DNA of 64,000 bases from Clostridiales bacterium. GTDB taxonomy: Bacteria > Bacillota > Clostridia > Christensenellales > Aristaeellaceae. The translations under genes were made by a program, and so were the position numbers. The notes below the pieces were generated by a model, which had not been told where the DNA came from, did not search any database, and saw only the letters and a list, made by a program, of their open reading frames with translations. This document shows positions 1 through 64,000 of this stretch, one piece after another; within the stretch, counting starts at the first letter, position 1; each line of letters starts with the position of its first letter. The DNA is taken from positions 62,001 through 126,000 of the forward strand of contig JAIKWZ010000006.1 of NCBI GenBank assembly GCA_024684375.1. The letters are read 5' to 3'.

Positions 1-1203
1 ATTGTCCATTCCGACAGTATCCGGAAGAGCAACGGGCTGAGCTCCAAGACTGACGATAAGCGAAACGGATCTGTTCTGCCTTGTCCGGCCGGAGGCCGGA
101 GACTGGGAAATGACATGGCCCTCATCGATAGAATATGAGTATTGATATTCAGTTACAGGGCTCAGCTGAGCGTCTCTGATCCTTTCAACTGCTTCTGATT
201 CCTCGAGCCCGATGACCTCCGGAACATCGACTCCGTAAAGTATGTCGCTGACGTTTACAAACCCATATATTATCAGTGAAACGATCGTTATAACGCTTAG
301 CCCGATAAGCAAGGAATTCAATCCGTTTCTGAACAGGAAAGCGCCTATGGCAGAGTGGTTGACAAAGCCGCCTTTGGGATACCTTAAGGAGCGTTTAAGA
401 TCTTTGCTAAGGTTTGCCGCGGTCTGATAACGCATTTCGGGTTTTTTCTGAAGCGCCTTAAGCACAACTTCATCGAGCCCCTTGGAAATGTTTTTATTAA
501 TCAGACGCATGGAAGAAGGCAAGGTTTTGATATGTTGCAGCGCTATGGCGACAGGTGTATCCCCGTCAAACGGAACTGTGCCGGTAAGCATTTCGTATAA
601 AACGATGCCCATAGAATAAATATCGCTTCTGGCGTCGGCCTCGTTAAACTGAGCCTGTTCGGGCGAGACATAGTGAACAGAGCCAACGACGATATTGCTG
701 TTGGTGGTTACGGTTCCCTCTTTGCTGCCAGCCATCCTGGCGATGCCAAAATCAGCGACTTTTACGTTGTCGTTTTCGTCAATAAGAATATTATCCGGTT
801 TTATATCCCTGTGAACTATACCTTTTTTATGCGCATGACTGAGTGCGTCAAGTATTTTAACGGCATATCTGACACACCTGCTCTCTGAAAGAGGACCGTC
901 CTTGTGTATTATATCGCTGAGTGTGCGACCGTTTATATACTCCATTGTTATGTATTGAGTATCCTGATCGCTTCCCACAGTATAAAGCTTAACGATATTT
1001 GGATGATTCAAGCTCTGGGCGGCAGTAGCTTCATGCCTGAAACGTTTTATGAAATCGGCGTCTTTTCGGTATTCATCCTTTAGGATCTTAAGCGCCACTA
1101 TTCGTCCGGTTTTTTCATCTTTAGCCTTGTAGACTACGCTCATTCCGCCGGTGCCGATGGTCGAAATAATGCTGTAGCGGCCTGAGATCAGCTTATTTAC
1201 CAT
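1..1203 (-). CDS. prkC: Ser/Thr protein kinase PrkC/PknB (partial, C-terminus off the left edge)
   Basis: Reverse-strand reading from ATG at 1203 gives a Gly-rich loop (IGTGGMSVVY), VHRDIKPDN and DFGIA motifs, a TM segment, then PASTA-like sequence (VPEVIGLEESEAVERI). Absent from the ORF track because it is truncated. Overlaps the prpC stop. Confidence 0.93.
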   Translation of the reverse strand, partial: MVNKLISGRYSIISTIGTGGMSVVYKAKDEKTGRIVALKILKDEYRKDADFIKRFRHEATAAQSLNHPNIVKLYTVGSDQDTQYITMEYINGRTLSDIIHKDGPLSESRCVRYAVKILDALSHAHKKGIVHRDIKPDNILIDENDNVKVADFGIARMAGSKEGTVTTNSNIVVGSVHYVSPEQAQFNEADARSDIYSMGIVLYEMLTGTVPFDGDTPVAIALQHIKTLPSSMRLINKNISKGLDEVVLKALQKKPEMRYQTAANLSKDLKRSLRYPKGGFVNHSAIGAFLFRNGLNSLLIGLSVITIVSLIIYGFVNVSDILYGVDVPEVIGLEESEAVERIRDAQLSPVTEYQYSYSIDEGHVISQSPASGRTRQNRSVSLIVSLGAQPVALPDTVGMDN

Positions 1204-1921
1204 CGTGGCCTCCCATAAAAGCGACAATAGTTATGTTGTCCCTTCCTCCGGACGAAAGAGCTTTGTCCTTCAGCTTGATGATCTTTTCAGAGAAAGACAA
1301 ATGTGTATCAGACAGAAGAATCTCGATCTCAGCATCATCCACATAGTTTGTCAAGCCGTCAGAGCAAAGCAGCCAAATGTCATTTGGCTCAAAAGAAAAA
1401 AGCTCAATTTGTGCCTCGATTTTATCCTCCGCGCCGATACAGCGAGTTATTATGTTGCGCTTTGGGTGGATCCTGGCCTGTTCCTTTGTGATTGTGCCAG
1501 CATCGACAAGCTCCTCGACAAAAGAGTGGTCTTTTGATACGCGCGTCAACTTATTATTTCTTAAAAGATAAATTCTGCTGTCTCCTACGTGGCCGATGCA
1601 GACAGATGTATTTGAAAACCAGGCACAGGAAAGCGTAGTGCCCATATCATGCAATTCCGCACTGCTTTGGGACATTTCGCTGACACAACGATTGGCAAGG
1701 CGGAATGCCTCCTCCATCCTCTCTTTTCCGAAGGTTGAAATCGGGTCGTGAAGCACATTAACAACCGCGCGTACAGCCATTAAGCTTGCTGTTTCGCCTG
1801 CGTTCTGCCCGCCAACGCCATCTGCGACGCACAAAAGAGGCAAACCTTCTCCTGAAGAATAGAAGAAATCTTCGTTTAGCTTTCTTGTCAGGCCAATATC
1901 TGTTAGAGCGAACAGCTTCAT
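1193..1921 (-). CDS. prpC: PP2C-family Ser/Thr phosphatase (Stp/PrpC)
   Basis: PP2C motifs: VADGVGGQNAGE, GHVGDSRIYLL, LLCSDGLTNYV, GGRDNITIV; next to prkC. Confidence 0.95.
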   Translation of the reverse strand: MKLFALTDIGLTRKLNEDFFYSSGEGLPLLCVADGVGGQNAGETASLMAVRAVVNVLHDPISTFGKERMEEAFRLANRCVSEMSQSSAELHDMGTTLSCAWFSNTSVCIGHVGDSRIYLLRNNKLTRVSKDHSFVEELVDAGTITKEQARIHPKRNIITRCIGAEDKIEAQIELFSFEPNDIWLLCSDGLTNYVDDAEIEILLSDTHLSFSEKIIKLKDKALSSGGRDNITIVAFMGGHDGK

Positions 1922-2982
1922 TTGCCTGCAACCTCCCCAACGTGGCTACGCCTTAACTGACCGCATGCGCCCTGAATGTCGTCGCCCATCTCACGGCGCC
2001 TGGTCACCGAAATGTGTTCTTTTTTCAGTACGTCTATGAATCTGTTAGTTATGGTTTCAGATGGCGTATTGAGGCTGCGCTCCTTTACGCTGTTAAGCGG
2101 GATGACGTTTACATGACATTGCATACCGCGCAAAAGCGAAGCAAGCTCAACGGCATCTGATGGTGAACAGTTGACACCGTCGATAAGTGCGTATTCAAAA
2201 ACAACTCTGCGGCCCATTTTCCTGATATAGTTTCTGCATGCCTTAATAATGTCAGGAATGCTGTATGCATTTGCGACTGGCATGATCTGTTTTCTAACTG
2301 CGTCATTCGGAGCGTGCAGTGAAATGCATAGCGTTACCGGCAATCCCTCATCTGCAAGCGTATATATTTTCGGCACTATACCGCAGGTGGAAAGCGAAAT
2401 ATTCCTGACGGAAATATTGAGCCCTTCCCTTTGGTTGACAAGCCGTAAAAACCTGACGACCTCGTCATAATTGTCAAGAGGTTCTCCGCTGCCCATAAGT
2501 ACGATATTGTGCACTCTCTGCTCTGAGTTTTGCACGGACAGTCGATCGTTTGCCGCAATGACTTGGCCAAGCATTTCTCCGGCAGACAGGTTCCTCACGC
2601 ATCCTTCCAGCGTTGAGGCGCAGAAAAGGCATCCCATGCGGCAACCTACCTGAGTGCTTACGCAAAGTGTATTGCCGTATTTATACTTCATGAGAACGCC
2701 TTCTATCACGTTGCCGTCATATAAGGTGTAAAGGTACTTCTCGGTCCCGTCAAGAGCGCTCGTGAAGGCTTTATCAATCCTTACACCGCTAACGATATAA
2801 TCCGCCGCAAGCCTGCTTCGAAAGTCAGAGGGCAGGGAAAGCATGTTTTCAGGGTCGATTCCCTTATTTACGGCCTGCTGGACCTGAGAGGATCTGAAAG
2901 GCTTTTCACCGTATTCTTTTATCAAATCGGCTATTTCGGCATAAAACAGCTCTGCCAAAAGCTTTTTGCCATTAAGTATCAT
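1918..2982 (-). CDS. rlmN: 23S rRNA (adenine2503-C2)-methyltransferase RlmN
   Basis: Radical SAM CRMGCLFCAS, GSGEPLDNYD, RREMGDDIQGACGQLR. Confidence 0.96.
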   Translation of the reverse strand: MILNGKKLLAELFYAEIADLIKEYGEKPFRSSQVQQAVNKGIDPENMLSLPSDFRSRLAADYIVSGVRIDKAFTSALDGTEKYLYTLYDGNVIEGVLMKYKYGNTLCVSTQVGCRMGCLFCASTLEGCVRNLSAGEMLGQVIAANDRLSVQNSEQRVHNIVLMGSGEPLDNYDEVVRFLRLVNQREGLNISVRNISLSTCGIVPKIYTLADEGLPVTLCISLHAPNDAVRKQIMPVANAYSIPDIIKACRNYIRKMGRRVVFEYALIDGVNCSPSDAVELASLLRGMQCHVNVIPLNSVKERSLNTPSETITNRFIDVLKKEHISVTRRREMGDDIQGACGQLRRSHVGEVAGK

Positions 2983-4403
2983 TATGCGATCCTTTTTAGA
3001 CGAGCGATAAAAAATCCTTCAACTGCGTCCCGATTCTGCAAAAGCTGGACCATACCGTTTTCGGAGCGTGAATTCAGAGGGGCAGGCAGGTATGAGCAAT
3101 CGTCATCAAGTTTATAATTCGGGTGAGAATTCAGAAAATGCATTATTTGTTCTTCGTTTTCCTGAGGAAGCACAGTACAAGTCGAATATACAAGCGTTCC
3201 TCCGATCCTGACATACTCCGAGCAAACGTCCAACAGCTTTTCCTGAGTATGAATGATCTCAAGAAGTCTCGCACGGGTAAGACTATACCTGATATCCGGC
3301 TTATCAGCCATAACTCCAAGCCCAGAGCATGGGGCGTCTATGATAACCGCGTCTGCACTTTGGAGCATCTCGCTTCTGGGAACTGTTGCGTCCTTGACCG
3401 AACAGCGGATATTGTCGAGCCTCAGCCTTTTTGCTCCCGATTTTATAAGTTCAACTCTGTGTTCATGCAGATCCCAGGCATACACTCTGCCTGTGCCCTG
3501 CATTTGTTCGGCCAGCATAAAAGCTTTCCCTCCCGGGGCAGCACACGTGTCAAGAACATTCATGCCTCGTTTTGCCTTAACAGCCATAGCTGCGAGCACC
3601 GCACTCTCGCCCTGTATGGAATATAGGCCTTCGCTGTACTGACGTGTTTTTGAAAGGTTCCCAGATTTATAAACTCTGTAACAGTGCGGGATCACAGATT
3701 TTTCCCAATCATAACCCTGCGATGTCAAAAAAGCCTCGGTTTCTTCGTCACTTGATCTGAGGGTATTTGTTCGGATGGTTTCAAACCTTTTCTCCGGCTT
3801 ATATGCAAGAATAGCCTCCGTCTCCTCTTCACCGTAGGCTTCTATCAGCAGCTGCACGATATCGCGTGATGCCGAATACTCTATTTCAAGCCATGATACA
3901 AAATCTGTCTTATCTACTTCACGAAGTTTTCCGGCTTCTTTGTCTCTTAAAAGCTGCCTGAGCACTCCGTTAACGAAGCCTGAGGCTTCCTGTTTTTTAT
4001 AAAGCTTGGTCTGATTGACGGCCTCGTTTACTGCCGCGTGGTCAGGTATCCTGTCAAGATAAAGCAATTGAGCTACTGCGATATGCAGTATGCACTTAAT
4101 CAGGTCCTCAGGGGGTGTGTCGATGAAGGCCCCCAATAGATAATCCGTTTTTTTTCTGTGCTCTATGGCTTGATAAAAAATGTTCGTGGCAAGGCGCCTG
4201 TCTTCTTCGCTCAGGCGAGCCTGCCTCAACTCTTTATCCAGCGCCAAGTTTGAGTAGGCATTGTTGAAAAAAACATCATACAATGCCCGCAAAGCCAGCA
4301 ACCTGCTCTGACTCGGAGCCGCTGCAGGATCCTTTTTGACAACTCTTTGGCTTTTGTCACCGGGTGTTGGTTTATTAACACTTTTAAAGCCTGAATAGCT
4401 CAT
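2982..4403 (-). CDS. rsmB: 16S rRNA (cytosine967-C5)-methyltransferase RsmB
   Basis: NusB-like N-terminus; CAAPGGKAFMLAEQM, DAPCSGLGV, YSTCTVLPQENEEQI. Confidence 0.95.
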   Translation of the reverse strand: MSYSGFKSVNKPTPGDKSQRVVKKDPAAAPSQSRLLALRALYDVFFNNAYSNLALDKELRQARLSEEDRRLATNIFYQAIEHRKKTDYLLGAFIDTPPEDLIKCILHIAVAQLLYLDRIPDHAAVNEAVNQTKLYKKQEASGFVNGVLRQLLRDKEAGKLREVDKTDFVSWLEIEYSASRDIVQLLIEAYGEEETEAILAYKPEKRFETIRTNTLRSSDEETEAFLTSQGYDWEKSVIPHCYRVYKSGNLSKTRQYSEGLYSIQGESAVLAAMAVKAKRGMNVLDTCAAPGGKAFMLAEQMQGTGRVYAWDLHEHRVELIKSGAKRLRLDNIRCSVKDATVPRSEMLQSADAVIIDAPCSGLGVMADKPDIRYSLTRARLLEIIHTQEKLLDVCSEYVRIGGTLVYSTCTVLPQENEEQIMHFLNSHPNYKLDDDCSYLPAPLNSRSENGMVQLLQNRDAVEGFFIARLKRIA

Positions 4404-5339
4404 TTATTCCCCCAAAATAGTACCTGTCTCTATTTTTTTGCCAGACAAGAATGCCTTTGCCGTCATCTGTTTTCCGCCCGGAGCCTGCAGTAAAGTGATC
4501 TCAACAGCTCCGCCTTTGCATGATACCACAAGGCCTGCTTTCGGAGATGCAATAAGAACAGTGCCCGATGCGGTAATGTCACCATGTTCACGCACGCTGG
4601 CGCCCCAAATCTTTAACGTTTCGCCTTTTAGGAAAGTGTAAGCTCCCGGCCAGGGATTAGTTCCTCTTACAAGATCGCATATCTCCTCCGGCGACCTGTT
4701 CCAGTCGATAAGGCCCATGGCCTTGTCCATCATGGGTTCGTATGAAGCAAGTGCCTCATCCTGCTTTATCCGTTTCAGCGTACCGTTTTCAAGCTCAGAG
4801 ACAGTACGAATAAGAAGAGTGGCTCCCAACTCGGCAAGCCTGACTGTCAGTTCGCCGGCAGTCTCATCAGGAAGGATCGCTGTCTCGCTCTTCAGGAGAA
4901 TATCACCCGTATCGAGACCTGCATCTGTAAACATGGTAGTGACGCCTGTGACCTTATCGCCCATAATGATAGCCTGGTTTACAGGGGCCGCACCACGATG
5001 TCTGGGCAGCAACGATGCATGCACATTTATCGTTCCAAATTTGGGCACTTCGAGTATCTTTTTTGATAAGATCTGCCCGAACGCTGCCGTAACGCAAAGT
5101 TCAGGTGAAATGCTCCTGAGCGCGTCAAGTCCTTCCTGCTTTCGGATTTTTTCAAACTGAAAAACTTTAAGCCCTTTTGTCAAGGCATATTTCTTTACAG
5201 GGGATTCTTCAACTTTATTTCCGCGCCCTTTAGGTCTGTCTGGCTGAGTAAACACCCCGACGATATCGTGTCCAGAGTCAATCAATGCTCTTAGAGAAGG
5301 CACCGCAAAGTCAGGCGTACCCATAAACGCGATTTTCAT
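4404..5339 (-). CDS. fmt: Methionyl-tRNA formyltransferase
   Basis: [41 protein letters not shown]. Confidence 0.97.
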
Positions 5340-5806
5340 TTTACATTTTCCTCTTTGTTGGTTACGTCCTCGATCATTTTGTCCGTATACAGAATGCCGT
5401 CAAGGTGATCAAGTTCGTGGCATATCGCAACCGCGAGCAGTCCTTCTCCTGTAAGCTGTATGGCTTTGCCCTTGCGGTTGATAGCCTTTACAGTGACCTT
5501 GGCAGGTCTTTCGACCATGCCCCGCCTGCCAGGAATACTCAGACACCCCTCTTCGCCGATTTTTGCTCCTTCAGAAGACACTATCTCTGGGTTAATTAGC
5601 TCATAAAGTCCTTCACCTACATCAATTACAACGATACGCCTGAGCACTCCTACCTGAGGAGCTGCAAGCCCCACGCCCTCGTTTTTGTACATGGTCTCAG
5701 CCATATCATCCAAAAGGATTTTCGTGCGCTTATCGACCTCGGCTACCGGCCTGCTGATCTTTCTGAGTGTTTCGTCTCCGTCTGTCAGTATTCTGCGCGT
5801 TGCCAT
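5336..5806 (-). CDS. def: Peptide deformylase
   Basis: [30 protein letters not shown]. Confidence 0.97.
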
Positions 5807-5818
5807 CTTGCGCCTCCG

Positions 5819-8050
5819 CTAAAACAAATTGTTTGGGTTTATTTCCATTTCGATCTTTACGCTGTCATCTGATTTTTGTTCGATACGATGCATAACGCCT
5901 TCAATAAGGTCCACATTGCTGCCAGAAAAGAGCTTGGCAATGAGCTGGAATCTGAATTCTTCACGGATGCGCTTTATAGGGGCTTCGGAAACAGTGACGG
6001 ACAGCACCGTTCCGGCCAGTCCCAGTTCTTCCACCTGAGATTTGAACTCATTAAGTGCGTTATTGGCGGTGTTTTGACAGCCACATTTATCTTTTGACAG
6101 GAACACAAGCCGCGCAATAACCGTGAACGGAGGATACATGGAGCGTTTCCTGAACAAAACTTCAGAATGATAGAAAGCGCGGTAATCCTGCCTTAATGCG
6201 CACTGTATGGCGTAATGGTCAGGCGTGTAGGTCTGGATTATGACTTTCCCTGGAAGCTTGTCTCTGCCTGCACGTCCCGCGACCTGAGTGAGCAGTTGAA
6301 AAGTTCTCTCGGCGCTGCGAAAGTCGGGGAGGTTTAGAGTCGTATCGGCGGCGACGGCGCCCACCAGAGTCACGTTAGGAAAATCAAGCCCCTTGGCTAT
6401 CATCTGAGTGCCTACCAATACATCCGCCTCGTGTTTGGCAAAGGAATCCAACAGCTTCGCGTGGGCGTCCTTTGTGGAAGTGGTATCGGCATCCATGCGG
6501 ATGACCCTTGCCTCAGGAATAAAGTTTTTGACTTCCTGCTCGATTTTTTGTGTGCCCGCGCCAAAGAACTTGATAAAGCGACTGGCGCATTCAGGGCATG
6601 TGCCCGGAAGCGGTATCTCATTAAGACAGTAATGGCATTTGAGCGTTCTGTCGTTCAAATGGTACGTCATAGCCACGTCGCAATTTGGGCATTTAACCAC
6701 GTATCCGCATTTTCTGCAGCTAACGAAGCTTGAATGTCCTCTGCGGTTGATAAACAGGATAGCCTGCTGTCCGTTCTTCATGCACTGCTTTAGCTCTTTA
6801 AGCAGACATGAAGAAAAGATGCTTCTATTCCCTTCAAGGAGTTCCGAGCGCATATCAATAAGCTGAGTCTGTGGCATGGGCCTGTTGTGGACCCTTTTGT
6901 CAAGCTCCAGCAACTGAATGCGGTTCTCCGGTCTGACCTTTGGAGACGTCCTCATAAAACTTTGAATGCTGGGAGTAGCGCTTCCAAGTACAAGTACGCC
7001 GCTGTTTTTTTGAACTCTCCAGGCAGCAATATCCCTGGCGTCGTACCTGGGACTCCGCTCGGATATATATGCCGCTTCATGCTCCTCGTCAACGATTATC
7101 GCTCCAAGCTGCTGTACAGGAGCGAATACGGCGCTGCGCGCGCCGATCACGACTTTAGCCTCGCCTCTTCTTATGCGGTTCCACTCATCAAAACGCTCTC
7201 CGGCGGAAAGCCCTGAGTGAATAACTGCGGAAAGATCTCCAAACCTTGCATGAAACCAGCCTACGGTTTGCGGAGTCAAAGATATCTCCGGCACAAGGAT
7301 TATAGCGCTTTTCTGCTGTTTGATAACTTCTCTTATAAGGCGTATATAGACCTCCGTCTTGCCGCTGCCAGTAACTCCGTACAAAAGGAAAGTTTGCCCT
7401 TCCCCCATCTCTTTTATCAGCCGATCAGCGACAAACTGCTGGTCATCGGTCAAAACAGGGTCAGTGTTTCCTCTGCCGCCGTCATTATGCAAAGGTTCCC
7501 GTCGGACAGCGTGGGCAGAAAAGCCTATTACACCTTTTTCCTTAAGCGCTGACAAGACAGCCGGAGCAATATCAAACTGGGAAAAAAGCTCAGCAGATGT
7601 TCTCCCTCCTTCTTTCAGCGCCTCGACGACTTTGCGCTGAGCAGGCGCTCTATGTGTTCTCTCAAGTGCCAATGAATAATCCACATTCAGCGTCACATAT
7701 CGAACAGTCTTTTCTCTGATCCTTCCGCCTCTCAGCTGGGCCGGAATCATTGATCTTAAAGCGTCCGCATTTGTACAGGAATACCTCGAACGCATATAAC
7801 CCGCGAGCTCCAGCAGTTCAGGGAGAATAACGCTTTGTTCAAACAGTTTTTTTCTAATGGGCTTAAGTTTCCCCTGGGGAACATCAGTAGTCTCAGATAC
7901 AGATGTAACAAAGCCCTCAAGTCTTTTGTTTCCGAATGGGACGAGCACCATATCTCCGGGTGAAACATTAAACTCATCCGGGACTACGTAAGTAAACTCC
8001 CTGTCAACGGCCTGGGCAGTAAGATCTACGATTACGCTGGCGTAAGTCAT
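5819..8050 (-). CDS. priA: Primosomal protein N' (PriA helicase)
   Basis: GVTGSGKTEVYIRLI, DEEHEAAYISERSPRYDARD, Zn-binding Cys clusters, GTQMIAKGLDFPNVTLVG. Confidence 0.96.
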   Translation of the reverse strand: MTYASVIVDLTAQAVDREFTYVVPDEFNVSPGDMVLVPFGNKRLEGFVTSVSETTDVPQGKLKPIRKKLFEQSVILPELLELAGYMRSRYSCTNADALRSMIPAQLRGGRIREKTVRYVTLNVDYSLALERTHRAPAQRKVVEALKEGGRTSAELFSQFDIAPAVLSALKEKGVIGFSAHAVRREPLHNDGGRGNTDPVLTDDQQFVADRLIKEMGEGQTFLLYGVTGSGKTEVYIRLIREVIKQQKSAIILVPEISLTPQTVGWFHARFGDLSAVIHSGLSAGERFDEWNRIRRGEAKVVIGARSAVFAPVQQLGAIIVDEEHEAAYISERSPRYDARDIAAWRVQKNSGVLVLGSATPSIQSFMRTSPKVRPENRIQLLELDKRVHNRPMPQTQLIDMRSELLEGNRSIFSSCLLKELKQCMKNGQQAILFINRRGHSSFVSCRKCGYVVKCPNCDVAMTYHLNDRTLKCHYCLNEIPLPGTCPECASRFIKFFGAGTQKIEQEVKNFIPEARVIRMDADTTSTKDAHAKLLDSFAKHEADVLVGTQMIAKGLDFPNVTLVGAVAADTTLNLPDFRSAERTFQLLTQVAGRAGRDKLPGKVIIQTYTPDHYAIQCALRQDYRAFYHSEVLFRKRSMYPPFTVIARLVFLSKDKCGCQNTANNALNEFKSQVEELGLAGTVLSVTVSEAPIKRIREEFRFQLIAKLFSGSNVDLIEGVMHRIEQKSDDSVKIEMEINPNNLF

Positions 8051-9243
8051 TTGGCGTTGTTCTTCAGTGCGATCACGGCGTCCAGAATAGCGTCTGCAAC
8101 ATCTCTTTTGGACATAAGCGGGTATTCATGCTTTATACCGTCGCCTATCAGCGTGACAATATTGGTATCGACCGCAAAGCCGGCTCCGGGTTTGGTAACG
8201 TCATTAAGCACAATCAAATCGGCATTTTTCGAAATGCGTTTTTTGTCGGCTTGCTCTGGTGTGGCATCGGTTTCCGCCGCAAACGCTACAAAAACCTGGC
8301 CAGTGCGCTTCCTTTCACCGATAAACTTGGCAACATCCGGGGTAGATTCCAGTTCCAGAGTCATTCCAGTGCCGTTTTTTTTGATCTTGGATTTTGAAAA
8401 AGATTTCGGGGTATAATCTGCCGGTGCGGCAGCCTGGATCACAACGTCGCATTCTTCAAACAGGCTGGTAACCGTTTCAAAGAGGTCCTGGGTGGATACA
8501 ATGTTGTGCAGTCTTACTCCGTGCGGAGCCGGTATGCTGACCGGGCCAGATACAAGCTCTACCTGAGCGCCTCGTGCAAGGGCGGCCTCGCTTATAGCAT
8601 ATCCCATTTTCCCGCTGGAACGGTTGCTGAGAAAACGAACGGGATCAAGCATTTCTCTGGTTGGCCCTGCAGTAACCAGGATTTTCAGCCCTGCCAGATC
8701 ATGTCTGGATTTCAAAATAGAAACTGTTGCGTCATATATCGCTGAAGGCTCGCTCATCCTCCCTGCGTCAATGTCACCGCAAGCCAACTGACCCGATTCA
8801 GGCCCCACAAAATGGATCTGGCGGCGTTTGAGTGTATCTACATTCGCCTGTGTGGCAGGGTTTAACCACATGTTAGTATTCATTGCCGGCGCAAGCAGTA
8901 CAGGGCAGTTCATGGCAAGCAGCGCAGTAGAAACGATTTCATCTGCGATCCCGGAACTGAGTTTGGCTATTATGTTTGCAGTAGCCGGCGCGACTACACA
9001 AATGTCGGCAAATCGGGCCAGAGAGATATGATTAATCTCCCAGGCATGTTCAAACATATCTGTATAAACCCGGTTCCCCGTTAGTGTCTCGAAGGTCTGG
9101 GGCGTAATGAACTGACAGGCGTTTTTTGTCATAGCCACACGCACATCAGCACCGTTCTTTACATAAAGACGCGTTAACTCGCACGCCTTATATGCCGCGA
9201 TCCCACCGCTTACGCAAAGAACTATTTTCTTTCCTTTAAGCAT
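8047..9243 (-). CDS. coaBC: Bifunctional phosphopantothenoylcysteine decarboxylase / phosphopantothenate-cysteine ligase
   Basis: VLCVSGGIAAYKACEL, PAMNTNMW, TAGPTREMLDPVRFLSNRSSGKMGYA. The ORF track start is 9264; GGAGG spacing favours ATG at 9243 (or 9246). Confidence 0.94.
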   Translation of the reverse strand: MLKGKKIVLCVSGGIAAYKACELTRLYVKNGADVRVAMTKNACQFITPQTFETLTGNRVYTDMFEHAWEINHISLARFADICVVAPATANIIAKLSSGIADEIVSTALLAMNCPVLLAPAMNTNMWLNPATQANVDTLKRRQIHFVGPESGQLACGDIDAGRMSEPSAIYDATVSILKSRHDLAGLKILVTAGPTREMLDPVRFLSNRSSGKMGYAISEAALARGAQVELVSGPVSIPAPHGVRLHNIVSTQDLFETVTSLFEECDVVIQAAAPADYTPKSFSKSKIKKNGTGMTLELESTPDVAKFIGERKRTGQVFVAFAAETDATPEQADKKRISKNADLIVLNDVTKPGAGFAVDTNIVTLIGDGIKHEYPLMSKRDVADAILDAVIALKNNAK

Positions 9244-9269
9244 CATAGCCTCCGAAAGATACATTTAAG

Positions 9270-9293
9270 AGCCGGAGCGAACACGCTTCGGCT
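9270..9293. repeat. Inverted repeat AGCCGGAGCG-AACA-CGCTTCGGCT between rpoZ and coaBC
   Basis: Near-perfect 10-bp arms read directly. Confidence 0.7.
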
Positions 9294-9311
9294 ACGATAG
9301 CAACACCTGTA

Positions 9312-9536
9312 TCAGTCGATTTGACCGTTGGGTTTAGTATAGGTTATAAGCCCGCGGTTGATCTCTTCGATCGCGATCGCCAGCGGTTTAGGCTGCTGCC
9401 CTTCCTTCTCCTTAACTTCGTACAGAGGCTGCTCGCCCTGTATTATCTGCCTTGCGCGTTTGGCCGCTTCCACGGCGAGGGTATAACGGTTTTCAGTCTT
9501 TTTAAGCAGATCATTGATAGGCGGATAGGTCATCAT
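9312..9536 (-). CDS. rpoZ: RNA polymerase omega subunit
   Basis: YPPINDLLKKTENRYTLAVEAAKRARQI; gene order yicC-rpoZ-coaBC. Confidence 0.92.
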   Translation of the reverse strand: MMTYPPINDLLKKTENRYTLAVEAAKRARQIIQGEQPLYEVKEKEGQQPKPLAIAIEEINRGLITYTKPNGQID

Positions 9537-9551
9537 AAGCGTAAACTCTCC

Positions 9552-10424
9552 TTATTCGACATTCTGAAGCTGTTCTCTGAGCTTCTCAACGGTGTTTTTT
9601 GCTTTCAAAGCGATACGAGTCAGTTCTATATCCTGTGACTTTGAGGCAATGGTGTTTACTTCGCGGTTCATTTCCTGCACAAGGAAGTCAAGACTGCGCC
9701 CGGATGGATCTTGCTGGTCGCAAAGCTTACGGGCATGTTCCACATGAGCTTTCAGCCGGACGATCTCCTCATCGATAGCTGTCTTGTCTGCGAGTAAAGC
9801 AATTTCCTGGGCGATCCTTTCTTCGCTGATCCCTTCTGCGATAAGCTGATCAAACCTTTTGCGAAGCCGCTGTGAACACTTGCTCATCGCTTTAGGATAG
9901 CGCAGCTCAGCTTCCCGTGCAAGCTGTTCGATATCGTCAATGTGCCTGAGCAATGCAAGACGCATTTTTCGGCCTTCTGTCTCCCGCATCTGGCACAGGC
10001 TATCGAGCGCCTGTGATAGCGCAGACAGTACAAGTGCGGAAACAGCATCTTCATCCTGCGGGTTTTCCAGGACCGAGATCACGTCGGGCAATGAGTAAAT
10101 GCTGTTAAGTCCGGTCTGCTCGTCGACGCCAAGAGAAGAGTTCAGTTTTTTCAGAGCATCAGCATATTTTTGTGCAAGTGCCTCGTTGATAAGCACCTCG
10201 CGGCTGTCACCGCGTTCGTTTCTAAACGAGATATTCGCGTCAACGCGGCCCCTGGAGAGCCGTTGTTCTATAGTCGACTTCACTATGGGTTCGACGAAAC
10301 CGAGCTGGCGAGGCAAGTTCACATTTATGTCGAGGAAGCGATGGTTCACACTTTTTAGCTCAACAGCCGCATTCATTCCGTTGCTGGAAATATACGCTTT
10401 GCCGTAGCCGGTCATCGAACGCAT
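9552..10424 (-). CDS. yicC: YicC family endoribonuclease-like protein
   Basis: MRSMTGYGKA N-terminus; C-terminal GRSLDFLVQEMNREVNTIASKSQD. Confidence 0.95.
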   Translation of the reverse strand: MRSMTGYGKAYISSNGMNAAVELKSVNHRFLDINVNLPRQLGFVEPIVKSTIEQRLSRGRVDANISFRNERGDSREVLINEALAQKYADALKKLNSSLGVDEQTGLNSIYSLPDVISVLENPQDEDAVSALVLSALSQALDSLCQMRETEGRKMRLALLRHIDDIEQLAREAELRYPKAMSKCSQRLRKRFDQLIAEGISEERIAQEIALLADKTAIDEEIVRLKAHVEHARKLCDQQDPSGRSLDFLVQEMNREVNTIASKSQDIELTRIALKAKNTVEKLREQLQNVE

Positions 10425-10446
10425 GCTCCACCTCCCACATTGATTT

Positions 10447-10455
10447 ATTATACCA
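10447..10455 (-). promoter_or_regulatory. Extended -10 promoter (TGG-TATAAT) for yicC transcription unit
   Basis: Minus strand TGGTATAAT upstream of yicC in a short AT-rich spacer after ligA. Confidence 0.55.
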
Positions 10456-10473
10456 CATATCTCTTCTCTTGTG

Positions 10474-12456
10474 TTATGTTTTATATAATATTTTTTTGAA
10501 TTCAGTCTCGTCGATTATTCTGATTCCAAGCTTACGAGCTTTTTCCAATTTACTTCCTGCGTTTTCACCCGCAAGCACAAGGTCAGTCTTTGACGAAACA
10601 CTGGAAACTGCCTTGCCGCCAAACTGGCGGATCGTCTCTTCCGCCTCCTGCCGTGAATAGTCAGTGAGCGTTCCGGTCACCACAACAGTCATTCCGCTCA
10701 GCGAGGAACCTAATTTGTTGTTCTCCCACACGGGAGTCACCCCTTTTGAAAGAAGACCGTCGGTAAGGCGTTTTCCTTCTTCTGAAGCGAAATAATCAAG
10801 GATGGAATACGCAACTACCTCGCCTATGTCGCCTATCGAAGTCAGTTCCAAAGGCGATGCTGCTCTGAACTTTTCAACGCTTCCGAACGTTTCTGCCAGA
10901 TCTCGCGCGGTCTTTGTGCCGACATTTGGTATTCCAAGCGCATAAATAAACCTGTCGAGACGTATATGCTTACTCTTTTCCAACTCCTCAAGAAGTTTAT
11001 TTGCCTTTTTTTCTCCAAATCTGTCCAAGGAGAGCAGTCTCTCAAAAGTCAGATCATACAGTTCGTCACAGTCGCCCAAGCCTAACTCTTCGCAGAACTG
11101 TCGCGCGGTTTTTTCAGAGAACGCCTCTATATCCATTGCATCGCGTGACGCAAAGTGGCTTAAACGCATGACTATCTGATCCAAACAGTGCCTGGTGTTG
11201 GGGCAGTATAGAAACGCTCCTTTTTCCTCAAGACTATGCCCGCAGCAAGGACAAACCGTAGGCTTTTCTATCTCGGCTTCGTCCGGATAAAACTCATCGA
11301 CTCTTCCGGTTATTTCCGGTATGACCTCGTTGGAACGCCTGAGCCAGACACGGGAGTTGAGCTTGAGGCGCTTTCTTAGTATATCTCCATAATTGTTTAG
11401 CGTAGCCCTCTGAATTGTGGCTCCTGCCAAATCCACAGGCTCAACGTGCGCAAGCGGAGTGAGTTTGCCTGTCCTGCCAACTTCCCACGTGACCTTTTTT
11501 AGCTTTGTGGTCACTTCTTCCGCCTCGAATTTATACGCGACAGCCCAGCGCGGGAACTTTTCGGTCGCGCCCATGTAAGACCTTGTTTCAAAGTCGCTGA
11601 TTTTTACAACCGCGCCGTCGATAAGGTAATCCAGTCCGCCTCTGGCTTCTTCGATCGAGTTAATGGCGGATCTGATCCCTTTTAGGTCCTCGCAATAGAG
11701 TTCAGTGTCACTGACACAGAAACCGTTGTCCTTAAGGAAGCTCAGCATTTCTGACTGATTTGCAAACCTTTCTCCTTCAATATAGTTGACATCATAAAAA
11801 ATGGCGTCCAGATGCCTTGAGGCAGTGATCTGAGGATCGAGGTTCCTCAGCGCACCCGCAGCGGCATTTCTTGCATTTTTTAACGGTTCGTCAGCTGTTC
11901 TGTTATATTTTTCAAGCACGCTTAAGCGCATATAGCATTCACCGTGCACTTCTATAAGCCCCTTGAAAGGGATCGAAAGCGGAATGGAACGAACGGTCTT
12001 TGCCTGCGCAAGGATGCCCTCTCCTGTAACTCCGTTCCCGCGCGTTGCTGCCTGTACCAAAATGCCGTCCCTGTAAGTAAGGCATAGTGTCAGTCCATCA
12101 AATTTATGCTCCACTACAAAGCTTAAAGGGGGCAGCTTTATTCCGGAAGCAAGTCCGTCGGCACGAAGCTTTTCCGCCCTGTTGTACCACTCTGCGATCT
12201 CGTCAAGGCTCTGGGCCTTGTCCATGCTCAGCAGTCGATTGATATGCGTATGCGGTTCAAATCTTTCAAGGGGTCGGCCGCCCACCCGGTGTGTTGGAGA
12301 GTCTGGAAGAATGACCCCGCTGCTTTTTTCCAGTTTGACTAACTCGTCATACAATACGTCGTATTCTTTATCCGACACAGACGGAGAGTCAAGGTCATAG
12401 TATTCATGTGCGTATCGGTTAAGCTTATCAACAAGCTCTCGCATATACTCATTCAT
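10474..12456 (-). CDS. ligA: NAD-dependent DNA ligase LigA
   Basis: VEHKFDGLTLCLTY, RGNGVTGEG, Zn Cys cluster CPCCGHSL, C-terminal BRCT. Confidence 0.97.
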   Translation of the reverse strand: MNEYMRELVDKLNRYAHEYYDLDSPSVSDKEYDVLYDELVKLEKSSGVILPDSPTHRVGGRPLERFEPHTHINRLLSMDKAQSLDEIAEWYNRAEKLRADGLASGIKLPPLSFVVEHKFDGLTLCLTYRDGILVQAATRGNGVTGEGILAQAKTVRSIPLSIPFKGLIEVHGECYMRLSVLEKYNRTADEPLKNARNAAAGALRNLDPQITASRHLDAIFYDVNYIEGERFANQSEMLSFLKDNGFCVSDTELYCEDLKGIRSAINSIEEARGGLDYLIDGAVVKISDFETRSYMGATEKFPRWAVAYKFEAEEVTTKLKKVTWEVGRTGKLTPLAHVEPVDLAGATIQRATLNNYGDILRKRLKLNSRVWLRRSNEVIPEITGRVDEFYPDEAEIEKPTVCPCCGHSLEEKGAFLYCPNTRHCLDQIVMRLSHFASRDAMDIEAFSEKTARQFCEELGLGDCDELYDLTFERLLSLDRFGEKKANKLLEELEKSKHIRLDRFIYALGIPNVGTKTARDLAETFGSVEKFRAASPLELTSIGDIGEVVAYSILDYFASEEGKRLTDGLLSKGVTPVWENNKLGSSLSGMTVVVTGTLTDYSRQEAEETIRQFGGKAVSSVSSKTDLVLAGENAGSKLEKARKLGIRIIDETEFKKILYKT

Positions 12457-14660
12457 AATTCTTTCTCCACTTTTCTAAGAACGGGCAGATGGCAGTCCAG
12501 GTCTTTGATACCGTAGGGAGAGCCGAAGTCTACTCTGGCGATACCGTTTTTTGCGCTGTATGCCAATACTGTTCCCACACCGAAGATCCTATGGCGCACT
12601 CGGTCGCCCGGATTGAAATTTGTCAGTGCTCCGCCGAAGGCCGAATTGGTTTTTGATCCATCAGCGCTTAGCGAAGTCTGGGAACGATAGGCGGAAAGCC
12701 TTTGATTAGGGCTTGAGGGCGAGAGGCTTGAAGGCTGCGAGGCGCTCCTCGCGTCGATCAACAGTGCGGAAGGTATCTCACCCACAAACCTGCTCACCGG
12801 ATTACTCTGCCTCTGATTAAACAGCAGACGGTTCCTTGCGCAGCTTAGGAACAAATACTTTTTAGCCCTGGTTATCCCTACATACATCAGTCGGCGCTCC
12901 TCCTCGAGCTCAGTTTCTTCCATCATCGCTCTGGCTATCGGAAATATACCCTCCTCAAGCCCCGTAAGGAACACAGCCCCGAATTCCAGGCCCTTGGCAG
13001 AATGCAGAGTCATAAGCGTAACAGTCTGGGTCTTCTCGTCAAGACGGTCGGTGTCAGTTACCAAAGCGACGTTCTCGAGAAAGCCGAGTATGCCTTCCTC
13101 AGGGTTTTGCCTTTCGTACTCGGCTACGGCGCTCACAAGCTCTTTAAGGTTTTCCACTCTTGAGACGTCTTCCGGATCGTTGGATTTTTCGTATTGTTTA
13201 ATCAATCCTGTTTTGTCCATCAGCTCCTGAATGAAATCAACAGGTGACATCTGGAACATAAGTGCAAGCAGCTCGGAAAGCAGGCTGCTGAAGTTCTTTA
13301 AGGCACCAGTTGCTCTTGCGCCAATGCCGATATCGTCAGCATTAAGAGCAGCGTTTAGCAGAGTGCTGCCTGTATTGGCTGCATACGCTGCCAGCATGTC
13401 TACCGTGGAATCGCCTATGCCTCGTTTAGGTTCGTTGATTACGCGCCTCAGCGAAACATCATCAGCAGGGTTGACCAGCAGGCGAAGGTATGCAATCGCA
13501 TCTTTTATTTCTTTGCGGTCATAGAATTTCAGCCCACCGTAAACACCGTACTTTATTCCGCGCCTGACGAGTGCCTCTTCAAGCACACGGCTCTGGGCAT
13601 TGGTCCGGTATAGCACAGCCATCTCGCCGTAGGGGATTCCCGCCATGGCAAGACGTCGAATACTATCCGCCACAAAAGAAGCCTCCTCACGTTCGTCAAG
13701 GGCTCTGAAAAAGCGGATCTTTTCTCCTTTGTCGGCACTGGACCAGAGTTCCTTGCTTTTTCTGGCTGCATTGTTTGAAATGACCCGGTTGGCTGCAGAA
13801 AGGATATTGCCAGTGGAGCGATAGTTTTCTTCAAGCTTTATTACTGTACAGCCAGGAAAATCTTTCTCGAAAGAAAGAATGTTGCGTATATCCGCGCCGC
13901 GCCATGAATAAATAGATTGATCGTCATCTCCCACCACGCACAGATTCCTGCGTTCCCCTGCCAACAATCTGACCAGTTGATACTGTGCGACGTTGGTGTC
14001 CTGGTATTCATCAACCATGATGTACCTGAATTTGTTCTGATAGCTTTCCAGGACAGGCGGATGAGAGGCCAGCAGTTCGAGAGTTTTTACAAGAAGATCG
14101 TCAAAGTCCAGCGCATTATTGCTTTTGAGTGTATTCTCATATTCAGAGTATACTTTGAAAATTGGTTTGCTTCTTGCGTCCGGGTTTTCATCCAGCCATT
14201 CCGTTGGCGTCAGCATCCGGTTTTTAGCGTCCGATATAACGCTTTTTATCATCCTGGGCGGATACTGCTTGTCATCAAGGTTCAGCTGCTTGCAAATCCG
14301 CTTGATGACTACTGTTTTATCGTCTTCGTCATAAATGGAAAACTCTCTTTTATAGCCAAGCTTTTCAATATCACGCCTGAGTATTCTGGCGCAGCAGGCA
14401 TGGAAGGTCATTATCCAGGCTTCTTCCGCCTTGCCTTCGCACAGTCTGTCGACCCTTTCGCGCATTTCTCTCGCGGCTTTATTGGTGAAAGTGATCATAA
14501 GGATCTGCCAGGCGGGGATGCCTTCGTCCAGCATATGAGCCATGCGGTATGTCAAAGCACGGGTTTTGCCGCTTCCCGCACCCGCAAGGATAAGAACAGC
14601 GCCGTCGATCGTCTGTACGGCTTTTCTTTGTTCGGGATTCAGCTTAGATAGATCCGTCAT
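12453..14660 (-). CDS. pcrA: UvrD/PcrA-family DNA helicase
   Basis: LNPEQRKAVQTIDGAVLILAGAGSGKTRAL, DEYQDTNVAQY, GDDDQSIYSWRGAD, TLHSAKGLEF. Confidence 0.96.
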   Translation of the reverse strand: MTDLSKLNPEQRKAVQTIDGAVLILAGAGSGKTRALTYRMAHMLDEGIPAWQILMITFTNKAAREMRERVDRLCEGKAEEAWIMTFHACCARILRRDIEKLGYKREFSIYDEDDKTVVIKRICKQLNLDDKQYPPRMIKSVISDAKNRMLTPTEWLDENPDARSKPIFKVYSEYENTLKSNNALDFDDLLVKTLELLASHPPVLESYQNKFRYIMVDEYQDTNVAQYQLVRLLAGERRNLCVVGDDDQSIYSWRGADIRNILSFEKDFPGCTVIKLEENYRSTGNILSAANRVISNNAARKSKELWSSADKGEKIRFFRALDEREEASFVADSIRRLAMAGIPYGEMAVLYRTNAQSRVLEEALVRRGIKYGVYGGLKFYDRKEIKDAIAYLRLLVNPADDVSLRRVINEPKRGIGDSTVDMLAAYAANTGSTLLNAALNADDIGIGARATGALKNFSSLLSELLALMFQMSPVDFIQELMDKTGLIKQYEKSNDPEDVSRVENLKELVSAVAEYERQNPEEGILGFLENVALVTDTDRLDEKTQTVTLMTLHSAKGLEFGAVFLTGLEEGIFPIARAMMEETELEEERRLMYVGITRAKKYLFLSCARNRLLFNQRQSNPVSRFVGEIPSALLIDARSASQPSSLSPSSPNQRLSAYRSQTSLSADGSKTNSAFGGALTNFNPGDRVRHRIFGVGTVLAYSAKNGIARVDFGSPYGIKDLDCHLPVLRKVEKEL

Positions 14661-14665
14661 TGTTT

Positions 14666-15517
14666 TTACTTGCCCAACACCAGTTTGTTTATAGTAAGTC
14701 CTACGCCGCCCAAAGTATTGAGCGGAGCAATGTATTCGGCCACTTCCTTAAGCTCACTTACCGCGTTTTGCATCGCCACCGGATGTCCGCACGCGTTAAG
14801 CATGGATGTATCGTTTGTATAATCTCCGAAGGCCATTATTTCGCTTACGGGAATAGAATAAAAAGATGACAGAAAACGTATCGCACTGCCCTTATCAACG
14901 TTTTTTGCCATAACTTCGACGCTCGTAGAACCGCTTGCCGAATGGACTATGCCCTGTTTATCAAGTTCTGTTCTAAGCGCGGCAATCTTATCGAGATCCT
15001 CGCAAAAAGCGACAAACTTGTAGATGCCCGTTTTGGGTGCAGCATCGAACGATGTGACCTGCTCGGCGCTCAGTATCATACGGTTTTGAAGGTATCTTTT
15101 CAAAGAGCGTTTATGCCCCTGCGGCACCTCAGCTCGTGAGAAGGCGTAGTTGATATCTGCGGTATATATTTCGTAGTATGTTTCACCGTCCCACATTATA
15201 CGGTTTACTATTCCGGCGAACTCTTCGTCAAATGTGCCTTCAAAAATGCAATTGCCTTCTACTTTATCATCAATTCGGGCGCCATTTGCGGATACGATTA
15301 TAATATCATTACTGATCTCAGCGGCTTTTGTCATAAGAAAACGGTAATTTCGGCCACTGACAAGAGCGATTTTTATACCCTTTGACACGCATTCACGCAG
15401 GGCAACGACATTTGCCTCAGGGATTTGCTCCCATCCCCCAAACAGAGTACCGTCCATGTCCATGCAGATCAGTTTTACGTCAGAGCATTCAGCCATTTGA
15501 TTTTCTCCTTGGGGCAA
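14666..15517 (-). CDS. HAD superfamily Cof-type hydrolase
   Basis: LICMDMDGTLFG, SGRNY, AFGDYTNDTSML. Confidence 0.93.
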   Translation of the reverse strand: MPQGENQMAECSDVKLICMDMDGTLFGGWEQIPEANVVALRECVSKGIKIALVSGRNYRFLMTKAAEISNDIIIVSANGARIDDKVEGNCIFEGTFDEEFAGIVNRIMWDGETYYEIYTADINYAFSRAEVPQGHKRSLKRYLQNRMILSAEQVTSFDAAPKTGIYKFVAFCEDLDKIAALRTELDKQGIVHSASGSTSVEVMAKNVDKGSAIRFLSSFYSIPVSEIMAFGDYTNDTSMLNACGHPVAMQNAVSELKEVAEYIAPLNTLGGVGLTINKLVLGK

Positions 15518-16368
15518 ACAAAAGTCTTGCCGGCATAAATTCCAAGTTCTTTATTATCTGAAAGCTTGATTTCCCTGCTCGCCAGGCACATCTGATGAAG
15601 TGCTAGCGCCTTATTCACGCTATAATTCCCGTATTTTTCGTCACCAAGCACAGGGTGGCCAATGTGGGCAAGTTGGGCACGTATCTGATGCGTACGCCCT
15701 GTAGCAATCTTTACTTCCAGTAGAGAGAGTTTATTCTGTTGAACATTTATCTCTTTGAGAACATGATAGTCAGACCTTGCTTCTAACGAGTCAGTATGCT
15801 TGTCCGAAGAGACCGAAACTCTTGCGGCCGCGCTGTCCTTCGAAATGAAGGAAGTAATATCTCCCGTCTTTTCTGCGAAAGGGCCCAAACACAGCGCATA
15901 ATATGTTTTTTTGAGCAGATGTTTCCTGAAAGCGTTTAGACAGAGTGATTCGGTCTCTTCATCAAATGCCGCCAGCATCACCCCGCATGTCTGAGTATCC
16001 AGACGGTGCACTAGCCTCGCAGTCGACTGATGAATTTGCAACCTGGCAAGGACAGTATCCGCACCGATACCATAGCTGTCGACGTCAACAGGCAGTCCGG
16101 AGGGCTTGACAAAAGCGATCAACTTTCCGTCATCAAATATCGTATCCAGAGAAAGGTCGTATTCAAAGTCGGCATAAAGCGTGACCTCGTCACCTGCCTT
16201 GACGTTTGAATCAGCCTGCGCCCTTTCTGAGTTAAGCCTGCATTGCCTGCTTCCAAGAAGCCTTGTTACTCTGCCTGCTCCCAGCATTGGATACGCTCTC
16301 CTCAGATAATCCCTGACAGGCATGGACTTAACTCTTTGCGGCACTATCGAGCTTAGCCTGGTGACCAT
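15475..16368 (-). CDS. RluA-family pseudouridine synthase
   Basis: S4-like N-terminus, VHRLDTQTCGVMLAAF, GRTHQIRAQLAHIGHPVLGDEKYG. Confidence 0.94.
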   Translation of the reverse strand: MVTRLSSIVPQRVKSMPVRDYLRRAYPMLGAGRVTRLLGSRQCRLNSERAQADSNVKAGDEVTLYADFEYDLSLDTIFDDGKLIAFVKPSGLPVDVDSYGIGADTVLARLQIHQSTARLVHRLDTQTCGVMLAAFDEETESLCLNAFRKHLLKKTYYALCLGPFAEKTGDITSFISKDSAAARVSVSSDKHTDSLEARSDYHVLKEINVQQNKLSLLEVKIATGRTHQIRAQLAHIGHPVLGDEKYGNYSVNKALALHQMCLASREIKLSDNKELGIYAGKTFVCPKEKIKWLNALT

Positions 16369-16371
16369 CAG

Positions 16372-17007
16372 CTATTCCTCCCAGGCCAAATCCTGAACGC
16401 CCGTTTTCATATAAGTGATTTTTCCGTCAAGGCTCTGGATCAGTCCGGAGATCAGCCCTTTTGAATCCTGCTGTTTCACGGTAAGAGAAACCTTTACTGA
16501 GGCCCCAAACTCTTTTGAAATGTCACGCACAGGCTGAGATTTAAGAAAGAATTCCAGCCTTCCAAGATTAGGGTATGCAACATCAATTTCGATCCGCTCA
16601 CTTGGGAAAACTGTACCGACTCCGCATATGTCTATAGCTTTTGCGCAGCCTGAAGAATACGCCCTGACAAGTCCGCCTGACCCCAGAAGGATCCCACCGA
16701 AATAACGCGTTATGACTACGCAGCAGTTTGTGACGGTTCGGTTTTTAATGACCTCCATCATCGGAAGGCCGGCGGTCCCCGCCGGTTCCCCGTCGTCTGA
16801 GTAACGCATTATACCCATATTGTCGCCTATAGCGTAGGCGTAGCAGTTATGGGAAGCGTCAGAATACTCGCTCCGCTTTTCTTTTATAAACTGAACAGCC
16901 TCCTCCTCTGTCCGGCAGGGTTTGCCGTGACAGAGGAAGCGGCTTTTATTTATCACAAGCGTATCAGTAGCCTGTGAAAGCAATGTTTTGTAGGGCTTGT
17001 TTGGCAT
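16372..17007 (-). CDS. yigZ: YigZ/IMPACT family protein
   Basis: YSDASHNCYAYAIG, RYSDDGEPAGTAGLPMMEVI, VVITRYFGGILLGSGGLVRAYS. Confidence 0.94.
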   Translation of the reverse strand: MPNKPYKTLLSQATDTLVINKSRFLCHGKPCRTEEEAVQFIKEKRSEYSDASHNCYAYAIGDNMGIMRYSDDGEPAGTAGLPMMEVIKNRTVTNCCVVITRYFGGILLGSGGLVRAYSSGCAKAIDICGVGTVFPSERIEIDVAYPNLGRLEFFLKSQPVRDISKEFGASVKVSLTVKQQDSKGLISGLIQSLDGKITYMKTGVQDLAWEE

Positions 17008-18242
17008 TATTTAAGGATGAGCCTGTGATACGCTTTTTTGCCCCTGCGTATAAGCAAACCGTCGCCTTTGAGCATATCAGAGTTTATTCGGAAGTCTTCA
17101 TCGGTCACCTTGTCGTTCCCGATGTAAAGACCGCCCTGCTGTATGGCCTTGCGCGCTTCTCCGTTGCTTTTGAAGAGGCCGACTTTGCTGGCCCATGCAA
17201 GCAGCCTGTTTTCCGAGGCAAGCTCTTCTTCGGTTACTTCGGTGGTGGGTGTGGAACCAGCCGCGCCGCTGCCGCTGAAAAGCGCTTCGGCCGCAGCCTT
17301 GGCTTTGTTAGCCTCTTCCTCCCCGTGAATAAGCTTGGTGACTTCGTAAGCCAGAGTGACCTTGGCTTCATTGATGCGGCTGTCCCTGTAAGAGCCGAGA
17401 CGTTTTACCTCTTCCATGGGCAGGAAGGTGAGAAGGCTTAGACACTTCTCAACGTCTGCGTCGTCAACGTTCCTCCAGTACTGGTAGAAATCGTAAGGAC
17501 TGGTTTTCGCGGGGTCAAGCCAAAGCGCGCCCTTTTCAGTCTTGCCCATCTTTCTGCCGTCATGAGTGAGCAACAGCTTAAACGTAAGAGCAAAGGCAGG
17601 CTTTTCAAGCTTTCTGCGGATAAGGTCAGCGCCGGAGAGCATGTTGCTCCACTGGTCGTCACCGCCTGTCTGCAGACAGCAGCCATATTTTTCAAAAAGC
17701 TGCAAAAAGTCGTAGGACTGCATTAGCATGTAGTTGAACTCAAGGAAGGTGAGCCCCTTTTCAAGCCTTTGCCTGTAACATTCTGCGGTGAGCATCCGAT
17801 TGACCGAGAACAAAGCGCCTACATCCCTTAAAAAGCTTATGTAATTAAGGTTTCTGAGCCAATCTCCGTTGTTGACTATGATAGCAGAGTTGGGTTTTGT
17901 TTCATCGAAATCAAGGAAACGCTCCATCTGCTTTTTGATGTGGGCAACGTTATCATCGATAGTCTCAACGGTCATCATTTTGCGCATGTCGGTTTTGCCG
18001 GAAGGGTCTCCTATCATTGCCGTGCCGCCACCCATCAGAGCGATAGGCTTATGGCCCGCCCGCTGAAGGTGTGCCATGGCCATTATCGGAATGTAGTGAC
18101 CGATGTGAAGACTGTCGGCAGTTGGATCAAATCCAGTGTAAAAGGTGACCATGCCGTTTTCGAAAGTCTTGTTGAGTTCATCTTCAAAAGTCGTCTGGGC
18201 AATGAAGCCGCGTTCCCTTAAAATATCAAGTGCGTTTTTCAT
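17007..18242 (-). CDS. tyrS: Tyrosyl-tRNA synthetase
   Basis: [16 protein letters not shown] (HIGH), [23 protein letters not shown] (KMSKS-like), C-terminal S4. Confidence 0.97.
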
Positions 18243-18255
18243 GTCAAATCTCCTG

Positions 18256-19440
18256 TCAGTTGTTATTGATTACCTTGGATAGCTTCTCCATGCCTTCGCT
18301 GATCTTGTCAGTCGGGCTGTTGGAGAAATTGAGCCTTAGTGTGTCTAAATGTCCTCCTTCGGCATAGAAATGAGTGCCGGGCACATATGCTACGCCGCTT
18401 TCTACAGCCGGTTCGAGCAGGCTTACGGCATTTTTGTTCCCGGGCAGTTTGGCCCAAACGAACAGCCCGCCCTCCGGCTTTATATATCGCGTGCCCTCAG
18501 GGAAAAGCGCAAACCCTTTAAGCATAGCATCCAGTTGGTCGCGGTAACCGGCCCTGATCCTTACGAGATGCTCAGGCAAAAGTCCTTTTCTCAGATACGC
18601 GTCCACGATCGCCTGTGTCAGCAGCGGGCAGTGCAGATCGCTGGACTGTTTTCCGATCACGCACTTTCTCATAAGGGTCGGGATGCTTATCACCATAGCT
18701 CCTACGCGCATACCGGGAGAAATGATCTTGGAAAAGCTGGCAAGATACACGGTCCAGCCTTCCTTATCGAAGCTTTTGATTGTCGGAAGAGACTCCCCCT
18801 CGTATCTGAGATCATGATAAGGGTCGTCTTCCGCGACGATCACACCGTAACGAGCGGCAATGTCAGCAATAGCCACGCGCCTATCAACAGGAAGTGTAGT
18901 GCCGGTAGGATTCTGGAATGTTGGAATTATGTACACAAGCTTTGGCTTGTGTTTTATGATAGCAGCCTCCAGCGCATCTGGAAGCAAGCCGTTTTCGTCA
19001 CACTCTACACCTACCGGTATGCCATGGTAGGTCCTTATCGCCTGAAGCGCGCCAAGAAACGTCGGATCCTCTACCAGCACAACGTCACCCGGATCTATCA
19101 GTGCCTTGAGCAGAATGTCAAAACCCTGAGTAGAGCCTTCAGTAGGCAAGACCTCGTTTTCTTCACAAGGCACACCTATATTTGTCAGATACTTTTGGGC
19201 AGACTCCTTAAGCGGCTTCCAGCCTTCGGACGCGCCGTATTGCAGGATCGCCGGGCCTGCTGCTTCAATAACCTCTTTTGCTAAAGGCGCGATGACCTCG
19301 GGCTCAAGTGCAGCGTTGGAAGGATTCCCGCCTGCAAACGAGATCATTCCGGGTTTACCAAGCAGTTTAAAGATGTCCCTAATGGCGCTGCCTGTGATTG
19401 GGTTCATATGCCTGGCAAAATAACTCTCGTCAAAAACCAT
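18256..19440 (-). CDS. PLP-dependent class I/II aminotransferase (AroAT/LysN-like)
   Basis: [44 protein letters not shown]. Start re-placed from 19497 to 19440 (GGAGG-AATGT-ATG) because the longer ORF runs into the T-box terminator. Confidence 0.9.
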
Positions 19441-19452
19441 ACATTCCTCCAT

Positions 19453-19680
19453 AAAAAAACGCCTTCCATCAAAGAAGGCGTCAAAACGCTGTACCACTTC
19501 TGTTCGTTTGCCGAAGCAAACCTCTGAAGCTGTAACGGGCAGACCCGACAGGGACTACTGTGGTTCACCCCTGTTGCTCGGGAGCGTATTCACGCAGTTC
19601 ATCCTTCCGTCTTGCACCGACCGACGTATCTCTTTAGAAATCCGGGCGTTACTCTTTCCCTCATCGCAGGAACAATTATA
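19453..19680 (-). promoter_or_regulatory. T-box riboswitch leader, apparent Tyr (UAC) specifier, with intrinsic terminator
   Basis: Minus strand: stem I base GAUGAGGGAAAGAGUAACGC pairs with GCGUGAAUACGCUCCC (specifier loop GAA-UAC, 19586-19588). T-box AAGUGGUACAGCG at 19487-19499. Terminator GCCTTCTTTGATGGAAGGC-TTTTTTT at 19453-19479. Confidence 0.85.
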
Positions 19681-19721
19681 TCATAAAAAAACGGGCTTAA
19701 CATCAATTACCATGTTAATTT

Positions 19722-20840
19722 TCAGATAAGACGAAGGTTGTCACTTCTTATGCCATTTGAGAGTTTTTCAGGATGATAGAAATAACTGTCGCAGAACTCC
19801 GCCAAAGCCTCAGCGTCATCTGCACAGAAACAATGCTTGCCGTGCCTGAGATTATACGCGTTGGCTCCGCTTGCCCCCAGCATGTCAAACACATTCTGCG
19901 CTCCTGCATGTGCCAACAGACAGCCTTTAGGGTTTGCCCAGTCATCTTCGTCGCCTTCAGATGTGAACACAGCCCTGGGCGCCACTGCCGCCATGAGTGT
20001 ATTTGAATCAAAAGGAAGAAAGTTGATTTCGTCGCCCAGAGGGAAAAAGCATCCAGCGCCTGTATACGGCGGTACTTCTGGTTTTCCGCCGTACTCGTGA
20101 AAGCGTTTGGTAAACCAATCCGGGAATACCCAGTTGATCCTGCCTACTGTTTCGACTCGGCGCTCATTTTGTTCCTCTCCGTCACAAGTGATAAGGTACC
20201 TTAAACAACCTGCACCTCCGCATCCTGAACCTATCGGCGCAGCAACTGCGAAGTTTTCGTCAAACATGCCTGCGCAAAGCGCGGCCTTGCCGCAGCGGGA
20301 ATGACCGGTAACGATCACTCTTGGATTGTACCTGCATATTTCGAGGTTTCGGCGCAGCAGGCTCGCTCCCCATCCCCAGGCCATAATGGTCGCGCAGCTA
20401 AGACGCTTATAAGCTTTTTTATAGGATTCTTCATAAGATATTCCGCTATTTTGGTCACTTTTGTAGTCCGGTATTATCGCCCTGAAATCAAATGTTGCAA
20501 GCGCATAACCGTGATTTATGAACACTTTTTCTGTCTCAGGCAGCAATTCCCTCGCTATGGCGATGATAACAGGCGGCTTTTCTGTTCCTTTCGGTGATCT
20601 GAGCGTGAATGAAAAGTCAAGTCCGTCAGGCGTGATCAAACGGCCAGTCTGAACACATAACCCGTCAGAAGCGTTTTCTAATTCAATAACTGTTTTAGCA
20701 TCCGGCCTTTCCCCCGGCCATGTCCCGTAGAGATATTCCTGTGCCATGGCAAGCAGGTATCTGCGCTGTTCAGGCCATTCGCTCTTATCCGAAATTACGC
20801 TTCCGTCCGGGCGTTTCAAAGGATTTGGAAGATAATACAT
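19722..20840 (-). CDS. CE15-like (glucuronoyl esterase family) alpha/beta hydrolase
   Basis: VTGHSRCGKAALCAGMFDENFAVAAPIGSGCGGAGC: GxSRxGK nucleophile region and following Gly-Cys motif; C-terminal His region NLRHGKH. Confidence 0.7.
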   Translation of the reverse strand: MYYLPNPLKRPDGSVISDKSEWPEQRRYLLAMAQEYLYGTWPGERPDAKTVIELENASDGLCVQTGRLITPDGLDFSFTLRSPKGTEKPPVIIAIARELLPETEKVFINHGYALATFDFRAIIPDYKSDQNSGISYEESYKKAYKRLSCATIMAWGWGASLLRRNLEICRYNPRVIVTGHSRCGKAALCAGMFDENFAVAAPIGSGCGGAGCLRYLITCDGEEQNERRVETVGRINWVFPDWFTKRFHEYGGKPEVPPYTGAGCFFPLGDEINFLPFDSNTLMAAVAPRAVFTSEGDEDDWANPKGCLLAHAGAQNVFDMLGASGANAYNLRHGKHCFCADDAEALAEFCDSYFYHPEKLSNGIRSDNLRLI

Positions 20841-20850
20841 ATTCGTCCCC

Positions 20851-23526
20851 CTATAGTGTCATTGGAACATCTGTTTCATAAAGCCAGTCGAGAGACCTGA
20901 GGCTTTCTCCGCCCAAACCCGCGTCTCGAGGCTGAGGGCGCTCGGAGCGAGGCAAAACTCCAGCAATAACGAAAGCGCCTGTACCGAATTCGATCATGTA
21001 GTCCCCCGGGTCATAATCAAACGCGTGTATGTTTATGGCTTTAATACCTCTGGCTTTTATGGCGTTGGAAATAAGCGGAGAGTATCCGCCCCTGTCGTCC
21101 GCATGGGTATCAGTCTCAAGGCTGGGTGGGGCAAGCCACTCCACTCCCCTGTCGTTCACATACCCTACAAGAAGACGCACCGGCTGATCAAACTGTATCT
21201 TTAGACTGATCCCTTCGACTATCGCTTTATGTATGGAAAAGCGTATGCCCTTAAGCCCGTTAAGCTCGCTCGCGATGAGTTCGACAGGTGTATTTTTGTC
21301 GGTAAAAACGCTCTCGCCTTCTGACAAAGTGAAAGCTTCTCCGCCTTCAAAGGAAAACTCCGCCTGCCTGAGACATGGACGATCTCCCGTGTCCGGAGGT
21401 GTGGGGAAAAACCCCTGTTTCAGCAAATCAAGGTTTTTGATAAAACAAGCGAATTCCTTCTCGTATTCAGGCAGACAATCGATCGGCCTTGCGAAAATAC
21501 CTCCGTTCGGGAATGGTATTTTGCGCTGAGGCGTATGCATGCTGTTGTGGCATAGATAGTTTTGGTCGGATAAAACCGCATATTCCTTATAGATCTGAAG
21601 TGACCGTTCAAAAGGTATGAGTACTGTTTCCAGCAGTTTCACATCACCTCTGCAGAGACTGTCACATGAATGCTTATATTTCAGTATATACAAAGCAGCT
21701 GTGACTTTCTCGCACATTGAACGCGTAAACAGGCTTATTAACCTGAAATCGTTTATATAACGCTCAGCTTTACTTTCGTCTATTGATGCGACAAGCTGTT
21801 CAATGCGTGCCGCCGCATCTTTTAGGGACTGCAGCGCATATAAAGGAGTTTCTCCGATGTGGTCTGAAGCATTATGTTCTGATATGGCATAGGCTTCCAT
21901 CGTCTCCCCAACCCTGGCGACGGAATTGTACAGTTCATTGTTTGGATGGTGCCTCTCAGCGTTTGTCAGCTGACTCATGGTCATGCCTAAGGTCAGAGTC
22001 TGACGGTTGCCCTCCGTGATCCCAAAGCGCTGCAACAGCTTCATTAGGCAGAAACCCGCAAGCTCTCCGGCTTTAAGCAGACTTTCTGCCTGCTTGAAGT
22101 CAAGCCCAATCAGATCCGAAACACGTCTGATCCAATATAAGCCTTCAGCGCTCTCATCTCCCTTGGAGACCCATGCGTATCTGAGCCATGGCTCGAACCA
22201 AAGCCTGTCGCGGTCAAGTTGATCGAGCCGCGGCGTCGTCTTATCCGGAGAATACGGCCAATCCCAGTAAAATTGAGGGTATAAATGCAGTCCGGTGCCT
22301 CCCAGAAGGTTTTTGGAAGCCAGTATGCACTGGCGGATGTACATTGGAGACAGGAACCTGAATGGTTCAAGGTTGGACAGTATATGGACGTTGATTATGT
22401 GCCCGTTGCCGAGACCGCTCATGGCAAGATGGTTTTTTCGCCACTTTCCTCTGGGAAGACGGGTGGTTAGACCTTCCCCGTTATACTTCCACATTGTGTA
22501 GATGTTGGAGTATCCGTTCTTCACTCTGGAAAGAACCTTATCAGGGTCGCAATCGTGACCTCTCAGAATGATCGGAGGCTCATGAGCAAGCCCTGCCAGG
22601 CGTGCTCCCTCCTTAACCGCTGGAACGATGGTATCTGCAAACCAGGCTGCTTTGTTGTCCGCGCCTCTGAGTGCTTCGCCCAGACACACCATCAATCCCA
22701 CGTTGGGATACTCCCGCACAAACTCCTTTATTGCTTCGTATGTGTAATCTCTGACAATTGGATTTATAGAGTCCTGAATCAGAGAAAGACCATGTTTCTG
22801 AGCAAAAGGCAGCGGGATGTGGATGTTGTAAAACTTAAGCACAAGCCATATGCCCCGCTTGTCGCACTCACTTGCGAGAAAAAGGAACGTTTCCCGGTTA
22901 ATCAGGTATTCTTCCTCAGTCACTTCCAGGGCTTCCGGGTACTTTTCAAGCTTCTGCAGGGAAGAAAAAGGATGCCCGCTCCATAGATACAGAACGTTTG
23001 CACGGTTCTCCAGCATGAAATCGAGCATGCGCAGCCACATTTCTCTGTCGTAAAACCATTTGAAACGTTCCGGGGTTATGGGATACTCGTAAGTCCTGCG
23101 CGGTGGCTCTATAGTCGTCTTCTGAAGGCCCACGCATATGCCTCTGAGCGTCATTTCCGGTTCGTCATAATGCAGCAGCTCAATAGGAAGCGCACGCTCG
23201 GCACGTATGCGTCTTGCGAGTTCCACGCAGCCATAAAGCGCGCCTGAAGGAGACCCGCCGATCACACATATACCGCCACCAGCGCACGTCTCCAGCTGGA
23301 ATGCTTCGCCTTCGGGAGCTTTGACGTTGTAGATAATGCATTCCAGAGCTTCAAGCTCAGTTAAAGCGGCGCAGTCGTTTCTTACGCAAACCAGGATGTC
23401 ATCTTTGGAGGGTTGCTCATCACATACGCAGATTTCAAATGGAATAGACGCGCTTAGGAGTGCATCGGCCAGCTTTTCAGCGCCAAATCGTAAACGCAGG
23501 TTGTCTTGAGCAAGCAGAATCCTCAC
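20851..23526 (-). CDS. Large putative glycoside hydrolase (alpha-glucuronidase/GH20-like architecture), family uncertain
   Basis: N-terminal GGSPSGALYGCVELARRIRAE resembles the alpha-glucuronidase/hexosaminidase N-terminal domain, followed by a TIM-barrel-like region (RGICVGLQ..., NVGLMVCLGEAL, LRGHDCDPDKVL). Confidence 0.5.
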   Translation of the reverse strand: MRILLAQDNLRLRFGAEKLADALLSASIPFEICVCDEQPSKDDILVCVRNDCAALTELEALECIIYNVKAPEGEAFQLETCAGGGICVIGGSPSGALYGCVELARRIRAERALPIELLHYDEPEMTLRGICVGLQKTTIEPPRRTYEYPITPERFKWFYDREMWLRMLDFMLENRANVLYLWSGHPFSSLQKLEKYPEALEVTEEEYLINRETFLFLASECDKRGIWLVLKFYNIHIPLPFAQKHGLSLIQDSINPIVRDYTYEAIKEFVREYPNVGLMVCLGEALRGADNKAAWFADTIVPAVKEGARLAGLAHEPPIILRGHDCDPDKVLSRVKNGYSNIYTMWKYNGEGLTTRLPRGKWRKNHLAMSGLGNGHIINVHILSNLEPFRFLSPMYIRQCILASKNLLGGTGLHLYPQFYWDWPYSPDKTTPRLDQLDRDRLWFEPWLRYAWVSKGDESAEGLYWIRRVSDLIGLDFKQAESLLKAGELAGFCLMKLLQRFGITEGNRQTLTLGMTMSQLTNAERHHPNNELYNSVARVGETMEAYAISEHNASDHIGETPLYALQSLKDAAARIEQLVASIDESKAERYINDFRLISLFTRSMCEKVTAALYILKYKHSCDSLCRGDVKLLETVLIPFERSLQIYKEYAVLSDQNYLCHNSMHTPQRKIPFPNGGIFARPIDCLPEYEKEFACFIKNLDLLKQGFFPTPPDTGDRPCLRQAEFSFEGGEAFTLSEGESVFTDKNTPVELIASELNGLKGIRFSIHKAIVEGISLKIQFDQPVRLLVGYVNDRGVEWLAPPSLETDTHADDRGGYSPLISNAIKARGIKAINIHAFDYDPGDYMIEFGTGAFVIAGVLPRSERPQPRDAGLGGESLRSLDWLYETDVPMTL

Positions 23527-24650
23527 CTGAAACTGCCCTCCACATTCTGCCAGTTTTTATTAGCATAACTTAAAAGCTTATCAGCGCTTGCCATATCCAT
23601 AGGCGGAAAATAGATGAACAGCGCGTTTGAGCCGTAACGCCGGATAAGCACGTCCAGACGCCTTATCCAGTCGTCGACTTTCCCGTCATAAACTTGGACC
23701 CACAGGCCTTTATTAGCCTTTACCGCCTGATCGTATATTTCAAACCACTTTTCGTTGGAACCGTCGGGATTGTAGGAGCCGCTGGTCCACTGAAGTGCGT
23801 CTATGCCCTCGACCTCCATAAGCGCAGGCAAATGCTTTATGGCGTCCGGACCGTCAAGATGGTACAATACGTTATCCGCGCCTTTGCACTGATCGATAAG
23901 AGCAGGCTGAATGAAACGTCTGAACTGTTTGGGGCTCATCATAGCGGAAAAATCGCATTGAAGCTTCAGAGTTTTGCCCCGACCCCAGATCTGGAAAACG
24001 GTATAGCAGGATGAACTTACGCCATTTTCGTTCCTGGCGCAGATATCATAAAAGCTGTCATAATACTTGTAATAGAGGCTCTGTACCTGTGCGATACGTT
24101 CATCAACTTCTTCAGGGTCATCGATCAAGTCAAATATGGTGTCCTGAGCGCCCCTGAGAGACGCAAGAACATCGATATTCTCCATCAGGTCGGGGATACA
24201 AATATAATAATCATCCCCCGCGAGCGCCTTAACATCTCTGAAAAGCTGGATATGCTCCTTATACCAGTGATTGTCCTGGTCAAACACAAGCTCCGGGAAA
24301 CCGTTCCATTCATCTACGCAGGGCTTAAACCAGACAGTACCCGGTTGGAACTCTATGTCGCAGCCCAGATACGCCGCCAGAGAACCCGGACCGAAGTCAA
24401 CACTCACGTTAGGAATGCTGTCAGCTAAAAACTCGTGAGTCTCAGCCCAGTAACGATACCTTGCGGCAATACGCTTGGCATCCCTGTATTTATCGAACAT
24501 GTTTTTGCTTTTCAGTTCTGCCTGAACCTCCGGGTCCACCGCGCCCGGTTTTTCGGCAACTATGCACATTAACGGCATGCCCTGCACGCTGCGCTTCCAG
24601 TAACTGTCCCAGCGTTCTTTAGTCTCTTCCCAATTGGACTTTGACAGCAT
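23523..24650 (-). CDS. Uroporphyrinogen decarboxylase (URO-D)-fold family protein, function unknown
   Basis: C-terminal half LIDQCKGADNVLYHLDGPDAIKHLPALMEVEGIDALQW resembles URO-D/MtaA-type proteins; located inside the glycan locus. Confidence 0.65.
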   Translation of the reverse strand: MLSKSNWEETKERWDSYWKRSVQGMPLMCIVAEKPGAVDPEVQAELKSKNMFDKYRDAKRIAARYRYWAETHEFLADSIPNVSVDFGPGSLAAYLGCDIEFQPGTVWFKPCVDEWNGFPELVFDQDNHWYKEHIQLFRDVKALAGDDYYICIPDLMENIDVLASLRGAQDTIFDLIDDPEEVDERIAQVQSLYYKYYDSFYDICARNENGVSSSCYTVFQIWGRGKTLKLQCDFSAMMSPKQFRRFIQPALIDQCKGADNVLYHLDGPDAIKHLPALMEVEGIDALQWTSGSYNPDGSNEKWFEIYDQAVKANKGLWVQVYDGKVDDWIRRLDVLIRRYGSNALFIYFPPMDMASADKLLSYANKNWQNVEGSFR

Positions 24651-26956
24651 CAGAAAAGGCCTCCTTCTTCGTCAACAAAGCTAATGTACTCAACAGGCAC
24701 GCCGTTTTCATCTGTAAGCAGATTATCGGCGTCGTTCCAGAAGTACATTTTAAGGCTGTACTCTCCATTCTCATAGCCGTATCCGTCCAGAGCATCTCTG
24801 TATACCCTTGCAGAACCGTCGCATCCGCAAAATACAAGCAATGACGGGTATGCTTCCAAAGCTTCTCTGACGCACTGCCCTCCTTTTGATACAGGAAGTA
24901 CGCTGCCCTGCTTAACAAACACAGGCATCGTCATGAGTGAGCACGGAATACTGTAGCTCTTTGAGCCCTTGTACAGCTTTTTCGTTTCCAGCTCATACCA
25001 GAGACCCTCAGGCAGATAAACTTCAACGGTTTTGGCCTGATAGCGCGTCACAGGACAAACGATAAGTGAGTCTCCCAGCATGAACTCTTCATCTGCCAAA
25101 ACTGCATTTTTATCTTCAGGATAATTGAACGCAAGCGGCTTTATAATGGTACCGCCGATAAGGGCGCATTCGCCTGCCAGCGTATACAAATACGGCAAAA
25201 GCTTATAGCGAAGGCGGTTGAACTTCAGGATGCTTTCCAAAGCTTTTCCGGTGAACTGGGTAAGATCTCTGCGTATGTCCGTACCATGCCCCCTGAACAT
25301 AGGCAGAAATGCTGCGTACTGATACCACCTGATGAAAAGCTCGCAGTATTCGGGATCTTCCAAGCCTTTTTCAAAATCACCATCCCAGTACCAGGCATCT
25401 CCTCGCTTCACAAAGAATCCGCCTATGTCGTTGGTCCAATATGGCATTCCGCTTGCTGAAAAGCCTGCGCCCTGGGAGATCTGGTTGCGCAGAGTTTTCC
25501 ACTTTGCGCAGATGTCTCCTGACCACATTACTGTGCCCAGCCTCTGCTGGCCTGTCCAGGCGGAGCGAGTCAGGTTAAGGACGCGCTTGTCGTTTGAGAC
25601 TGACCTTTGCCCTTCGTACATCGTCTTGGCGTGATGGAAGGCAAAACCCATGGCTTTATCCGCACCAACCGCGTCTGAAGCAGTCTGGAATGTGTCTCGG
25701 AAGGTATCCTCCCATAGCGGCATTTCCTTGTGTTCCCACTCGCTGGTCCAGGGTTCGCTTGAGTCGCACCACCACGCGTCCACACCCTTGCTGAATAGTC
25801 CCGTGTTGGCCTGCCGCCAGTATAGATCTCTTGCAGCAGGGTTAAAAACGTCATAATGCTCTCCGCCCGGCAGCAGCCAGCCTTTTTCTTTGAATTCCAG
25901 GTTATTTGGTGCGAGGCGATTCATGTTAGGCCAGATGGACAGCATAAAATGCACATCCATCTGGTTGAGGCTGTCTGTCATTCCTTTGGGGTCCGGGAAA
26001 CGTTTTGAATCAAAGCTCTTCTGTCCCCACTGCTTATCCGGCCATGAACACCAGTCTAAGACCACACAGTCCAGACCTATCCCGTTCTCCCGGTATTTCC
26101 TTGCCAGGTCCAGTATCTCTTGCTGGGTCTCGTAACGCTCCTGAGACTGCACATAACCAAACGCCCAGGCAGGCAGCAAAGAAGGCTTGCCGGTAAGGTT
26201 ATGGTATTTCTTTACTGCATCATCCGGCTTTCCCGGAATAATATAATAATCCAATTCATCCACGGCTTCCAGATAAATAGACGTATCCTCTCCGGAATCA
26301 TCAAACACAAACGGACACGCACAGTTGATAAGAATACCGTAGCCTGCAGTAGAAACGAAGAACGGAAGCGCGATCTGCCGGTTTGTGTGGCACATGAACA
26401 GCTTCCGCCCTCTCAGATTGCCTCCTTTGGCATCTATCTGTCCAAGTCCAAACAGAGCCTCGTTTTCGGCAAACTGCAAAGGCAGTCTGACACGGTACAA
26501 TGTTTTGTAGTCTACTCGAGGCGCATCTCTTACAAGCGTCTTGACGCCATCTGCAGTGGATACCTGTTCGGTTTCACTTTTTGAAGCTCTGTCGATCATT
26601 CTGGCGTTGAATGCTTCAAGCCGCGCCTGGGCAGGCTGCCTGAACAGAGTGTTGCCATCCAGAGATATGCTGAAAGCTCCGTCACGTTTGGAAACGACCG
26701 CCTGCATTGTGCCAAATACAGCAATACTGAACTCCGCTTCATCTTTCAGACTAATGTCAGAAAGCGGAGCCCTTTTTATGAAATATGGATTTTCTGCAGA
26801 ACAAAAGCTGTCTCCACGGGTAGTAGTTAACCTGAGTATGCCGTTTTCATAACATAACAGCCTGGTGCAGCTGTATTCGCTGGTGAATACAGCTGCACCG
26901 CCGATTATCTGTGCGGAAACGAGCTTTCCGGATGGTCTGTGAGGCGCCTTGAGCAT
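24650..26956 (-). CDS. GH31 family alpha-glycosidase (alpha-xylosidase/alpha-glucosidase type)
   Basis: FGLGQIDAKGGNLRGR, VLDWCSWPDKQWGQ, GVDAWWCDSSEPW nucleophile region, WTGQQRLGTVMWSGDI. Start re-placed from 27061 to 26956 (MLKAPHRPSGK) to follow the upstream stop. Confidence 0.88.
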   Translation of the reverse strand: MLKAPHRPSGKLVSAQIIGGAAVFTSEYSCTRLLCYENGILRLTTTRGDSFCSAENPYFIKRAPLSDISLKDEAEFSIAVFGTMQAVVSKRDGAFSISLDGNTLFRQPAQARLEAFNARMIDRASKSETEQVSTADGVKTLVRDAPRVDYKTLYRVRLPLQFAENEALFGLGQIDAKGGNLRGRKLFMCHTNRQIALPFFVSTAGYGILINCACPFVFDDSGEDTSIYLEAVDELDYYIIPGKPDDAVKKYHNLTGKPSLLPAWAFGYVQSQERYETQQEILDLARKYRENGIGLDCVVLDWCSWPDKQWGQKSFDSKRFPDPKGMTDSLNQMDVHFMLSIWPNMNRLAPNNLEFKEKGWLLPGGEHYDVFNPAARDLYWRQANTGLFSKGVDAWWCDSSEPWTSEWEHKEMPLWEDTFRDTFQTASDAVGADKAMGFAFHHAKTMYEGQRSVSNDKRVLNLTRSAWTGQQRLGTVMWSGDICAKWKTLRNQISQGAGFSASGMPYWTNDIGGFFVKRGDAWYWDGDFEKGLEDPEYCELFIRWYQYAAFLPMFRGHGTDIRRDLTQFTGKALESILKFNRLRYKLLPYLYTLAGECALIGGTIIKPLAFNYPEDKNAVLADEEFMLGDSLIVCPVTRYQAKTVEVYLPEGLWYELETKKLYKGSKSYSIPCSLMTMPVFVKQGSVLPVSKGGQCVREALEAYPSLLVFCGCDGSARVYRDALDGYGYENGEYSLKMYFWNDADNLLTDENGVPVEYISFVDEEGGLF

Positions 26957-26961
26957 CTCGT

Positions 26962-28467
26962 TTACCTCGCTTTGAGCATTATAGCCATGTATTGGCGTTT
27001 TGGCAGTTCGACACGGAATTCGCCCTTGTAACATCCGGCATAGTCCTGTGTCATGTTCCATGTATCCAGCACATATACATCGAAGTCGGTCGTCTCGTCG
27101 ATGTGGAACAAGCGGCTGCCGGGACGCATGAAACTGTAGTAAAACAGATAGAATTTTCCGCGGTACGTTCTCTCGGCAGGGACCGATCTCAATTCGTCTG
27201 AACGCATGGAATCGTCAAGCTGGAGCCCGTTTCCGGGCACTTGCTGAAGTATCCGGCTCAAAAACTCTATGCGTGCGGGGCTTTCCCCGTACAGCTTTCC
27301 GCCGTGGCTCCACCATAATATGTCGTCATGACCCGTCATAGTCTCGCCATGGCCTGGGAATCCGCCCCTTAAGGCAGTCTCCCAAAACCTCCGCGTCATT
27401 TCCTCCCCGGTGATATTGCCCCAGCCGAATTCTATGTCTCCTTCGTAGCAGATCTCATCAAGCACCACAGGCTTTTTGTATCGCTGGCGCCAGTTGTCAG
27501 TATTTTCGACAGTCAGGTAGGTTTCGTTGCGCTGTATAGAACAGTGCGTACACCAGGGACGATTGAAGTCGTATATGGATCTGCAGTTGTGGATGGAGCG
27601 CATATGCCTGTACGCGTCTTTTTTACAGATCTCTTCAGCAATAGCGCACCACTCGGCGTCAGACTTGTTCATCAAATCATATTCGTTTGCCAGTGACCAC
27701 CAGACGTTTGAAAATGAGGCAAGTCTGGCAACAACGTAGTCAATGTAGAACAGGTCTTCCTCCGGGCTCATGAGGGAAAAGCCCCAGCGGTCATATGGAT
27801 GGAAAAGTATTATATCGGCCTGTATTTCCATATCCATCAGTCGCTTGACGCAGGACTCTATATGGCGGAAGTGTTCAGGGTTGAACCTGTAAAAGTCCCA
27901 GCAGTTGCCCTCAGCCATGCCCTTATAATCGTTAAAGTTTTGTTTTGTCAGCACTGAGGAATCCATCGGCGTGCCGCAATATGGGTATGAACGTGGCTCA
28001 TGCAGGTTGTACACGTAATGCTTGGGAAAAATGCAGAAGCGTATTTTATTGAAAGGGCTTTTTTCAAGCGTTTCAAATGTCTGTTCTATCAATTCGTCGC
28101 TCTGCAATTCCCAAACGTAACAGGTAGTACCAAGGGAAATATGACGAGTTCCGTCGTCATGCGCCAGGGCGAAGGTATTCGCTGTCCTGACAGGGCCATG
28201 ATTATTCTTCTGCGCGGGAAGCGCGACGAACTCTCCGGATATTTCCTCGTTCAGGAAGCTTGCTGAGATCGAGAAGCTGTACTTGCCTTCAAACGAAGGC
28301 ATGAAACGAACAGTGTATCGTCCGTCTCCGTCGTAGAAACCGTCCACTTCACGCTCTTCATTTCTGCCTTTCACAGACAACCTTATCCACTCATCCCGGA
28401 AAGGATTGCCCTTGTCAGGTCCCGAAACGGTATACTCCCAAATGTCGTACCTGTTAACGTTTTTCAT
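26962..28467 (-). CDS. DUF5060 / apiosidase-like (DUF4038-type) glycoside hydrolase
   Basis: N-terminal Ig-like DUF5060 pattern (YDIWEYTVSGPDKGNPFRDEWIRL) and barrel motifs NVWWSLANEYDLM, VVLDEICYEGDIEFGWGN, GHDDILWWSHGGKLYGESPARI. Confidence 0.65.
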   Translation of the reverse strand: MKNVNRYDIWEYTVSGPDKGNPFRDEWIRLSVKGRNEEREVDGFYDGDGRYTVRFMPSFEGKYSFSISASFLNEEISGEFVALPAQKNNHGPVRTANTFALAHDDGTRHISLGTTCYVWELQSDELIEQTFETLEKSPFNKIRFCIFPKHYVYNLHEPRSYPYCGTPMDSSVLTKQNFNDYKGMAEGNCWDFYRFNPEHFRHIESCVKRLMDMEIQADIILFHPYDRWGFSLMSPEEDLFYIDYVVARLASFSNVWWSLANEYDLMNKSDAEWCAIAEEICKKDAYRHMRSIHNCRSIYDFNRPWCTHCSIQRNETYLTVENTDNWRQRYKKPVVLDEICYEGDIEFGWGNITGEEMTRRFWETALRGGFPGHGETMTGHDDILWWSHGGKLYGESPARIEFLSRILQQVPGNGLQLDDSMRSDELRSVPAERTYRGKFYLFYYSFMRPGSRLFHIDETTDFDVYVLDTWNMTQDYAGCYKGEFRVELPKRQYMAIMLKAR

Positions 28468-28479
28468 ATTCCCTCCGCT

Positions 28480-29883
28480 TTAGCTGTGGCGGTAGACCTG
28501 CCAATCCATGTAGTTGCCAAGCGCCTCTTCGAGCACGTCAGCGCACTTTGCCTGAGTCAGCGCCACGTGGTGCTCGTAGCCTTCCCTGGCTACATAGTGC
28601 ATCAGCTCGTTAAGCCTCGGGACTCTGCATACGGCTACGCCGCCAAAGGTGGGCAGCGGATCATCAGTAAACTCTCCTTCGCCAAGATAACAGCGAATAA
28701 CGCCGTTAACGTCGTCGGTAGAAACCTTTAGGAACGTCATCTCGCTCGGACGCACACGGCCCTTGAGCGCTCCAAAGCTCACGTCGCGGCCAAGTGTCGT
28801 GGCAAGAATGTCCAGCTCGCCGATCTCAGGCTTGTCTTTAAAAGCGCAGGCGGGATAATTGGAGCAGTGCACGTTTATGCACTTTTCAGGCTCGTTTTTG
28901 TAGTTGTTGTTCCAGTCCTGATAGATCGGGGGTATACCCGAAGCGTTAAGCAGCGCCAGCATGCTCACCGCGCCCATAATATCGGTTTCACAGGCGCTGG
29001 GTCGGCCCTTCTGGCCCATCATGCTCATGACAAGACACATAGCGCAGCCGTAGTTTGCTTCCACGCTGTCCCAGCACTGAATGGCGCTGGCGTCACAGTG
29101 GTGAGTGTCCATCCAGTTTTCGATGGCCATGACCAGTTTGGCCTGTTTTTCCAGCTTTTCTCTTGAGATCCCTTCCAGTACGTTGCCGTACTGCTGTATT
29201 TCACGGACCTTCGAATCGATAAGGTTTTTATCATTTATCTCGGCAATGTCCGCCATTATCTCGCTGAAATCCTCAGTTTCTATGGTGATGCCGCTTCTTT
29301 GAAGGAGTTTTTCCGAGTAACGCACAGTTCTGAAGGGCATGACCCGCGCACCGATCTGGGCTATACGGGCGTTTTTGAGAGCCTTGACTACTGCGCAGAC
29401 TTTTGAAAAGTATTCAACATCTTTTTTGAATTCCTCTCCGTCAACAGGACATGTATGCCTGGAAGTGAGGGTGTACTTGATGCCCTGCTGGCGCAGGTTA
29501 TTGCAAAGGGAGAGTTTCCCGCAAAACGCGTCACGACGGTTTTCAAGCTGCAGCTTGTCAAAGTCATCGTCACAGGCCTGAATAAGGATCGGGCAGTCCA
29601 GACCGCTCTTTTTGATGGCGTCCGCTACTCCCGTTTCTTCTCCGAAGTTAGGCAGGCATACGATAATGCCGTCAATTTCCTTAGCGTGACGTCTGAAGAG
29701 GTCAGCGCACTTGAGCGCCTCGTCGTAGGTCATGGTCTCTCCCATGAATGTGTCTTCCGGAGAAAGTGTAATATACGAATGCCCCCATGCATCAAGACAC
29801 TCAAGCAGCTTTTTGCGGGCAGTCAGCACCAGATGATCGGGGAAAAAACTGCGGTTTGAAACGATTACTCCGAATGTAGACAT
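28480..29883 (-). CDS. L-fucose/L-arabinose isomerase superfamily sugar isomerase
   Basis: SACETDIMGAVSM, IYQDWNN and YEHHVAL fit the conserved Glu/Asp/His metal-site pattern of FucI/AraA-fold isomerases. Confidence 0.75.
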   Translation of the reverse strand: MSTFGVIVSNRSFFPDHLVLTARKKLLECLDAWGHSYITLSPEDTFMGETMTYDEALKCADLFRRHAKEIDGIIVCLPNFGEETGVADAIKKSGLDCPILIQACDDDFDKLQLENRRDAFCGKLSLCNNLRQQGIKYTLTSRHTCPVDGEEFKKDVEYFSKVCAVVKALKNARIAQIGARVMPFRTVRYSEKLLQRSGITIETEDFSEIMADIAEINDKNLIDSKVREIQQYGNVLEGISREKLEKQAKLVMAIENWMDTHHCDASAIQCWDSVEANYGCAMCLVMSMMGQKGRPSACETDIMGAVSMLALLNASGIPPIYQDWNNNYKNEPEKCINVHCSNYPACAFKDKPEIGELDILATTLGRDVSFGALKGRVRPSEMTFLKVSTDDVNGVIRCYLGEGEFTDDPLPTFGGVAVCRVPRLNELMHYVAREGYEHHVALTQAKCADVLEEALGNYMDWQVYRHS

Positions 29884-29896
29884 AACAACACCTCAC

Positions 29897-31360
29897 CTAA
29901 ACAGTCAGTATTCTTGAAACGGCGTTACGCCATTGTTTCATTTTTTCGTGTCTGTCCTCTGAAGACAGGTTTGGGAAATAAGTTTTCACCGTATGCCACG
30001 CAAGCTCCTTCAAATCAAAAACGTCCAGAGAGTCTCCCGCCATAAGCGCACAGCCCAAAGCACTGAGTTCTGTTTCATCCGAGACAGCCACCTCACAGCC
30101 GCAAAGATCAGCCTGAAGCTGCATAAGCATCGTGTTCCTGCTCCCTCCGCCGTCAGCACACAGTTTGTTCAGGGATTTCCCGTAAGCATTGGACATGTAT
30201 TCCAGCACGTCCGCGTTCTGATATGCCATGCTTTCAACGGCAGCTCTTACCAGATGAGCTCTTGTCGTGCCCCTGTTCATGCCGATAAAGGCAGCCTTCG
30301 CATTCTCGTCAAAGTACGGCGCGCCCATGCCCGAAAACGCGGGAACAAGGAATACCCCGCCGCAATCGTCTACGCTCCTGGCAAGTTTTTCAGCTTCGTC
30401 CGGAGTCTCGGCAAGGCCGGCCTCTGAACACAGCCACGATATAGTATCACCCGAATGTGTGATATTGCCCTCAAGTGAATAAAGCACTTTACCTTTACGG
30501 CCGAACGCTACGCTGGTGCTCAGTCCTCTAGGACTAACGCAGATCTTTTCGCCTGTATTCAGCATGACGGAGCTGCCGGTCCCGTATGAGGTTTTGACCT
30601 GCCCCTCAGAAAAGCAGCCCTGACCGAACAATGACGCATGGCTGTCACCCATTACTCCGCAAATCCTGATGCCGGATGGGATCCCCTCGCAGGCAGTCAC
30701 GCCGAAAAGCTCATCAGACAACCTGACTTCAGGCAAACAAACATATGGAACCGAGAAGATATCGCACAGTTCTTTGTCGAATCCTAGCGTTTGTAAATTG
30801 AACAACTGCGTTCTTGACGCGTTGCTTGCGTCAGTGGCAAAGCATTTTCCGCCCGTAAGCCTGTACACAAGATAGCTGTCGATGGTTGATATGCAGATCT
30901 CTCCGTTTTCGGCTCGCCTTCTGAGCGTCTCGTCCTCGCTCAATGCATGTGAAGCCTTAGCGGCGGAATAATAAGGGCTCAGATCTAATCCCGTGAGCGT
31001 TTTAACGGTTCCGGCAGAAGAGGCGAGCCCTTCACAAAGCTTCTTTGCCCGCACGTCCTGCCAGACTATGGCTTTCCTGACAGGTGTCCCGCTTTCCCGT
31101 TCGAAGAACGCTGTTGTCTCGCGCTGGTTGGAAATGCTGATCGCAGCTATTCTTGCGGCAGGTATCCCATCCGAAACACACTTTATACCCTCAGTAACAT
31201 TTTGAAAGATTTCATCGGCATCGTGCTCTGACCAACCCGTCTGCGGATAGTACTGCGAGTGTTTTTTTGAATATCTCCGCAGTATCTTTCCTGTGCTGTC
31301 GATCAAAAAAACCTTGCTTGCTGATGTGGACTGATCTATCGAAACTATATACTCTTCCAT
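29897..31360 (-). CDS. FGGY carbohydrate kinase (glycerol kinase-like)
   Basis: YIVSIDQSTSASKVFLID, QTGWSEHDADEI, GSSVMLNTG, CADGGGSRNTMLMQLQADL. Confidence 0.9.
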   Translation of the reverse strand: MEEYIVSIDQSTSASKVFLIDSTGKILRRYSKKHSQYYPQTGWSEHDADEIFQNVTEGIKCVSDGIPAARIAAISISNQRETTAFFERESGTPVRKAIVWQDVRAKKLCEGLASSAGTVKTLTGLDLSPYYSAAKASHALSEDETLRRRAENGEICISTIDSYLVYRLTGGKCFATDASNASRTQLFNLQTLGFDKELCDIFSVPYVCLPEVRLSDELFGVTACEGIPSGIRICGVMGDSHASLFGQGCFSEGQVKTSYGTGSSVMLNTGEKICVSPRGLSTSVAFGRKGKVLYSLEGNITHSGDTISWLCSEAGLAETPDEAEKLARSVDDCGGVFLVPAFSGMGAPYFDENAKAAFIGMNRGTTRAHLVRAAVESMAYQNADVLEYMSNAYGKSLNKLCADGGGSRNTMLMQLQADLCGCEVAVSDETELSALGCALMAGDSLDVFDLKELAWHTVKTYFPNLSSEDRHEKMKQWRNAVSRILTV

Positions 31361-32286
31361 TTCTTCAGTCCCTCCACAGCGCGCTCATATATGCCTTCGC
31401 TTGTAAGCCCATAATGCGCCAGCACTTCGGCGCTGTTTCCGGAAAACGTTTTTTCATCAGGAAGCCCCATTATAGTCATTGGCACAGGTTTGACCTGTGA
31501 AAGCACTTCGCTGACAGCTCCGCCAAGCCCGCCATACACTGAGTGCTCCTCGGCCGTGAGAACAAAGCCTGTGTCTGCGGCCTCAAGTATAGCGATAGTA
31601 TCTAAGGGCTTTATACAGAACATATCGTAAACGCTGAAAGAATACCCTTTATCGTTAAGCTTATCAGCAGCTTTGAGCGCCGGATATACCATTTCGCCGC
31701 AGGCAATTATAGCGCCGTCACATCCAGTCTTTAGCTTTACCGCCTTGCCGGGAGTGAACGAAGCGTTTACGTCGTAAAACACCGGCACAGCGCCCCTGCC
31801 TACGCGCACATAAGCGGCGATGTCACTTTTGGCAAGGTAATCCGTCAGCGCTGTCATTTGCACCGCGTCTGACGGAATAAACACTTCGAGCCCGGGTATA
31901 GCGCGCATGAGCGCTATGTCCTGAGTAGAGTGATGCGTCGAGCCCAGAGCGCCATAACTTACGCCGCCGGATACCCCGATTATCTTAACATTCGTATGAC
32001 TGTAAGCCACGTCGACTTTGACCTGTTCCGCGCTTCGCATGGAATAAAAACAGGCGGGTCCGCATACGAAAGGCCTGAGACCGGAATTGGCAAGTCCGGC
32101 AGCGATGCCTACCGCATCCTGCTCGGCTATACCGCACTCAACGAACTGTTCTGGTAGATGTTTGGCAAAATCCGTCAGTGTCACGCTGCCGCGGCTGTCA
32201 GTGGCAAGCGCGAAAATTGTCTTGTCTTCAGTCGCAAGTCTCTCGATTTCCTGGGTAAACGCGCCGCGCAAATGCCTCATTTCCAT
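31345..32286 (-). CDS. Transketolase, C-terminal (pyrimidine-binding) subunit
   Basis: FVECGIAEQDAVGIAAGLA, STHHSTQDIALMRAIPGLEVFIPSDA, TAEEHSVYGGLGGAVSEVL. Confidence 0.92.
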   Translation of the reverse strand: MEMRHLRGAFTQEIERLATEDKTIFALATDSRGSVTLTDFAKHLPEQFVECGIAEQDAVGIAAGLANSGLRPFVCGPACFYSMRSAEQVKVDVAYSHTNVKIIGVSGGVSYGALGSTHHSTQDIALMRAIPGLEVFIPSDAVQMTALTDYLAKSDIAAYVRVGRGAVPVFYDVNASFTPGKAVKLKTGCDGAIIACGEMVYPALKAADKLNDKGYSFSVYDMFCIKPLDTIAILEAADTGFVLTAEEHSVYGGLGGAVSEVLSQVKPVPMTIMGLPDEKTFSGNSAEVLAHYGLTSEGIYERAVEGLKKWKSI

Positions 32287-33137
32287 TAAAACCGCACCTC
32301 CTTTATCCCCAGAGCAGTATAGGCTTCCCTGAGCTGTTCTACGGTAGGAACTTTATGGTGCCATTCGGGTCTGTTTTCCGCAAACGGCAGACCTTTGCCC
32401 TTTACTGTGCGGGCTATCAGCATATGGGGTTTTCCTTTGGGACGATCTGAATGGAAATACTCGTGCAAAGCGGAAACATCGTTGCCGTCAAGTTCGGTGA
32501 CATCCCAGCCGAAAGATGAGTATTTTTCCGAAAGCTTATCCAGCGCCATAACGTCTTCGGTCGGGCCGCTGATCTGCAGACCGTTTCGATCGACCACAGC
32601 CCAAAGGTTGTCAAGCTTGTAATTCGCTGCAGCCATTGCGGCCTCCCATACACTGCCTTCTGCCTGTTCGCCGTCACCCATTACCACAAAAGTTTTATAT
32701 GCTTTTCCTGTTCTTTTTGCGCCGATGGCTGCGCCTACTGCTACTGGAAGCCCGTGACCCAGCGCGCCGGTACAGACCTCAACTCCATTAACTGCGTTGT
32801 TAGGGTGGCCAATTATGGGAGAGCCGGCTTGAGAGAAGGTGGCCAACTGACTTCTTGGGAAAAAGCCTCTGTCGCCAAGGATTGCGTAATACGGCTCACA
32901 AGAATGACCTTTGCTGAGGAAAAATCTGTCCCTGTCCGGAGAAGAAGCGTTTTCAGGCCCAAAGTTCATTGCATCGTAAAACAGTACTGTGAGTATGTCG
33001 CTAACGCTCATTGCCCCGCCTGTGTGCCCGGTCTGGGCGTTAAAAATCATCGTAAGGGCGCAGGCTCTGATCTCGTTTGCCTTATCGATAAGCTGTTGTG
33101 TAGTCAAGCTGTCCTCCTCATGTCTAAATAATGACAT
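32286..33137 (-). CDS. Transketolase, N-terminal (TPP-binding) subunit
   Basis: GHTGGAMSVSDILTVLFYDAMNF, FFLSKGHSCEPYYAIL, GDGEQAEGSVWEAAMAAANYKLDNLWAVVDRN (GDG...N TPP motif). Confidence 0.94.
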   Translation of the reverse strand: MSLFRHEEDSLTTQQLIDKANEIRACALTMIFNAQTGHTGGAMSVSDILTVLFYDAMNFGPENASSPDRDRFFLSKGHSCEPYYAILGDRGFFPRSQLATFSQAGSPIIGHPNNAVNGVEVCTGALGHGLPVAVGAAIGAKRTGKAYKTFVVMGDGEQAEGSVWEAAMAAANYKLDNLWAVVDRNGLQISGPTEDVMALDKLSEKYSSFGWDVTELDGNDVSALHEYFHSDRPKGKPHMLIARTVKGKGLPFAENRPEWHHKVPTVEQLREAYTALGIKEVRF

Positions 33138-34116
33138 TTTCTTTGTATTGAATTGTTATGCGACCATCAGCGTCAAATTCAAGCGGCAGCAAAATGTGTG
33201 AACACTCTACGAAATTGCGCGTGTTGTGTCTTTCGCTGAGCAGGTATAACCTGCGCTTTATTGAAACGACTTGCGTTGGCTGAGAATTGAACGTAGTCTT
33301 GCAACCTTCGCCGACACAGGGATTGCCCATGCGCTTCCAGCCATTAAGCGGAGAGTCGCTCATATAATAGAGCGCCTCATTGTACTCCCAGCCTGTTAAT
33401 CCGCTTGTAATCAGATAATACTTACCCTCACGCTTAAACATACAGGGCGCCTCCCTGGCGTCACAGGCGTCTATACGCGCATAAGAGCTCGTTTCGTCAA
33501 GATAATCATCTGTGAGCCGTACAATGTGAAGGCAGCGTTCAAAAGGCTTAAGCACAGAGTTAAAGGCTTCAGACACATGCCGGTCGTAAATAAAGTACGC
33601 GGCATCGTCTGAGTTTTCAAACAACGTGCAGTCTCTTACGTAGCCGTTTCGGTCGATAGGCCTGAAAATCCTTTCAACGCGGTAGTTTCCGTTTACCCTG
33701 TCGCAGGAAGCTGAAAGCGCTTCGGCGGCTCCGTCGGTAAAGCCGTGGTCCCCAGGAGACTTGACAAAGTGGCACCAGAGAACATATCTGCCGGTCATTT
33801 TATTGAATAACAGTTTCGGACGCTCGAACCGCAGCGGAGGTCTAAGAAAGGTATCGTTTGAAGAACCGGCACGCAGTATGACGCCCTCATATTCCCACGT
33901 TGACAAGTCGCGGGATCTGTACATGACCACTCCGGTATCACTTACCTGGCCGCCTGACCCGTTTTTTCCGAAAGGAAGCGGACGCAGCGCAAGCCCGTAC
34001 CAATGGTACCAGCCGTCAACTGAGATGATTCCACCGTCACTGGCATTTAATACATTACCGTCCGTGTCGTGCAATAGCGGAAACTCGTCCAGCGCCCCGT
34101 TATGAAACACTATCAT
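33124..34116 (-). CDS. GH43-like five-bladed beta-propeller glycosidase
   Basis: DGGIISVDGWYHWYG, VVMYRSRDLSTWEYEG, ERPKLLFNKMTGRYVLW, EAPCMFKREGKYYLITSGLTGWEYN. Confidence 0.75.
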   Translation of the reverse strand: MIVFHNGALDEFPLLHDTDGNVLNASDGGIISVDGWYHWYGLALRPLPFGKNGSGGQVSDTGVVMYRSRDLSTWEYEGVILRAGSSNDTFLRPPLRFERPKLLFNKMTGRYVLWCHFVKSPGDHGFTDGAAEALSASCDRVNGNYRVERIFRPIDRNGYVRDCTLFENSDDAAYFIYDRHVSEAFNSVLKPFERCLHIVRLTDDYLDETSSYARIDACDAREAPCMFKREGKYYLITSGLTGWEYNEALYYMSDSPLNGWKRMGNPCVGEGCKTTFNSQPTQVVSIKRRLYLLSERHNTRNFVECSHILLPLEFDADGRITIQYKENVII

Positions 34117-35580
34117 CTACAGTTTCTCCCCAAATATGTTAAGCATGTTCACATACGCGCTGGGAAGCTTTTCCGGCAGTTTCACCAGAAGTGTTCCAAA
34201 TTCGTGAACGAACGGAAGCTCACTGACAGAGTTCATGATGACTTTCTGTACCTTGCCAGAATCAAAAGCCTTAAGCGCTACAGTCGCGCCGGGACATGGT
34301 TTCATAAGGAACGCAAACACAGTTGAACCTTTTGCTGTATATCGCACATCATCCTTTTGCCATTGTACGGCTTCTTCTCCGCCTGCTGCAAAGCTCGTGT
34401 TCCCTTCCTGACATCTCCGCCAGGGTCTGGAAGAATAAATGCCGTCACCATACAATCGGAGCCATTCTCCGATCTCCTCAAGTATGAACCTGCTCTCTTC
34501 GTCAATAGTGCCATCAGGCCGCTGCGGGATATTGAGCATCAGGCAGCCGTTTTTTGAAACTATATCCACAAGCATCTCAATTATATGCGACGGCTTTTTA
34601 TACTGGAAATCTGTATGGTAAAACCAATTGCCTATACATGTGTCAGTATTCCAGACATCCTGAGAGGGCATATCCAATACGCTGCGTTCACAGTCCAGCA
34701 CCCCGATTTTATATATCTCAGGACCTTTGTTTTTCTGCAGGTACAGCGCGCGGTTCTCACCGTATTGAGCGATCGAGGTGTTATAAAGATGACTCACCGC
34801 TTTAAGGCCATAGCTGTATGCGTCGTCGTCCTCACATTTCTGAGGTTTATTTGCCCAGTGCCTCCCGAAGGGAAGAGATCCATCTGAATACAAAAAATCC
34901 GGTCTGAATTTGTCGATCATCTCCATGACCGCCTTCAGCCAGTATTCGTGAAACCCTTCGTTCTGTGTATACCAAGGGATATTTACATTTGGGTCAGAAA
35001 TCACGTGACAATAATTATCGTGATAGAAACGTCTGTAAGCAGGATCGTTGCCGTCATAAGGTACGCCTTTAAATGGCCCGAATTTGTCCGCACCCTTGTT
35101 GAAACGCCACCAGCTGAAGGACGCCGCGAGATGCTCGGTTATGCCGAACGGAAGTCCTCTCTTCCTTGCGGCTCGTTCCCAAAGCGCGCAGATATCCTTA
35201 TGCGGACCCACGTTTACACTGTTCATTGGGTTAACTTCAGAATCATAGTTAAAGAAATTGTCGTGGTGAGTTGTTTGGGCAGCAAAGAATTTCGCTCCGC
35301 AGCGGATATACAGGTCGATCAGTCCGTCTGGGTCGAAGTGTTCCGCTTTCCACAAGGCGCAAATGTCCTTATATCCAAACTTGGACGGATGACCGTATAG
35401 ACGAAGGTGATGCTCATAGGCAGGAGAACCTTCCTGATACATATTTCGCGCATACCAGTCCCCAAACATGGGAACGCTTTGCGGCCCCCAGTGAGACCAA
35501 ATTCCAAACTTGGCGTCCCTGTACCATTCCGGCACTCTGAAATTATACAAAGAGTCGAAGCTTACTTCAAAAGACTTCAC
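34117..35580 (-). CDS. GH29 alpha-L-fucosidase family protein (copy 1)
   Basis: EWYRDAKFGIWSHWGPQSVP, AKFFAAQTTHHDNF, FRPDFLYSDGSLPF, NGCLMLNIPQRPDGTI. Confidence 0.9.
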   Translation of the reverse strand: MKSFEVSFDSLYNFRVPEWYRDAKFGIWSHWGPQSVPMFGDWYARNMYQEGSPAYEHHLRLYGHPSKFGYKDICALWKAEHFDPDGLIDLYIRCGAKFFAAQTTHHDNFFNYDSEVNPMNSVNVGPHKDICALWERAARKRGLPFGITEHLAASFSWWRFNKGADKFGPFKGVPYDGNDPAYRRFYHDNYCHVISDPNVNIPWYTQNEGFHEYWLKAVMEMIDKFRPDFLYSDGSLPFGRHWANKPQKCEDDDAYSYGLKAVSHLYNTSIAQYGENRALYLQKNKGPEIYKIGVLDCERSVLDMPSQDVWNTDTCIGNWFYHTDFQYKKPSHIIEMLVDIVSKNGCLMLNIPQRPDGTIDEESRFILEEIGEWLRLYGDGIYSSRPWRRCQEGNTSFAAGGEEAVQWQKDDVRYTAKGSTVFAFLMKPCPGATVALKAFDSGKVQKVIMNSVSELPFVHEFGTLLVKLPEKLPSAYVNMLNIFGEKL

Positions 35581-36578
35581 GAATGCTTCTCCTTTGCTTC
35601 GATCGTCTTCACACTGTCTCTTTCCACTATGCTTACGCCCATCCGGATGCGAAGCGGGGTTTTTTCGTTGTATCTCATCATTTCCCAGAGACGATCCACA
35701 GCGATCCTGCCAAGCCGCGTTTTATCGACCCTGACCGTGGACAGAGCAGGTTCGATCACTTGACACATTGGCATATCGTCCATACCGATTATTGAAACAT
35801 CTTCCGGCAGCCTGTAACCCTGCCCTTTCAAGGCCCGCATGGCGCCCATTGCCATGATATCATTGCCGGCAAACATAGCATCGGGAAGCTGCGAGTGTTT
35901 CTCCTCGATATATCTGTACATATCCACGTATGAACCCTCGACCGTGGGTTCAAGCGGAATTCGCACAGGCTTTTCAAAACCGGCTTCCTCAAGACCAAAC
36001 GCAAATCCCCGATACCTGTCCTCCATATTGTTGAAAGGAAGCGAGGAATCCAGAAAGCCAAAGCATGTATGGCCTTTCTCAATAAGATACCTGGCCGCGA
36101 TGTATCCAGCCTCCTGATTATCGATAGAAACTGAAGAAAAGCTTTCAAAACGAAAATCGCTGTCAAGCAGCAAAATCGGATGAGCCATGCGCGCAAACGG
36201 AACAAGATCGCTGCTTTTCATCTCGGTAGCCAAGAGCAGCATGGGTCTGTCAAGCAGCTCCGAAATATCGTCCTCACCTGTACATTTGTTGATTAGCAGG
36301 TCACAGCCCAAATGATGGCATTCATCCTGAATGCCTTCAATCAGTTGGCTGAAAAAGGCGGTTTCCATAACGACCTTTCCATGCCTTCTGTAAATGACAA
36401 AACGCATGCATCGTCTGTCTGATTCCGAAGGCGTTTTGTAACCCATTTGAACGGCGAGGCGACGGATGGCCTCCGCTTTATCCGGATTGATGCCGGCTTT
36501 ATAGTTTAGAGAGTTAGATACACTGGCGGTGGAAACTCCAGCCGCTCTTGCAATGTCCGAAAGTCTTAGCTTGCTCAT
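35577..36578 (-). CDS. LacI family transcriptional regulator
   Basis: KLRLSDIARAAGVSTASVSNSLNYKAGI HTH and periplasmic-binding-like core. Start at 36578 (GGAGG-acat-ATG) rather than 36614, which lies 5' of the predicted transcription start. Confidence 0.95.
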   Translation of the reverse strand: MSKLRLSDIARAAGVSTASVSNSLNYKAGINPDKAEAIRRLAVQMGYKTPSESDRRCMRFVIYRRHGKVVMETAFFSQLIEGIQDECHHLGCDLLINKCTGEDDISELLDRPMLLLATEMKSSDLVPFARMAHPILLLDSDFRFESFSSVSIDNQEAGYIAARYLIEKGHTCFGFLDSSLPFNNMEDRYRGFAFGLEEAGFEKPVRIPLEPTVEGSYVDMYRYIEEKHSQLPDAMFAGNDIMAMGAMRALKGQGYRLPEDVSIIGMDDMPMCQVIEPALSTVRVDKTRLGRIAVDRLWEMMRYNEKTPLRIRMGVSIVERDSVKTIEAKEKHS

Positions 36579-36603
36579 ATGTCCTCCATCGTTAAACAAT
36601 TGT

Positions 36604-36632
36604 ATTATAAACAATCTTCAGAACAATCTCAA
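36604..36632 (-). promoter_or_regulatory. Sigma-A-type promoter for the lacI-glycan operon
   Basis: Minus strand TTGAGA (36627-36632), 17-bp spacer, TATAAT (36604-36609). Confidence 0.65.
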
Positions 36633-36819
36633 GCTTATGCTAAAATTTAACATAATAATTTAGTCACATTTCCATGATTGATCCAGCGAAACTCCTATCA
36701 TTTTATCTATACTGTCGATTATTTATCGCAAATACCTCTGTACAAGCTTTTTTCTTGTATTAGTTATGAGTTATTTAATAAAAATATCCAGAAAACTAAG
36801 CGAAAAATTTTTGAAAATA

Positions 36820-36848
36820 TAGACAATAATCGAATAGTTTGATATAAT
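36820..36848 (+). promoter_or_regulatory. Sigma-A-type promoter for the ABC transporter operon
   Basis: TAGACA (36820-36825), 17-bp spacer, TATAAT (36843-36848). Confidence 0.65.
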
Positions 36849-36913
36849 AGAGGCAAGTTAATCAATATTTTTTTCGATGAGGTTTTTTCTCCGGACACTC
36901 AAGGAGGTTTCGC

Positions 36914-37840
36914 ATGACCGTACGCGAACGCAAACAGTCAGTATTTGTTCGCCTGATCAAATACCGATGGCTGTATCTTTTGGGCTTTCCCGGTATGGCA
37001 ATCATTTTCCTTTTCAATTACCTTCCCATGGGAAGCCTCATTATGGCGTTTGAAGAGTACGATCCTTGGGTCGGCCTCATCAACAGCCCATTCGTTGGTC
37101 TAAAGCATTTCGCGAAGCTGTTCAACGACCCGAAGTTTTTCCTGATGCTGCGCAATACGCTGACTATCAGCGCGTTGAGCCTTTTAACTTTTCCTGCTCC
37201 TATCATCCTCGCTCTGCTGCTAAACGAAGTACGCTCTGCCGCGTTCAAAAAGACTATTCAGACAACTATATACCTTCCTCACTTTCTGTCCTGGACGATC
37301 GTAGTCAGTCTGACTTTTTTCCTGTTGAGCAGTGAACAGGGACTTATAAACAAGATCATCATCTCCGGCGGCGGCACCGCTCACTCCTTCCTGTTTGACA
37401 AGAGCATCATATACTATATTCTGGTCATCCAGTCTGTATGGAAAGGCGTTGGCTGGGGTTCGATTGTGTACCTTGCCGCAATAGCCGGCATAGATCAGGG
37501 GCTGTATGAAGCCGCAAAGATCGACGGCGCCAACAAGTTCCAATCCATTATCCACATCACGCTCCCCTGTATTCTGCCGACCGTAGCCGTCATGTTGATC
37601 CTCAAAATGGGTTCCATCATTTCGGTAGATTTTGAGCAGGTGCTGCTTATGACCAACGCACTGGTTAAAGACAAACTGGAGGTCTTTGAAGTTTACATAT
37701 ACAATAATGGCGTAAAAAGCGGTTCTACCCAGTTCAGCTACACTACCGCGATCGGTATGTTCAAGTCAGTAGTCAGCACCATCCTCGTTATTTCCACCAA
37801 CCGGATCGTGTCTTCCAACGGCATGAAGGGTATCATATAA
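36914..37840 (+). CDS. ABC sugar transporter permease (LplB/YtePtype)
   Basis: Hydrophobic; EAA-loop EAAKIDGANKFQSIIHITLPCILPT; RBS aaggaggt. Confidence 0.93.
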   Translation: MTVRERKQSVFVRLIKYRWLYLLGFPGMAIIFLFNYLPMGSLIMAFEEYDPWVGLINSPFVGLKHFAKLFNDPKFFLMLRNTLTISALSLLTFPAPIILALLLNEVRSAAFKKTIQTTIYLPHFLSWTIVVSLTFFLLSSEQGLINKIIISGGGTAHSFLFDKSIIYYILVIQSVWKGVGWGSIVYLAAIAGIDQGLYEAAKIDGANKFQSIIHITLPCILPTVAVMLILKMGSIISVDFEQVLLMTNALVKDKLEVFEVYIYNNGVKSGSTQFSYTTAIGMFKSVVSTILVISTNRIVSSNGMKGII

Positions 37841-37852
37841 AGGAGGCGGAGC

Positions 37853-38776
37853 ATGACACAGGATATAGCAAGATCCACATCCAAGGGAAAGCAGTTCCGC
37901 CGACTCGGCATGAAAGCAAGCGAAAACATATATCAACTCATCATCGGTTTCTTGCTTGCTTTACTTGCTGCAACTATGGTTCTCCCGTTTTTGTACATTA
38001 TAGTCATCTCGTTTACTGATTCCACCGCATATACTTCTGGAATGTTTTACCTTTGGCCGAAAAAATGGTCTCTGGAAGCTTATGTTCTTATCCTGAGCGG
38101 CAAAGGCTTCATTAACGCGCTCAAGGCCTCGCTGTTTATAACTTTTGTTGGTACTCCTATCAACGTTTGTGCCAATGCCGGTCTGGCTTATATGCTTTCC
38201 AAGGACGAATTGGTCGGCAGAAAGCTCATCAACCGCCTGGTTATGTTCACCATGCTTTTCGGCGCGGGCATGATCCCAAATTTCATCAACATCAAAAACC
38301 TCGGACTTATAAACAGCTGGTTCGCCAACATCCTGCCTTCTGCCTGCGGCGCCTGGACTGTTATGGTGATGAAGAGTTTTTTCCAGGAACTGCCAAGAGA
38401 TCTGGAAGAAGCGGCGGAGATCGATGGCTGCGGCACCATCAGGATGTTTTTCAGGATCGTGCTGCCATTGTCGCTCGCTATGCTGGCCACATTCACGCTT
38501 TTTGCCTTTGTAAGCTACTGGAACTGCTATTTCTCTGCAATACTGTATCTGACGTCTTCAAGCAAGCAGCCGCTGCAGGTATATCTGCAAAAGCTGGTCT
38601 TGTCAACTGATATAAGCGAAGTTGTGGACGTTGCGGACGATCTCGCGAAAAAAGTCCCGCAGGAAGTCATGCGCATGGCCTCCCTCGTAGTCGTAGTATT
38701 CCCGATACTTTGCATCTACCCCTTCATGCAAAAGTATTTCGCGAAGGGCGTCATGGTTGGCGCTGTGAAGGGATAA
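37853..38776 (+). CDS. ABC sugar transporter permease (LplC/YtcP type)
   Basis: Multi-TM; EAAEIDGCGTIRMFFRIVLPLSLAMLATF. Confidence 0.93.
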   Translation: MTQDIARSTSKGKQFRRLGMKASENIYQLIIGFLLALLAATMVLPFLYIIVISFTDSTAYTSGMFYLWPKKWSLEAYVLILSGKGFINALKASLFITFVGTPINVCANAGLAYMLSKDELVGRKLINRLVMFTMLFGAGMIPNFINIKNLGLINSWFANILPSACGAWTVMVMKSFFQELPRDLEEAAEIDGCGTIRMFFRIVLPLSLAMLATFTLFAFVSYWNCYFSAILYLTSSSKQPLQVYLQKLVLSTDISEVVDVADDLAKKVPQEVMRMASLVVVVFPILCIYPFMQKYFAKGVMVGAVKG

Positions 38777-38828
38777 ACCGGATTACACGCTCAGGCGTTT
38801 GTAATTAATAAAATGGAGGTATTTCCCT

Positions 38829-40403
38829 ATGAAGAAAGTGCTTTCCTTTATCCTCGTCTTTGCGCTTGCGCTTACCATGGGCATCATGTCCACTGCGGAA
38901 AACAAAGACAGGATAACCATCTCCGTCCTTGGCGTCGACTGGGGCTACGGTCCTTCTTCCGACAGCGCCATGGAGCGTTATTGGGAAGATCTGTTCGACG
39001 TCAATATGGAAATCGAATGGGTCAACTATAACGACTACAACGAGAAGGTTAACGCCATGATCGTTGCCGGCACCCAGCCCGACGTTATCCAGGTCAACAA
39101 GAATGATGGTGCTTATTACTATCCCATTTTCACCAAGGCCATTGACAACGGTCAGTTCCTGGATCTGACTCCCTACCTGTTCGGTGAGGGTGGCCTTGCC
39201 ACGACCAACGCAGTGTTCAAAGGCTGGAGCCAGAGCATGTGGGATCAGGCCACCTACAATGGCGGCATCTACATCCTGCCCCGCTCCAAGGCTGAGATCG
39301 CTCAGCAGAGCGGCATCACCGTGCGCCGCGACCTGATGAAGAAGTATGGCTTTGAAGATGAGCCCACCACCATGGAAGAGCTTAAGGAATGGCTCATCCA
39401 GCTGTCCAACGCTGCCACCGAAGGCGAAGGCGAGAAGATCTATGCTCTCGATTTCTACGGCGATCTTATCAACAACGCCCGCACCACCGCTTTCGCCGTA
39501 GCATTTACTGGCCAGATGGATTGGGGCTACGATGAGGACGGTAATTTCGAGTTCATCTGCTTCGATAAGAACTACATCAACTTCCTGAACTGGATGAAGG
39601 ATCTTTATGATGCCGGCGTGCTGGATCCCGAGTTCGCGCTCTCCAACTCCGACACCTCCAAGTGGAAGGGCGGCCGCTCCGTGGCTTACCTGACTGCCTG
39701 GTATAACTGGAACCAGTCTGCTGACCGTGTGACCAACAGGATCTTCGATAAGGTTTGCCCCGACACATATGAAGCCTGGTGCATCATGCCCGTCGAGGGA
39801 GACAACGGTATCGTTATCGCTGCCAACTCCTCCGATATCGACAGCTGCATAGCTATCTCCTCCAAAGTAGCCGAGGACGAAGCCAAGCTCAACAAGATCT
39901 TCCAGGTGTTCTGCGCTACCGAAGAAGAATATCCGGGCTACAACCTGGTCATGTCTGACGGTGTAGAAGGCATCCACTACGCGGTGCTTGAGGACGGATC
40001 CCTGGACAAGAAAGGTCCCGACAACGTATATGGACAGGCCAGGACCGAAGGTTATGTTGGTGCCTGGAACCAGATCTTCCTGAAGACCGACGCAGACCAG
40101 ATCACCTCCAAATTCATGCGTTCCGGCGCACAGAGAGCTTCTGACGAGGCCATCCAGAGGGCTCGCGACATACGTGCGGTGCTCGCCGCTTACCTTGATG
40201 AGACCGGTCTGGGCTTCTCCAACCAGAACAAGTTCTCCACTACCTACAACAATACCTGGGCAAACATCGTGTCCGACACCAACGCGAACATCACCAAGTA
40301 TATCATGGGTGAGATCAGCGCTGAGGAATGGGCCGCGTTTGTTGACAGCATCGTGAATGGTGCTGACTACCAGGCCATTATCGCGGAATACGCCGCTAAC
40401 TAA
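38829..40403 (+). CDS. Extracellular sugar-binding protein of ABC transporter (no lipobox Cys)
   Basis: Signal peptide MKKVLSFILVFALALTMGIMSTA; GTQPDVIQVN SBP pattern; follows two permeases. Confidence 0.9.
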   Translation: MKKVLSFILVFALALTMGIMSTAENKDRITISVLGVDWGYGPSSDSAMERYWEDLFDVNMEIEWVNYNDYNEKVNAMIVAGTQPDVIQVNKNDGAYYYPIFTKAIDNGQFLDLTPYLFGEGGLATTNAVFKGWSQSMWDQATYNGGIYILPRSKAEIAQQSGITVRRDLMKKYGFEDEPTTMEELKEWLIQLSNAATEGEGEKIYALDFYGDLINNARTTAFAVAFTGQMDWGYDEDGNFEFICFDKNYINFLNWMKDLYDAGVLDPEFALSNSDTSKWKGGRSVAYLTAWYNWNQSADRVTNRIFDKVCPDTYEAWCIMPVEGDNGIVIAANSSDIDSCIAISSKVAEDEAKLNKIFQVFCATEEEYPGYNLVMSDGVEGIHYAVLEDGSLDKKGPDNVYGQARTEGYVGAWNQIFLKTDADQITSKFMRSGAQRASDEAIQRARDIRAVLAAYLDETGLGFSNQNKFSTTYNNTWANIVSDTNANITKYIMGEISAEEWAAFVDSIVNGADYQAIIAEYAAN

Positions 40404-40420
40404 TTCTTTTGACCGAATCA

Positions 40421-40447
40421 GGCGGGGGTTCTCCCCCGCCTTTTCCT
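40421..40447 (+). terminator. Intrinsic terminator/attenuator after SBP gene
   Basis: GGCGGGGG-TTCT-CCCCCGCC followed by TTTTCCTT. Confidence 0.85.
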
Positions 40448-40460
40448 TAGGAGGAAGGAT

Positions 40461-41798
40461 ATGCCGGTAATACTTCCAAAAGAGCTTACAGGCGCTGAGC
40501 TTCAGTCTATGCTCAAGAGCAACGTGAATTTCAAAAGTCTTGGCGGGATGCGCGTAGAAGGGCTTAAACTCAGCGAAGAAGACATCAAATGGTGGCGTGA
40601 CGCTAAAATCGGAATGTTCATCCACTGGGGTCTGTACTCTTTGCTAGGGCAGGGCGAATGGGTCCGTTACAACGAAAAGCTGCCCTATTGCTCCTACGAA
40701 AGCCTGAAAAACGAATTCGATCCCGTTGATTTTTCAACCGACAGTTGGATGGATATCGCGCGTTCATTGGGCGCGAATTACTGCGTTATGGTGACCCGGC
40801 ACCACGATGGCTTTTCACTTTGGGACAGCCCTGCCAGCTACAGAGGATTTACCTCCGTCAATTCGGCTGCAAAAAGGGATTTTGTCAAAGAGTTCACTCG
40901 ATCTTGCCGTAAATACAGCATGAAATGCGGGTATTATTATTCTCCGATGGACTGGCGCTTTCCGGGGTATTTCGATCCAGTAGGTCTTAGCGGGAATGCC
41001 GAACTTATGAAACGTCAATGCTACGGTCAGGTCGAAGAGCTTATGACACAGTATGGCGTTCCGGATATATTATGGTATGACGGAGGGTGGCTGGCGCACA
41101 AGGGCTCCGACACCTCCAGCGCCTGGTTCTGGGAGCCGGATAAACTGAACAAAATGGTCAGAAGCCACGCTCCAAAGATCGTGATCAATCCGCGTTCCGG
41201 TTGGGAAGGAGATTTTTACTGCGACGAAGGCTCTTCCGTCATTTCAGGAGGCATCATCACTGTCCCGTGGGAGAAAAATCTGTGCTTGTGCTCCGGAGCC
41301 AGCTGGGGTTGGATGGAGAATGACCCTGTTCAGGAACTTGACTGGCTGATCAGAATGCTGGTCAACGTGATCGGAAGGGACGGAAACATACTTTGGAATA
41401 TCGCACCGGATAAAAACGGCAGATTATCAGAAAATGTGAAAAACAGGATAAAGGAATTCGGCGACTGGATCAGGCAACATAGAGAAGCAATCTATGGTAC
41501 AAGAGGCGGACCTATTGAACCTGTGGATGACGTCTTTGTTACTACATTCAGAGAAAACGATGTATTCCTGTTTGTATTGGACAAGGTCCGCTTTTCAAAA
41601 AATGTCGTTTCAGGCCTGCCCGGAAATGTGCTTTCAGTTACAACGCTCGACGGTAAACCGCTTGCTTATACAAGTGGCGAAGGAATAAAAATTGATCTTC
41701 AGCATTTGCCTGACGATGTAGTTCCTGTGATCCGCATTTCTTTGGACGCAGAGATCAAGCCGGTATCATCACAGGTGTATTTTACTGCCAGACAATAG
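40461..41798 (+). CDS. GH29 alpha-L-fucosidase family protein (copy 2)
   Basis: WWRDAKIGMFIHWGLYS, VTRHHDGFSLWDS, VPDILWYDGGW, GRDGNILWNIAPDKNG. Confidence 0.93.
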   Translation: MPVILPKELTGAELQSMLKSNVNFKSLGGMRVEGLKLSEEDIKWWRDAKIGMFIHWGLYSLLGQGEWVRYNEKLPYCSYESLKNEFDPVDFSTDSWMDIARSLGANYCVMVTRHHDGFSLWDSPASYRGFTSVNSAAKRDFVKEFTRSCRKYSMKCGYYYSPMDWRFPGYFDPVGLSGNAELMKRQCYGQVEELMTQYGVPDILWYDGGWLAHKGSDTSSAWFWEPDKLNKMVRSHAPKIVINPRSGWEGDFYCDEGSSVISGGIITVPWEKNLCLCSGASWGWMENDPVQELDWLIRMLVNVIGRDGNILWNIAPDKNGRLSENVKNRIKEFGDWIRQHREAIYGTRGGPIEPVDDVFVTTFRENDVFLFVLDKVRFSKNVVSGLPGNVLSVTTLDGKPLAYTSGEGIKIDLQHLPDDVVPVIRISLDAEIKPVSSQVYFTARQ

Positions 41799-41803
41799 AA
41801 AAA

Positions 41804-41828
41804 CGCCGCCTATACCGGCGGCGCTTTT
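41804..41828. terminator. Bidirectional intrinsic terminator between convergent genes
   Basis: CGCCGCC-TATACC-GGCGGCG flanked by AAAA and TTTT. Confidence 0.85.
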
Positions 41829-41837
41829 CTATCTTGT

Positions 41838-42128
41838 TCAAAACCTGTCGGCGCGGTTTGCGTTAAAACACTCGCGGCAGAATACAGGCCTGTCGCCTCT
41901 GGGCTGAAAAGGCACCTGTGTTGGACGCCCGCAGCCCGAGCATATCACGTCGAACAGCTGGCGCTCAGCACGGGGAGCACCACTGTTAGCCTTGCGGGCC
42001 GCACGGCACGCAGGGCATCTGCCCGGTTCGTTTTGGAAGCCCTTGTCGGCATAAAACTGCTGCTCACTGGCTGAAAAAAGGAATTCCTTGCCGCACTCAC
42101 GGCAAACGAGGGTCTTGTCTTCGAACAT
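41838..42128 (-). CDS. Double zinc-ribbon (CxxC) small protein
   Basis: CRECGKEF...CPACRAARK and CSGCGRPTQVPF...CRECF; start re-placed to 42128 (MFEDKTLVCREC). Confidence 0.75.
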   Translation of the reverse strand: MFEDKTLVCRECGKEFLFSASEQQFYADKGFQNEPGRCPACRAARKANSGAPRAERQLFDVICSGCGRPTQVPFQPRGDRPVFCRECFNANRADRF

Positions 42129-42328
42129 AATTATTTCCTCCTCTGATCCGTCCCGATGTTGTTGTATACCATGTCGGTTCGCTGCTTGCATCGGGAAAAC
42201 CAATGGGAGGCACTCGCGCGTACAGTATTCATCAATCCGGGTGCTAATATTATATCACCAATTATAGTGCTTAACAGCTTTGCGACGTTATTTAGACGTT
42301 ATTTTACAGGAAATGAAACAAATTCGCG

Positions 42329-43279
42329 TCATGCAATCAGTCCCAGATGTGCCAGTGCAAAGGTAAACGCAAAAATGGTAAACAGTGATACCACTGTGGT
42401 CGTAAACACGATCTGACCCGCCAGCTCTCCGTCTCCGCCCATATTGACTGCCATAGGATAAGACGCAACCGCAACAGGAGTACCGAAGATCACAAGCATC
42501 ATATACAATTCAGCATCCTTAAGCCCGATCAGGTATCCAGCCACCAGCATAATAAGCGGAATCATGACAAGTCTCAAGGCGTTCACGCTAAGTATCGCGT
42601 TCCGATTTTTTCCAAACGCCTTGAATTTCAGTGTGCCGCCCAACGTTATCATGCTTATCGGAGTCACCAGATTTCCCAGCGCGTTCACGGGGATATCCAG
42701 GAACTTGGGCAGTTTTATTCCCAGAGCAAAAAAGATAAGCCCGGCGATGCAGCCCTGCATAAGCGGATTCTTTGCCAGATTAAGAAATATCCTGCCGATC
42801 CTGATGCCTTTACTCTGTTCATTATAGCTTTCAAGTATAATAACTGCCGCGATGTTGAACAGGCTTACGACTATCAATGTCATAAAGCCTGTTATTGCCG
42901 CCCTCTCTTCGCCGAATACATGCGTGACAAGCGGAATACCGTAAAGAATAAAGTTGCCCCTGAACAGCGCCTGAATTATCACGCCCCGTCTGTTGTTGAG
43001 CTTTGACACTCTTGGAACAGCAATAAGCAGCAGTGCTATCAACACAAGTATGCCCACGACAGATGCAATGATCAGTTTAACCGTCGGTATACTTTCAACG
43101 GTAGCAGTATAAACATTTTTAAACATCAGGACTGAGAAAAGCAACTTAAACACGAAGCGATTAAGTTTGTCCATAAATGCTTCATCGGTCAGCCTGGCTC
43201 TTACAGCAAAATAGCCAACGCCAAGATATATCACAAACGGAAATACCGCATTAAACGCGACGGAAAAGCTCTCTAACAT
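42329..43279 (-). CDS. AEC family transporter (auxin efflux carrier-like)
   Basis: About 10 TM segments; LGYFAVRARL, MITLGGTL..., YPMAVNMGGDGELAGQIVFTTTVVSLFTIFAF. Confidence 0.88.
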   Translation of the reverse strand: MLESFSVAFNAVFPFVIYLGVGYFAVRARLTDEAFMDKLNRFVFKLLFSVLMFKNVYTATVESIPTVKLIIASVVGILVLIALLLIAVPRVSKLNNRRGVIIQALFRGNFILYGIPLVTHVFGEERAAITGFMTLIVVSLFNIAAVIILESYNEQSKGIRIGRIFLNLAKNPLMQGCIAGLIFFALGIKLPKFLDIPVNALGNLVTPISMITLGGTLKFKAFGKNRNAILSVNALRLVMIPLIMLVAGYLIGLKDAELYMMLVIFGTPVAVASYPMAVNMGGDGELAGQIVFTTTVVSLFTIFAFTFALAHLGLIA

Positions 43280-43383
43280 GCATCTCCTCCAAACCGTTGA
43301 AAGAAACGGTCGACAGCTAGATTATACCGTATCCACGCCATAAAAACGATTGAATTTGGGTTAAACCTGCTTATCACTATAAG

Positions 43384-43413
43384 AAAAGCTCCGTCCCATA
43401 TAAAGGACGGAGC
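43384..43413 (-). terminator. Intrinsic terminator of hydrogenase operon
   Basis: Minus strand GCTCCGTCC-loop-GGACGGAGC followed by TTTT. Confidence 0.8.
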
Positions 43414-43429
43414 CAGGAATGAGCACCTA

Positions 43430-45202
43430 TCAGTCGTTATAAACCTTGCGGGCAGTATAATGAGTGTGCAGCAGCTCATGCGCCTTATGGCTGTTGGGCT
43501 TGCCAAAGTACTCGTCATACAGCTTATTGATCGCGGGAAGCTCGTGAGACTTGCGGATGGGCTTTGCGGCGTCTTCGTCATACAGAGCCTTGGCGCGCAG
43601 CGCCTTAACGTCGATCTCAAGCCGCTTTTCGGGAGAGACCAGAGGCTGACCGCCGCCGTTGATGCAGCCGCCGGGGCAGCCCATGACTTCGATAAATGTG
43701 TAGCTCTTTTCGCCGCTCTTTACTGCATCGAGCAGCCTGGACGCAGCGCCGGTGGAATGAGCCACAGCCACCTTGACTTCCAGCCCGTTCAGGTTGTAGC
43801 TGGCTTCCTTTACGCCTTCGAAGCCGCGTACATCCACGAACTCCAGCTTCTGGAGTTTTTCGCCGGTGATGACTTCATAGGCAGTCCTCAGTGCCGCTTC
43901 CATAACGCCGCCGGTCACACCGAAGATGACCGCCGCGCCGGTGGATTCGCCAAGCATATCGTCGAAGTCCTCATCGGGCAGCTGCTCAAAGCGGATGCCG
44001 CAAACCTTGATCATCCTTGCCAGCTCGCGGGTAGTAATAACGATATCCACATCCGCCATGCCGTCGTGACCCATTTCCGGACGTTTGCACTCGAACTTCT
44101 TTGCTGTGCAGGGCATAACGCTGACAACTACGATCTTGTGAGGATCGATGCCTTCCTTCTCGGCGAAGTAGGACTTGATCACGGCGCCTTCCATCTCATG
44201 AGGAGACTTGCAGGAAGACAGGTTCGGTATGAACTCGGGATAATAGGTCTCGCAGAACTTGATCCAGCCGGGAGAACAGGAAGTGATCATGGGCAGCACG
44301 CCGCCCTCCTTGACTCTGGCGACCAGCTCGTTAGCCTCTTCCATGATGGTAAGGTCAGCAGCATAGTCAGTGTCAAACACTTTGTCAAAGCCCATACGGC
44401 GCAGCGCAGCGGCCATTTTTCCGGTCACGGAAGTACCCATGGGAATGCCGAACTCTTCGCCCAGAGCGGCTCTGACTGCGGGAGCAGTCTGCACGACCAC
44501 GTACTTGTCGGGGTCGGCAAGAGCTGCAAAGACCTCTTTGGTGTCGTCCTTTTCTGTAAGTGCTGCGGTAGGACATACATTGATGCACTGTCCGCAGTTG
44601 ATACAGCCGGTCTCGGCAAGACCCATATCCCAGGCGGGAAGTATCTGAGTCTTGAAACCGCGCATGGTCGGGCCGATAACGCCCACATGCTGAACCTTTT
44701 CGCAAACCGCTTCGCATCTGCGGCACAGAACGCACTTTGCGTTGTTGCGCACGATAGACAGGGAGGAATTGTCGACCTTGGTCTCGGTCATGGGGCCGGC
44801 AAAACGGTTTTCGTCCTCGACGCCATACTCACGGCACAGAGCCTGCAGTTCACAGGTAGTGCTTCTTACGCAGCTCAAGCATTTCTTGTCGTGGTTGGAA
44901 AGCAGCAGCTCCAGGTTGACCCTGCGCGCCCTGCGGATGGCGGGAGTGTTGGTCTTTACTTCTGCGTATTCGCCGGTCTCTCTGTTTCTGGGCAGAGAAT
45001 CAACGGGATACACACAAGCAGCCTGAAGCGCCCTTCCGCCCGCTTCCACTACGCACATACGGCAAGCGCCGATCTCGTTTATGTCCTTCATGTAGCACAG
45101 GGTGGGAATGCGGATCCCCGCCTGCCTGGCTGCCTCAAGGATGGTAGTCCCCGCCGGCACGGTCACCGGAACGCCATCTATCTTAAAAGAAATCATATTC
45201 AT
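43430..45202 (-). CDS. hydA: NADH-dependent [FeFe] hydrogenase catalytic subunit (HydA, group A-type)
   Basis: N-terminal 2Fe-2S domain, GCINCGQCINVCPT ferredoxin domain, H-cluster motifs TSCSPGWIKFCE, MPCTAKKFE, EVMGCPGGCINGGGQP. Confidence 0.95.
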   Translation of the reverse strand: MNMISFKIDGVPVTVPAGTTILEAARQAGIRIPTLCYMKDINEIGACRMCVVEAGGRALQAACVYPVDSLPRNRETGEYAEVKTNTPAIRRARRVNLELLLSNHDKKCLSCVRSTTCELQALCREYGVEDENRFAGPMTETKVDNSSLSIVRNNAKCVLCRRCEAVCEKVQHVGVIGPTMRGFKTQILPAWDMGLAETGCINCGQCINVCPTAALTEKDDTKEVFAALADPDKYVVVQTAPAVRAALGEEFGIPMGTSVTGKMAAALRRMGFDKVFDTDYAADLTIMEEANELVARVKEGGVLPMITSCSPGWIKFCETYYPEFIPNLSSCKSPHEMEGAVIKSYFAEKEGIDPHKIVVVSVMPCTAKKFECKRPEMGHDGMADVDIVITTRELARMIKVCGIRFEQLPDEDFDDMLGESTGAAVIFGVTGGVMEAALRTAYEVITGEKLQKLEFVDVRGFEGVKEASYNLNGLEVKVAVAHSTGAASRLLDAVKSGEKSYTFIEVMGCPGGCINGGGQPLVSPEKRLEIDVKALRAKALYDEDAAKPIRKSHELPAINKLYDEYFGKPNSHKAHELLHTHYTARKVYND

Positions 45203-45220
45203 CAGGCTTCCTCCCCTAAC

Positions 45221-47011
45221 TTACTTTTTGGAGATCGCGCCGAACTTGCACTTTTCCATGCAAGTGCCGCACTTGATGCACTTCGACTGATCGATCGTGT
45301 GAGGCTGCTTGACCGTGCCGCTTATGCAGCCCACGGGGCAGTTACGGGCGCACAGGGTGCAGCCCTTGCACTTCTCAGGATCAATGACATAGCGCATAAG
45401 GTTTTTGCAGACGCCAGCCGGGCAGCGCTTCTCGTAGATGTGCGCCTCGTACTCGTTCCTGAACTGCTTGATGGTTGAAAGCACAGGGTTGGGAGCAGTC
45501 TGACCAAGACCGCACAGGGCGCTGGCTTTGATGCTCTGAGCCAGGTCCTCAAGGCGCTCGATGTCGCCGTCTTCGCCCTTGCCGTCGCAGATCCGATTCA
45601 GGATGTCAAGCATTCTGCGGGTGCCCACACGGCAGGGAGTGCACTTGCCGCAGCTCTCGTCCACGGTAAAGTCCAGGAAGAAGCGGGCGATGTCGACCAT
45701 GCAATTGTCTTCGTCCATGACGATCATACCGCCCGAACCCATCATGCTGCCGGCAGCGATCAGGTTGTCGTAGTCGATAGGAGTATCCAGCATGGAGGCA
45801 GGCAGACAGCCTCCGGAAGGACCGCCGGTCTGAACGGCTTTGAAAGCCTTGCCGTTGGGGCAGCCTCCGCCGATATCGTAAATGATCTCTCTTAACGTGG
45901 TGCCCATGGGGATCTCGACCAGACCGGAGTTATTGATCTTTCCGCCCAGAGCGAATATCTTGGTACCGGTGCTCTTTTCTGTGCCCATGGACTTGAACCA
46001 ATCCGCGCCCTTAAGAATGATCTGCGCGATATTGGCGTAGGTCTCAACGTTGTTGAGGATAGAGGGTTTCTGGAACAGACCCTTTACAGCCGGGAACGGA
46101 GGACGGGGTCTGGGCTCGCCGCGCTTGCCTTCGATGGAGTTCATAAGTGCGGTTTCCTCGCCGCAAACGAACGCGCCGGCGCCAAGGCGGATATGGATGT
46201 CGAAATTGAAGTCAGTGCCGAAAATGTGCTCGCCCAGCAGGCCGTATTCCCTGGCCTGGGCAATGGCGATCTCAAGGCGCTTAACAGCAATGGGATACTC
46301 GGCGCGGACGTAGATGTAACCTTCGTCAGACCCGATGCAGTAGCCCGCTATAGCCATTGCTTCCAGCACTGCATGGGGGTCGCCTTCCAGTACGCTTCTG
46401 TCCATGAACGCGCCGGGGTCGCCCTCGTCAGCGTTGCAGCAAACATATTTTTTCCCGGTGGAACCCATGGCGAACTTCCATTTGAGTCCGGTGGGGAAAC
46501 CGGCGCCGCCTCTGCCCCTTAAACCGGAAGCGAGGATCTCCTGCTGCACCTGCTCGCGGGTCATCTCGGTCAGCACCTTGGCTAGCGCCTTATATCCGTC
46601 AAAAGCGATATACTCGTCGATGTTCTCTGGATCGATAACGCCGCAGTTCCTCAGAACAACACGCTTTTGCTTCTGATAGAAATTGATCTCGTCCAAGGGT
46701 TTGAGTTCCTGGCTCTTGGCCTCGTCCTTATAAAGCAGACGGGTAACTACGCGGCCTTTGATAAGATGCTCGGAAACGATCTCGTCGATATCCTCGAGCT
46801 TAACATGGCTGTAAAATGCGCCCTCAGGGTAGATGATGACCACGGGGCCCGCAGCGCACAGACCGAAGCAACCGGTCCTTACCAGCTTGACCTCTTTGTC
46901 AAGCCCGTTAGAGGCAAGCAGCTCCTCGAAACGCTCGTAAAGCTTCATAGAGCCGGAGGACGAACAGCCCGTGCCTCCGCAAACCAGTATAGTGGAACGG
47001 AAAAGCTCCAT
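45221..47011 (-). CDS. hydB: NuoF-like subunit (HydB), FMN/NADH and Fe-S binding
   Basis: GLRGRGGAGFPTGLKWKFA, CNADEGDPGAFMDRS, ESCGKCTPCRVGTRRML, C-terminal CKGCTLCARNCPVGCISG and CIKCGTCMEKCKFGAI. Confidence 0.95.
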   Translation of the reverse strand: MELFRSTILVCGGTGCSSSGSMKLYERFEELLASNGLDKEVKLVRTGCFGLCAAGPVVIIYPEGAFYSHVKLEDIDEIVSEHLIKGRVVTRLLYKDEAKSQELKPLDEINFYQKQKRVVLRNCGVIDPENIDEYIAFDGYKALAKVLTEMTREQVQQEILASGLRGRGGAGFPTGLKWKFAMGSTGKKYVCCNADEGDPGAFMDRSVLEGDPHAVLEAMAIAGYCIGSDEGYIYVRAEYPIAVKRLEIAIAQAREYGLLGEHIFGTDFNFDIHIRLGAGAFVCGEETALMNSIEGKRGEPRPRPPFPAVKGLFQKPSILNNVETYANIAQIILKGADWFKSMGTEKSTGTKIFALGGKINNSGLVEIPMGTTLREIIYDIGGGCPNGKAFKAVQTGGPSGGCLPASMLDTPIDYDNLIAAGSMMGSGGMIVMDEDNCMVDIARFFLDFTVDESCGKCTPCRVGTRRMLDILNRICDGKGEDGDIERLEDLAQSIKASALCGLGQTAPNPVLSTIKQFRNEYEAHIYEKRCPAGVCKNLMRYVIDPEKCKGCTLCARNCPVGCISGTVKQPHTIDQSKCIKCGTCMEKCKFGAISKK

Positions 47012-47026
47012 ATTGCTTACCTCCTG

Positions 47027-47392
47027 TTATTCAGCGTTGGAAATAGTGTACTCAACTACGGGGTTGCCGTTTACCACATGGTCGTTCACGATCCTGGGAA
47101 CCATTTCCGGCTTGACATGAACGTAGGTAACCTTTTCCTTGCCCGGAGCAAGTATCTCGACGATGGGCTCGTATCGGCACATTCCGATGCATCCGGTTTG
47201 AGCCACGGTGACGTCCATAAGGTTCCTTTTGGCAACTTCATCCACAAAAGCGTTCATTACGGGACGGGCTCCGGCGGCGATACCGCAGGTCGCCATGCCA
47301 ACTACGATACGGGTGCCTTCGCTCTCTCTGCGAAGATTGACCTTGCTTAAGGTGGCCTGACGGATCTTTTCAAGATCAGCTATGGATTTCAT
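47027..47392 (-). CDS. (2Fe-2S) ferredoxin domain-containing protein
   Basis: GMATCGIAAGARPVMNAFVDE, VAQTGCIGMCRYEPIVEI thioredoxin-like [2Fe-2S] Cys pattern. Confidence 0.88.
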   Translation of the reverse strand: MKSIADLEKIRQATLSKVNLRRESEGTRIVVGMATCGIAAGARPVMNAFVDEVAKRNLMDVTVAQTGCIGMCRYEPIVEILAPGKEKVTYVHVKPEMVPRIVNDHVVNGNPVVEYTISNAE

Positions 47393-47405
47393 ATGTTTCC
47401 TCCTG

Positions 47406-47963
47406 TTAAGGCTGATTGGTATTTGCTTCGTCTATTCCTTCGTTTATGTAGTCCCCTATCCAGCTGAGTACCTCCGGCGTGCTTAGGGGCACGTCGCTGC
47501 CCAGCGTTTCCCTGATCTGGCGCGTGTCGAATTCAAACTCGTTTTCATCACGGGAGTAGATAAGCACATAATCGATACCATCTGAGGCCGCTGTAATGAG
47601 GCTTACCATGGTGCCGCTCAGATCGCCCATCGGAGGCAGATCCATATGAGAGGCAGTAAAGCTGAGCCTTAACGACGTGCCTTCTCCGGGAGTGCTTTGA
47701 ATATCGAACTCTCCTCCTGTCATCTCGCACTGCTGCTTGATCATCGGCAGCCCAAGCCCTACTTTTCTGGTGGTACGGGTGGTAGTAAATGGGCTTGTAA
47801 CTCGTTTAAGAAGTTCCTCATCCATACCGCAGCCGTCATCTATGATCTCGATAACAAGCAGATCCTTCTGAGTATCAAGCTTGATTATCACCTGAACCAG
47901 ACGGGCGCCCGCACGAATGGAATTCTGGACCAGATCAAGTATGTAAAGGGACAGCTCGTTCAT
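47406..47963 (-). CDS. HATPase_c (histidine-kinase-like ATPase) domain protein
   Basis: LVQNSIRAGA (N-box), IDDGCGMDEE (G1), KVGLGLPMIKQQCEMTGGEF (G2); no His-phosphoacceptor domain. Confidence 0.88.
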   Translation of the reverse strand: MNELSLYILDLVQNSIRAGARLVQVIIKLDTQKDLLVIEIIDDGCGMDEELLKRVTSPFTTTRTTRKVGLGLPMIKQQCEMTGGEFDIQSTPGEGTSLRLSFTASHMDLPPMGDLSGTMVSLITAASDGIDYVLIYSRDENEFEFDTRQIRETLGSDVPLSTPEVLSWIGDYINEGIDEANTNQP

Positions 47964-48442
47964 TACGCCTTGCGGTACTTGTCAAGTATCGCGGGTATCT
48001 GAGCGGGAGTCAGACGGCCATATACATCGTCATTGATCATCATAACGGGAGCTAGGCCGCATGCGCCAAGGCATCTGGTATCGCGTATAGTGAAAAGCCC
48101 GTCCTTACTGGTCTTTCCAACGGGAGTGTCAAGTTCCTTGCAAACTCTTTCCAGCACGTTCTTGGATCCCTTGACATAGCACGCAGTGCCAAGGCATACG
48201 CCAATGATGTATTCACCCCTGGGTTCCAGAGCGAACTGAGAATAGAAAGTCGCAACGCCGTAAACGTCGCTCAAGGTCGTGCCTAACCCCTCCGCAATGC
48301 GGATTTGCACATCCTTCGGAACGTGACCAAATATGTCCTGCGCAGCCTGCAAGGTACGCATGACAGCGCCGCTTTGACCTTTATTGGCGGCGATGACCTC
48401 GTCCAGTCTGTCGTATTTGTCCTGACTGATAGACATAGACAA
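47963..48442 (-). CDS. hydC: NuoE-like [2Fe-2S] subunit (HydC)
   Basis: VYGVATFYSQFALEPRGEYIIGVCLGTACYVKGS, TIRDTRCLGACGLAPVMMIND. Confidence 0.94.
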   Translation of the reverse strand: MSMSISQDKYDRLDEVIAANKGQSGAVMRTLQAAQDIFGHVPKDVQIRIAEGLGTTLSDVYGVATFYSQFALEPRGEYIIGVCLGTACYVKGSKNVLERVCKELDTPVGKTSKDGLFTIRDTRCLGACGLAPVMMINDDVYGRLTPAQIPAILDKYRKA

Positions 48443-48498
48443 TCCTCCCTAAAGTTGTAGCGCACGGCAAATAATAAGCCGCACAGCTCATCAGATGA

Positions 48499-48507
48499 AT
48501 TATACCA
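48499..48507 (-). promoter_or_regulatory. Extended -10 promoter (TGG-TATAAT) of hydrogenase operon
   Basis: Minus strand TGGTATAAT about 60 nt upstream of hydC. Confidence 0.55.
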
Positions 48508-48561
48508 CGATATGCTCTTCAAAGCCATGTTCGTAACAAATATTTAACAACATAAAACCAT

Positions 48562-48585
48562 AAAAAAAGGCGGTCGCCCCGCCTT
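48562..48585 (-). terminator. Intrinsic terminator after guanylate kinase-like gene
   Basis: Minus strand AAGGCGG-GGCGA-CCGCCTTTTTTT. Confidence 0.8.
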
Positions 48586-48590
48586 GGTCA

Positions 48591-49397
48591 CTATGCATTT
48601 TCGATCAAGCCAAACCATTTATCGCGTTTCGTTGCGCAGGAAAAGTCCGGCTTTGGTTCCACCTGCTTCTGAACGAATATACCTGAACGTTTTGATGCGG
48701 CGTAGGCATCAGCGCCTTGAGTTATGAGCAGCTCTCGTCCGTTCATGCACAGTCTGACAATGCCGCCAGCACCTGAGTATCGTTCGATCTCTTCATTTGT
48801 CGGCACGGGACAGTCGCTGGACAGTTCATATATACCGTTAGTCGCTTCGTTTGTGAGCAAAATGTCCACGATCCGAGCTGTGAGCTGGATGTCCTCGTTG
48901 GCCACCAGGTAATCGCAGGTCTTGCTCAGTTCCATTTCCATGGGAAAGCGTTTGGCCCTTTGCTGTATGCTTTCTTCGGAGTCGCCCCTGCCGCGCATCC
49001 TGTCCAACAGGGTATTAACGTCATCAACGCACAGAAACAGGCTGAGTATCTTCGTAATGCTCCCGAGCTCCCGCTTGTACGTCTCCGCTCCAAGCACGTC
49101 GATATCTTTTATGAGGATCTTTCCGCTCTCAAGGTGTTTTTTCAGTACTTTTTTGCTGCCGCCGTAATAAGAACCGTCGTGTATCTGCTGATACTCGTAT
49201 ATCTCGCCCTCCGCAAGCAGCTTTTCGAACTGTTCACGCGAAACAAAATAATACGGATTCCCTTCCGTTTCGCCTTCACGCATCTTGCGTGTCGTAAGAG
49301 TCGGGAATATCTCATACTTATCGGGAAAAAGCCTGATAAGCTCTTTTATAATAGTGTTTTTTCCAACTCCGGCGCAGCCTACAAAAGTACACAGCAT
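48591..49397 (-). CDS. Divergent guanylate kinase-like protein with ~85-aa C-terminal extension
   Basis: P-loop FVGCAGVGKNT, LTTRKMREGETEGNPYYFVSREQFEKLLAEGEIYEY, RMRGRGDSEESIQQRAKR; extension from about residue 185. Confidence 0.8.
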   Translation of the reverse strand: MLCTFVGCAGVGKNTIIKELIRLFPDKYEIFPTLTTRKMREGETEGNPYYFVSREQFEKLLAEGEIYEYQQIHDGSYYGGSKKVLKKHLESGKILIKDIDVLGAETYKRELGSITKILSLFLCVDDVNTLLDRMRGRGDSEESIQQRAKRFPMEMELSKTCDYLVANEDIQLTARIVDILLTNEATNGIYELSSDCPVPTNEEIERYSGAGGIVRLCMNGRELLITQGADAYAASKRSGIFVQKQVEPKPDFSCATKRDKWFGLIENA

Positions 49398-49529
49398 GAT
49401 ATCATCTCCGTTTCCAGAATATTATACGCAACCAAGGCGGAACATTACCGTTATTTTGTTGTAAAAAACTATCTCAGCAGGCAAGCTCTGTGTTAAAATA
49501 TCCATATCAACTGTATACGGAGGTCTGTT

Positions 49530-50237
49530 ATGGCAAACATTCCAACACCGCACATCACCGCAAAGGCAGGAGACTTTGCGCGGACCGTACTTATGCCCGG
49601 CGATCCCCTGCGCAGCAAGTTTATTGCAGAAACGTTCCTTACTGACGCGCAGCTGGTAAACAACGTACGCGGCGTACAGGGTTACACGGGCTATTACGAT
49701 GGCAAGCGCGTGAGCGTCATGGCAAGCGGCATGGGCATGCCGTCGATCGGACTGTATTCCTATGAGTTGTACAATTTTTACGACGTAGAAAATATCATAC
49801 GCATCGGTACCGCGGGCATGCTTTCTCCCAAACTGAAGGTGCGCGACGTCGTGGTCGGCCTCAGCGCATACACAAACTCAGCCTTTGGGAAGCAGTTTGG
49901 CTTCGACGGCATGGTCAGTCCGTGCTGTGACTACTCTCTGCTCAGAAGCGCCATGGATGCGGCAGAGAAGCTGGGCGTAAACATGGTCGCCGGTCCCCTC
50001 TACTCATCCGATACTTTCTATGATGAAAGCAAGCCTCTGGACAAGCTAAGGAATCTGGGCGTACTGGCGGTGGAAATGGAAGCCGCAGCCCTTTACATGA
50101 CCGCAGCCAGAAGCGGCAAAAAAGCCCTTGCCATATGCACTATCAGCGACAACCCGTTTACAGGCGAAGGCCTGAGCGCCGAAGATCGTCAGTTAAGCTT
50201 CACTCAAATGATGAAGATCGCCCTTGAGATCGCCTGA
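49530..50237 (+). CDS. deoD: Purine-nucleoside phosphorylase, DeoD type
   Basis: MPGDPLRSKFIAETFL, GMGMPSIGLYSYELY, IRIGTAGML, VEMEAAALYMTA. Confidence 0.96.
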   Translation: MANIPTPHITAKAGDFARTVLMPGDPLRSKFIAETFLTDAQLVNNVRGVQGYTGYYDGKRVSVMASGMGMPSIGLYSYELYNFYDVENIIRIGTAGMLSPKLKVRDVVVGLSAYTNSAFGKQFGFDGMVSPCCDYSLLRSAMDAAEKLGVNMVAGPLYSSDTFYDESKPLDKLRNLGVLAVEMEAAALYMTAARSGKKALAICTISDNPFTGEGLSAEDRQLSFTQMMKIALEIA

Positions 50238-50248
50238 AGACAAAGGTT

Positions 50249-50280
50249 TCCCCCTCCGCTTCTGGAGGGGGACTTTTTTT
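50249..50280 (+). terminator. Intrinsic terminator after deoD
   Basis: TCCCCCTCC-GCTTCT-GGAGGGGGA-CTTTTTTT. Confidence 0.88.
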
Positions 50281-51124
50281 AATCCGCGTAGAAGATCCCG
50301 TCAAACACTTCGTCAACAGGAATGTACTTTCCGTCCACAAGCACACTATCCTGCCAGTCAGTCTGCTTCATGCTCATCCAGCCTCTTTTGCGACCATTCA
50401 GCTCTGATATGCAAAGCCTGCTAACGTCATCGCTGGCGGAAAGCACGACCTTCAGCCCTGCTTTCATTTGAACGGTCGCGTCAGTGGCGTAAACGCTTGA
50501 TGACAAAACAATGTCTTTTTTTAGCGTCACGATCATATTCATCGGATAAAGTGCACGCGGATTCTCAATCATCGCGTATGAGATTGCAAAACTATCTTCC
50601 GAATACTCAAAGCACTGTGCTATCGAATAATCAGCCGGACGCGACCATGTGCCGATCATGTCAGCACGGATAGAAGTTGTAATAACGCCGTCTTCGCTTA
50701 CGCTGAAAGAGTCCACGAGAGCCGGGATCATTCCTATATTGGAAAGCCGCCCGTCAGAATAAATAAAGCAATATGTTATCGGGTCATCCGAAGGGCCGTA
50801 CTCGTTCACCATAAACAGCGTGGCATACCAATATGATTCGTCTCCAAGCTTCATCGCGTAAAGCTTCTTTTGAAGCGACACACAGTCATTCACGGTCAAC
50901 GAGTTGTCACCAACAGTTAGTGTGAAAGCACCGTCGTCATATTCGTTGAGCGCGAAACTGACATTAACTGTTTCTGCAGTTTCGTCACCGTCAAAGTCCA
51001 GCGTCAAAGGACCTTCTATCTGATAGATGTTCCAGGCTTTTTCTTCATATGCCTCTTCTGCAAGGACGGCGGAAAACAGGATAACGGCAAGTATAACGAC
51101 CAGTAGTTTTTTCACAGACATCAC
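50279..51124 (-). CDS. Secreted protein of unknown function
   Basis: Signal peptide MMSVKKLLVVILAVILFSAVLAEEAYE; no recognised domain. Confidence 0.7.
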   Translation of the reverse strand: MMSVKKLLVVILAVILFSAVLAEEAYEEKAWNIYQIEGPLTLDFDGDETAETVNVSFALNEYDDGAFTLTVGDNSLTVNDCVSLQKKLYAMKLGDESYWYATLFMVNEYGPSDDPITYCFIYSDGRLSNIGMIPALVDSFSVSEDGVITTSIRADMIGTWSRPADYSIAQCFEYSEDSFAISYAMIENPRALYPMNMIVTLKKDIVLSSSVYATDATVQMKAGLKVVLSASDDVSRLCISELNGRKRGWMSMKQTDWQDSVLVDGKYIPVDEVFDGIFYAD

Positions 51125-51212
51125 CTCCGACGTAAGTATAATCCGATTTTCTTATTGTGTCAAATAAACCATTCATGCTTATCAAATACATTGAAATTTT
51201 ACTCTGTGGGTG

Positions 51213-51241
51213 TTGCTTTTCTCCGTTTACTTTGATATAAT
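51213..51241 (+). promoter_or_regulatory. Sigma-A-type promoter of secG
   Basis: TTGCTT, 17-bp spacer, TATAAT. Confidence 0.55.
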
Positions 51242-51294
51242 GATTCGCGCTATGTGTTTAAGCCGCTAATGCGGCATATCAAGGAGGAATAACG

Positions 51295-53250
51295 ATGTCC
51301 GTATTAATCAGCATTATTCTTATCCTTGCTTCCCTGGTGCTTATCGTTGCCGTGCTTATGCAGGAAGGCAACAAGCAGGGTCTGGGAGCTATCGGCGGCG
51401 CCGCCGAAACCTTCCTTGGCAAGAATAAGGCAAAAAGTGCCGAAGGTAAGCTGCTGAAGATTACCAAAATCGTCGCCGTGATATTTGTTGCGCTCGCTCT
51501 GGTGGCAACTTTCATCAGTTCCCGCACCTATAGCGTTCGCTATTATACCGAAGACGGAAAAGAGTACTTCCCCTACCTCGCCATGTTCTATCCCGGTGAT
51601 AATTATGAGGATGGTTATGCTGGCGAGTTCGCAAATTCCGGCATGAGCGAGAAGGAGTGGCAGGATACGCTCAGAAGCCACACCACCTATAAGAAAGGCG
51701 CAGAAGTCACCAAGTATTCCGCTCCTTCCAAGGTGGGCTACAGCGGATCATGGGTGCTGGCCAAGCTCGTGGATAAGACCGTGACCGATGAAGAAGGCAA
51801 GACCACTACGGTTAAAGTCCCCGAAAAGGTCGAAGGCGAAGTGCCTGCCACGATGGGTTCTTCAAATGTTGTGCTGATGGCCGAGTATTCCATCAACTCC
51901 TATACAGTCAGTATAGTTGATGACGGTATCCCCGCCCAAACTCCTGCTGAAGCCGAGCCCAAAACCGAAACTGCCGAGTCCGAGACCGCAGAAACTGAAG
52001 CCGCAGCGGAAACTGCTGAGGAAGCTGTTGAAGAAGAGCATACTCACAACGTGATCTTTACTGTTACCGCTAATTACGGTGAAGCGATCGATTACTCCGG
52101 TTTCGACAAGCTTCCCGAGGCAGAAGGCTACCTCACATTCTTCTCTACTCAAGAAGACGCTGTCGAGCAGGGTCTGGTTTACCAAACTCCCCTGCCTGAA
52201 ACGATCCCCGGAGAAGACGCGACTTATTATGTCTGTTATGCCAAGGGCAATTACGTCACCTATTGGGTCGACACCACAGTAACTGAAGAAGTTGACGAGC
52301 CCGTACTGGACAGCGAAGGCATCGAGACCAAAGACGAGGAAGGCAACGTGATAACTCAAAAGGTCACCAAGCCTGTACTTGATGCTGACGGCAACAAAGT
52401 GACCGAGCCTAAGGAATGGTTCCCCAAGCTCTCCAGCGAATTGGTTAACGAGATAACCTCTGAGTGGGAGGAAGCGTATTCCGAACAGATGGGCGAGGAC
52501 TTGGGCGCGTATCTGGAAGCCTATCTTAGCGCCATCTCTGACGGCGGCGAGATCACCACTGCTGTGTCCAAGTATTACAGCGATTATGTCGAGCAGTATA
52601 CCAAGGATGACAGGCTTGACATCATCCGCATGTTTGTCAACGCAGGCGAGGCACTGCCCAATATCGGCGCTCCCACCAAGGATGGCATGGTCGGCGTTTG
52701 GGAACCCGAGCTTGAAGTGATGGGCTCCGAGCCGATCAAGCTGACCGCAGTGTATTATCCCGAAGCCACTTTGACCATTTACGACGACGGCCTGAACGGC
52801 GAAAAGCTGAATGCTGCTGAGGATAAGGCTGAAACAGATGAAGCAACCGACGAGGAAGCCCCTGCCGCAGAGACTCCTTCTGAGACTCCCGCAGAAGAAT
52901 CTTCAGACGAAACCGCAGAGACCAATGCTGAAGAAGACAAGCATAATGTCATCTTCACTTATTCCGGTGAAGGCAGAACCATAAACTATAATGGTCTCGC
53001 TCTCCCCGAAGCGCCTGAAGGATACTCCGTTTCGTGGAGCGAAGAGCTTCCCGAAAAGGTTCCCGCCGGTGAAACCGTGATTTTCGTGGTTTACAGCGAG
53101 ATCACTTCCGATGCTGTCGCTGTTCCTGAGGCTGAGGAGACCGCTCCCGAAGTAGAAGACGATGACGTCTCTGCCCCGACTGAGGAAGAACCGACCGAGG
53201 ATCCAGCTGAAGAGCCTTCCACTCAGGAAGAAGCTGCTGATAACAACTGA
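51295..53250 (+). CDS. secG: SecG-like translocon subunit with ~575-aa acidic, repeat-containing C-terminal extension
   Basis: Residues 1-75 match SecG: two TM helices flanking LMQEGNKQGLGAIGGAAETFLGKNKAKSAEGKLLKITKI. Residues 76-651 are in frame and Glu/Thr-rich. RBS aaggagga; followed by rnr as in many Bacillota. Confidence 0.9.
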   Translation: MSVLISIILILASLVLIVAVLMQEGNKQGLGAIGGAAETFLGKNKAKSAEGKLLKITKIVAVIFVALALVATFISSRTYSVRYYTEDGKEYFPYLAMFYPGDNYEDGYAGEFANSGMSEKEWQDTLRSHTTYKKGAEVTKYSAPSKVGYSGSWVLAKLVDKTVTDEEGKTTTVKVPEKVEGEVPATMGSSNVVLMAEYSINSYTVSIVDDGIPAQTPAEAEPKTETAESETAETEAAAETAEEAVEEEHTHNVIFTVTANYGEAIDYSGFDKLPEAEGYLTFFSTQEDAVEQGLVYQTPLPETIPGEDATYYVCYAKGNYVTYWVDTTVTEEVDEPVLDSEGIETKDEEGNVITQKVTKPVLDADGNKVTEPKEWFPKLSSELVNEITSEWEEAYSEQMGEDLGAYLEAYLSAISDGGEITTAVSKYYSDYVEQYTKDDRLDIIRMFVNAGEALPNIGAPTKDGMVGVWEPELEVMGSEPIKLTAVYYPEATLTIYDDGLNGEKLNAAEDKAETDEATDEEAPAAETPSETPAEESSDETAETNAEEDKHNVIFTYSGEGRTINYNGLALPEAPEGYSVSWSEELPEKVPAGETVIFVVYSEITSDAVAVPEAEETAPEVEDDDVSAPTEEEPTEDPAEEPSTQEEAADNN

Positions 53251-53265
53251 TAGTTCGAATGATAG

Positions 53266-53298
53266 CGGCATGCAGATTAATACCTGCATGCCGTTTTA
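53266..53298 (+). terminator. Hairpin terminator/attenuator between secG and rnr
   Basis: CGGCATGCAG-ATTAATAC-CTGCATGCCG-TTTTAT. Confidence 0.75.
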
Positions 53299-53317
53299 TA
53301 GTGAAGGTCTATTCTTT

Positions 53318-55447
53318 ATGCTTTGCGATACAATACTTAAAATTCTAAATGAAGCGCCAAGGGCTCTCAGCTTCAGTCAGCTTAAACAGAAGTCAGGTAC
53401 AGACAGCGCGGCGCTCAAAGAAGAGCTGGCACGGCTTGCCGATGAAGGCAGGATCTATGTACAGAACTCGTCCAGATACGCAATTCCCGCAAAGGCCGGT
53501 TTGATTTTTTGCCGTGTCCGGCTTGCTTCGTATAACTCTCCTGCTTTCGCGATACCCTTTGAAAAAGGCAGCGACATTTACATCGATATGCCAGAAGAGC
53601 GTGTCCTGAATGGAGATCTTGTCTTTATAAGATTGACGAAGAACGGCGATAAACCAAGGGGCACCCTAATTCAGATAGTAAAGCGATCGCAAACACGCGT
53701 GACCGGCACACTTTACATAGACAAAAAAGATGTTTTAGGGTTTCGGCGTCACACCAGGAAAAAAGGCCGTCCGCGTCCTCAACCACAAAAAAGATATATC
53801 GCTTTGCTTTCTGACAAAAAACTTCCCCGTGAAGCTGACGTCGTTCAGATCGACTGCCCGTCTGCGCGTCCGGGTGATCTGTGTGTGTTTAACATACTGT
53901 CCTATCCTTACTCTTCAGGCGGCATGAAGCTGGCTTTAACGGACGTGCTTGGGTCTTCGGACAGCATCGACGCGCGTCTTTCCGCCATTTGTTCCGAAAA
54001 CTCGATCGTTCAGGATTTTGATGCAGAGACGCTGGAATGTGCCCGAAGTTTTGGGAACGATCCGAAAGCAGTCGATTATGATGGTCGCATGGATCTGCGC
54101 GATGATTTGATTTTTACTATAGACGGTGACGACGCCCAGGATTTTGACGACGCCGTTTCAATAGAGGTCAAAAACGATACCACCATACTGGGTGTACATA
54201 TAGCGGATGTAAGCAACTATGTCATGGAAGGATCCGTTTTAGACGACTGCGCGAGACAACGCGGTACATCCGTTTATTTGCCTGGACTTACTATCCCTAT
54301 GCTTCCGGAAAGCCTGTGCAATTGCCTGTGTTCGCTTATGCCGGAGCGCGACCGCCTGACTTTCAGCTGCATTATGCGTTACACAGGTCTTAAGCTCGAG
54401 TCTTTCGAACTGCGCACCTCTGTTATCCGTTCCAAAGCCAGGCTTACCTACAGCGAAGTCAATAAGCTGTTTGAGGGAAAAACAACAAAAATTCCCCACA
54501 GTCTGCACGCAGCGCTTATTCAGATGAACCGTTTTGCAAAGGCTCTAAGAAATGAACGCATAAAAAACGGCAGCATTGAACTTGATCTTCCCGAGCCCGA
54601 GTTCATTCTTGACGCTTCTGGTAAGCCTATTTCCGTCTCAGCCAGGGATCGTGGTGACGCTGAGATTCTGATCGAAGAATTCATGCTTGCCGCCAACACA
54701 TGCGTTGCGTCCTTCGCTCAGAAAAACGAGCTTCCCTTCCCTTATCGCGTTCACGAAAAACCGGACGCCGATAAGCTTAGTCAGCTTGATGAGCTTCTGA
54801 TCGCGCTCGGAGATCCTATCAAGGTGGGACAATCACCTTCTCAGACACGGCTTGCGCAGGTACTGTCCGCTTTTGATGGCGACAGCAGGCATCAGATCGT
54901 AGCGGAGTATCTCCTGCGCGCGATGGCGAAGGCAAGATACAGCGAAAAAAACCTTGGCCACTACGCGCTGGCGTTTAAAGACTATTGTCACTTTACCTCC
55001 CCCATAAGACGCTATCCGGATCTTCTGGCTCATCGCATGCTGAAGCGCTTTTTTGTGCGCCCATTTACCGAAGAAGAGAAGCTGCGTTTTACCGGAAACA
55101 TGCACACGCTCACTGAAGAAGCCAGCCAGTGCGAGCAAAACGCCGCTCAGGCGGAGCGAGACGCTGACGCATTTATGGAGGCATTATATCTGAACGATCA
55201 TAAACGCGACACATTCAGTGCGACCATTACCCGAATTCTTAAACACAACGCTGTCGTCAAGCTTGACAACTGCAGCGAAGGAGTTCTTCCATACAGAAAT
55301 ATGACAGGCGGTTATTCACCTGACATTGACGGGACAGTCCTCGTTTCCAAGAATACAAACAGGCCTTTGTATCTAGGTGACCGGGTTACCGTTCGTACCA
55401 GCTACGCTGATCCCGCCATGGGCTATGTGGAATTTGAGATGGTGTAG
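53318..55447 (+). CDS. rnr: Ribonuclease R
   Basis: FTIDGDDAQDFDDAVSIE, GVHIADVSNYV, HYALAFKDYCHFTSPIRRYPDLLAHR, C-terminal S1. The ORF track start at 53162 lies inside secG; ATG at 53318 preferred. Confidence 0.93.
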   Translation: MLCDTILKILNEAPRALSFSQLKQKSGTDSAALKEELARLADEGRIYVQNSSRYAIPAKAGLIFCRVRLASYNSPAFAIPFEKGSDIYIDMPEERVLNGDLVFIRLTKNGDKPRGTLIQIVKRSQTRVTGTLYIDKKDVLGFRRHTRKKGRPRPQPQKRYIALLSDKKLPREADVVQIDCPSARPGDLCVFNILSYPYSSGGMKLALTDVLGSSDSIDARLSAICSENSIVQDFDAETLECARSFGNDPKAVDYDGRMDLRDDLIFTIDGDDAQDFDDAVSIEVKNDTTILGVHIADVSNYVMEGSVLDDCARQRGTSVYLPGLTIPMLPESLCNCLCSLMPERDRLTFSCIMRYTGLKLESFELRTSVIRSKARLTYSEVNKLFEGKTTKIPHSLHAALIQMNRFAKALRNERIKNGSIELDLPEPEFILDASGKPISVSARDRGDAEILIEEFMLAANTCVASFAQKNELPFPYRVHEKPDADKLSQLDELLIALGDPIKVGQSPSQTRLAQVLSAFDGDSRHQIVAEYLLRAMAKARYSEKNLGHYALAFKDYCHFTSPIRRYPDLLAHRMLKRFFVRPFTEEEKLRFTGNMHTLTEEASQCEQNAAQAERDADAFMEALYLNDHKRDTFSATITRILKHNAVVKLDNCSEGVLPYRNMTGGYSPDIDGTVLVSKNTNRPLYLGDRVTVRTSYADPAMGYVEFEMV

Positions 55448-55460
55448 TTTTTGTTCGATA

Positions 55461-55491
55461 TAAAACAGAGAGGCGAACATCCGCCTCTCTG
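55461..55491 (-). terminator. Hairpin terminator between convergent rnr and lipoprotein gene
   Basis: CAGAGAGGCG-AACATC-CGCCTCTCTG; minus-strand copy followed by TTTTATA. Confidence 0.7.
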
Positions 55492-55517
55492 CCCGTATCA
55501 AAGCTTACTTGTAGAGC

Positions 55518-56366
55518 TCACTGCTCTGTTTTTTCAAATACACAGTCCCTGCAATAATCATTTTCGGCACCGTCCCACAACAGTTTGCCTTCACTTAAAG
55601 TAAAGAAACCCGTGGCACCGTCATACACAGTGATTATCTTTTCCGTACCATCGTCGCGCGTTGAAATGCTGCTGCAAACACCGTCTGTATAGACCAATTT
55701 ATCTCCATTTTGCAAAAGTGTCATTGACCAGCGATAATACTCTTCGGCGGAATCAGCCCAGTGTATCTCGATAATATACATTCCTGCATCATCCAGGCTG
55801 ATCTTGGCCCAGGCTCTCTGTGAAAATGAGTCATCATACTCTCCTGTAAGGCCCGCTCCGGAGTTCACTGCCTGAACGACTGCAGACTCTTCCGCGGAAA
55901 GCTCCTGCATTTCCCAGGAAATAAGGCGGAAAGTTTCTCTGTCCATGATGCTGTCAGGATCCTCCACGCACAAAGAGTACTGTTTTAGGCCGTTCTTCCA
56001 TCTGGACAGCATAAAACCGTCACCGTAATAGAACTCGCACTCCGCACTGGGAATAGTTGTAAATATGGGCTTACCATCTGCGTTCAGTCCAGATATATTG
56101 GAATCAAAACAGGCGCTTCTGAAAGTATAGGCAAAACCAGCCACCGTAAAACTATACTGTGAAATAAAGCCTTCGTCAGTCGTTAAGATCGAGAAGCTTT
56201 CCTCGCTCACTCCCATAACGGCCGGGTGGACCAGATTTGTTCCTGCTATATGATTGATCTCAGCCAAAGAAGCATATTCTGTTGCCGCATCTGAAAAGGA
56301 TGACTGCGCGCACGCACTCAGCAAAGCCAGAACAAGAAAGGCAATAAGTATTTTTTTCATTTCCAT
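55518..56366 (-). CDS. Putative lipoprotein of unknown function
   Basis: Lipobox in MKKILIAFLVLALLSACAQ. Confidence 0.75.
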   Translation of the reverse strand: MEMKKILIAFLVLALLSACAQSSFSDAATEYASLAEINHIAGTNLVHPAVMGVSEESFSILTTDEGFISQYSFTVAGFAYTFRSACFDSNISGLNADGKPIFTTIPSAECEFYYGDGFMLSRWKNGLKQYSLCVEDPDSIMDRETFRLISWEMQELSAEESAVVQAVNSGAGLTGEYDDSFSQRAWAKISLDDAGMYIIEIHWADSAEEYYRWSMTLLQNGDKLVYTDGVCSSISTRDDGTEKIITVYDGATGFFTLSEGKLLWDGAENDYCRDCVFEKTEQ

Positions 56367-56408
56367 CCCCCCTTTATAAGGTTAGACAGTAACCATATCA
56401 GTTTTGTT

Positions 56409-59024
56409 TCAATCCAAATCGTAAAAAACTGTCCTTGCGCCTCTGGAAGTCTTCGTTACCCGGAGTTGCTTCGGTATCCTTTCCCTCAACTCAGGCATAT
56501 GGCTGATTATTCCTATCAATCTGCGGCCCTTTGCAAGGTCGTTAAGCAGAAGCATGGCGTTTTGCAGCGCGTTATCGTCAAGAGTGCCAAAACCCTCGTC
56601 AATAAAGAGCGCATCAAGACGGACCCCTCCGCTCATGGACTGGACAGTATCGCTGAGCCCCAGCGCGAGCGCAAGTGACGCCTGAAATGATTCTCCTCCT
56701 GATAGTGTGCTCACGTCCCTCCATTGGGCTGTATTAGCGTCAAGCACTTCAAGATCCAGTCCGCTCTGGCTGACCAGGTTCGTGCCTGACTGCTTTATCC
56801 TGAGCATGTATAATCCGTTCGTCAATTTTATGAGTCTATCATTAGCATTTGAAACAACAAGCTCAAAATAGTATCGCTGAACATAAGCTTCAAGTGTCAG
56901 TTTCGCGGACTGCTTCTTCTGACCCGCTACAGTGGCGTACATATCCTCCAGCATAGCTCGATATTCCATTGTTTTGTTTCTCAATGGAAGAAGTCTTCCT
57001 ATGTTCGACAATACATCCGAATTGACATTATAGGCGGCTGACAAGTCTGTGTATTCATTTCTCAGAACGGTCTCTTCCGTCTTTTGCTTTTCCAGTGCTG
57101 TTGTCATTTCATTCAGATCGCGGAGTGATTCACCTCCGATGGTTCTGTTGAGCTCGCTTAAAGATGCCTCAAGCGCGGTTATACCATGCTCATACTCGTT
57201 TATTTCGTCGGAAGCGGTCTGGATCTGCCTATCAGATAACAAGGCGGAAAGCATTTCATTGACCGAACCGAAACTGCCCGCAGCCAATTCCTTTTCAAAT
57301 GACATCCGAAGCTTTGCAAGTTCTTCGTTAGAGCTTTTTTCCTGTGCCTCAATCTCGCCGATCCTGCCTTTGAAAGCAGCTATCTCTTTTTCAAGTTCCT
57401 TCACTTTTCCTGAAGTTTGTTCACGTTTAAGCTTAAGCGCGTCTGCGGCGTTCAAAGCATCCCGAGCCGCGTCGGAAAGCTGCTTTACATCAGCGTCAGA
57501 GCCTATGCCAATCGCGATCATCCGTTCATCAGTCTGAGCAAGCCTGTCTTTCAGGATTGATAATTCTGTTTCTTTGGAGCCAAGCTGTTCCCGCGCCTTC
57601 TTACTTCGCGCCTCTGACTCATCAAGCTCCGGCCTGCTGACAAAAGTGGACGCAGGCAAAGCGGGCCTTGGGTGATGGACTGAGCCGCAAACAGGACATG
57701 CTTCGCCCTCTCTTAGCTCGTGCGCAAGCGAAGCAGCCTGACTATGATAAAACGCCTCTTTAACTGCTAAATACCGTCTGTCTGCTTCGATTGATTTGAC
57801 CGACAGACCGTTGAATTCTTTTTCAGTCCTCTCAAGCACAGTTTTCAGCTCTGTTTTAAGCTGGATCTCTTTGCATAAAGACTTTAGCAACTCATTTTTT
57901 GCCCTAAGTCTGGTCTCTTCATCGACGGTCGATTCCGCTTCCATCTTAGCCTTTTCAGCTTCACTTAAAGCCTCCATGGCAAGCTGATGTTGTTTCTGCA
58001 CTTGTAAAAGTGTATCTTTTATCGCTGATACCCTTTCGAGTCCAGCGTTAAGCTTCACATACTTATCGTTAGCTTTCGCGGCAAATCCTGCTAAGACCAA
58101 TTTCTGCTTGACAGTTTGTATCGCAGTCTGCTTTTCTTTTAGTTTCTCAAGCTGTTCGCTTTTTAATTCTCTTTCTGCTATACATTTATTGATCAACTGT
58201 CCATGCGCTATCCCGGCTTCCAGAGCGGATGAATTACGTCGTAATTCTTCTATCCTTCTTTCCATGTCTTTAAGCTGCTCCGACTGGGAATAGGCATGCT
58301 GCTGCAAAAGAGGGAAAAGACGATTCGAAGAGAAGGGTTTGAGCTTAAGCTCGTTTATTTCATCGTCTGATGAAACGATCTTGCCAGAAAAAAACAGTAT
58401 TTCCGCTTCAAGTCTGGTTTGTGCGTCAGTTTCTTTCCTGCACTTTTCCTTTAAGCTCTGCTGTACGTTTGCATAAATGCCAGTATCAAACAGCTTCTGA
58501 AACAGTATCCTGCGCTGGTCGCTGGAGGAATTCAGAATTTTGAGAAAATCACCCTGTGCGATCATTGCGGTACGGGTAAACTGGTCCTGAGTAAGGCCAA
58601 GCAGTTCTATGACCTTGGAATTGACCTGGTTCAAACCATCCACGCACTCGCCTGTAGCGACATTAGTCAGGTTCGCTTTGGCAATTTGCACGGTCTCGCC
58701 TTCTCCCACCAGTTTGGGACGTTTATACTCAGGCGACCGCTTAAGCAGCCATTCTTCTCCCCTGTGCTCAAACTGCAACAGCACAAAAGTATCCTGTGCC
58801 GGCAATGCGTAGTCCGATCGGAAACTTTTCCCCGTGCGTCTTTCCCGACCGCCAGAGGCTTCACCATAGAACGCAAAGGTTATCGCGTCGAATATCGTTG
58901 TCTTGCCCGCTCCAGTATCTCCGGAAATCAGATACACGCCCTGTGTGCCGATCTGTTCAAAATCAATGACTTCTATATCGGCATAGGGCCCAAATGCGGA
59001 AATTGTCAGTTTAAGCGGTCTCAT
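56409..59024 (-). CDS. sbcC: Exonuclease SbcC (SMC-like ATPase)
   Basis: LISGDTGAGKTTIFDAITFAFYG, CPVCGS Zn-hook, TLSGGESFQASLALALGLSD, LDALFIDEGFGTLDD. Confidence 0.95.
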   Translation of the reverse strand: MRPLKLTISAFGPYADIEVIDFEQIGTQGVYLISGDTGAGKTTIFDAITFAFYGEASGGRERRTGKSFRSDYALPAQDTFVLLQFEHRGEEWLLKRSPEYKRPKLVGEGETVQIAKANLTNVATGECVDGLNQVNSKVIELLGLTQDQFTRTAMIAQGDFLKILNSSSDQRRILFQKLFDTGIYANVQQSLKEKCRKETDAQTRLEAEILFFSGKIVSSDDEINELKLKPFSSNRLFPLLQQHAYSQSEQLKDMERRIEELRRNSSALEAGIAHGQLINKCIAERELKSEQLEKLKEKQTAIQTVKQKLVLAGFAAKANDKYVKLNAGLERVSAIKDTLLQVQKQHQLAMEALSEAEKAKMEAESTVDEETRLRAKNELLKSLCKEIQLKTELKTVLERTEKEFNGLSVKSIEADRRYLAVKEAFYHSQAASLAHELREGEACPVCGSVHHPRPALPASTFVSRPELDESEARSKKAREQLGSKETELSILKDRLAQTDERMIAIGIGSDADVKQLSDAARDALNAADALKLKREQTSGKVKELEKEIAAFKGRIGEIEAQEKSSNEELAKLRMSFEKELAAGSFGSVNEMLSALLSDRQIQTASDEINEYEHGITALEASLSELNRTIGGESLRDLNEMTTALEKQKTEETVLRNEYTDLSAAYNVNSDVLSNIGRLLPLRNKTMEYRAMLEDMYATVAGQKKQSAKLTLEAYVQRYYFELVVSNANDRLIKLTNGLYMLRIKQSGTNLVSQSGLDLEVLDANTAQWRDVSTLSGGESFQASLALALGLSDTVQSMSGGVRLDALFIDEGFGTLDDNALQNAMLLLNDLAKGRRLIGIISHMPELRERIPKQLRVTKTSRGARTVFYDLD

Positions 59025-60141
59025 TTAGCTGTGCCTCTTTGTAAAGCTGCAAGAACAGCTCAGTCTGTGCTTTGGAAGGCTCAACGCCGTTGTTCTGGCT
59101 GCTGTAAAACTCAACGAAGAGTTGTTCAGGGCTAAGAGCGTTTCTTACGTCGGCAGCTTCCGGGTGAATTCTGTCCACGCGAGTTTTGGAGTTCAAGACA
59201 TCATGCCTTACAAGGTTCGGAAAAACGTCCTGAGCGCGCCGATACCAATCCCTTGGCGGAAGTTCGTCATTAATCGTCAGCCAGATGTAATCATCAGATT
59301 TCTGCGCCGAATCAATTTCGCTGAAGCTGCAATACACATGTCTTACGTCTCTGAGCGGAACGATCGGGAGCTGGGTGACGGAAAGCTCGCCTTTCCCTTT
59401 CAGTTCAACCAGATCAACGCCTTTTTTCTGATCGCATTCTCCAAAGGAGTATTTGAGCGGGCTGCCCGAGTAACTGATATAAGGTTTTCCGACCCGCTGG
59501 GCGCCGTGCAGATGACCTAAAGCCACGTAATCAAATTGTTCAAGGATCTGCGAATCCACGTTATCCAAAGTACCAACCGACAGTTCTTCACTGCCTGACA
59601 GCTCACCGCCTGTAATATACTGATGCGCAATAAGTACATTTCTGGTCGAATAATCGATCTGCGTCGAGTCAAGCAGCAGTTTTACGGCATCGGTATATGA
59701 CTTGATTTCAGCATCCGGTCTAAGCAGGCGCACATTGTGTGGGCGAACAAACGGAAGTAGATAAACATATATAGGTCCTTGTTCGTCCTCCAAAGCATAG
59801 CGCCTGAGCGTTTTTTCGGATTTGCCCGCCGGGTAAACACCGCTTTTCTCAATGAGGCGCCCGAAGTAATCTATCCTTTGGCCTGAGTCGTGATTGCCGC
59901 TAACCACAAACACTTTGCAGTTCAAAAAAATGGCTTTATTGAGGAAGGCGTCAAACAGTTCCATGGCGTCAGCCTGTGGAGAAGCCTTCTGATATACGTC
60001 TCCGGCGATCAGCAGCGCATCGACGTTATATGCTTTTATATACGCTATAATTTGATCAAGAGCATGCCTCTGGTCATCCAGAAGGCTTAGATCGCCTAAA
60101 ACCCTTCCCAGATGAAGGTCACCTGTATGTATAAATCTCAT
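59011..60141 (-). CDS. sbcD: Exonuclease SbcD (metallophosphoesterase)
   Basis: MRFIHTGDLHLGR, ALLIAGDVYQ, VVSGNHDSGQR, ALGHLHGAQ. Confidence 0.96.
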   Translation of the reverse strand: MRFIHTGDLHLGRVLGDLSLLDDQRHALDQIIAYIKAYNVDALLIAGDVYQKASPQADAMELFDAFLNKAIFLNCKVFVVSGNHDSGQRIDYFGRLIEKSGVYPAGKSEKTLRRYALEDEQGPIYVYLLPFVRPHNVRLLRPDAEIKSYTDAVKLLLDSTQIDYSTRNVLIAHQYITGGELSGSEELSVGTLDNVDSQILEQFDYVALGHLHGAQRVGKPYISYSGSPLKYSFGECDQKKGVDLVELKGKGELSVTQLPIVPLRDVRHVYCSFSEIDSAQKSDDYIWLTINDELPPRDWYRRAQDVFPNLVRHDVLNSKTRVDRIHPEAADVRNALSPEQLFVEFYSSQNNGVEPSKAQTELFLQLYKEAQLNETA

Positions 60142-60142
60142 T

Positions 60143-60304
60143 TCAGTTTTCCAGTTCCTCGAGAATTTCGCTGGCTCTCACAATATATTCCAGCGCCCTA
60201 TTAAGCTCCTTGTTGAGCGAAGGCTCATCCTCAGCAAGTTCCTCGATCTCGTCCGCAAGCTCAAGCAGCTCGTCGTTGATCTCTTCAAGTGCCGATTTTT
60301 TCAT
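60143..60304 (-). CDS. Small acidic helical protein (53 aa) of unknown function
   Basis: MKKSALEEINDELLELADEIEELAEDEPSLNKELNRALEYIVRASEILEELEN preceded by ggagga; start re-placed from 60334. Confidence 0.6.
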   Translation of the reverse strand: MKKSALEEINDELLELADEIEELAEDEPSLNKELNRALEYIVRASEILEELEN

Positions 60305-60361
60305 TATTCCTCCTAAAGACAGCGGACACGCCATTAAGACGTGTCCGCATCAAAGTATGTT

Positions 60362-62599
60362 TTAGCCTCTCACAGAACGTATAACGACTGCCAGAGTGTT
60401 TGCAACAGTTGACATGGTCTTGATGAATATGTCAAGCGCAACACCTACGACATCCTTGCGCGTATCGCCTACGGTGTCACCGGTAACTGCTGCCTTGTGC
60501 GCGGCAGTACCCTTACCGTGGCCTTCGATAGCTCCGGATTCAATATACTTCTTCGCGTTATCGAACGCTCCACCGGAGTTACCCATAAAGATAGCTCTGG
60601 GGATCGCAACGACTGTCGCGCCGACTAAGAGACCGCCCACAAACTTGACGCCAAAGATGAAGCCCGCCACAACGGGGATAACGACCGCCAGAACGGACGG
60701 GATCAGCATCTTTTTCAGCGCCTGTTTGGCGGCAAGCTGTACGCACATGTTGTAGTCAGGCTTCACCTCACCCTCCAGAACGCCGGGTTTGGAGAGCTCG
60801 GCGTCTCCAACGTCAGCCATGACCCTTGCAGACTCGATCGTATTGTCGGTAAGCATGGCGGAGAAGTACTCGACCAAAGCGCCGCCGATAACGCCGCCGG
60901 CCACGACCACATAATCAGCAAAGTCAAGCGTGATCTTGGTGAACTCACCGAAGTAGCAGTTTTCAACGTATGCAACAATAAGTGAAACAGTAGCAAACGC
61001 GGCAGAGCCGATCGCAAAGCCCTTGCCGATAGCAGCAGTGGTATTGCCAACAGCATCCAGTTTGTCGGTGATGACACGCACGTCAGGATCCAGGTGGCAA
61101 GCTTCAGCTATTCCACCCGCATTGTCTGCAATAGGCCCAAAGGCATCTATAGATACGGTGGCACCTACGAAGGACAGCATGCCCAGAGCAGCTGTAGCAA
61201 TGCCGTAAACACCGCAAAGCGCGCCGGAGGCAAACAGCGAAACGCCAATGAGCAGTATGGGAAGCAGGCAGCTCCTCGAACCTACTGCGTCACCTTTGGT
61301 GACTACGAAAGCTTCGCCTTCAGTGGCTATCTCGGCCAGCTTCTGGGTGGGTTTATAATCCGTGGAGGTGTAATACTCTGTGATAACACCGATCAGCACG
61401 CCGCTGATAATTCCCAGCACAGCGCAGACCCAAGGAGACACAAAGCCCCATTCAAAGCCCATGAGCTTTAATACGGAAGCACCTTCACCGGCGAACATGA
61501 TCGCCGCAGCTCCAAAGCCGAGCACAACGGTAAAGCCCGCGCTGATCCACGTGGAAAGATCCAACTCACGGCTGGGGTTGTCGCTCATCTTTTTCTTGAA
61601 CTGCGCATAGCCCAGACCCAGCAGGCAGCCCAAGAGACCTAATCCGGCCAAAAGGATCGGGAACAGGTGCATTCTGGTAAGGAGTGTTTCAAGTTTATCG
61701 GAAACAGCGGAAAAATCTGATGCATTCTCCATACCAAACGCAGTTGAAACCTCACTTAGTTTGGCAGCCGCGGCTTCCCCGCCGTGTACCAGGATCGCGT
61801 CTTTGATACCATTAAACAGACTTACGGCAATCATGATGGAGGCTGAGATGGTGGCGACGAAGCTTTCCAGCAGGTCGGAGCAGTTGCCGGCGATATCGTT
61901 TACGTTATCGCCAATAAAGTCCGCAATGACGTTTGGAACGCGAGAATCGTCTTCAGGCATGTCGTGCCGGATCTTGGCAAGGATATCGCTTGAAATATCT
62001 GCAGCCTTAGTGTAGTTGCCGCCTGCTACACGGTTGAACATGGCGACCAGTGAGCAGCCCAAAGAATATGTGCTTATGCGCATAAGCGACGCGCTCACAT
62101 TTGGTATCGAGGTTATAAAGCCGCCGCCTGTGGAGTCGTGCTCTACGCCCCAGAACATGAGGATGATAAGCATACCCAGCATGCCGAACGCCTGCACGCC
62201 CAGACCGGAAATGCTGCCGCCCGTCAGCGCGACCTTAACTGTCTCGCCTATGGACTTGGTCTCTCTGGCCTTATTGGCGGTACGCACATTCGCGTAGGTC
62301 GCGGACCTCATGCCCATGACGCACACAAAGCTGGACATCAACGCGCCTACTATGAAAGTAATGCCTGCGGTTTTTTCAATAAACAGACTCAGGACCGCTG
62401 CCAAAAGTATGACGACCAGCCCGACCGTAAGGAATTCGGTTTTTACAAATGTTCTGGCTCCGCTGCGTATCGTTGCAGCAAGCTCTATCATTTCCTCTGT
62501 GCCTTCGTTGAGCTTCTTTATGTTGATATAGTTCCAACAAACGTAAGCTATCGCGCACAGAACAATGAAGAGCATGGGAATCCATACCAACCAGGTCAT
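60362..62599 (-). CDS. hppA: Membrane-bound ion-translocating pyrophosphatase (M-PPase), K+-dependent type predicted
   Basis: About 16 TM; NIAGNCSDLLESFVATI, FGPIADNAGGIAEACHLDPDVR, AVGNTTAAIGKGFAIGSAA, GNSGGAFDNAKKYIE. Confidence 0.95.
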   Translation of the reverse strand: MTWLVWIPMLFIVLCAIAYVCWNYINIKKLNEGTEEMIELAATIRSGARTFVKTEFLTVGLVVILLAAVLSLFIEKTAGITFIVGALMSSFVCVMGMRSATYANVRTANKARETKSIGETVKVALTGGSISGLGVQAFGMLGMLIILMFWGVEHDSTGGGFITSIPNVSASLMRISTYSLGCSLVAMFNRVAGGNYTKAADISSDILAKIRHDMPEDDSRVPNVIADFIGDNVNDIAGNCSDLLESFVATISASIMIAVSLFNGIKDAILVHGGEAAAAKLSEVSTAFGMENASDFSAVSDKLETLLTRMHLFPILLAGLGLLGCLLGLGYAQFKKKMSDNPSRELDLSTWISAGFTVVLGFGAAAIMFAGEGASVLKLMGFEWGFVSPWVCAVLGIISGVLIGVITEYYTSTDYKPTQKLAEIATEGEAFVVTKGDAVGSRSCLLPILLIGVSLFASGALCGVYGIATAALGMLSFVGATVSIDAFGPIADNAGGIAEACHLDPDVRVITDKLDAVGNTTAAIGKGFAIGSAAFATVSLIVAYVENCYFGEFTKITLDFADYVVVAGGVIGGALVEYFSAMLTDNTIESARVMADVGDAELSKPGVLEGEVKPDYNMCVQLAAKQALKKMLIPSVLAVVIPVVAGFIFGVKFVGGLLVGATVVAIPRAIFMGNSGGAFDNAKKYIESGAIEGHGKGTAAHKAAVTGDTVGDTRKDVVGVALDIFIKTMSTVANTLAVVIRSVRG

Positions 62600-62644
62600 G
62601 TTCGCTCCCCCTTAATTGTTGTCTTGCTTGATCAAAGCCATATA

Positions 62645-62674
62645 ATTATATCACATACAGTCTTCCATGTTCAA
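62645..62674 (-). promoter_or_regulatory. Promoter of hppA
   Basis: Minus strand TTGAAC, 18-bp spacer, extended -10 TGATATAAT. Confidence 0.5.
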
Positions 62675-62709
62675 GCTTTTTTCCTGGCATGAAGCTGTGT
62701 GTAAACGTC

Positions 62710-63267
62710 CTATTTTTCATTACCCTCGCTGTCGAACAAGGGAAGCTTTTGAAGGTAGAGTATATCTTCCCGTTTTGTGGCGTCTCCTTCTGCAAGGATC
62801 GCCATACGTCCAACGATATTGCCGCCGGCCTTGTTTACAAGCTTTTCAAGCGCCTTCAGGCTTTCACCTGTGGATATCACGTCATCCACTATCAGCACGT
62901 TTTTGCCCCGCATGTATTCGGCGTCCGCTCCGTCGAGATACAGGTGCTGCCTGTGATCAGTGGTGATTGAGTCCACCTCAACACCGAAAACGTTTTTCAT
63001 GTAAAGCTTTGTGGCTTTCCTGGCGAGCAGATAGCGGTTTACTCCCTTCTGCCTTGCCATCTCGTGAGCAAGCGGGATCCCTTTGCTCTCAGCGGTAATG
63101 ATGATGTCATGGGCAGGTGCTTTTTTGAGCAGATCCCTTGCGCACGCGACCGTAAGCTCAACGTCCCCGAAAATAACGAAGCCTGCGATACAGGTCGTGT
63201 CGTTGATGGGACAGATCGGCAAATCCCTTTGCAAACCTGCCACCTGGATAGTGTAAAACTCCTTCAT
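62710..63267 (-). CDS. Purine (adenine-type) phosphoribosyltransferase
   Basis: PRPP motif VLIVDDVISTGESLKALEKL; APRT-like IIITAESKGIPLAHEMAR. Confidence 0.88.
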   Translation of the reverse strand: MKEFYTIQVAGLQRDLPICPINDTTCIAGFVIFGDVELTVACARDLLKKAPAHDIIITAESKGIPLAHEMARQKGVNRYLLARKATKLYMKNVFGVEVDSITTDHRQHLYLDGADAEYMRGKNVLIVDDVISTGESLKALEKLVNKAGGNIVGRMAILAEGDATKREDILYLQKLPLFDSEGNEK

Positions 63268-63310
63268 GACATTCTCTCCTTTTTTATTGTTGTTCGCCTT
63301 CAGGGCGTAG

Positions 63311-63784
63311 TCAGTACACGATCAGATCCGCACTACGGGCACCGCATACGCGCATCAGCTCTTCCGGGGAAAGCTTTATCTGAACTCCTCTTTTTCCTCC
63401 GCTGACTGCGATCTCATCCAATAGTAAAGCAGTCTCGTCTATAAAAGTTGGGAGATTCTTTTTCATTCCTATAGGACTGCAACCGCCGCGTTCATACCCT
63501 GTAAGAGGCTTAAGTTCCTTTACGTGAATCATTTCAACAGCTCTGTTTCCGCTCGCTCTGGCACACTTTTTCAGGTCAAGCTCCTCCGCGACAGGAATCA
63601 CGAAAACACTGAGCCCGGTTTTGTCGCCCCTGGCGACAAGAGTTTTAAACACTGTCTCCGGGCTGAGACCCATCACCTGAGCAGCATGTACGCCGCTCAG
63701 ATCCTCTTCGTCCCATTCATATTCGAGGGACGTAAAACGTATCCCCGAGCTTTCAAGGATCCGCATTACGTTGGTGGTAAGCAT
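63311..63784 (-). CDS. ybaK: YbaK/EbsC family Cys-tRNA(Pro)/Cys-tRNA(Cys) deacylase
   Basis: ETVFKTLVARGDKTGLSVFVIPVAEELDLKKCARASG, LTGYERGGCSPIGMKK. Confidence 0.92.
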   Translation of the reverse strand: MLTTNVMRILESSGIRFTSLEYEWDEEDLSGVHAAQVMGLSPETVFKTLVARGDKTGLSVFVIPVAEELDLKKCARASGNRAVEMIHVKELKPLTGYERGGCSPIGMKKNLPTFIDETALLLDEIAVSGGKRGVQIKLSPEELMRVCGARSADLIVY

Positions 63785-64000
63785 ACTTCCTCCGGATAGT
63801 CAACACGCATTAGTGTCAGGCCCTGCGCAGGGGCAGTGACGCCTAAGCAGAGCCTGTCTCCGGTGGCTAAAGCCCTCCCGATGCAGCCGCTTTCCAGCTT
63901 GCCGCTGCCAACGCCGATAAGTGTGCCCGCGATTATCCTGACCATATTGTACAGAAAACCCGTTCCATAAATGCGCATTTCGAGGAAAGGGGCGTTATCG
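63766..64000 (-). CDS. truA: tRNA pseudouridine synthase A (partial, N-terminus off the right edge)
   Basis: GTGFLYNMVRIIAGTLIGVGSGKL and C-terminal GLTLMRVDYPE are typical TruA; frame continues past the window edge. Confidence 0.9.
   Translation of the reverse strand, partial: DNAPFLEMRIYGTGFLYNMVRIIAGTLIGVGSGKLESGCIGRALATGDRLCLGVTAPAQGLTLMRVDYPEEVCLPPT

Follow-up and report, generated by a model that had tools for sequence, protein, structure and literature searches.

A predicted beta-grasp stalk on SecG and acidic arms on SecF suggest a rebuilt export-channel outlet in a lineage of gut Clostridia

Nearly all cells have a SecYEG translocon, whose small subunits are regarded as minimal; an ordinary SecG has about 75 aa. 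The window analyzed here, a stretch of 64,000 nucleotides from a Clostridiales draft genome (67 contigs, 77% completeness), contains a secG of 651 codons, and it raises the question of whether such a gene is real and what the part outside the membrane could be doing at the exit of the translocon. The features of the locus, all on the plus strand, are as follows.

51281..51287, +, Shine-Dalgarno sequence AAGGAGG of secG, read directly; a strong RBS, kept upstream of the start in relatives of the genus
51295-53250, +, secG frame, 651 codons, uninterrupted and without internal stop
51295..51519, +, SecG core (residues 1-75), two TM helices and a basic cytosolic loop; PF03840 58.1 bits, TIGR00810 47.9 bits
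51520..51894, +, predicted beta-grasp repeat R1 (residues 76-200) with a helical insert; AlphaFold2 pLDDT about 85-94; InlB B-repeat fold match of the homologous unit
51895..52248, +, predicted beta-grasp repeat R2 (residues 201-318), with a disordered acidic linker inside (about residues 212-250)
52249..52767, +, repeat R3 (residues 319-491), homologue of R1 with a helical insert, from hhalign and the AlphaFold2 model
52768..53109, +, repeat R4 (residues 492-605), homologue of R2 with a disordered acidic linker inside (506-548)
53110..53247, +, C-terminal acidic disordered tail (residues 606-651), 19 D/E and 0 K/R
53318..55447, +, rnr (RNase R), the 3' neighbor of secG, outside the module; its ORF is listed from 53162, with the likely start at 53318

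The first 75 residues leave little doubt about the identity of the gene. Profile searches matched residues 5-74 to the Pfam SecG family PF03840 (E = 9.9e-16, cut-off of 29.2 bits) and the protein to NCBIfam TIGR00810 (E = 1e-12, cut-off of 30.85 bits), both curated cut-offs being exceeded. SecG is known to consist of two TMs with a cytosolic loop between them (PMC8082313); in the AlphaFold2 model the helices span residues 2-24 and 46-75, with low confidence there, and the loop is conserved in the alignment of homologues. This was the sole SecG match in the draft genome, which also encodes SecE. The genomic context is conserved too, since the gene adjoins rnr, the usual place of secG, and rnr also follows secG on contig C372 of a genus relative (G004). 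Just past the secG stop (53267-53292, +), a hairpin GGCATGCAG/CTGCATGCC followed by TTTTAT was seen by eye and was unreported by the consensus scan. Divergent from secG, at 50279-51124 (-), lies a predicted secreted protein, and similar proteins stand beside both secG copies of G004. Elsewhere in the window there is a T-box leader (19471-19673, -; Rfam RF00230, 102.7 bits).

A preliminary description of this DNA had proposed that a textbook SecG is fused in a single frame to the long extension, and the stop-free 651-aa product, with its profile matches, bears this out. To see how widespread the fusion is, we searched 60 related genomes. The long form was found in all seven genomes of the genus, the window's included, with complete proteins of 500 to 676 aa and a frame open throughout; in two of the seven, a contig end cuts secG or one secG copy. 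The sister genus has a shorter fused SecG (263 to 321 aa among those read), also devoid of internal stops. Outside the genus, open frames of SecG did not exceed 187 codons among the matches listed from about 400 genomes sampled across the phylum, where lengths are those of open frames, including codons upstream of the start, and only of the best-scoring matches. The draft state of the window's genome could favor an artefact in which misassembly or a frameshift has linked secG with what is really a separate gene. However, the same stop-free junction recurs in independent assemblies of seven genus and four sister-genus genomes, no frameshift or stop turned up in the relatives, and a consensus scan found no plus-strand promoter-like site inside the gene, so that this explanation is already refuted. 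A separate second gene for the extension was likewise rejected, given the lack of such an internal site and of any independent copy of the extension apart from SecG in the genomes of the genus; the additional extension matches in G004 were split or second secG copies. G004, a draft with 5% contamination, carries two long secG genes that differ from each other (on contigs C302 and C7 plus C372; L117, L137, and L138), probably from two species or strains in one bin.

The extension begins directly after TM2, and from the known topology of SecG (PMC8082313) it must therefore lie outside the cytoplasm, as had been proposed. Its 576 residues (76-651) include 131 D/E versus 34 K/R, and the whole secG product, with a net charge of -93, is the most acidic among the large ORFs of the window. 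The earlier characterization of the extension as acidic thus holds for its overall composition, but the acidity is not uniform: the model describes a string of folded domains with disordered acidic linkers. Built from 11 homologues, the AlphaFold2 model has confident blocks (pLDDT about 85-95) between disordered acidic stretches at 216-248, 506-548, and 607-651. The N- and C-terminal halves of the extension are homologous to each other (hhalign probability 99.6, E = 2.7e-24), and the sister genus has a single pair of repeats; by sequence comparison, R3-R4 is a tandem duplicate of R1-R2.

With the full-length 651-aa model as a query, Foldseek gave a best E value of only 2.2e-3, hampered by the linkers, and for this reason we folded the compact sister-genus extension (172 aa, pLDDT 87.5) and used it as the query for the fold match. 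It matched the Listeria InlB B-repeat 2y5p (probability 1.00, rmsd 2.2 A, TM by target 0.67-0.69, 18-19% identity), as well as SHIRT domains (E = 4.1e-4) and YwfG (E = 6.6e-4). The homologous unit thus has a beta-grasp-like fold of about 70 residues, in a predicted model and not a solved structure, and the extension matches, at the level of models, an InlB B-repeat/SHIRT/MucBP-type surface domain. At the sequence level the signal is faint: the window protein gave no PF09479 hit in the Pfam search, and the homologues gave weak hits to Flg_new (3 of 11, best E = 0.043) and MucBP (2 of 11, best E = 0.029). Many invariant residues are kept across the repeats in the homologue alignment. A match to the PDB sequence of YxeP (E = 0.0002) was dismissed, as it falls on linker sequence and finds no support in the fold. 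A check of the extension for fold and homologues, recommended in the preliminary description, accordingly returned InlB-B-repeat-like repeats and a long form present throughout the genus.

This fold is typical of adhesin stalks of Gram-positive bacteria, and similar repeats occur in a giant protein of a relative of the same order (L136). The repeats could thus be a stalk for adhesion or binding, for which SecG would be a mere abundant membrane anchor and export would not be the function. We consider such surface display rather unlikely. We infer that four domains, given their predicted reach, make a short stalk for crossing a thick wall, and two further observations described below, the ancestral state of the tail and the inserts of SecF, also argue against it. 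The wall anchor suggested by the preliminary description found no backing either: by eye, the C terminus of SecG has no LPXTG-type sorting signal or terminal TM, and Pfam and NCBIfam searches detected no wall-binding family in the extension.

The relatives in which SecG was recovered, the named ones being mostly rumen or gut Clostridia MAGs, fall into three states: tail-less, with a D/E-rich tail of 40 to 145 residues usually devoid of K/R, and with the beta-grasp form. “Candidatus Pullichristensenella” and “Candidatus Alectryocaccomicrobium” are among the acid-tailed ones, and residues 606-651 of the window protein are the counterpart of these simple tails. In a tree made from 73 alignable columns of the SecG core, with the tails left out, 36 tailed rows formed one clade (98/89), and the ten beta-grasp rows a single clade (100/99) nested within it. 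Other acidic tails (L017; L093, L097, and L104) were placed outside the main tailed clade, and with so few columns many forks of the tree were unresolved. The simplest reading of these sequences is that the acidic tail would have been gained first and the folded beta-grasp stalk later, once. An ancestral state consisting of a plain acidic tail, with no adhesin domains, fits surface display poorly.

The simple tails cannot be aligned with each other, and what persists is their length and charge. This is what would be expected of a steric or electrostatic spacer, an arm that would only hold the translocon away from peptidoglycan or other membrane proteins, or localize it, and touch no substrates, since a spacer needs no particular sequence. 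We regard this explanation as unlikely, because the invariant residues of the beta-grasp repeats and their low dN/dS exceed the needs of a pure spacer. Between the window and its closest relative, the dN/dS of the extension was 0.17, equal to that of the core, and in three other comparisons it was 0.27-0.38, above the core; from these values, the extension is under purifying selection. The same values bear on the possibility that the arm is a tolerated ornament of little selective value, grown by repeat expansion on the free C terminus of a subunit that is dispensable in model bacteria. The tails are indeed low-complexity repeats of variable length, and secG is non-essential in E. coli, B. subtilis, and S. 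aureus (PMC8082313, PMC12445088). Yet an extension as constrained as the core, present in every genome of the genus, and with matched inserts in SecF, has already weakened this reading, which we hold to be quite improbable.

The SecF inserts came to light in a test of whether the long SecG replaces SecDF. A fused SecDF is encoded by the window's genome (G000) and five more genomes of the genus, and the idea that the long SecG substitutes for SecDF was therefore rejected. No SecD_SecF match was obtained in G004 of the genus or in G007 and G080 of the sister genus, all of them drafts. Across the family, about a quarter of the sampled genomes (all drafts) had no SecD_SecF match and several had weak ones (e.g., G011, 761 aa, E = 6.7e-8), which may reflect a divergent or lost SecDF. 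A PrsA-type rotamase, checked as a possible substitute partner, was patchy across genomes.

In the acid-tailed genera with split SecD and SecF, SecF frames have 472 to 640 codons, compared to about 300 to 390 in tail-less ones; g64, with an unread tail, may be an exception. What is added sits in the extracytoplasmic P4 region. In seven acid-tailed genomes (L160, L161, L162, L163, L165, L166, and L169), P4 measures 283 to 386 aa and contains acidic low-complexity inserts, versus a normal size of about 83 aa (82 to 85 aa in the window's genome, G002, g74, and a relative that has no tail). In three other SecDF proteins (L144, L145, and L164, of G005, G001, and G107), P4 has 178 to 182 aa and looks like it contains an extra non-acidic domain. 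SecF of the window's genus has no acidic insert, and hence the elaboration there is on SecG alone; in two species P4 is enlarged and non-acidic. As g74 also combines a SecG tail with a normal P4, the coupling between SecG and SecF is not strict. Where both arms are present, their style is matched by lineage: pairing SecG tails with SecF inserts by Smith-Waterman scores ranked 21 of 5,040 permutations, and 4 of 720 when each genus was represented by a single genome, while dipeptide composition supported the matching more weakly (136 of 5,040). For one genus (g6), tail and insert had to be taken from different species. Since the tailed genera belong mostly to one clade, the association does not represent many independent events.

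The genus g6 corresponds to “Candidatus Pullichristensenella,” according to matching contigs and proteins. In four of its five genomes the motif HDHDGDG, reminiscent in sequence of DxDxDG calcium sites, appears exactly once per genome, in the SecG tail in three (L190, L192, and L193) and in the SecF insert in the fourth (L191), whose SecG tail does not have it. In both proteins the extended motif is HDHDGDG(I/V)PDH. Comparable acidic stretches of 60 residues are rare in the window's genome, where 2 of the 282 large ORFs surveyed over 400 kb have them; over 220 kb of a relative (G136) the count was 5 of 133, and some of these look like antisense frames. Other exported proteins have acidic linkers as well, for instance a giant protein with repeats (L133) that the window's genome encodes on contig C63. 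This surface-like protein, with frames of 2,303 and 1,014 codons in the fetched stretch, combines PF09479 repeats with a very long EEPVEGEEPVDG-type acidic repeat. Among distant matches of the extension, the one in G044 is a giant protein containing Listeria-Bacteroides-type repeats, and that of G011 (contig C54) has in common with the extension only a DADG-rich stretch.

Relatives carry acidic arms both on SecG and within the P4 of SecF, and we favor the reading that the long SecG belongs to an outlet module of the Sec holotranslocon that is specific to this lineage. The explanation that we prefer, with a probability of roughly 40%, is that SecG bears a C-terminal anionic stalk (four InlB-B-repeat-type beta-grasp repeats, acidic linkers, and an acidic tail) that forms part of this module, an arm tethered at the exit and handling emerging chains or cations. 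Such handling would probably be the function of the module, and we infer each functional step that follows. The arm would remain tethered at the SecYEG exit and offer emerging chains anionic, cation-binding, and non-sticky surroundings; the Gram-positive membrane-wall interface is itself rich in dense, immobilized negative charge (PMC12445088). Edge strands or grooves of the repeats could transiently hold unfolded segments, which would reduce aggregation and back-sliding, and the arm might favor metal-assisted folding at the membrane-wall interface. For B-repeats, it has been proposed that strand 2 and the next loop make up a sticky groove for ligands (PMC8900821).

A bolder version, possible although doubtful, is that the arms on SecG and SecF are interchangeable anionic, cation-binding elements of a shared charge-based outlet module, which in one clade would have become a covalently tethered beta-grasp stalk receiving exported chains, a built-in extracytoplasmic vestibule undescribed before. 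The matching acidic arms suggest that the outlet of the export channel was rebuilt in this lineage of gut Clostridia. The preliminary description had missed the beta-grasp repeats, their origin from a simpler acidic tail, and the matching SecF inserts. A conserved and selected extension that places hundreds of anionic and folded residues at the exit, with its parallel in SecF, would be evidence that the translocon can be remodeled on its outer side. It would also provide a natural system for studying how bacteria that have no closed periplasm hold and fold chains as they emerge.

SecG and B-repeat-like domains are each known, while in the open-access full texts searched we found no described SecG with an extension of this kind, in agreement with the preliminary description, nor the combination of both, the acidic-tail precursor, or the SecF parallel. 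Compared with SecG (PF03840/TIGR00810), the window protein has an ordinary core in the usual place before rnr, but adds 576 residues outside the membrane to the normal length of about 75. The repeats resemble the InlB B-repeat (Listeria-Bacteroides repeat, PF09479), SHIRT, and MucBP-type domains in predicted fold, tandem arrangement, and extracellular location; they differ from PF09479-type repeats in falling below the Pfam cut-off, in their long helical or acidic inserts, and in being part of a translocon subunit, whereas those sit on adhesins. In terms of how it would work, the closest analogy is with the membrane-held outer domains at the SecYEG exit, namely, PpiD/YfgM of E. coli, which aid release or limit back-sliding there (PMC8082313), and the outer domains of SecDF and YidC. 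These are, however, separate proteins with other folds, while the domain described here is part of SecG itself.
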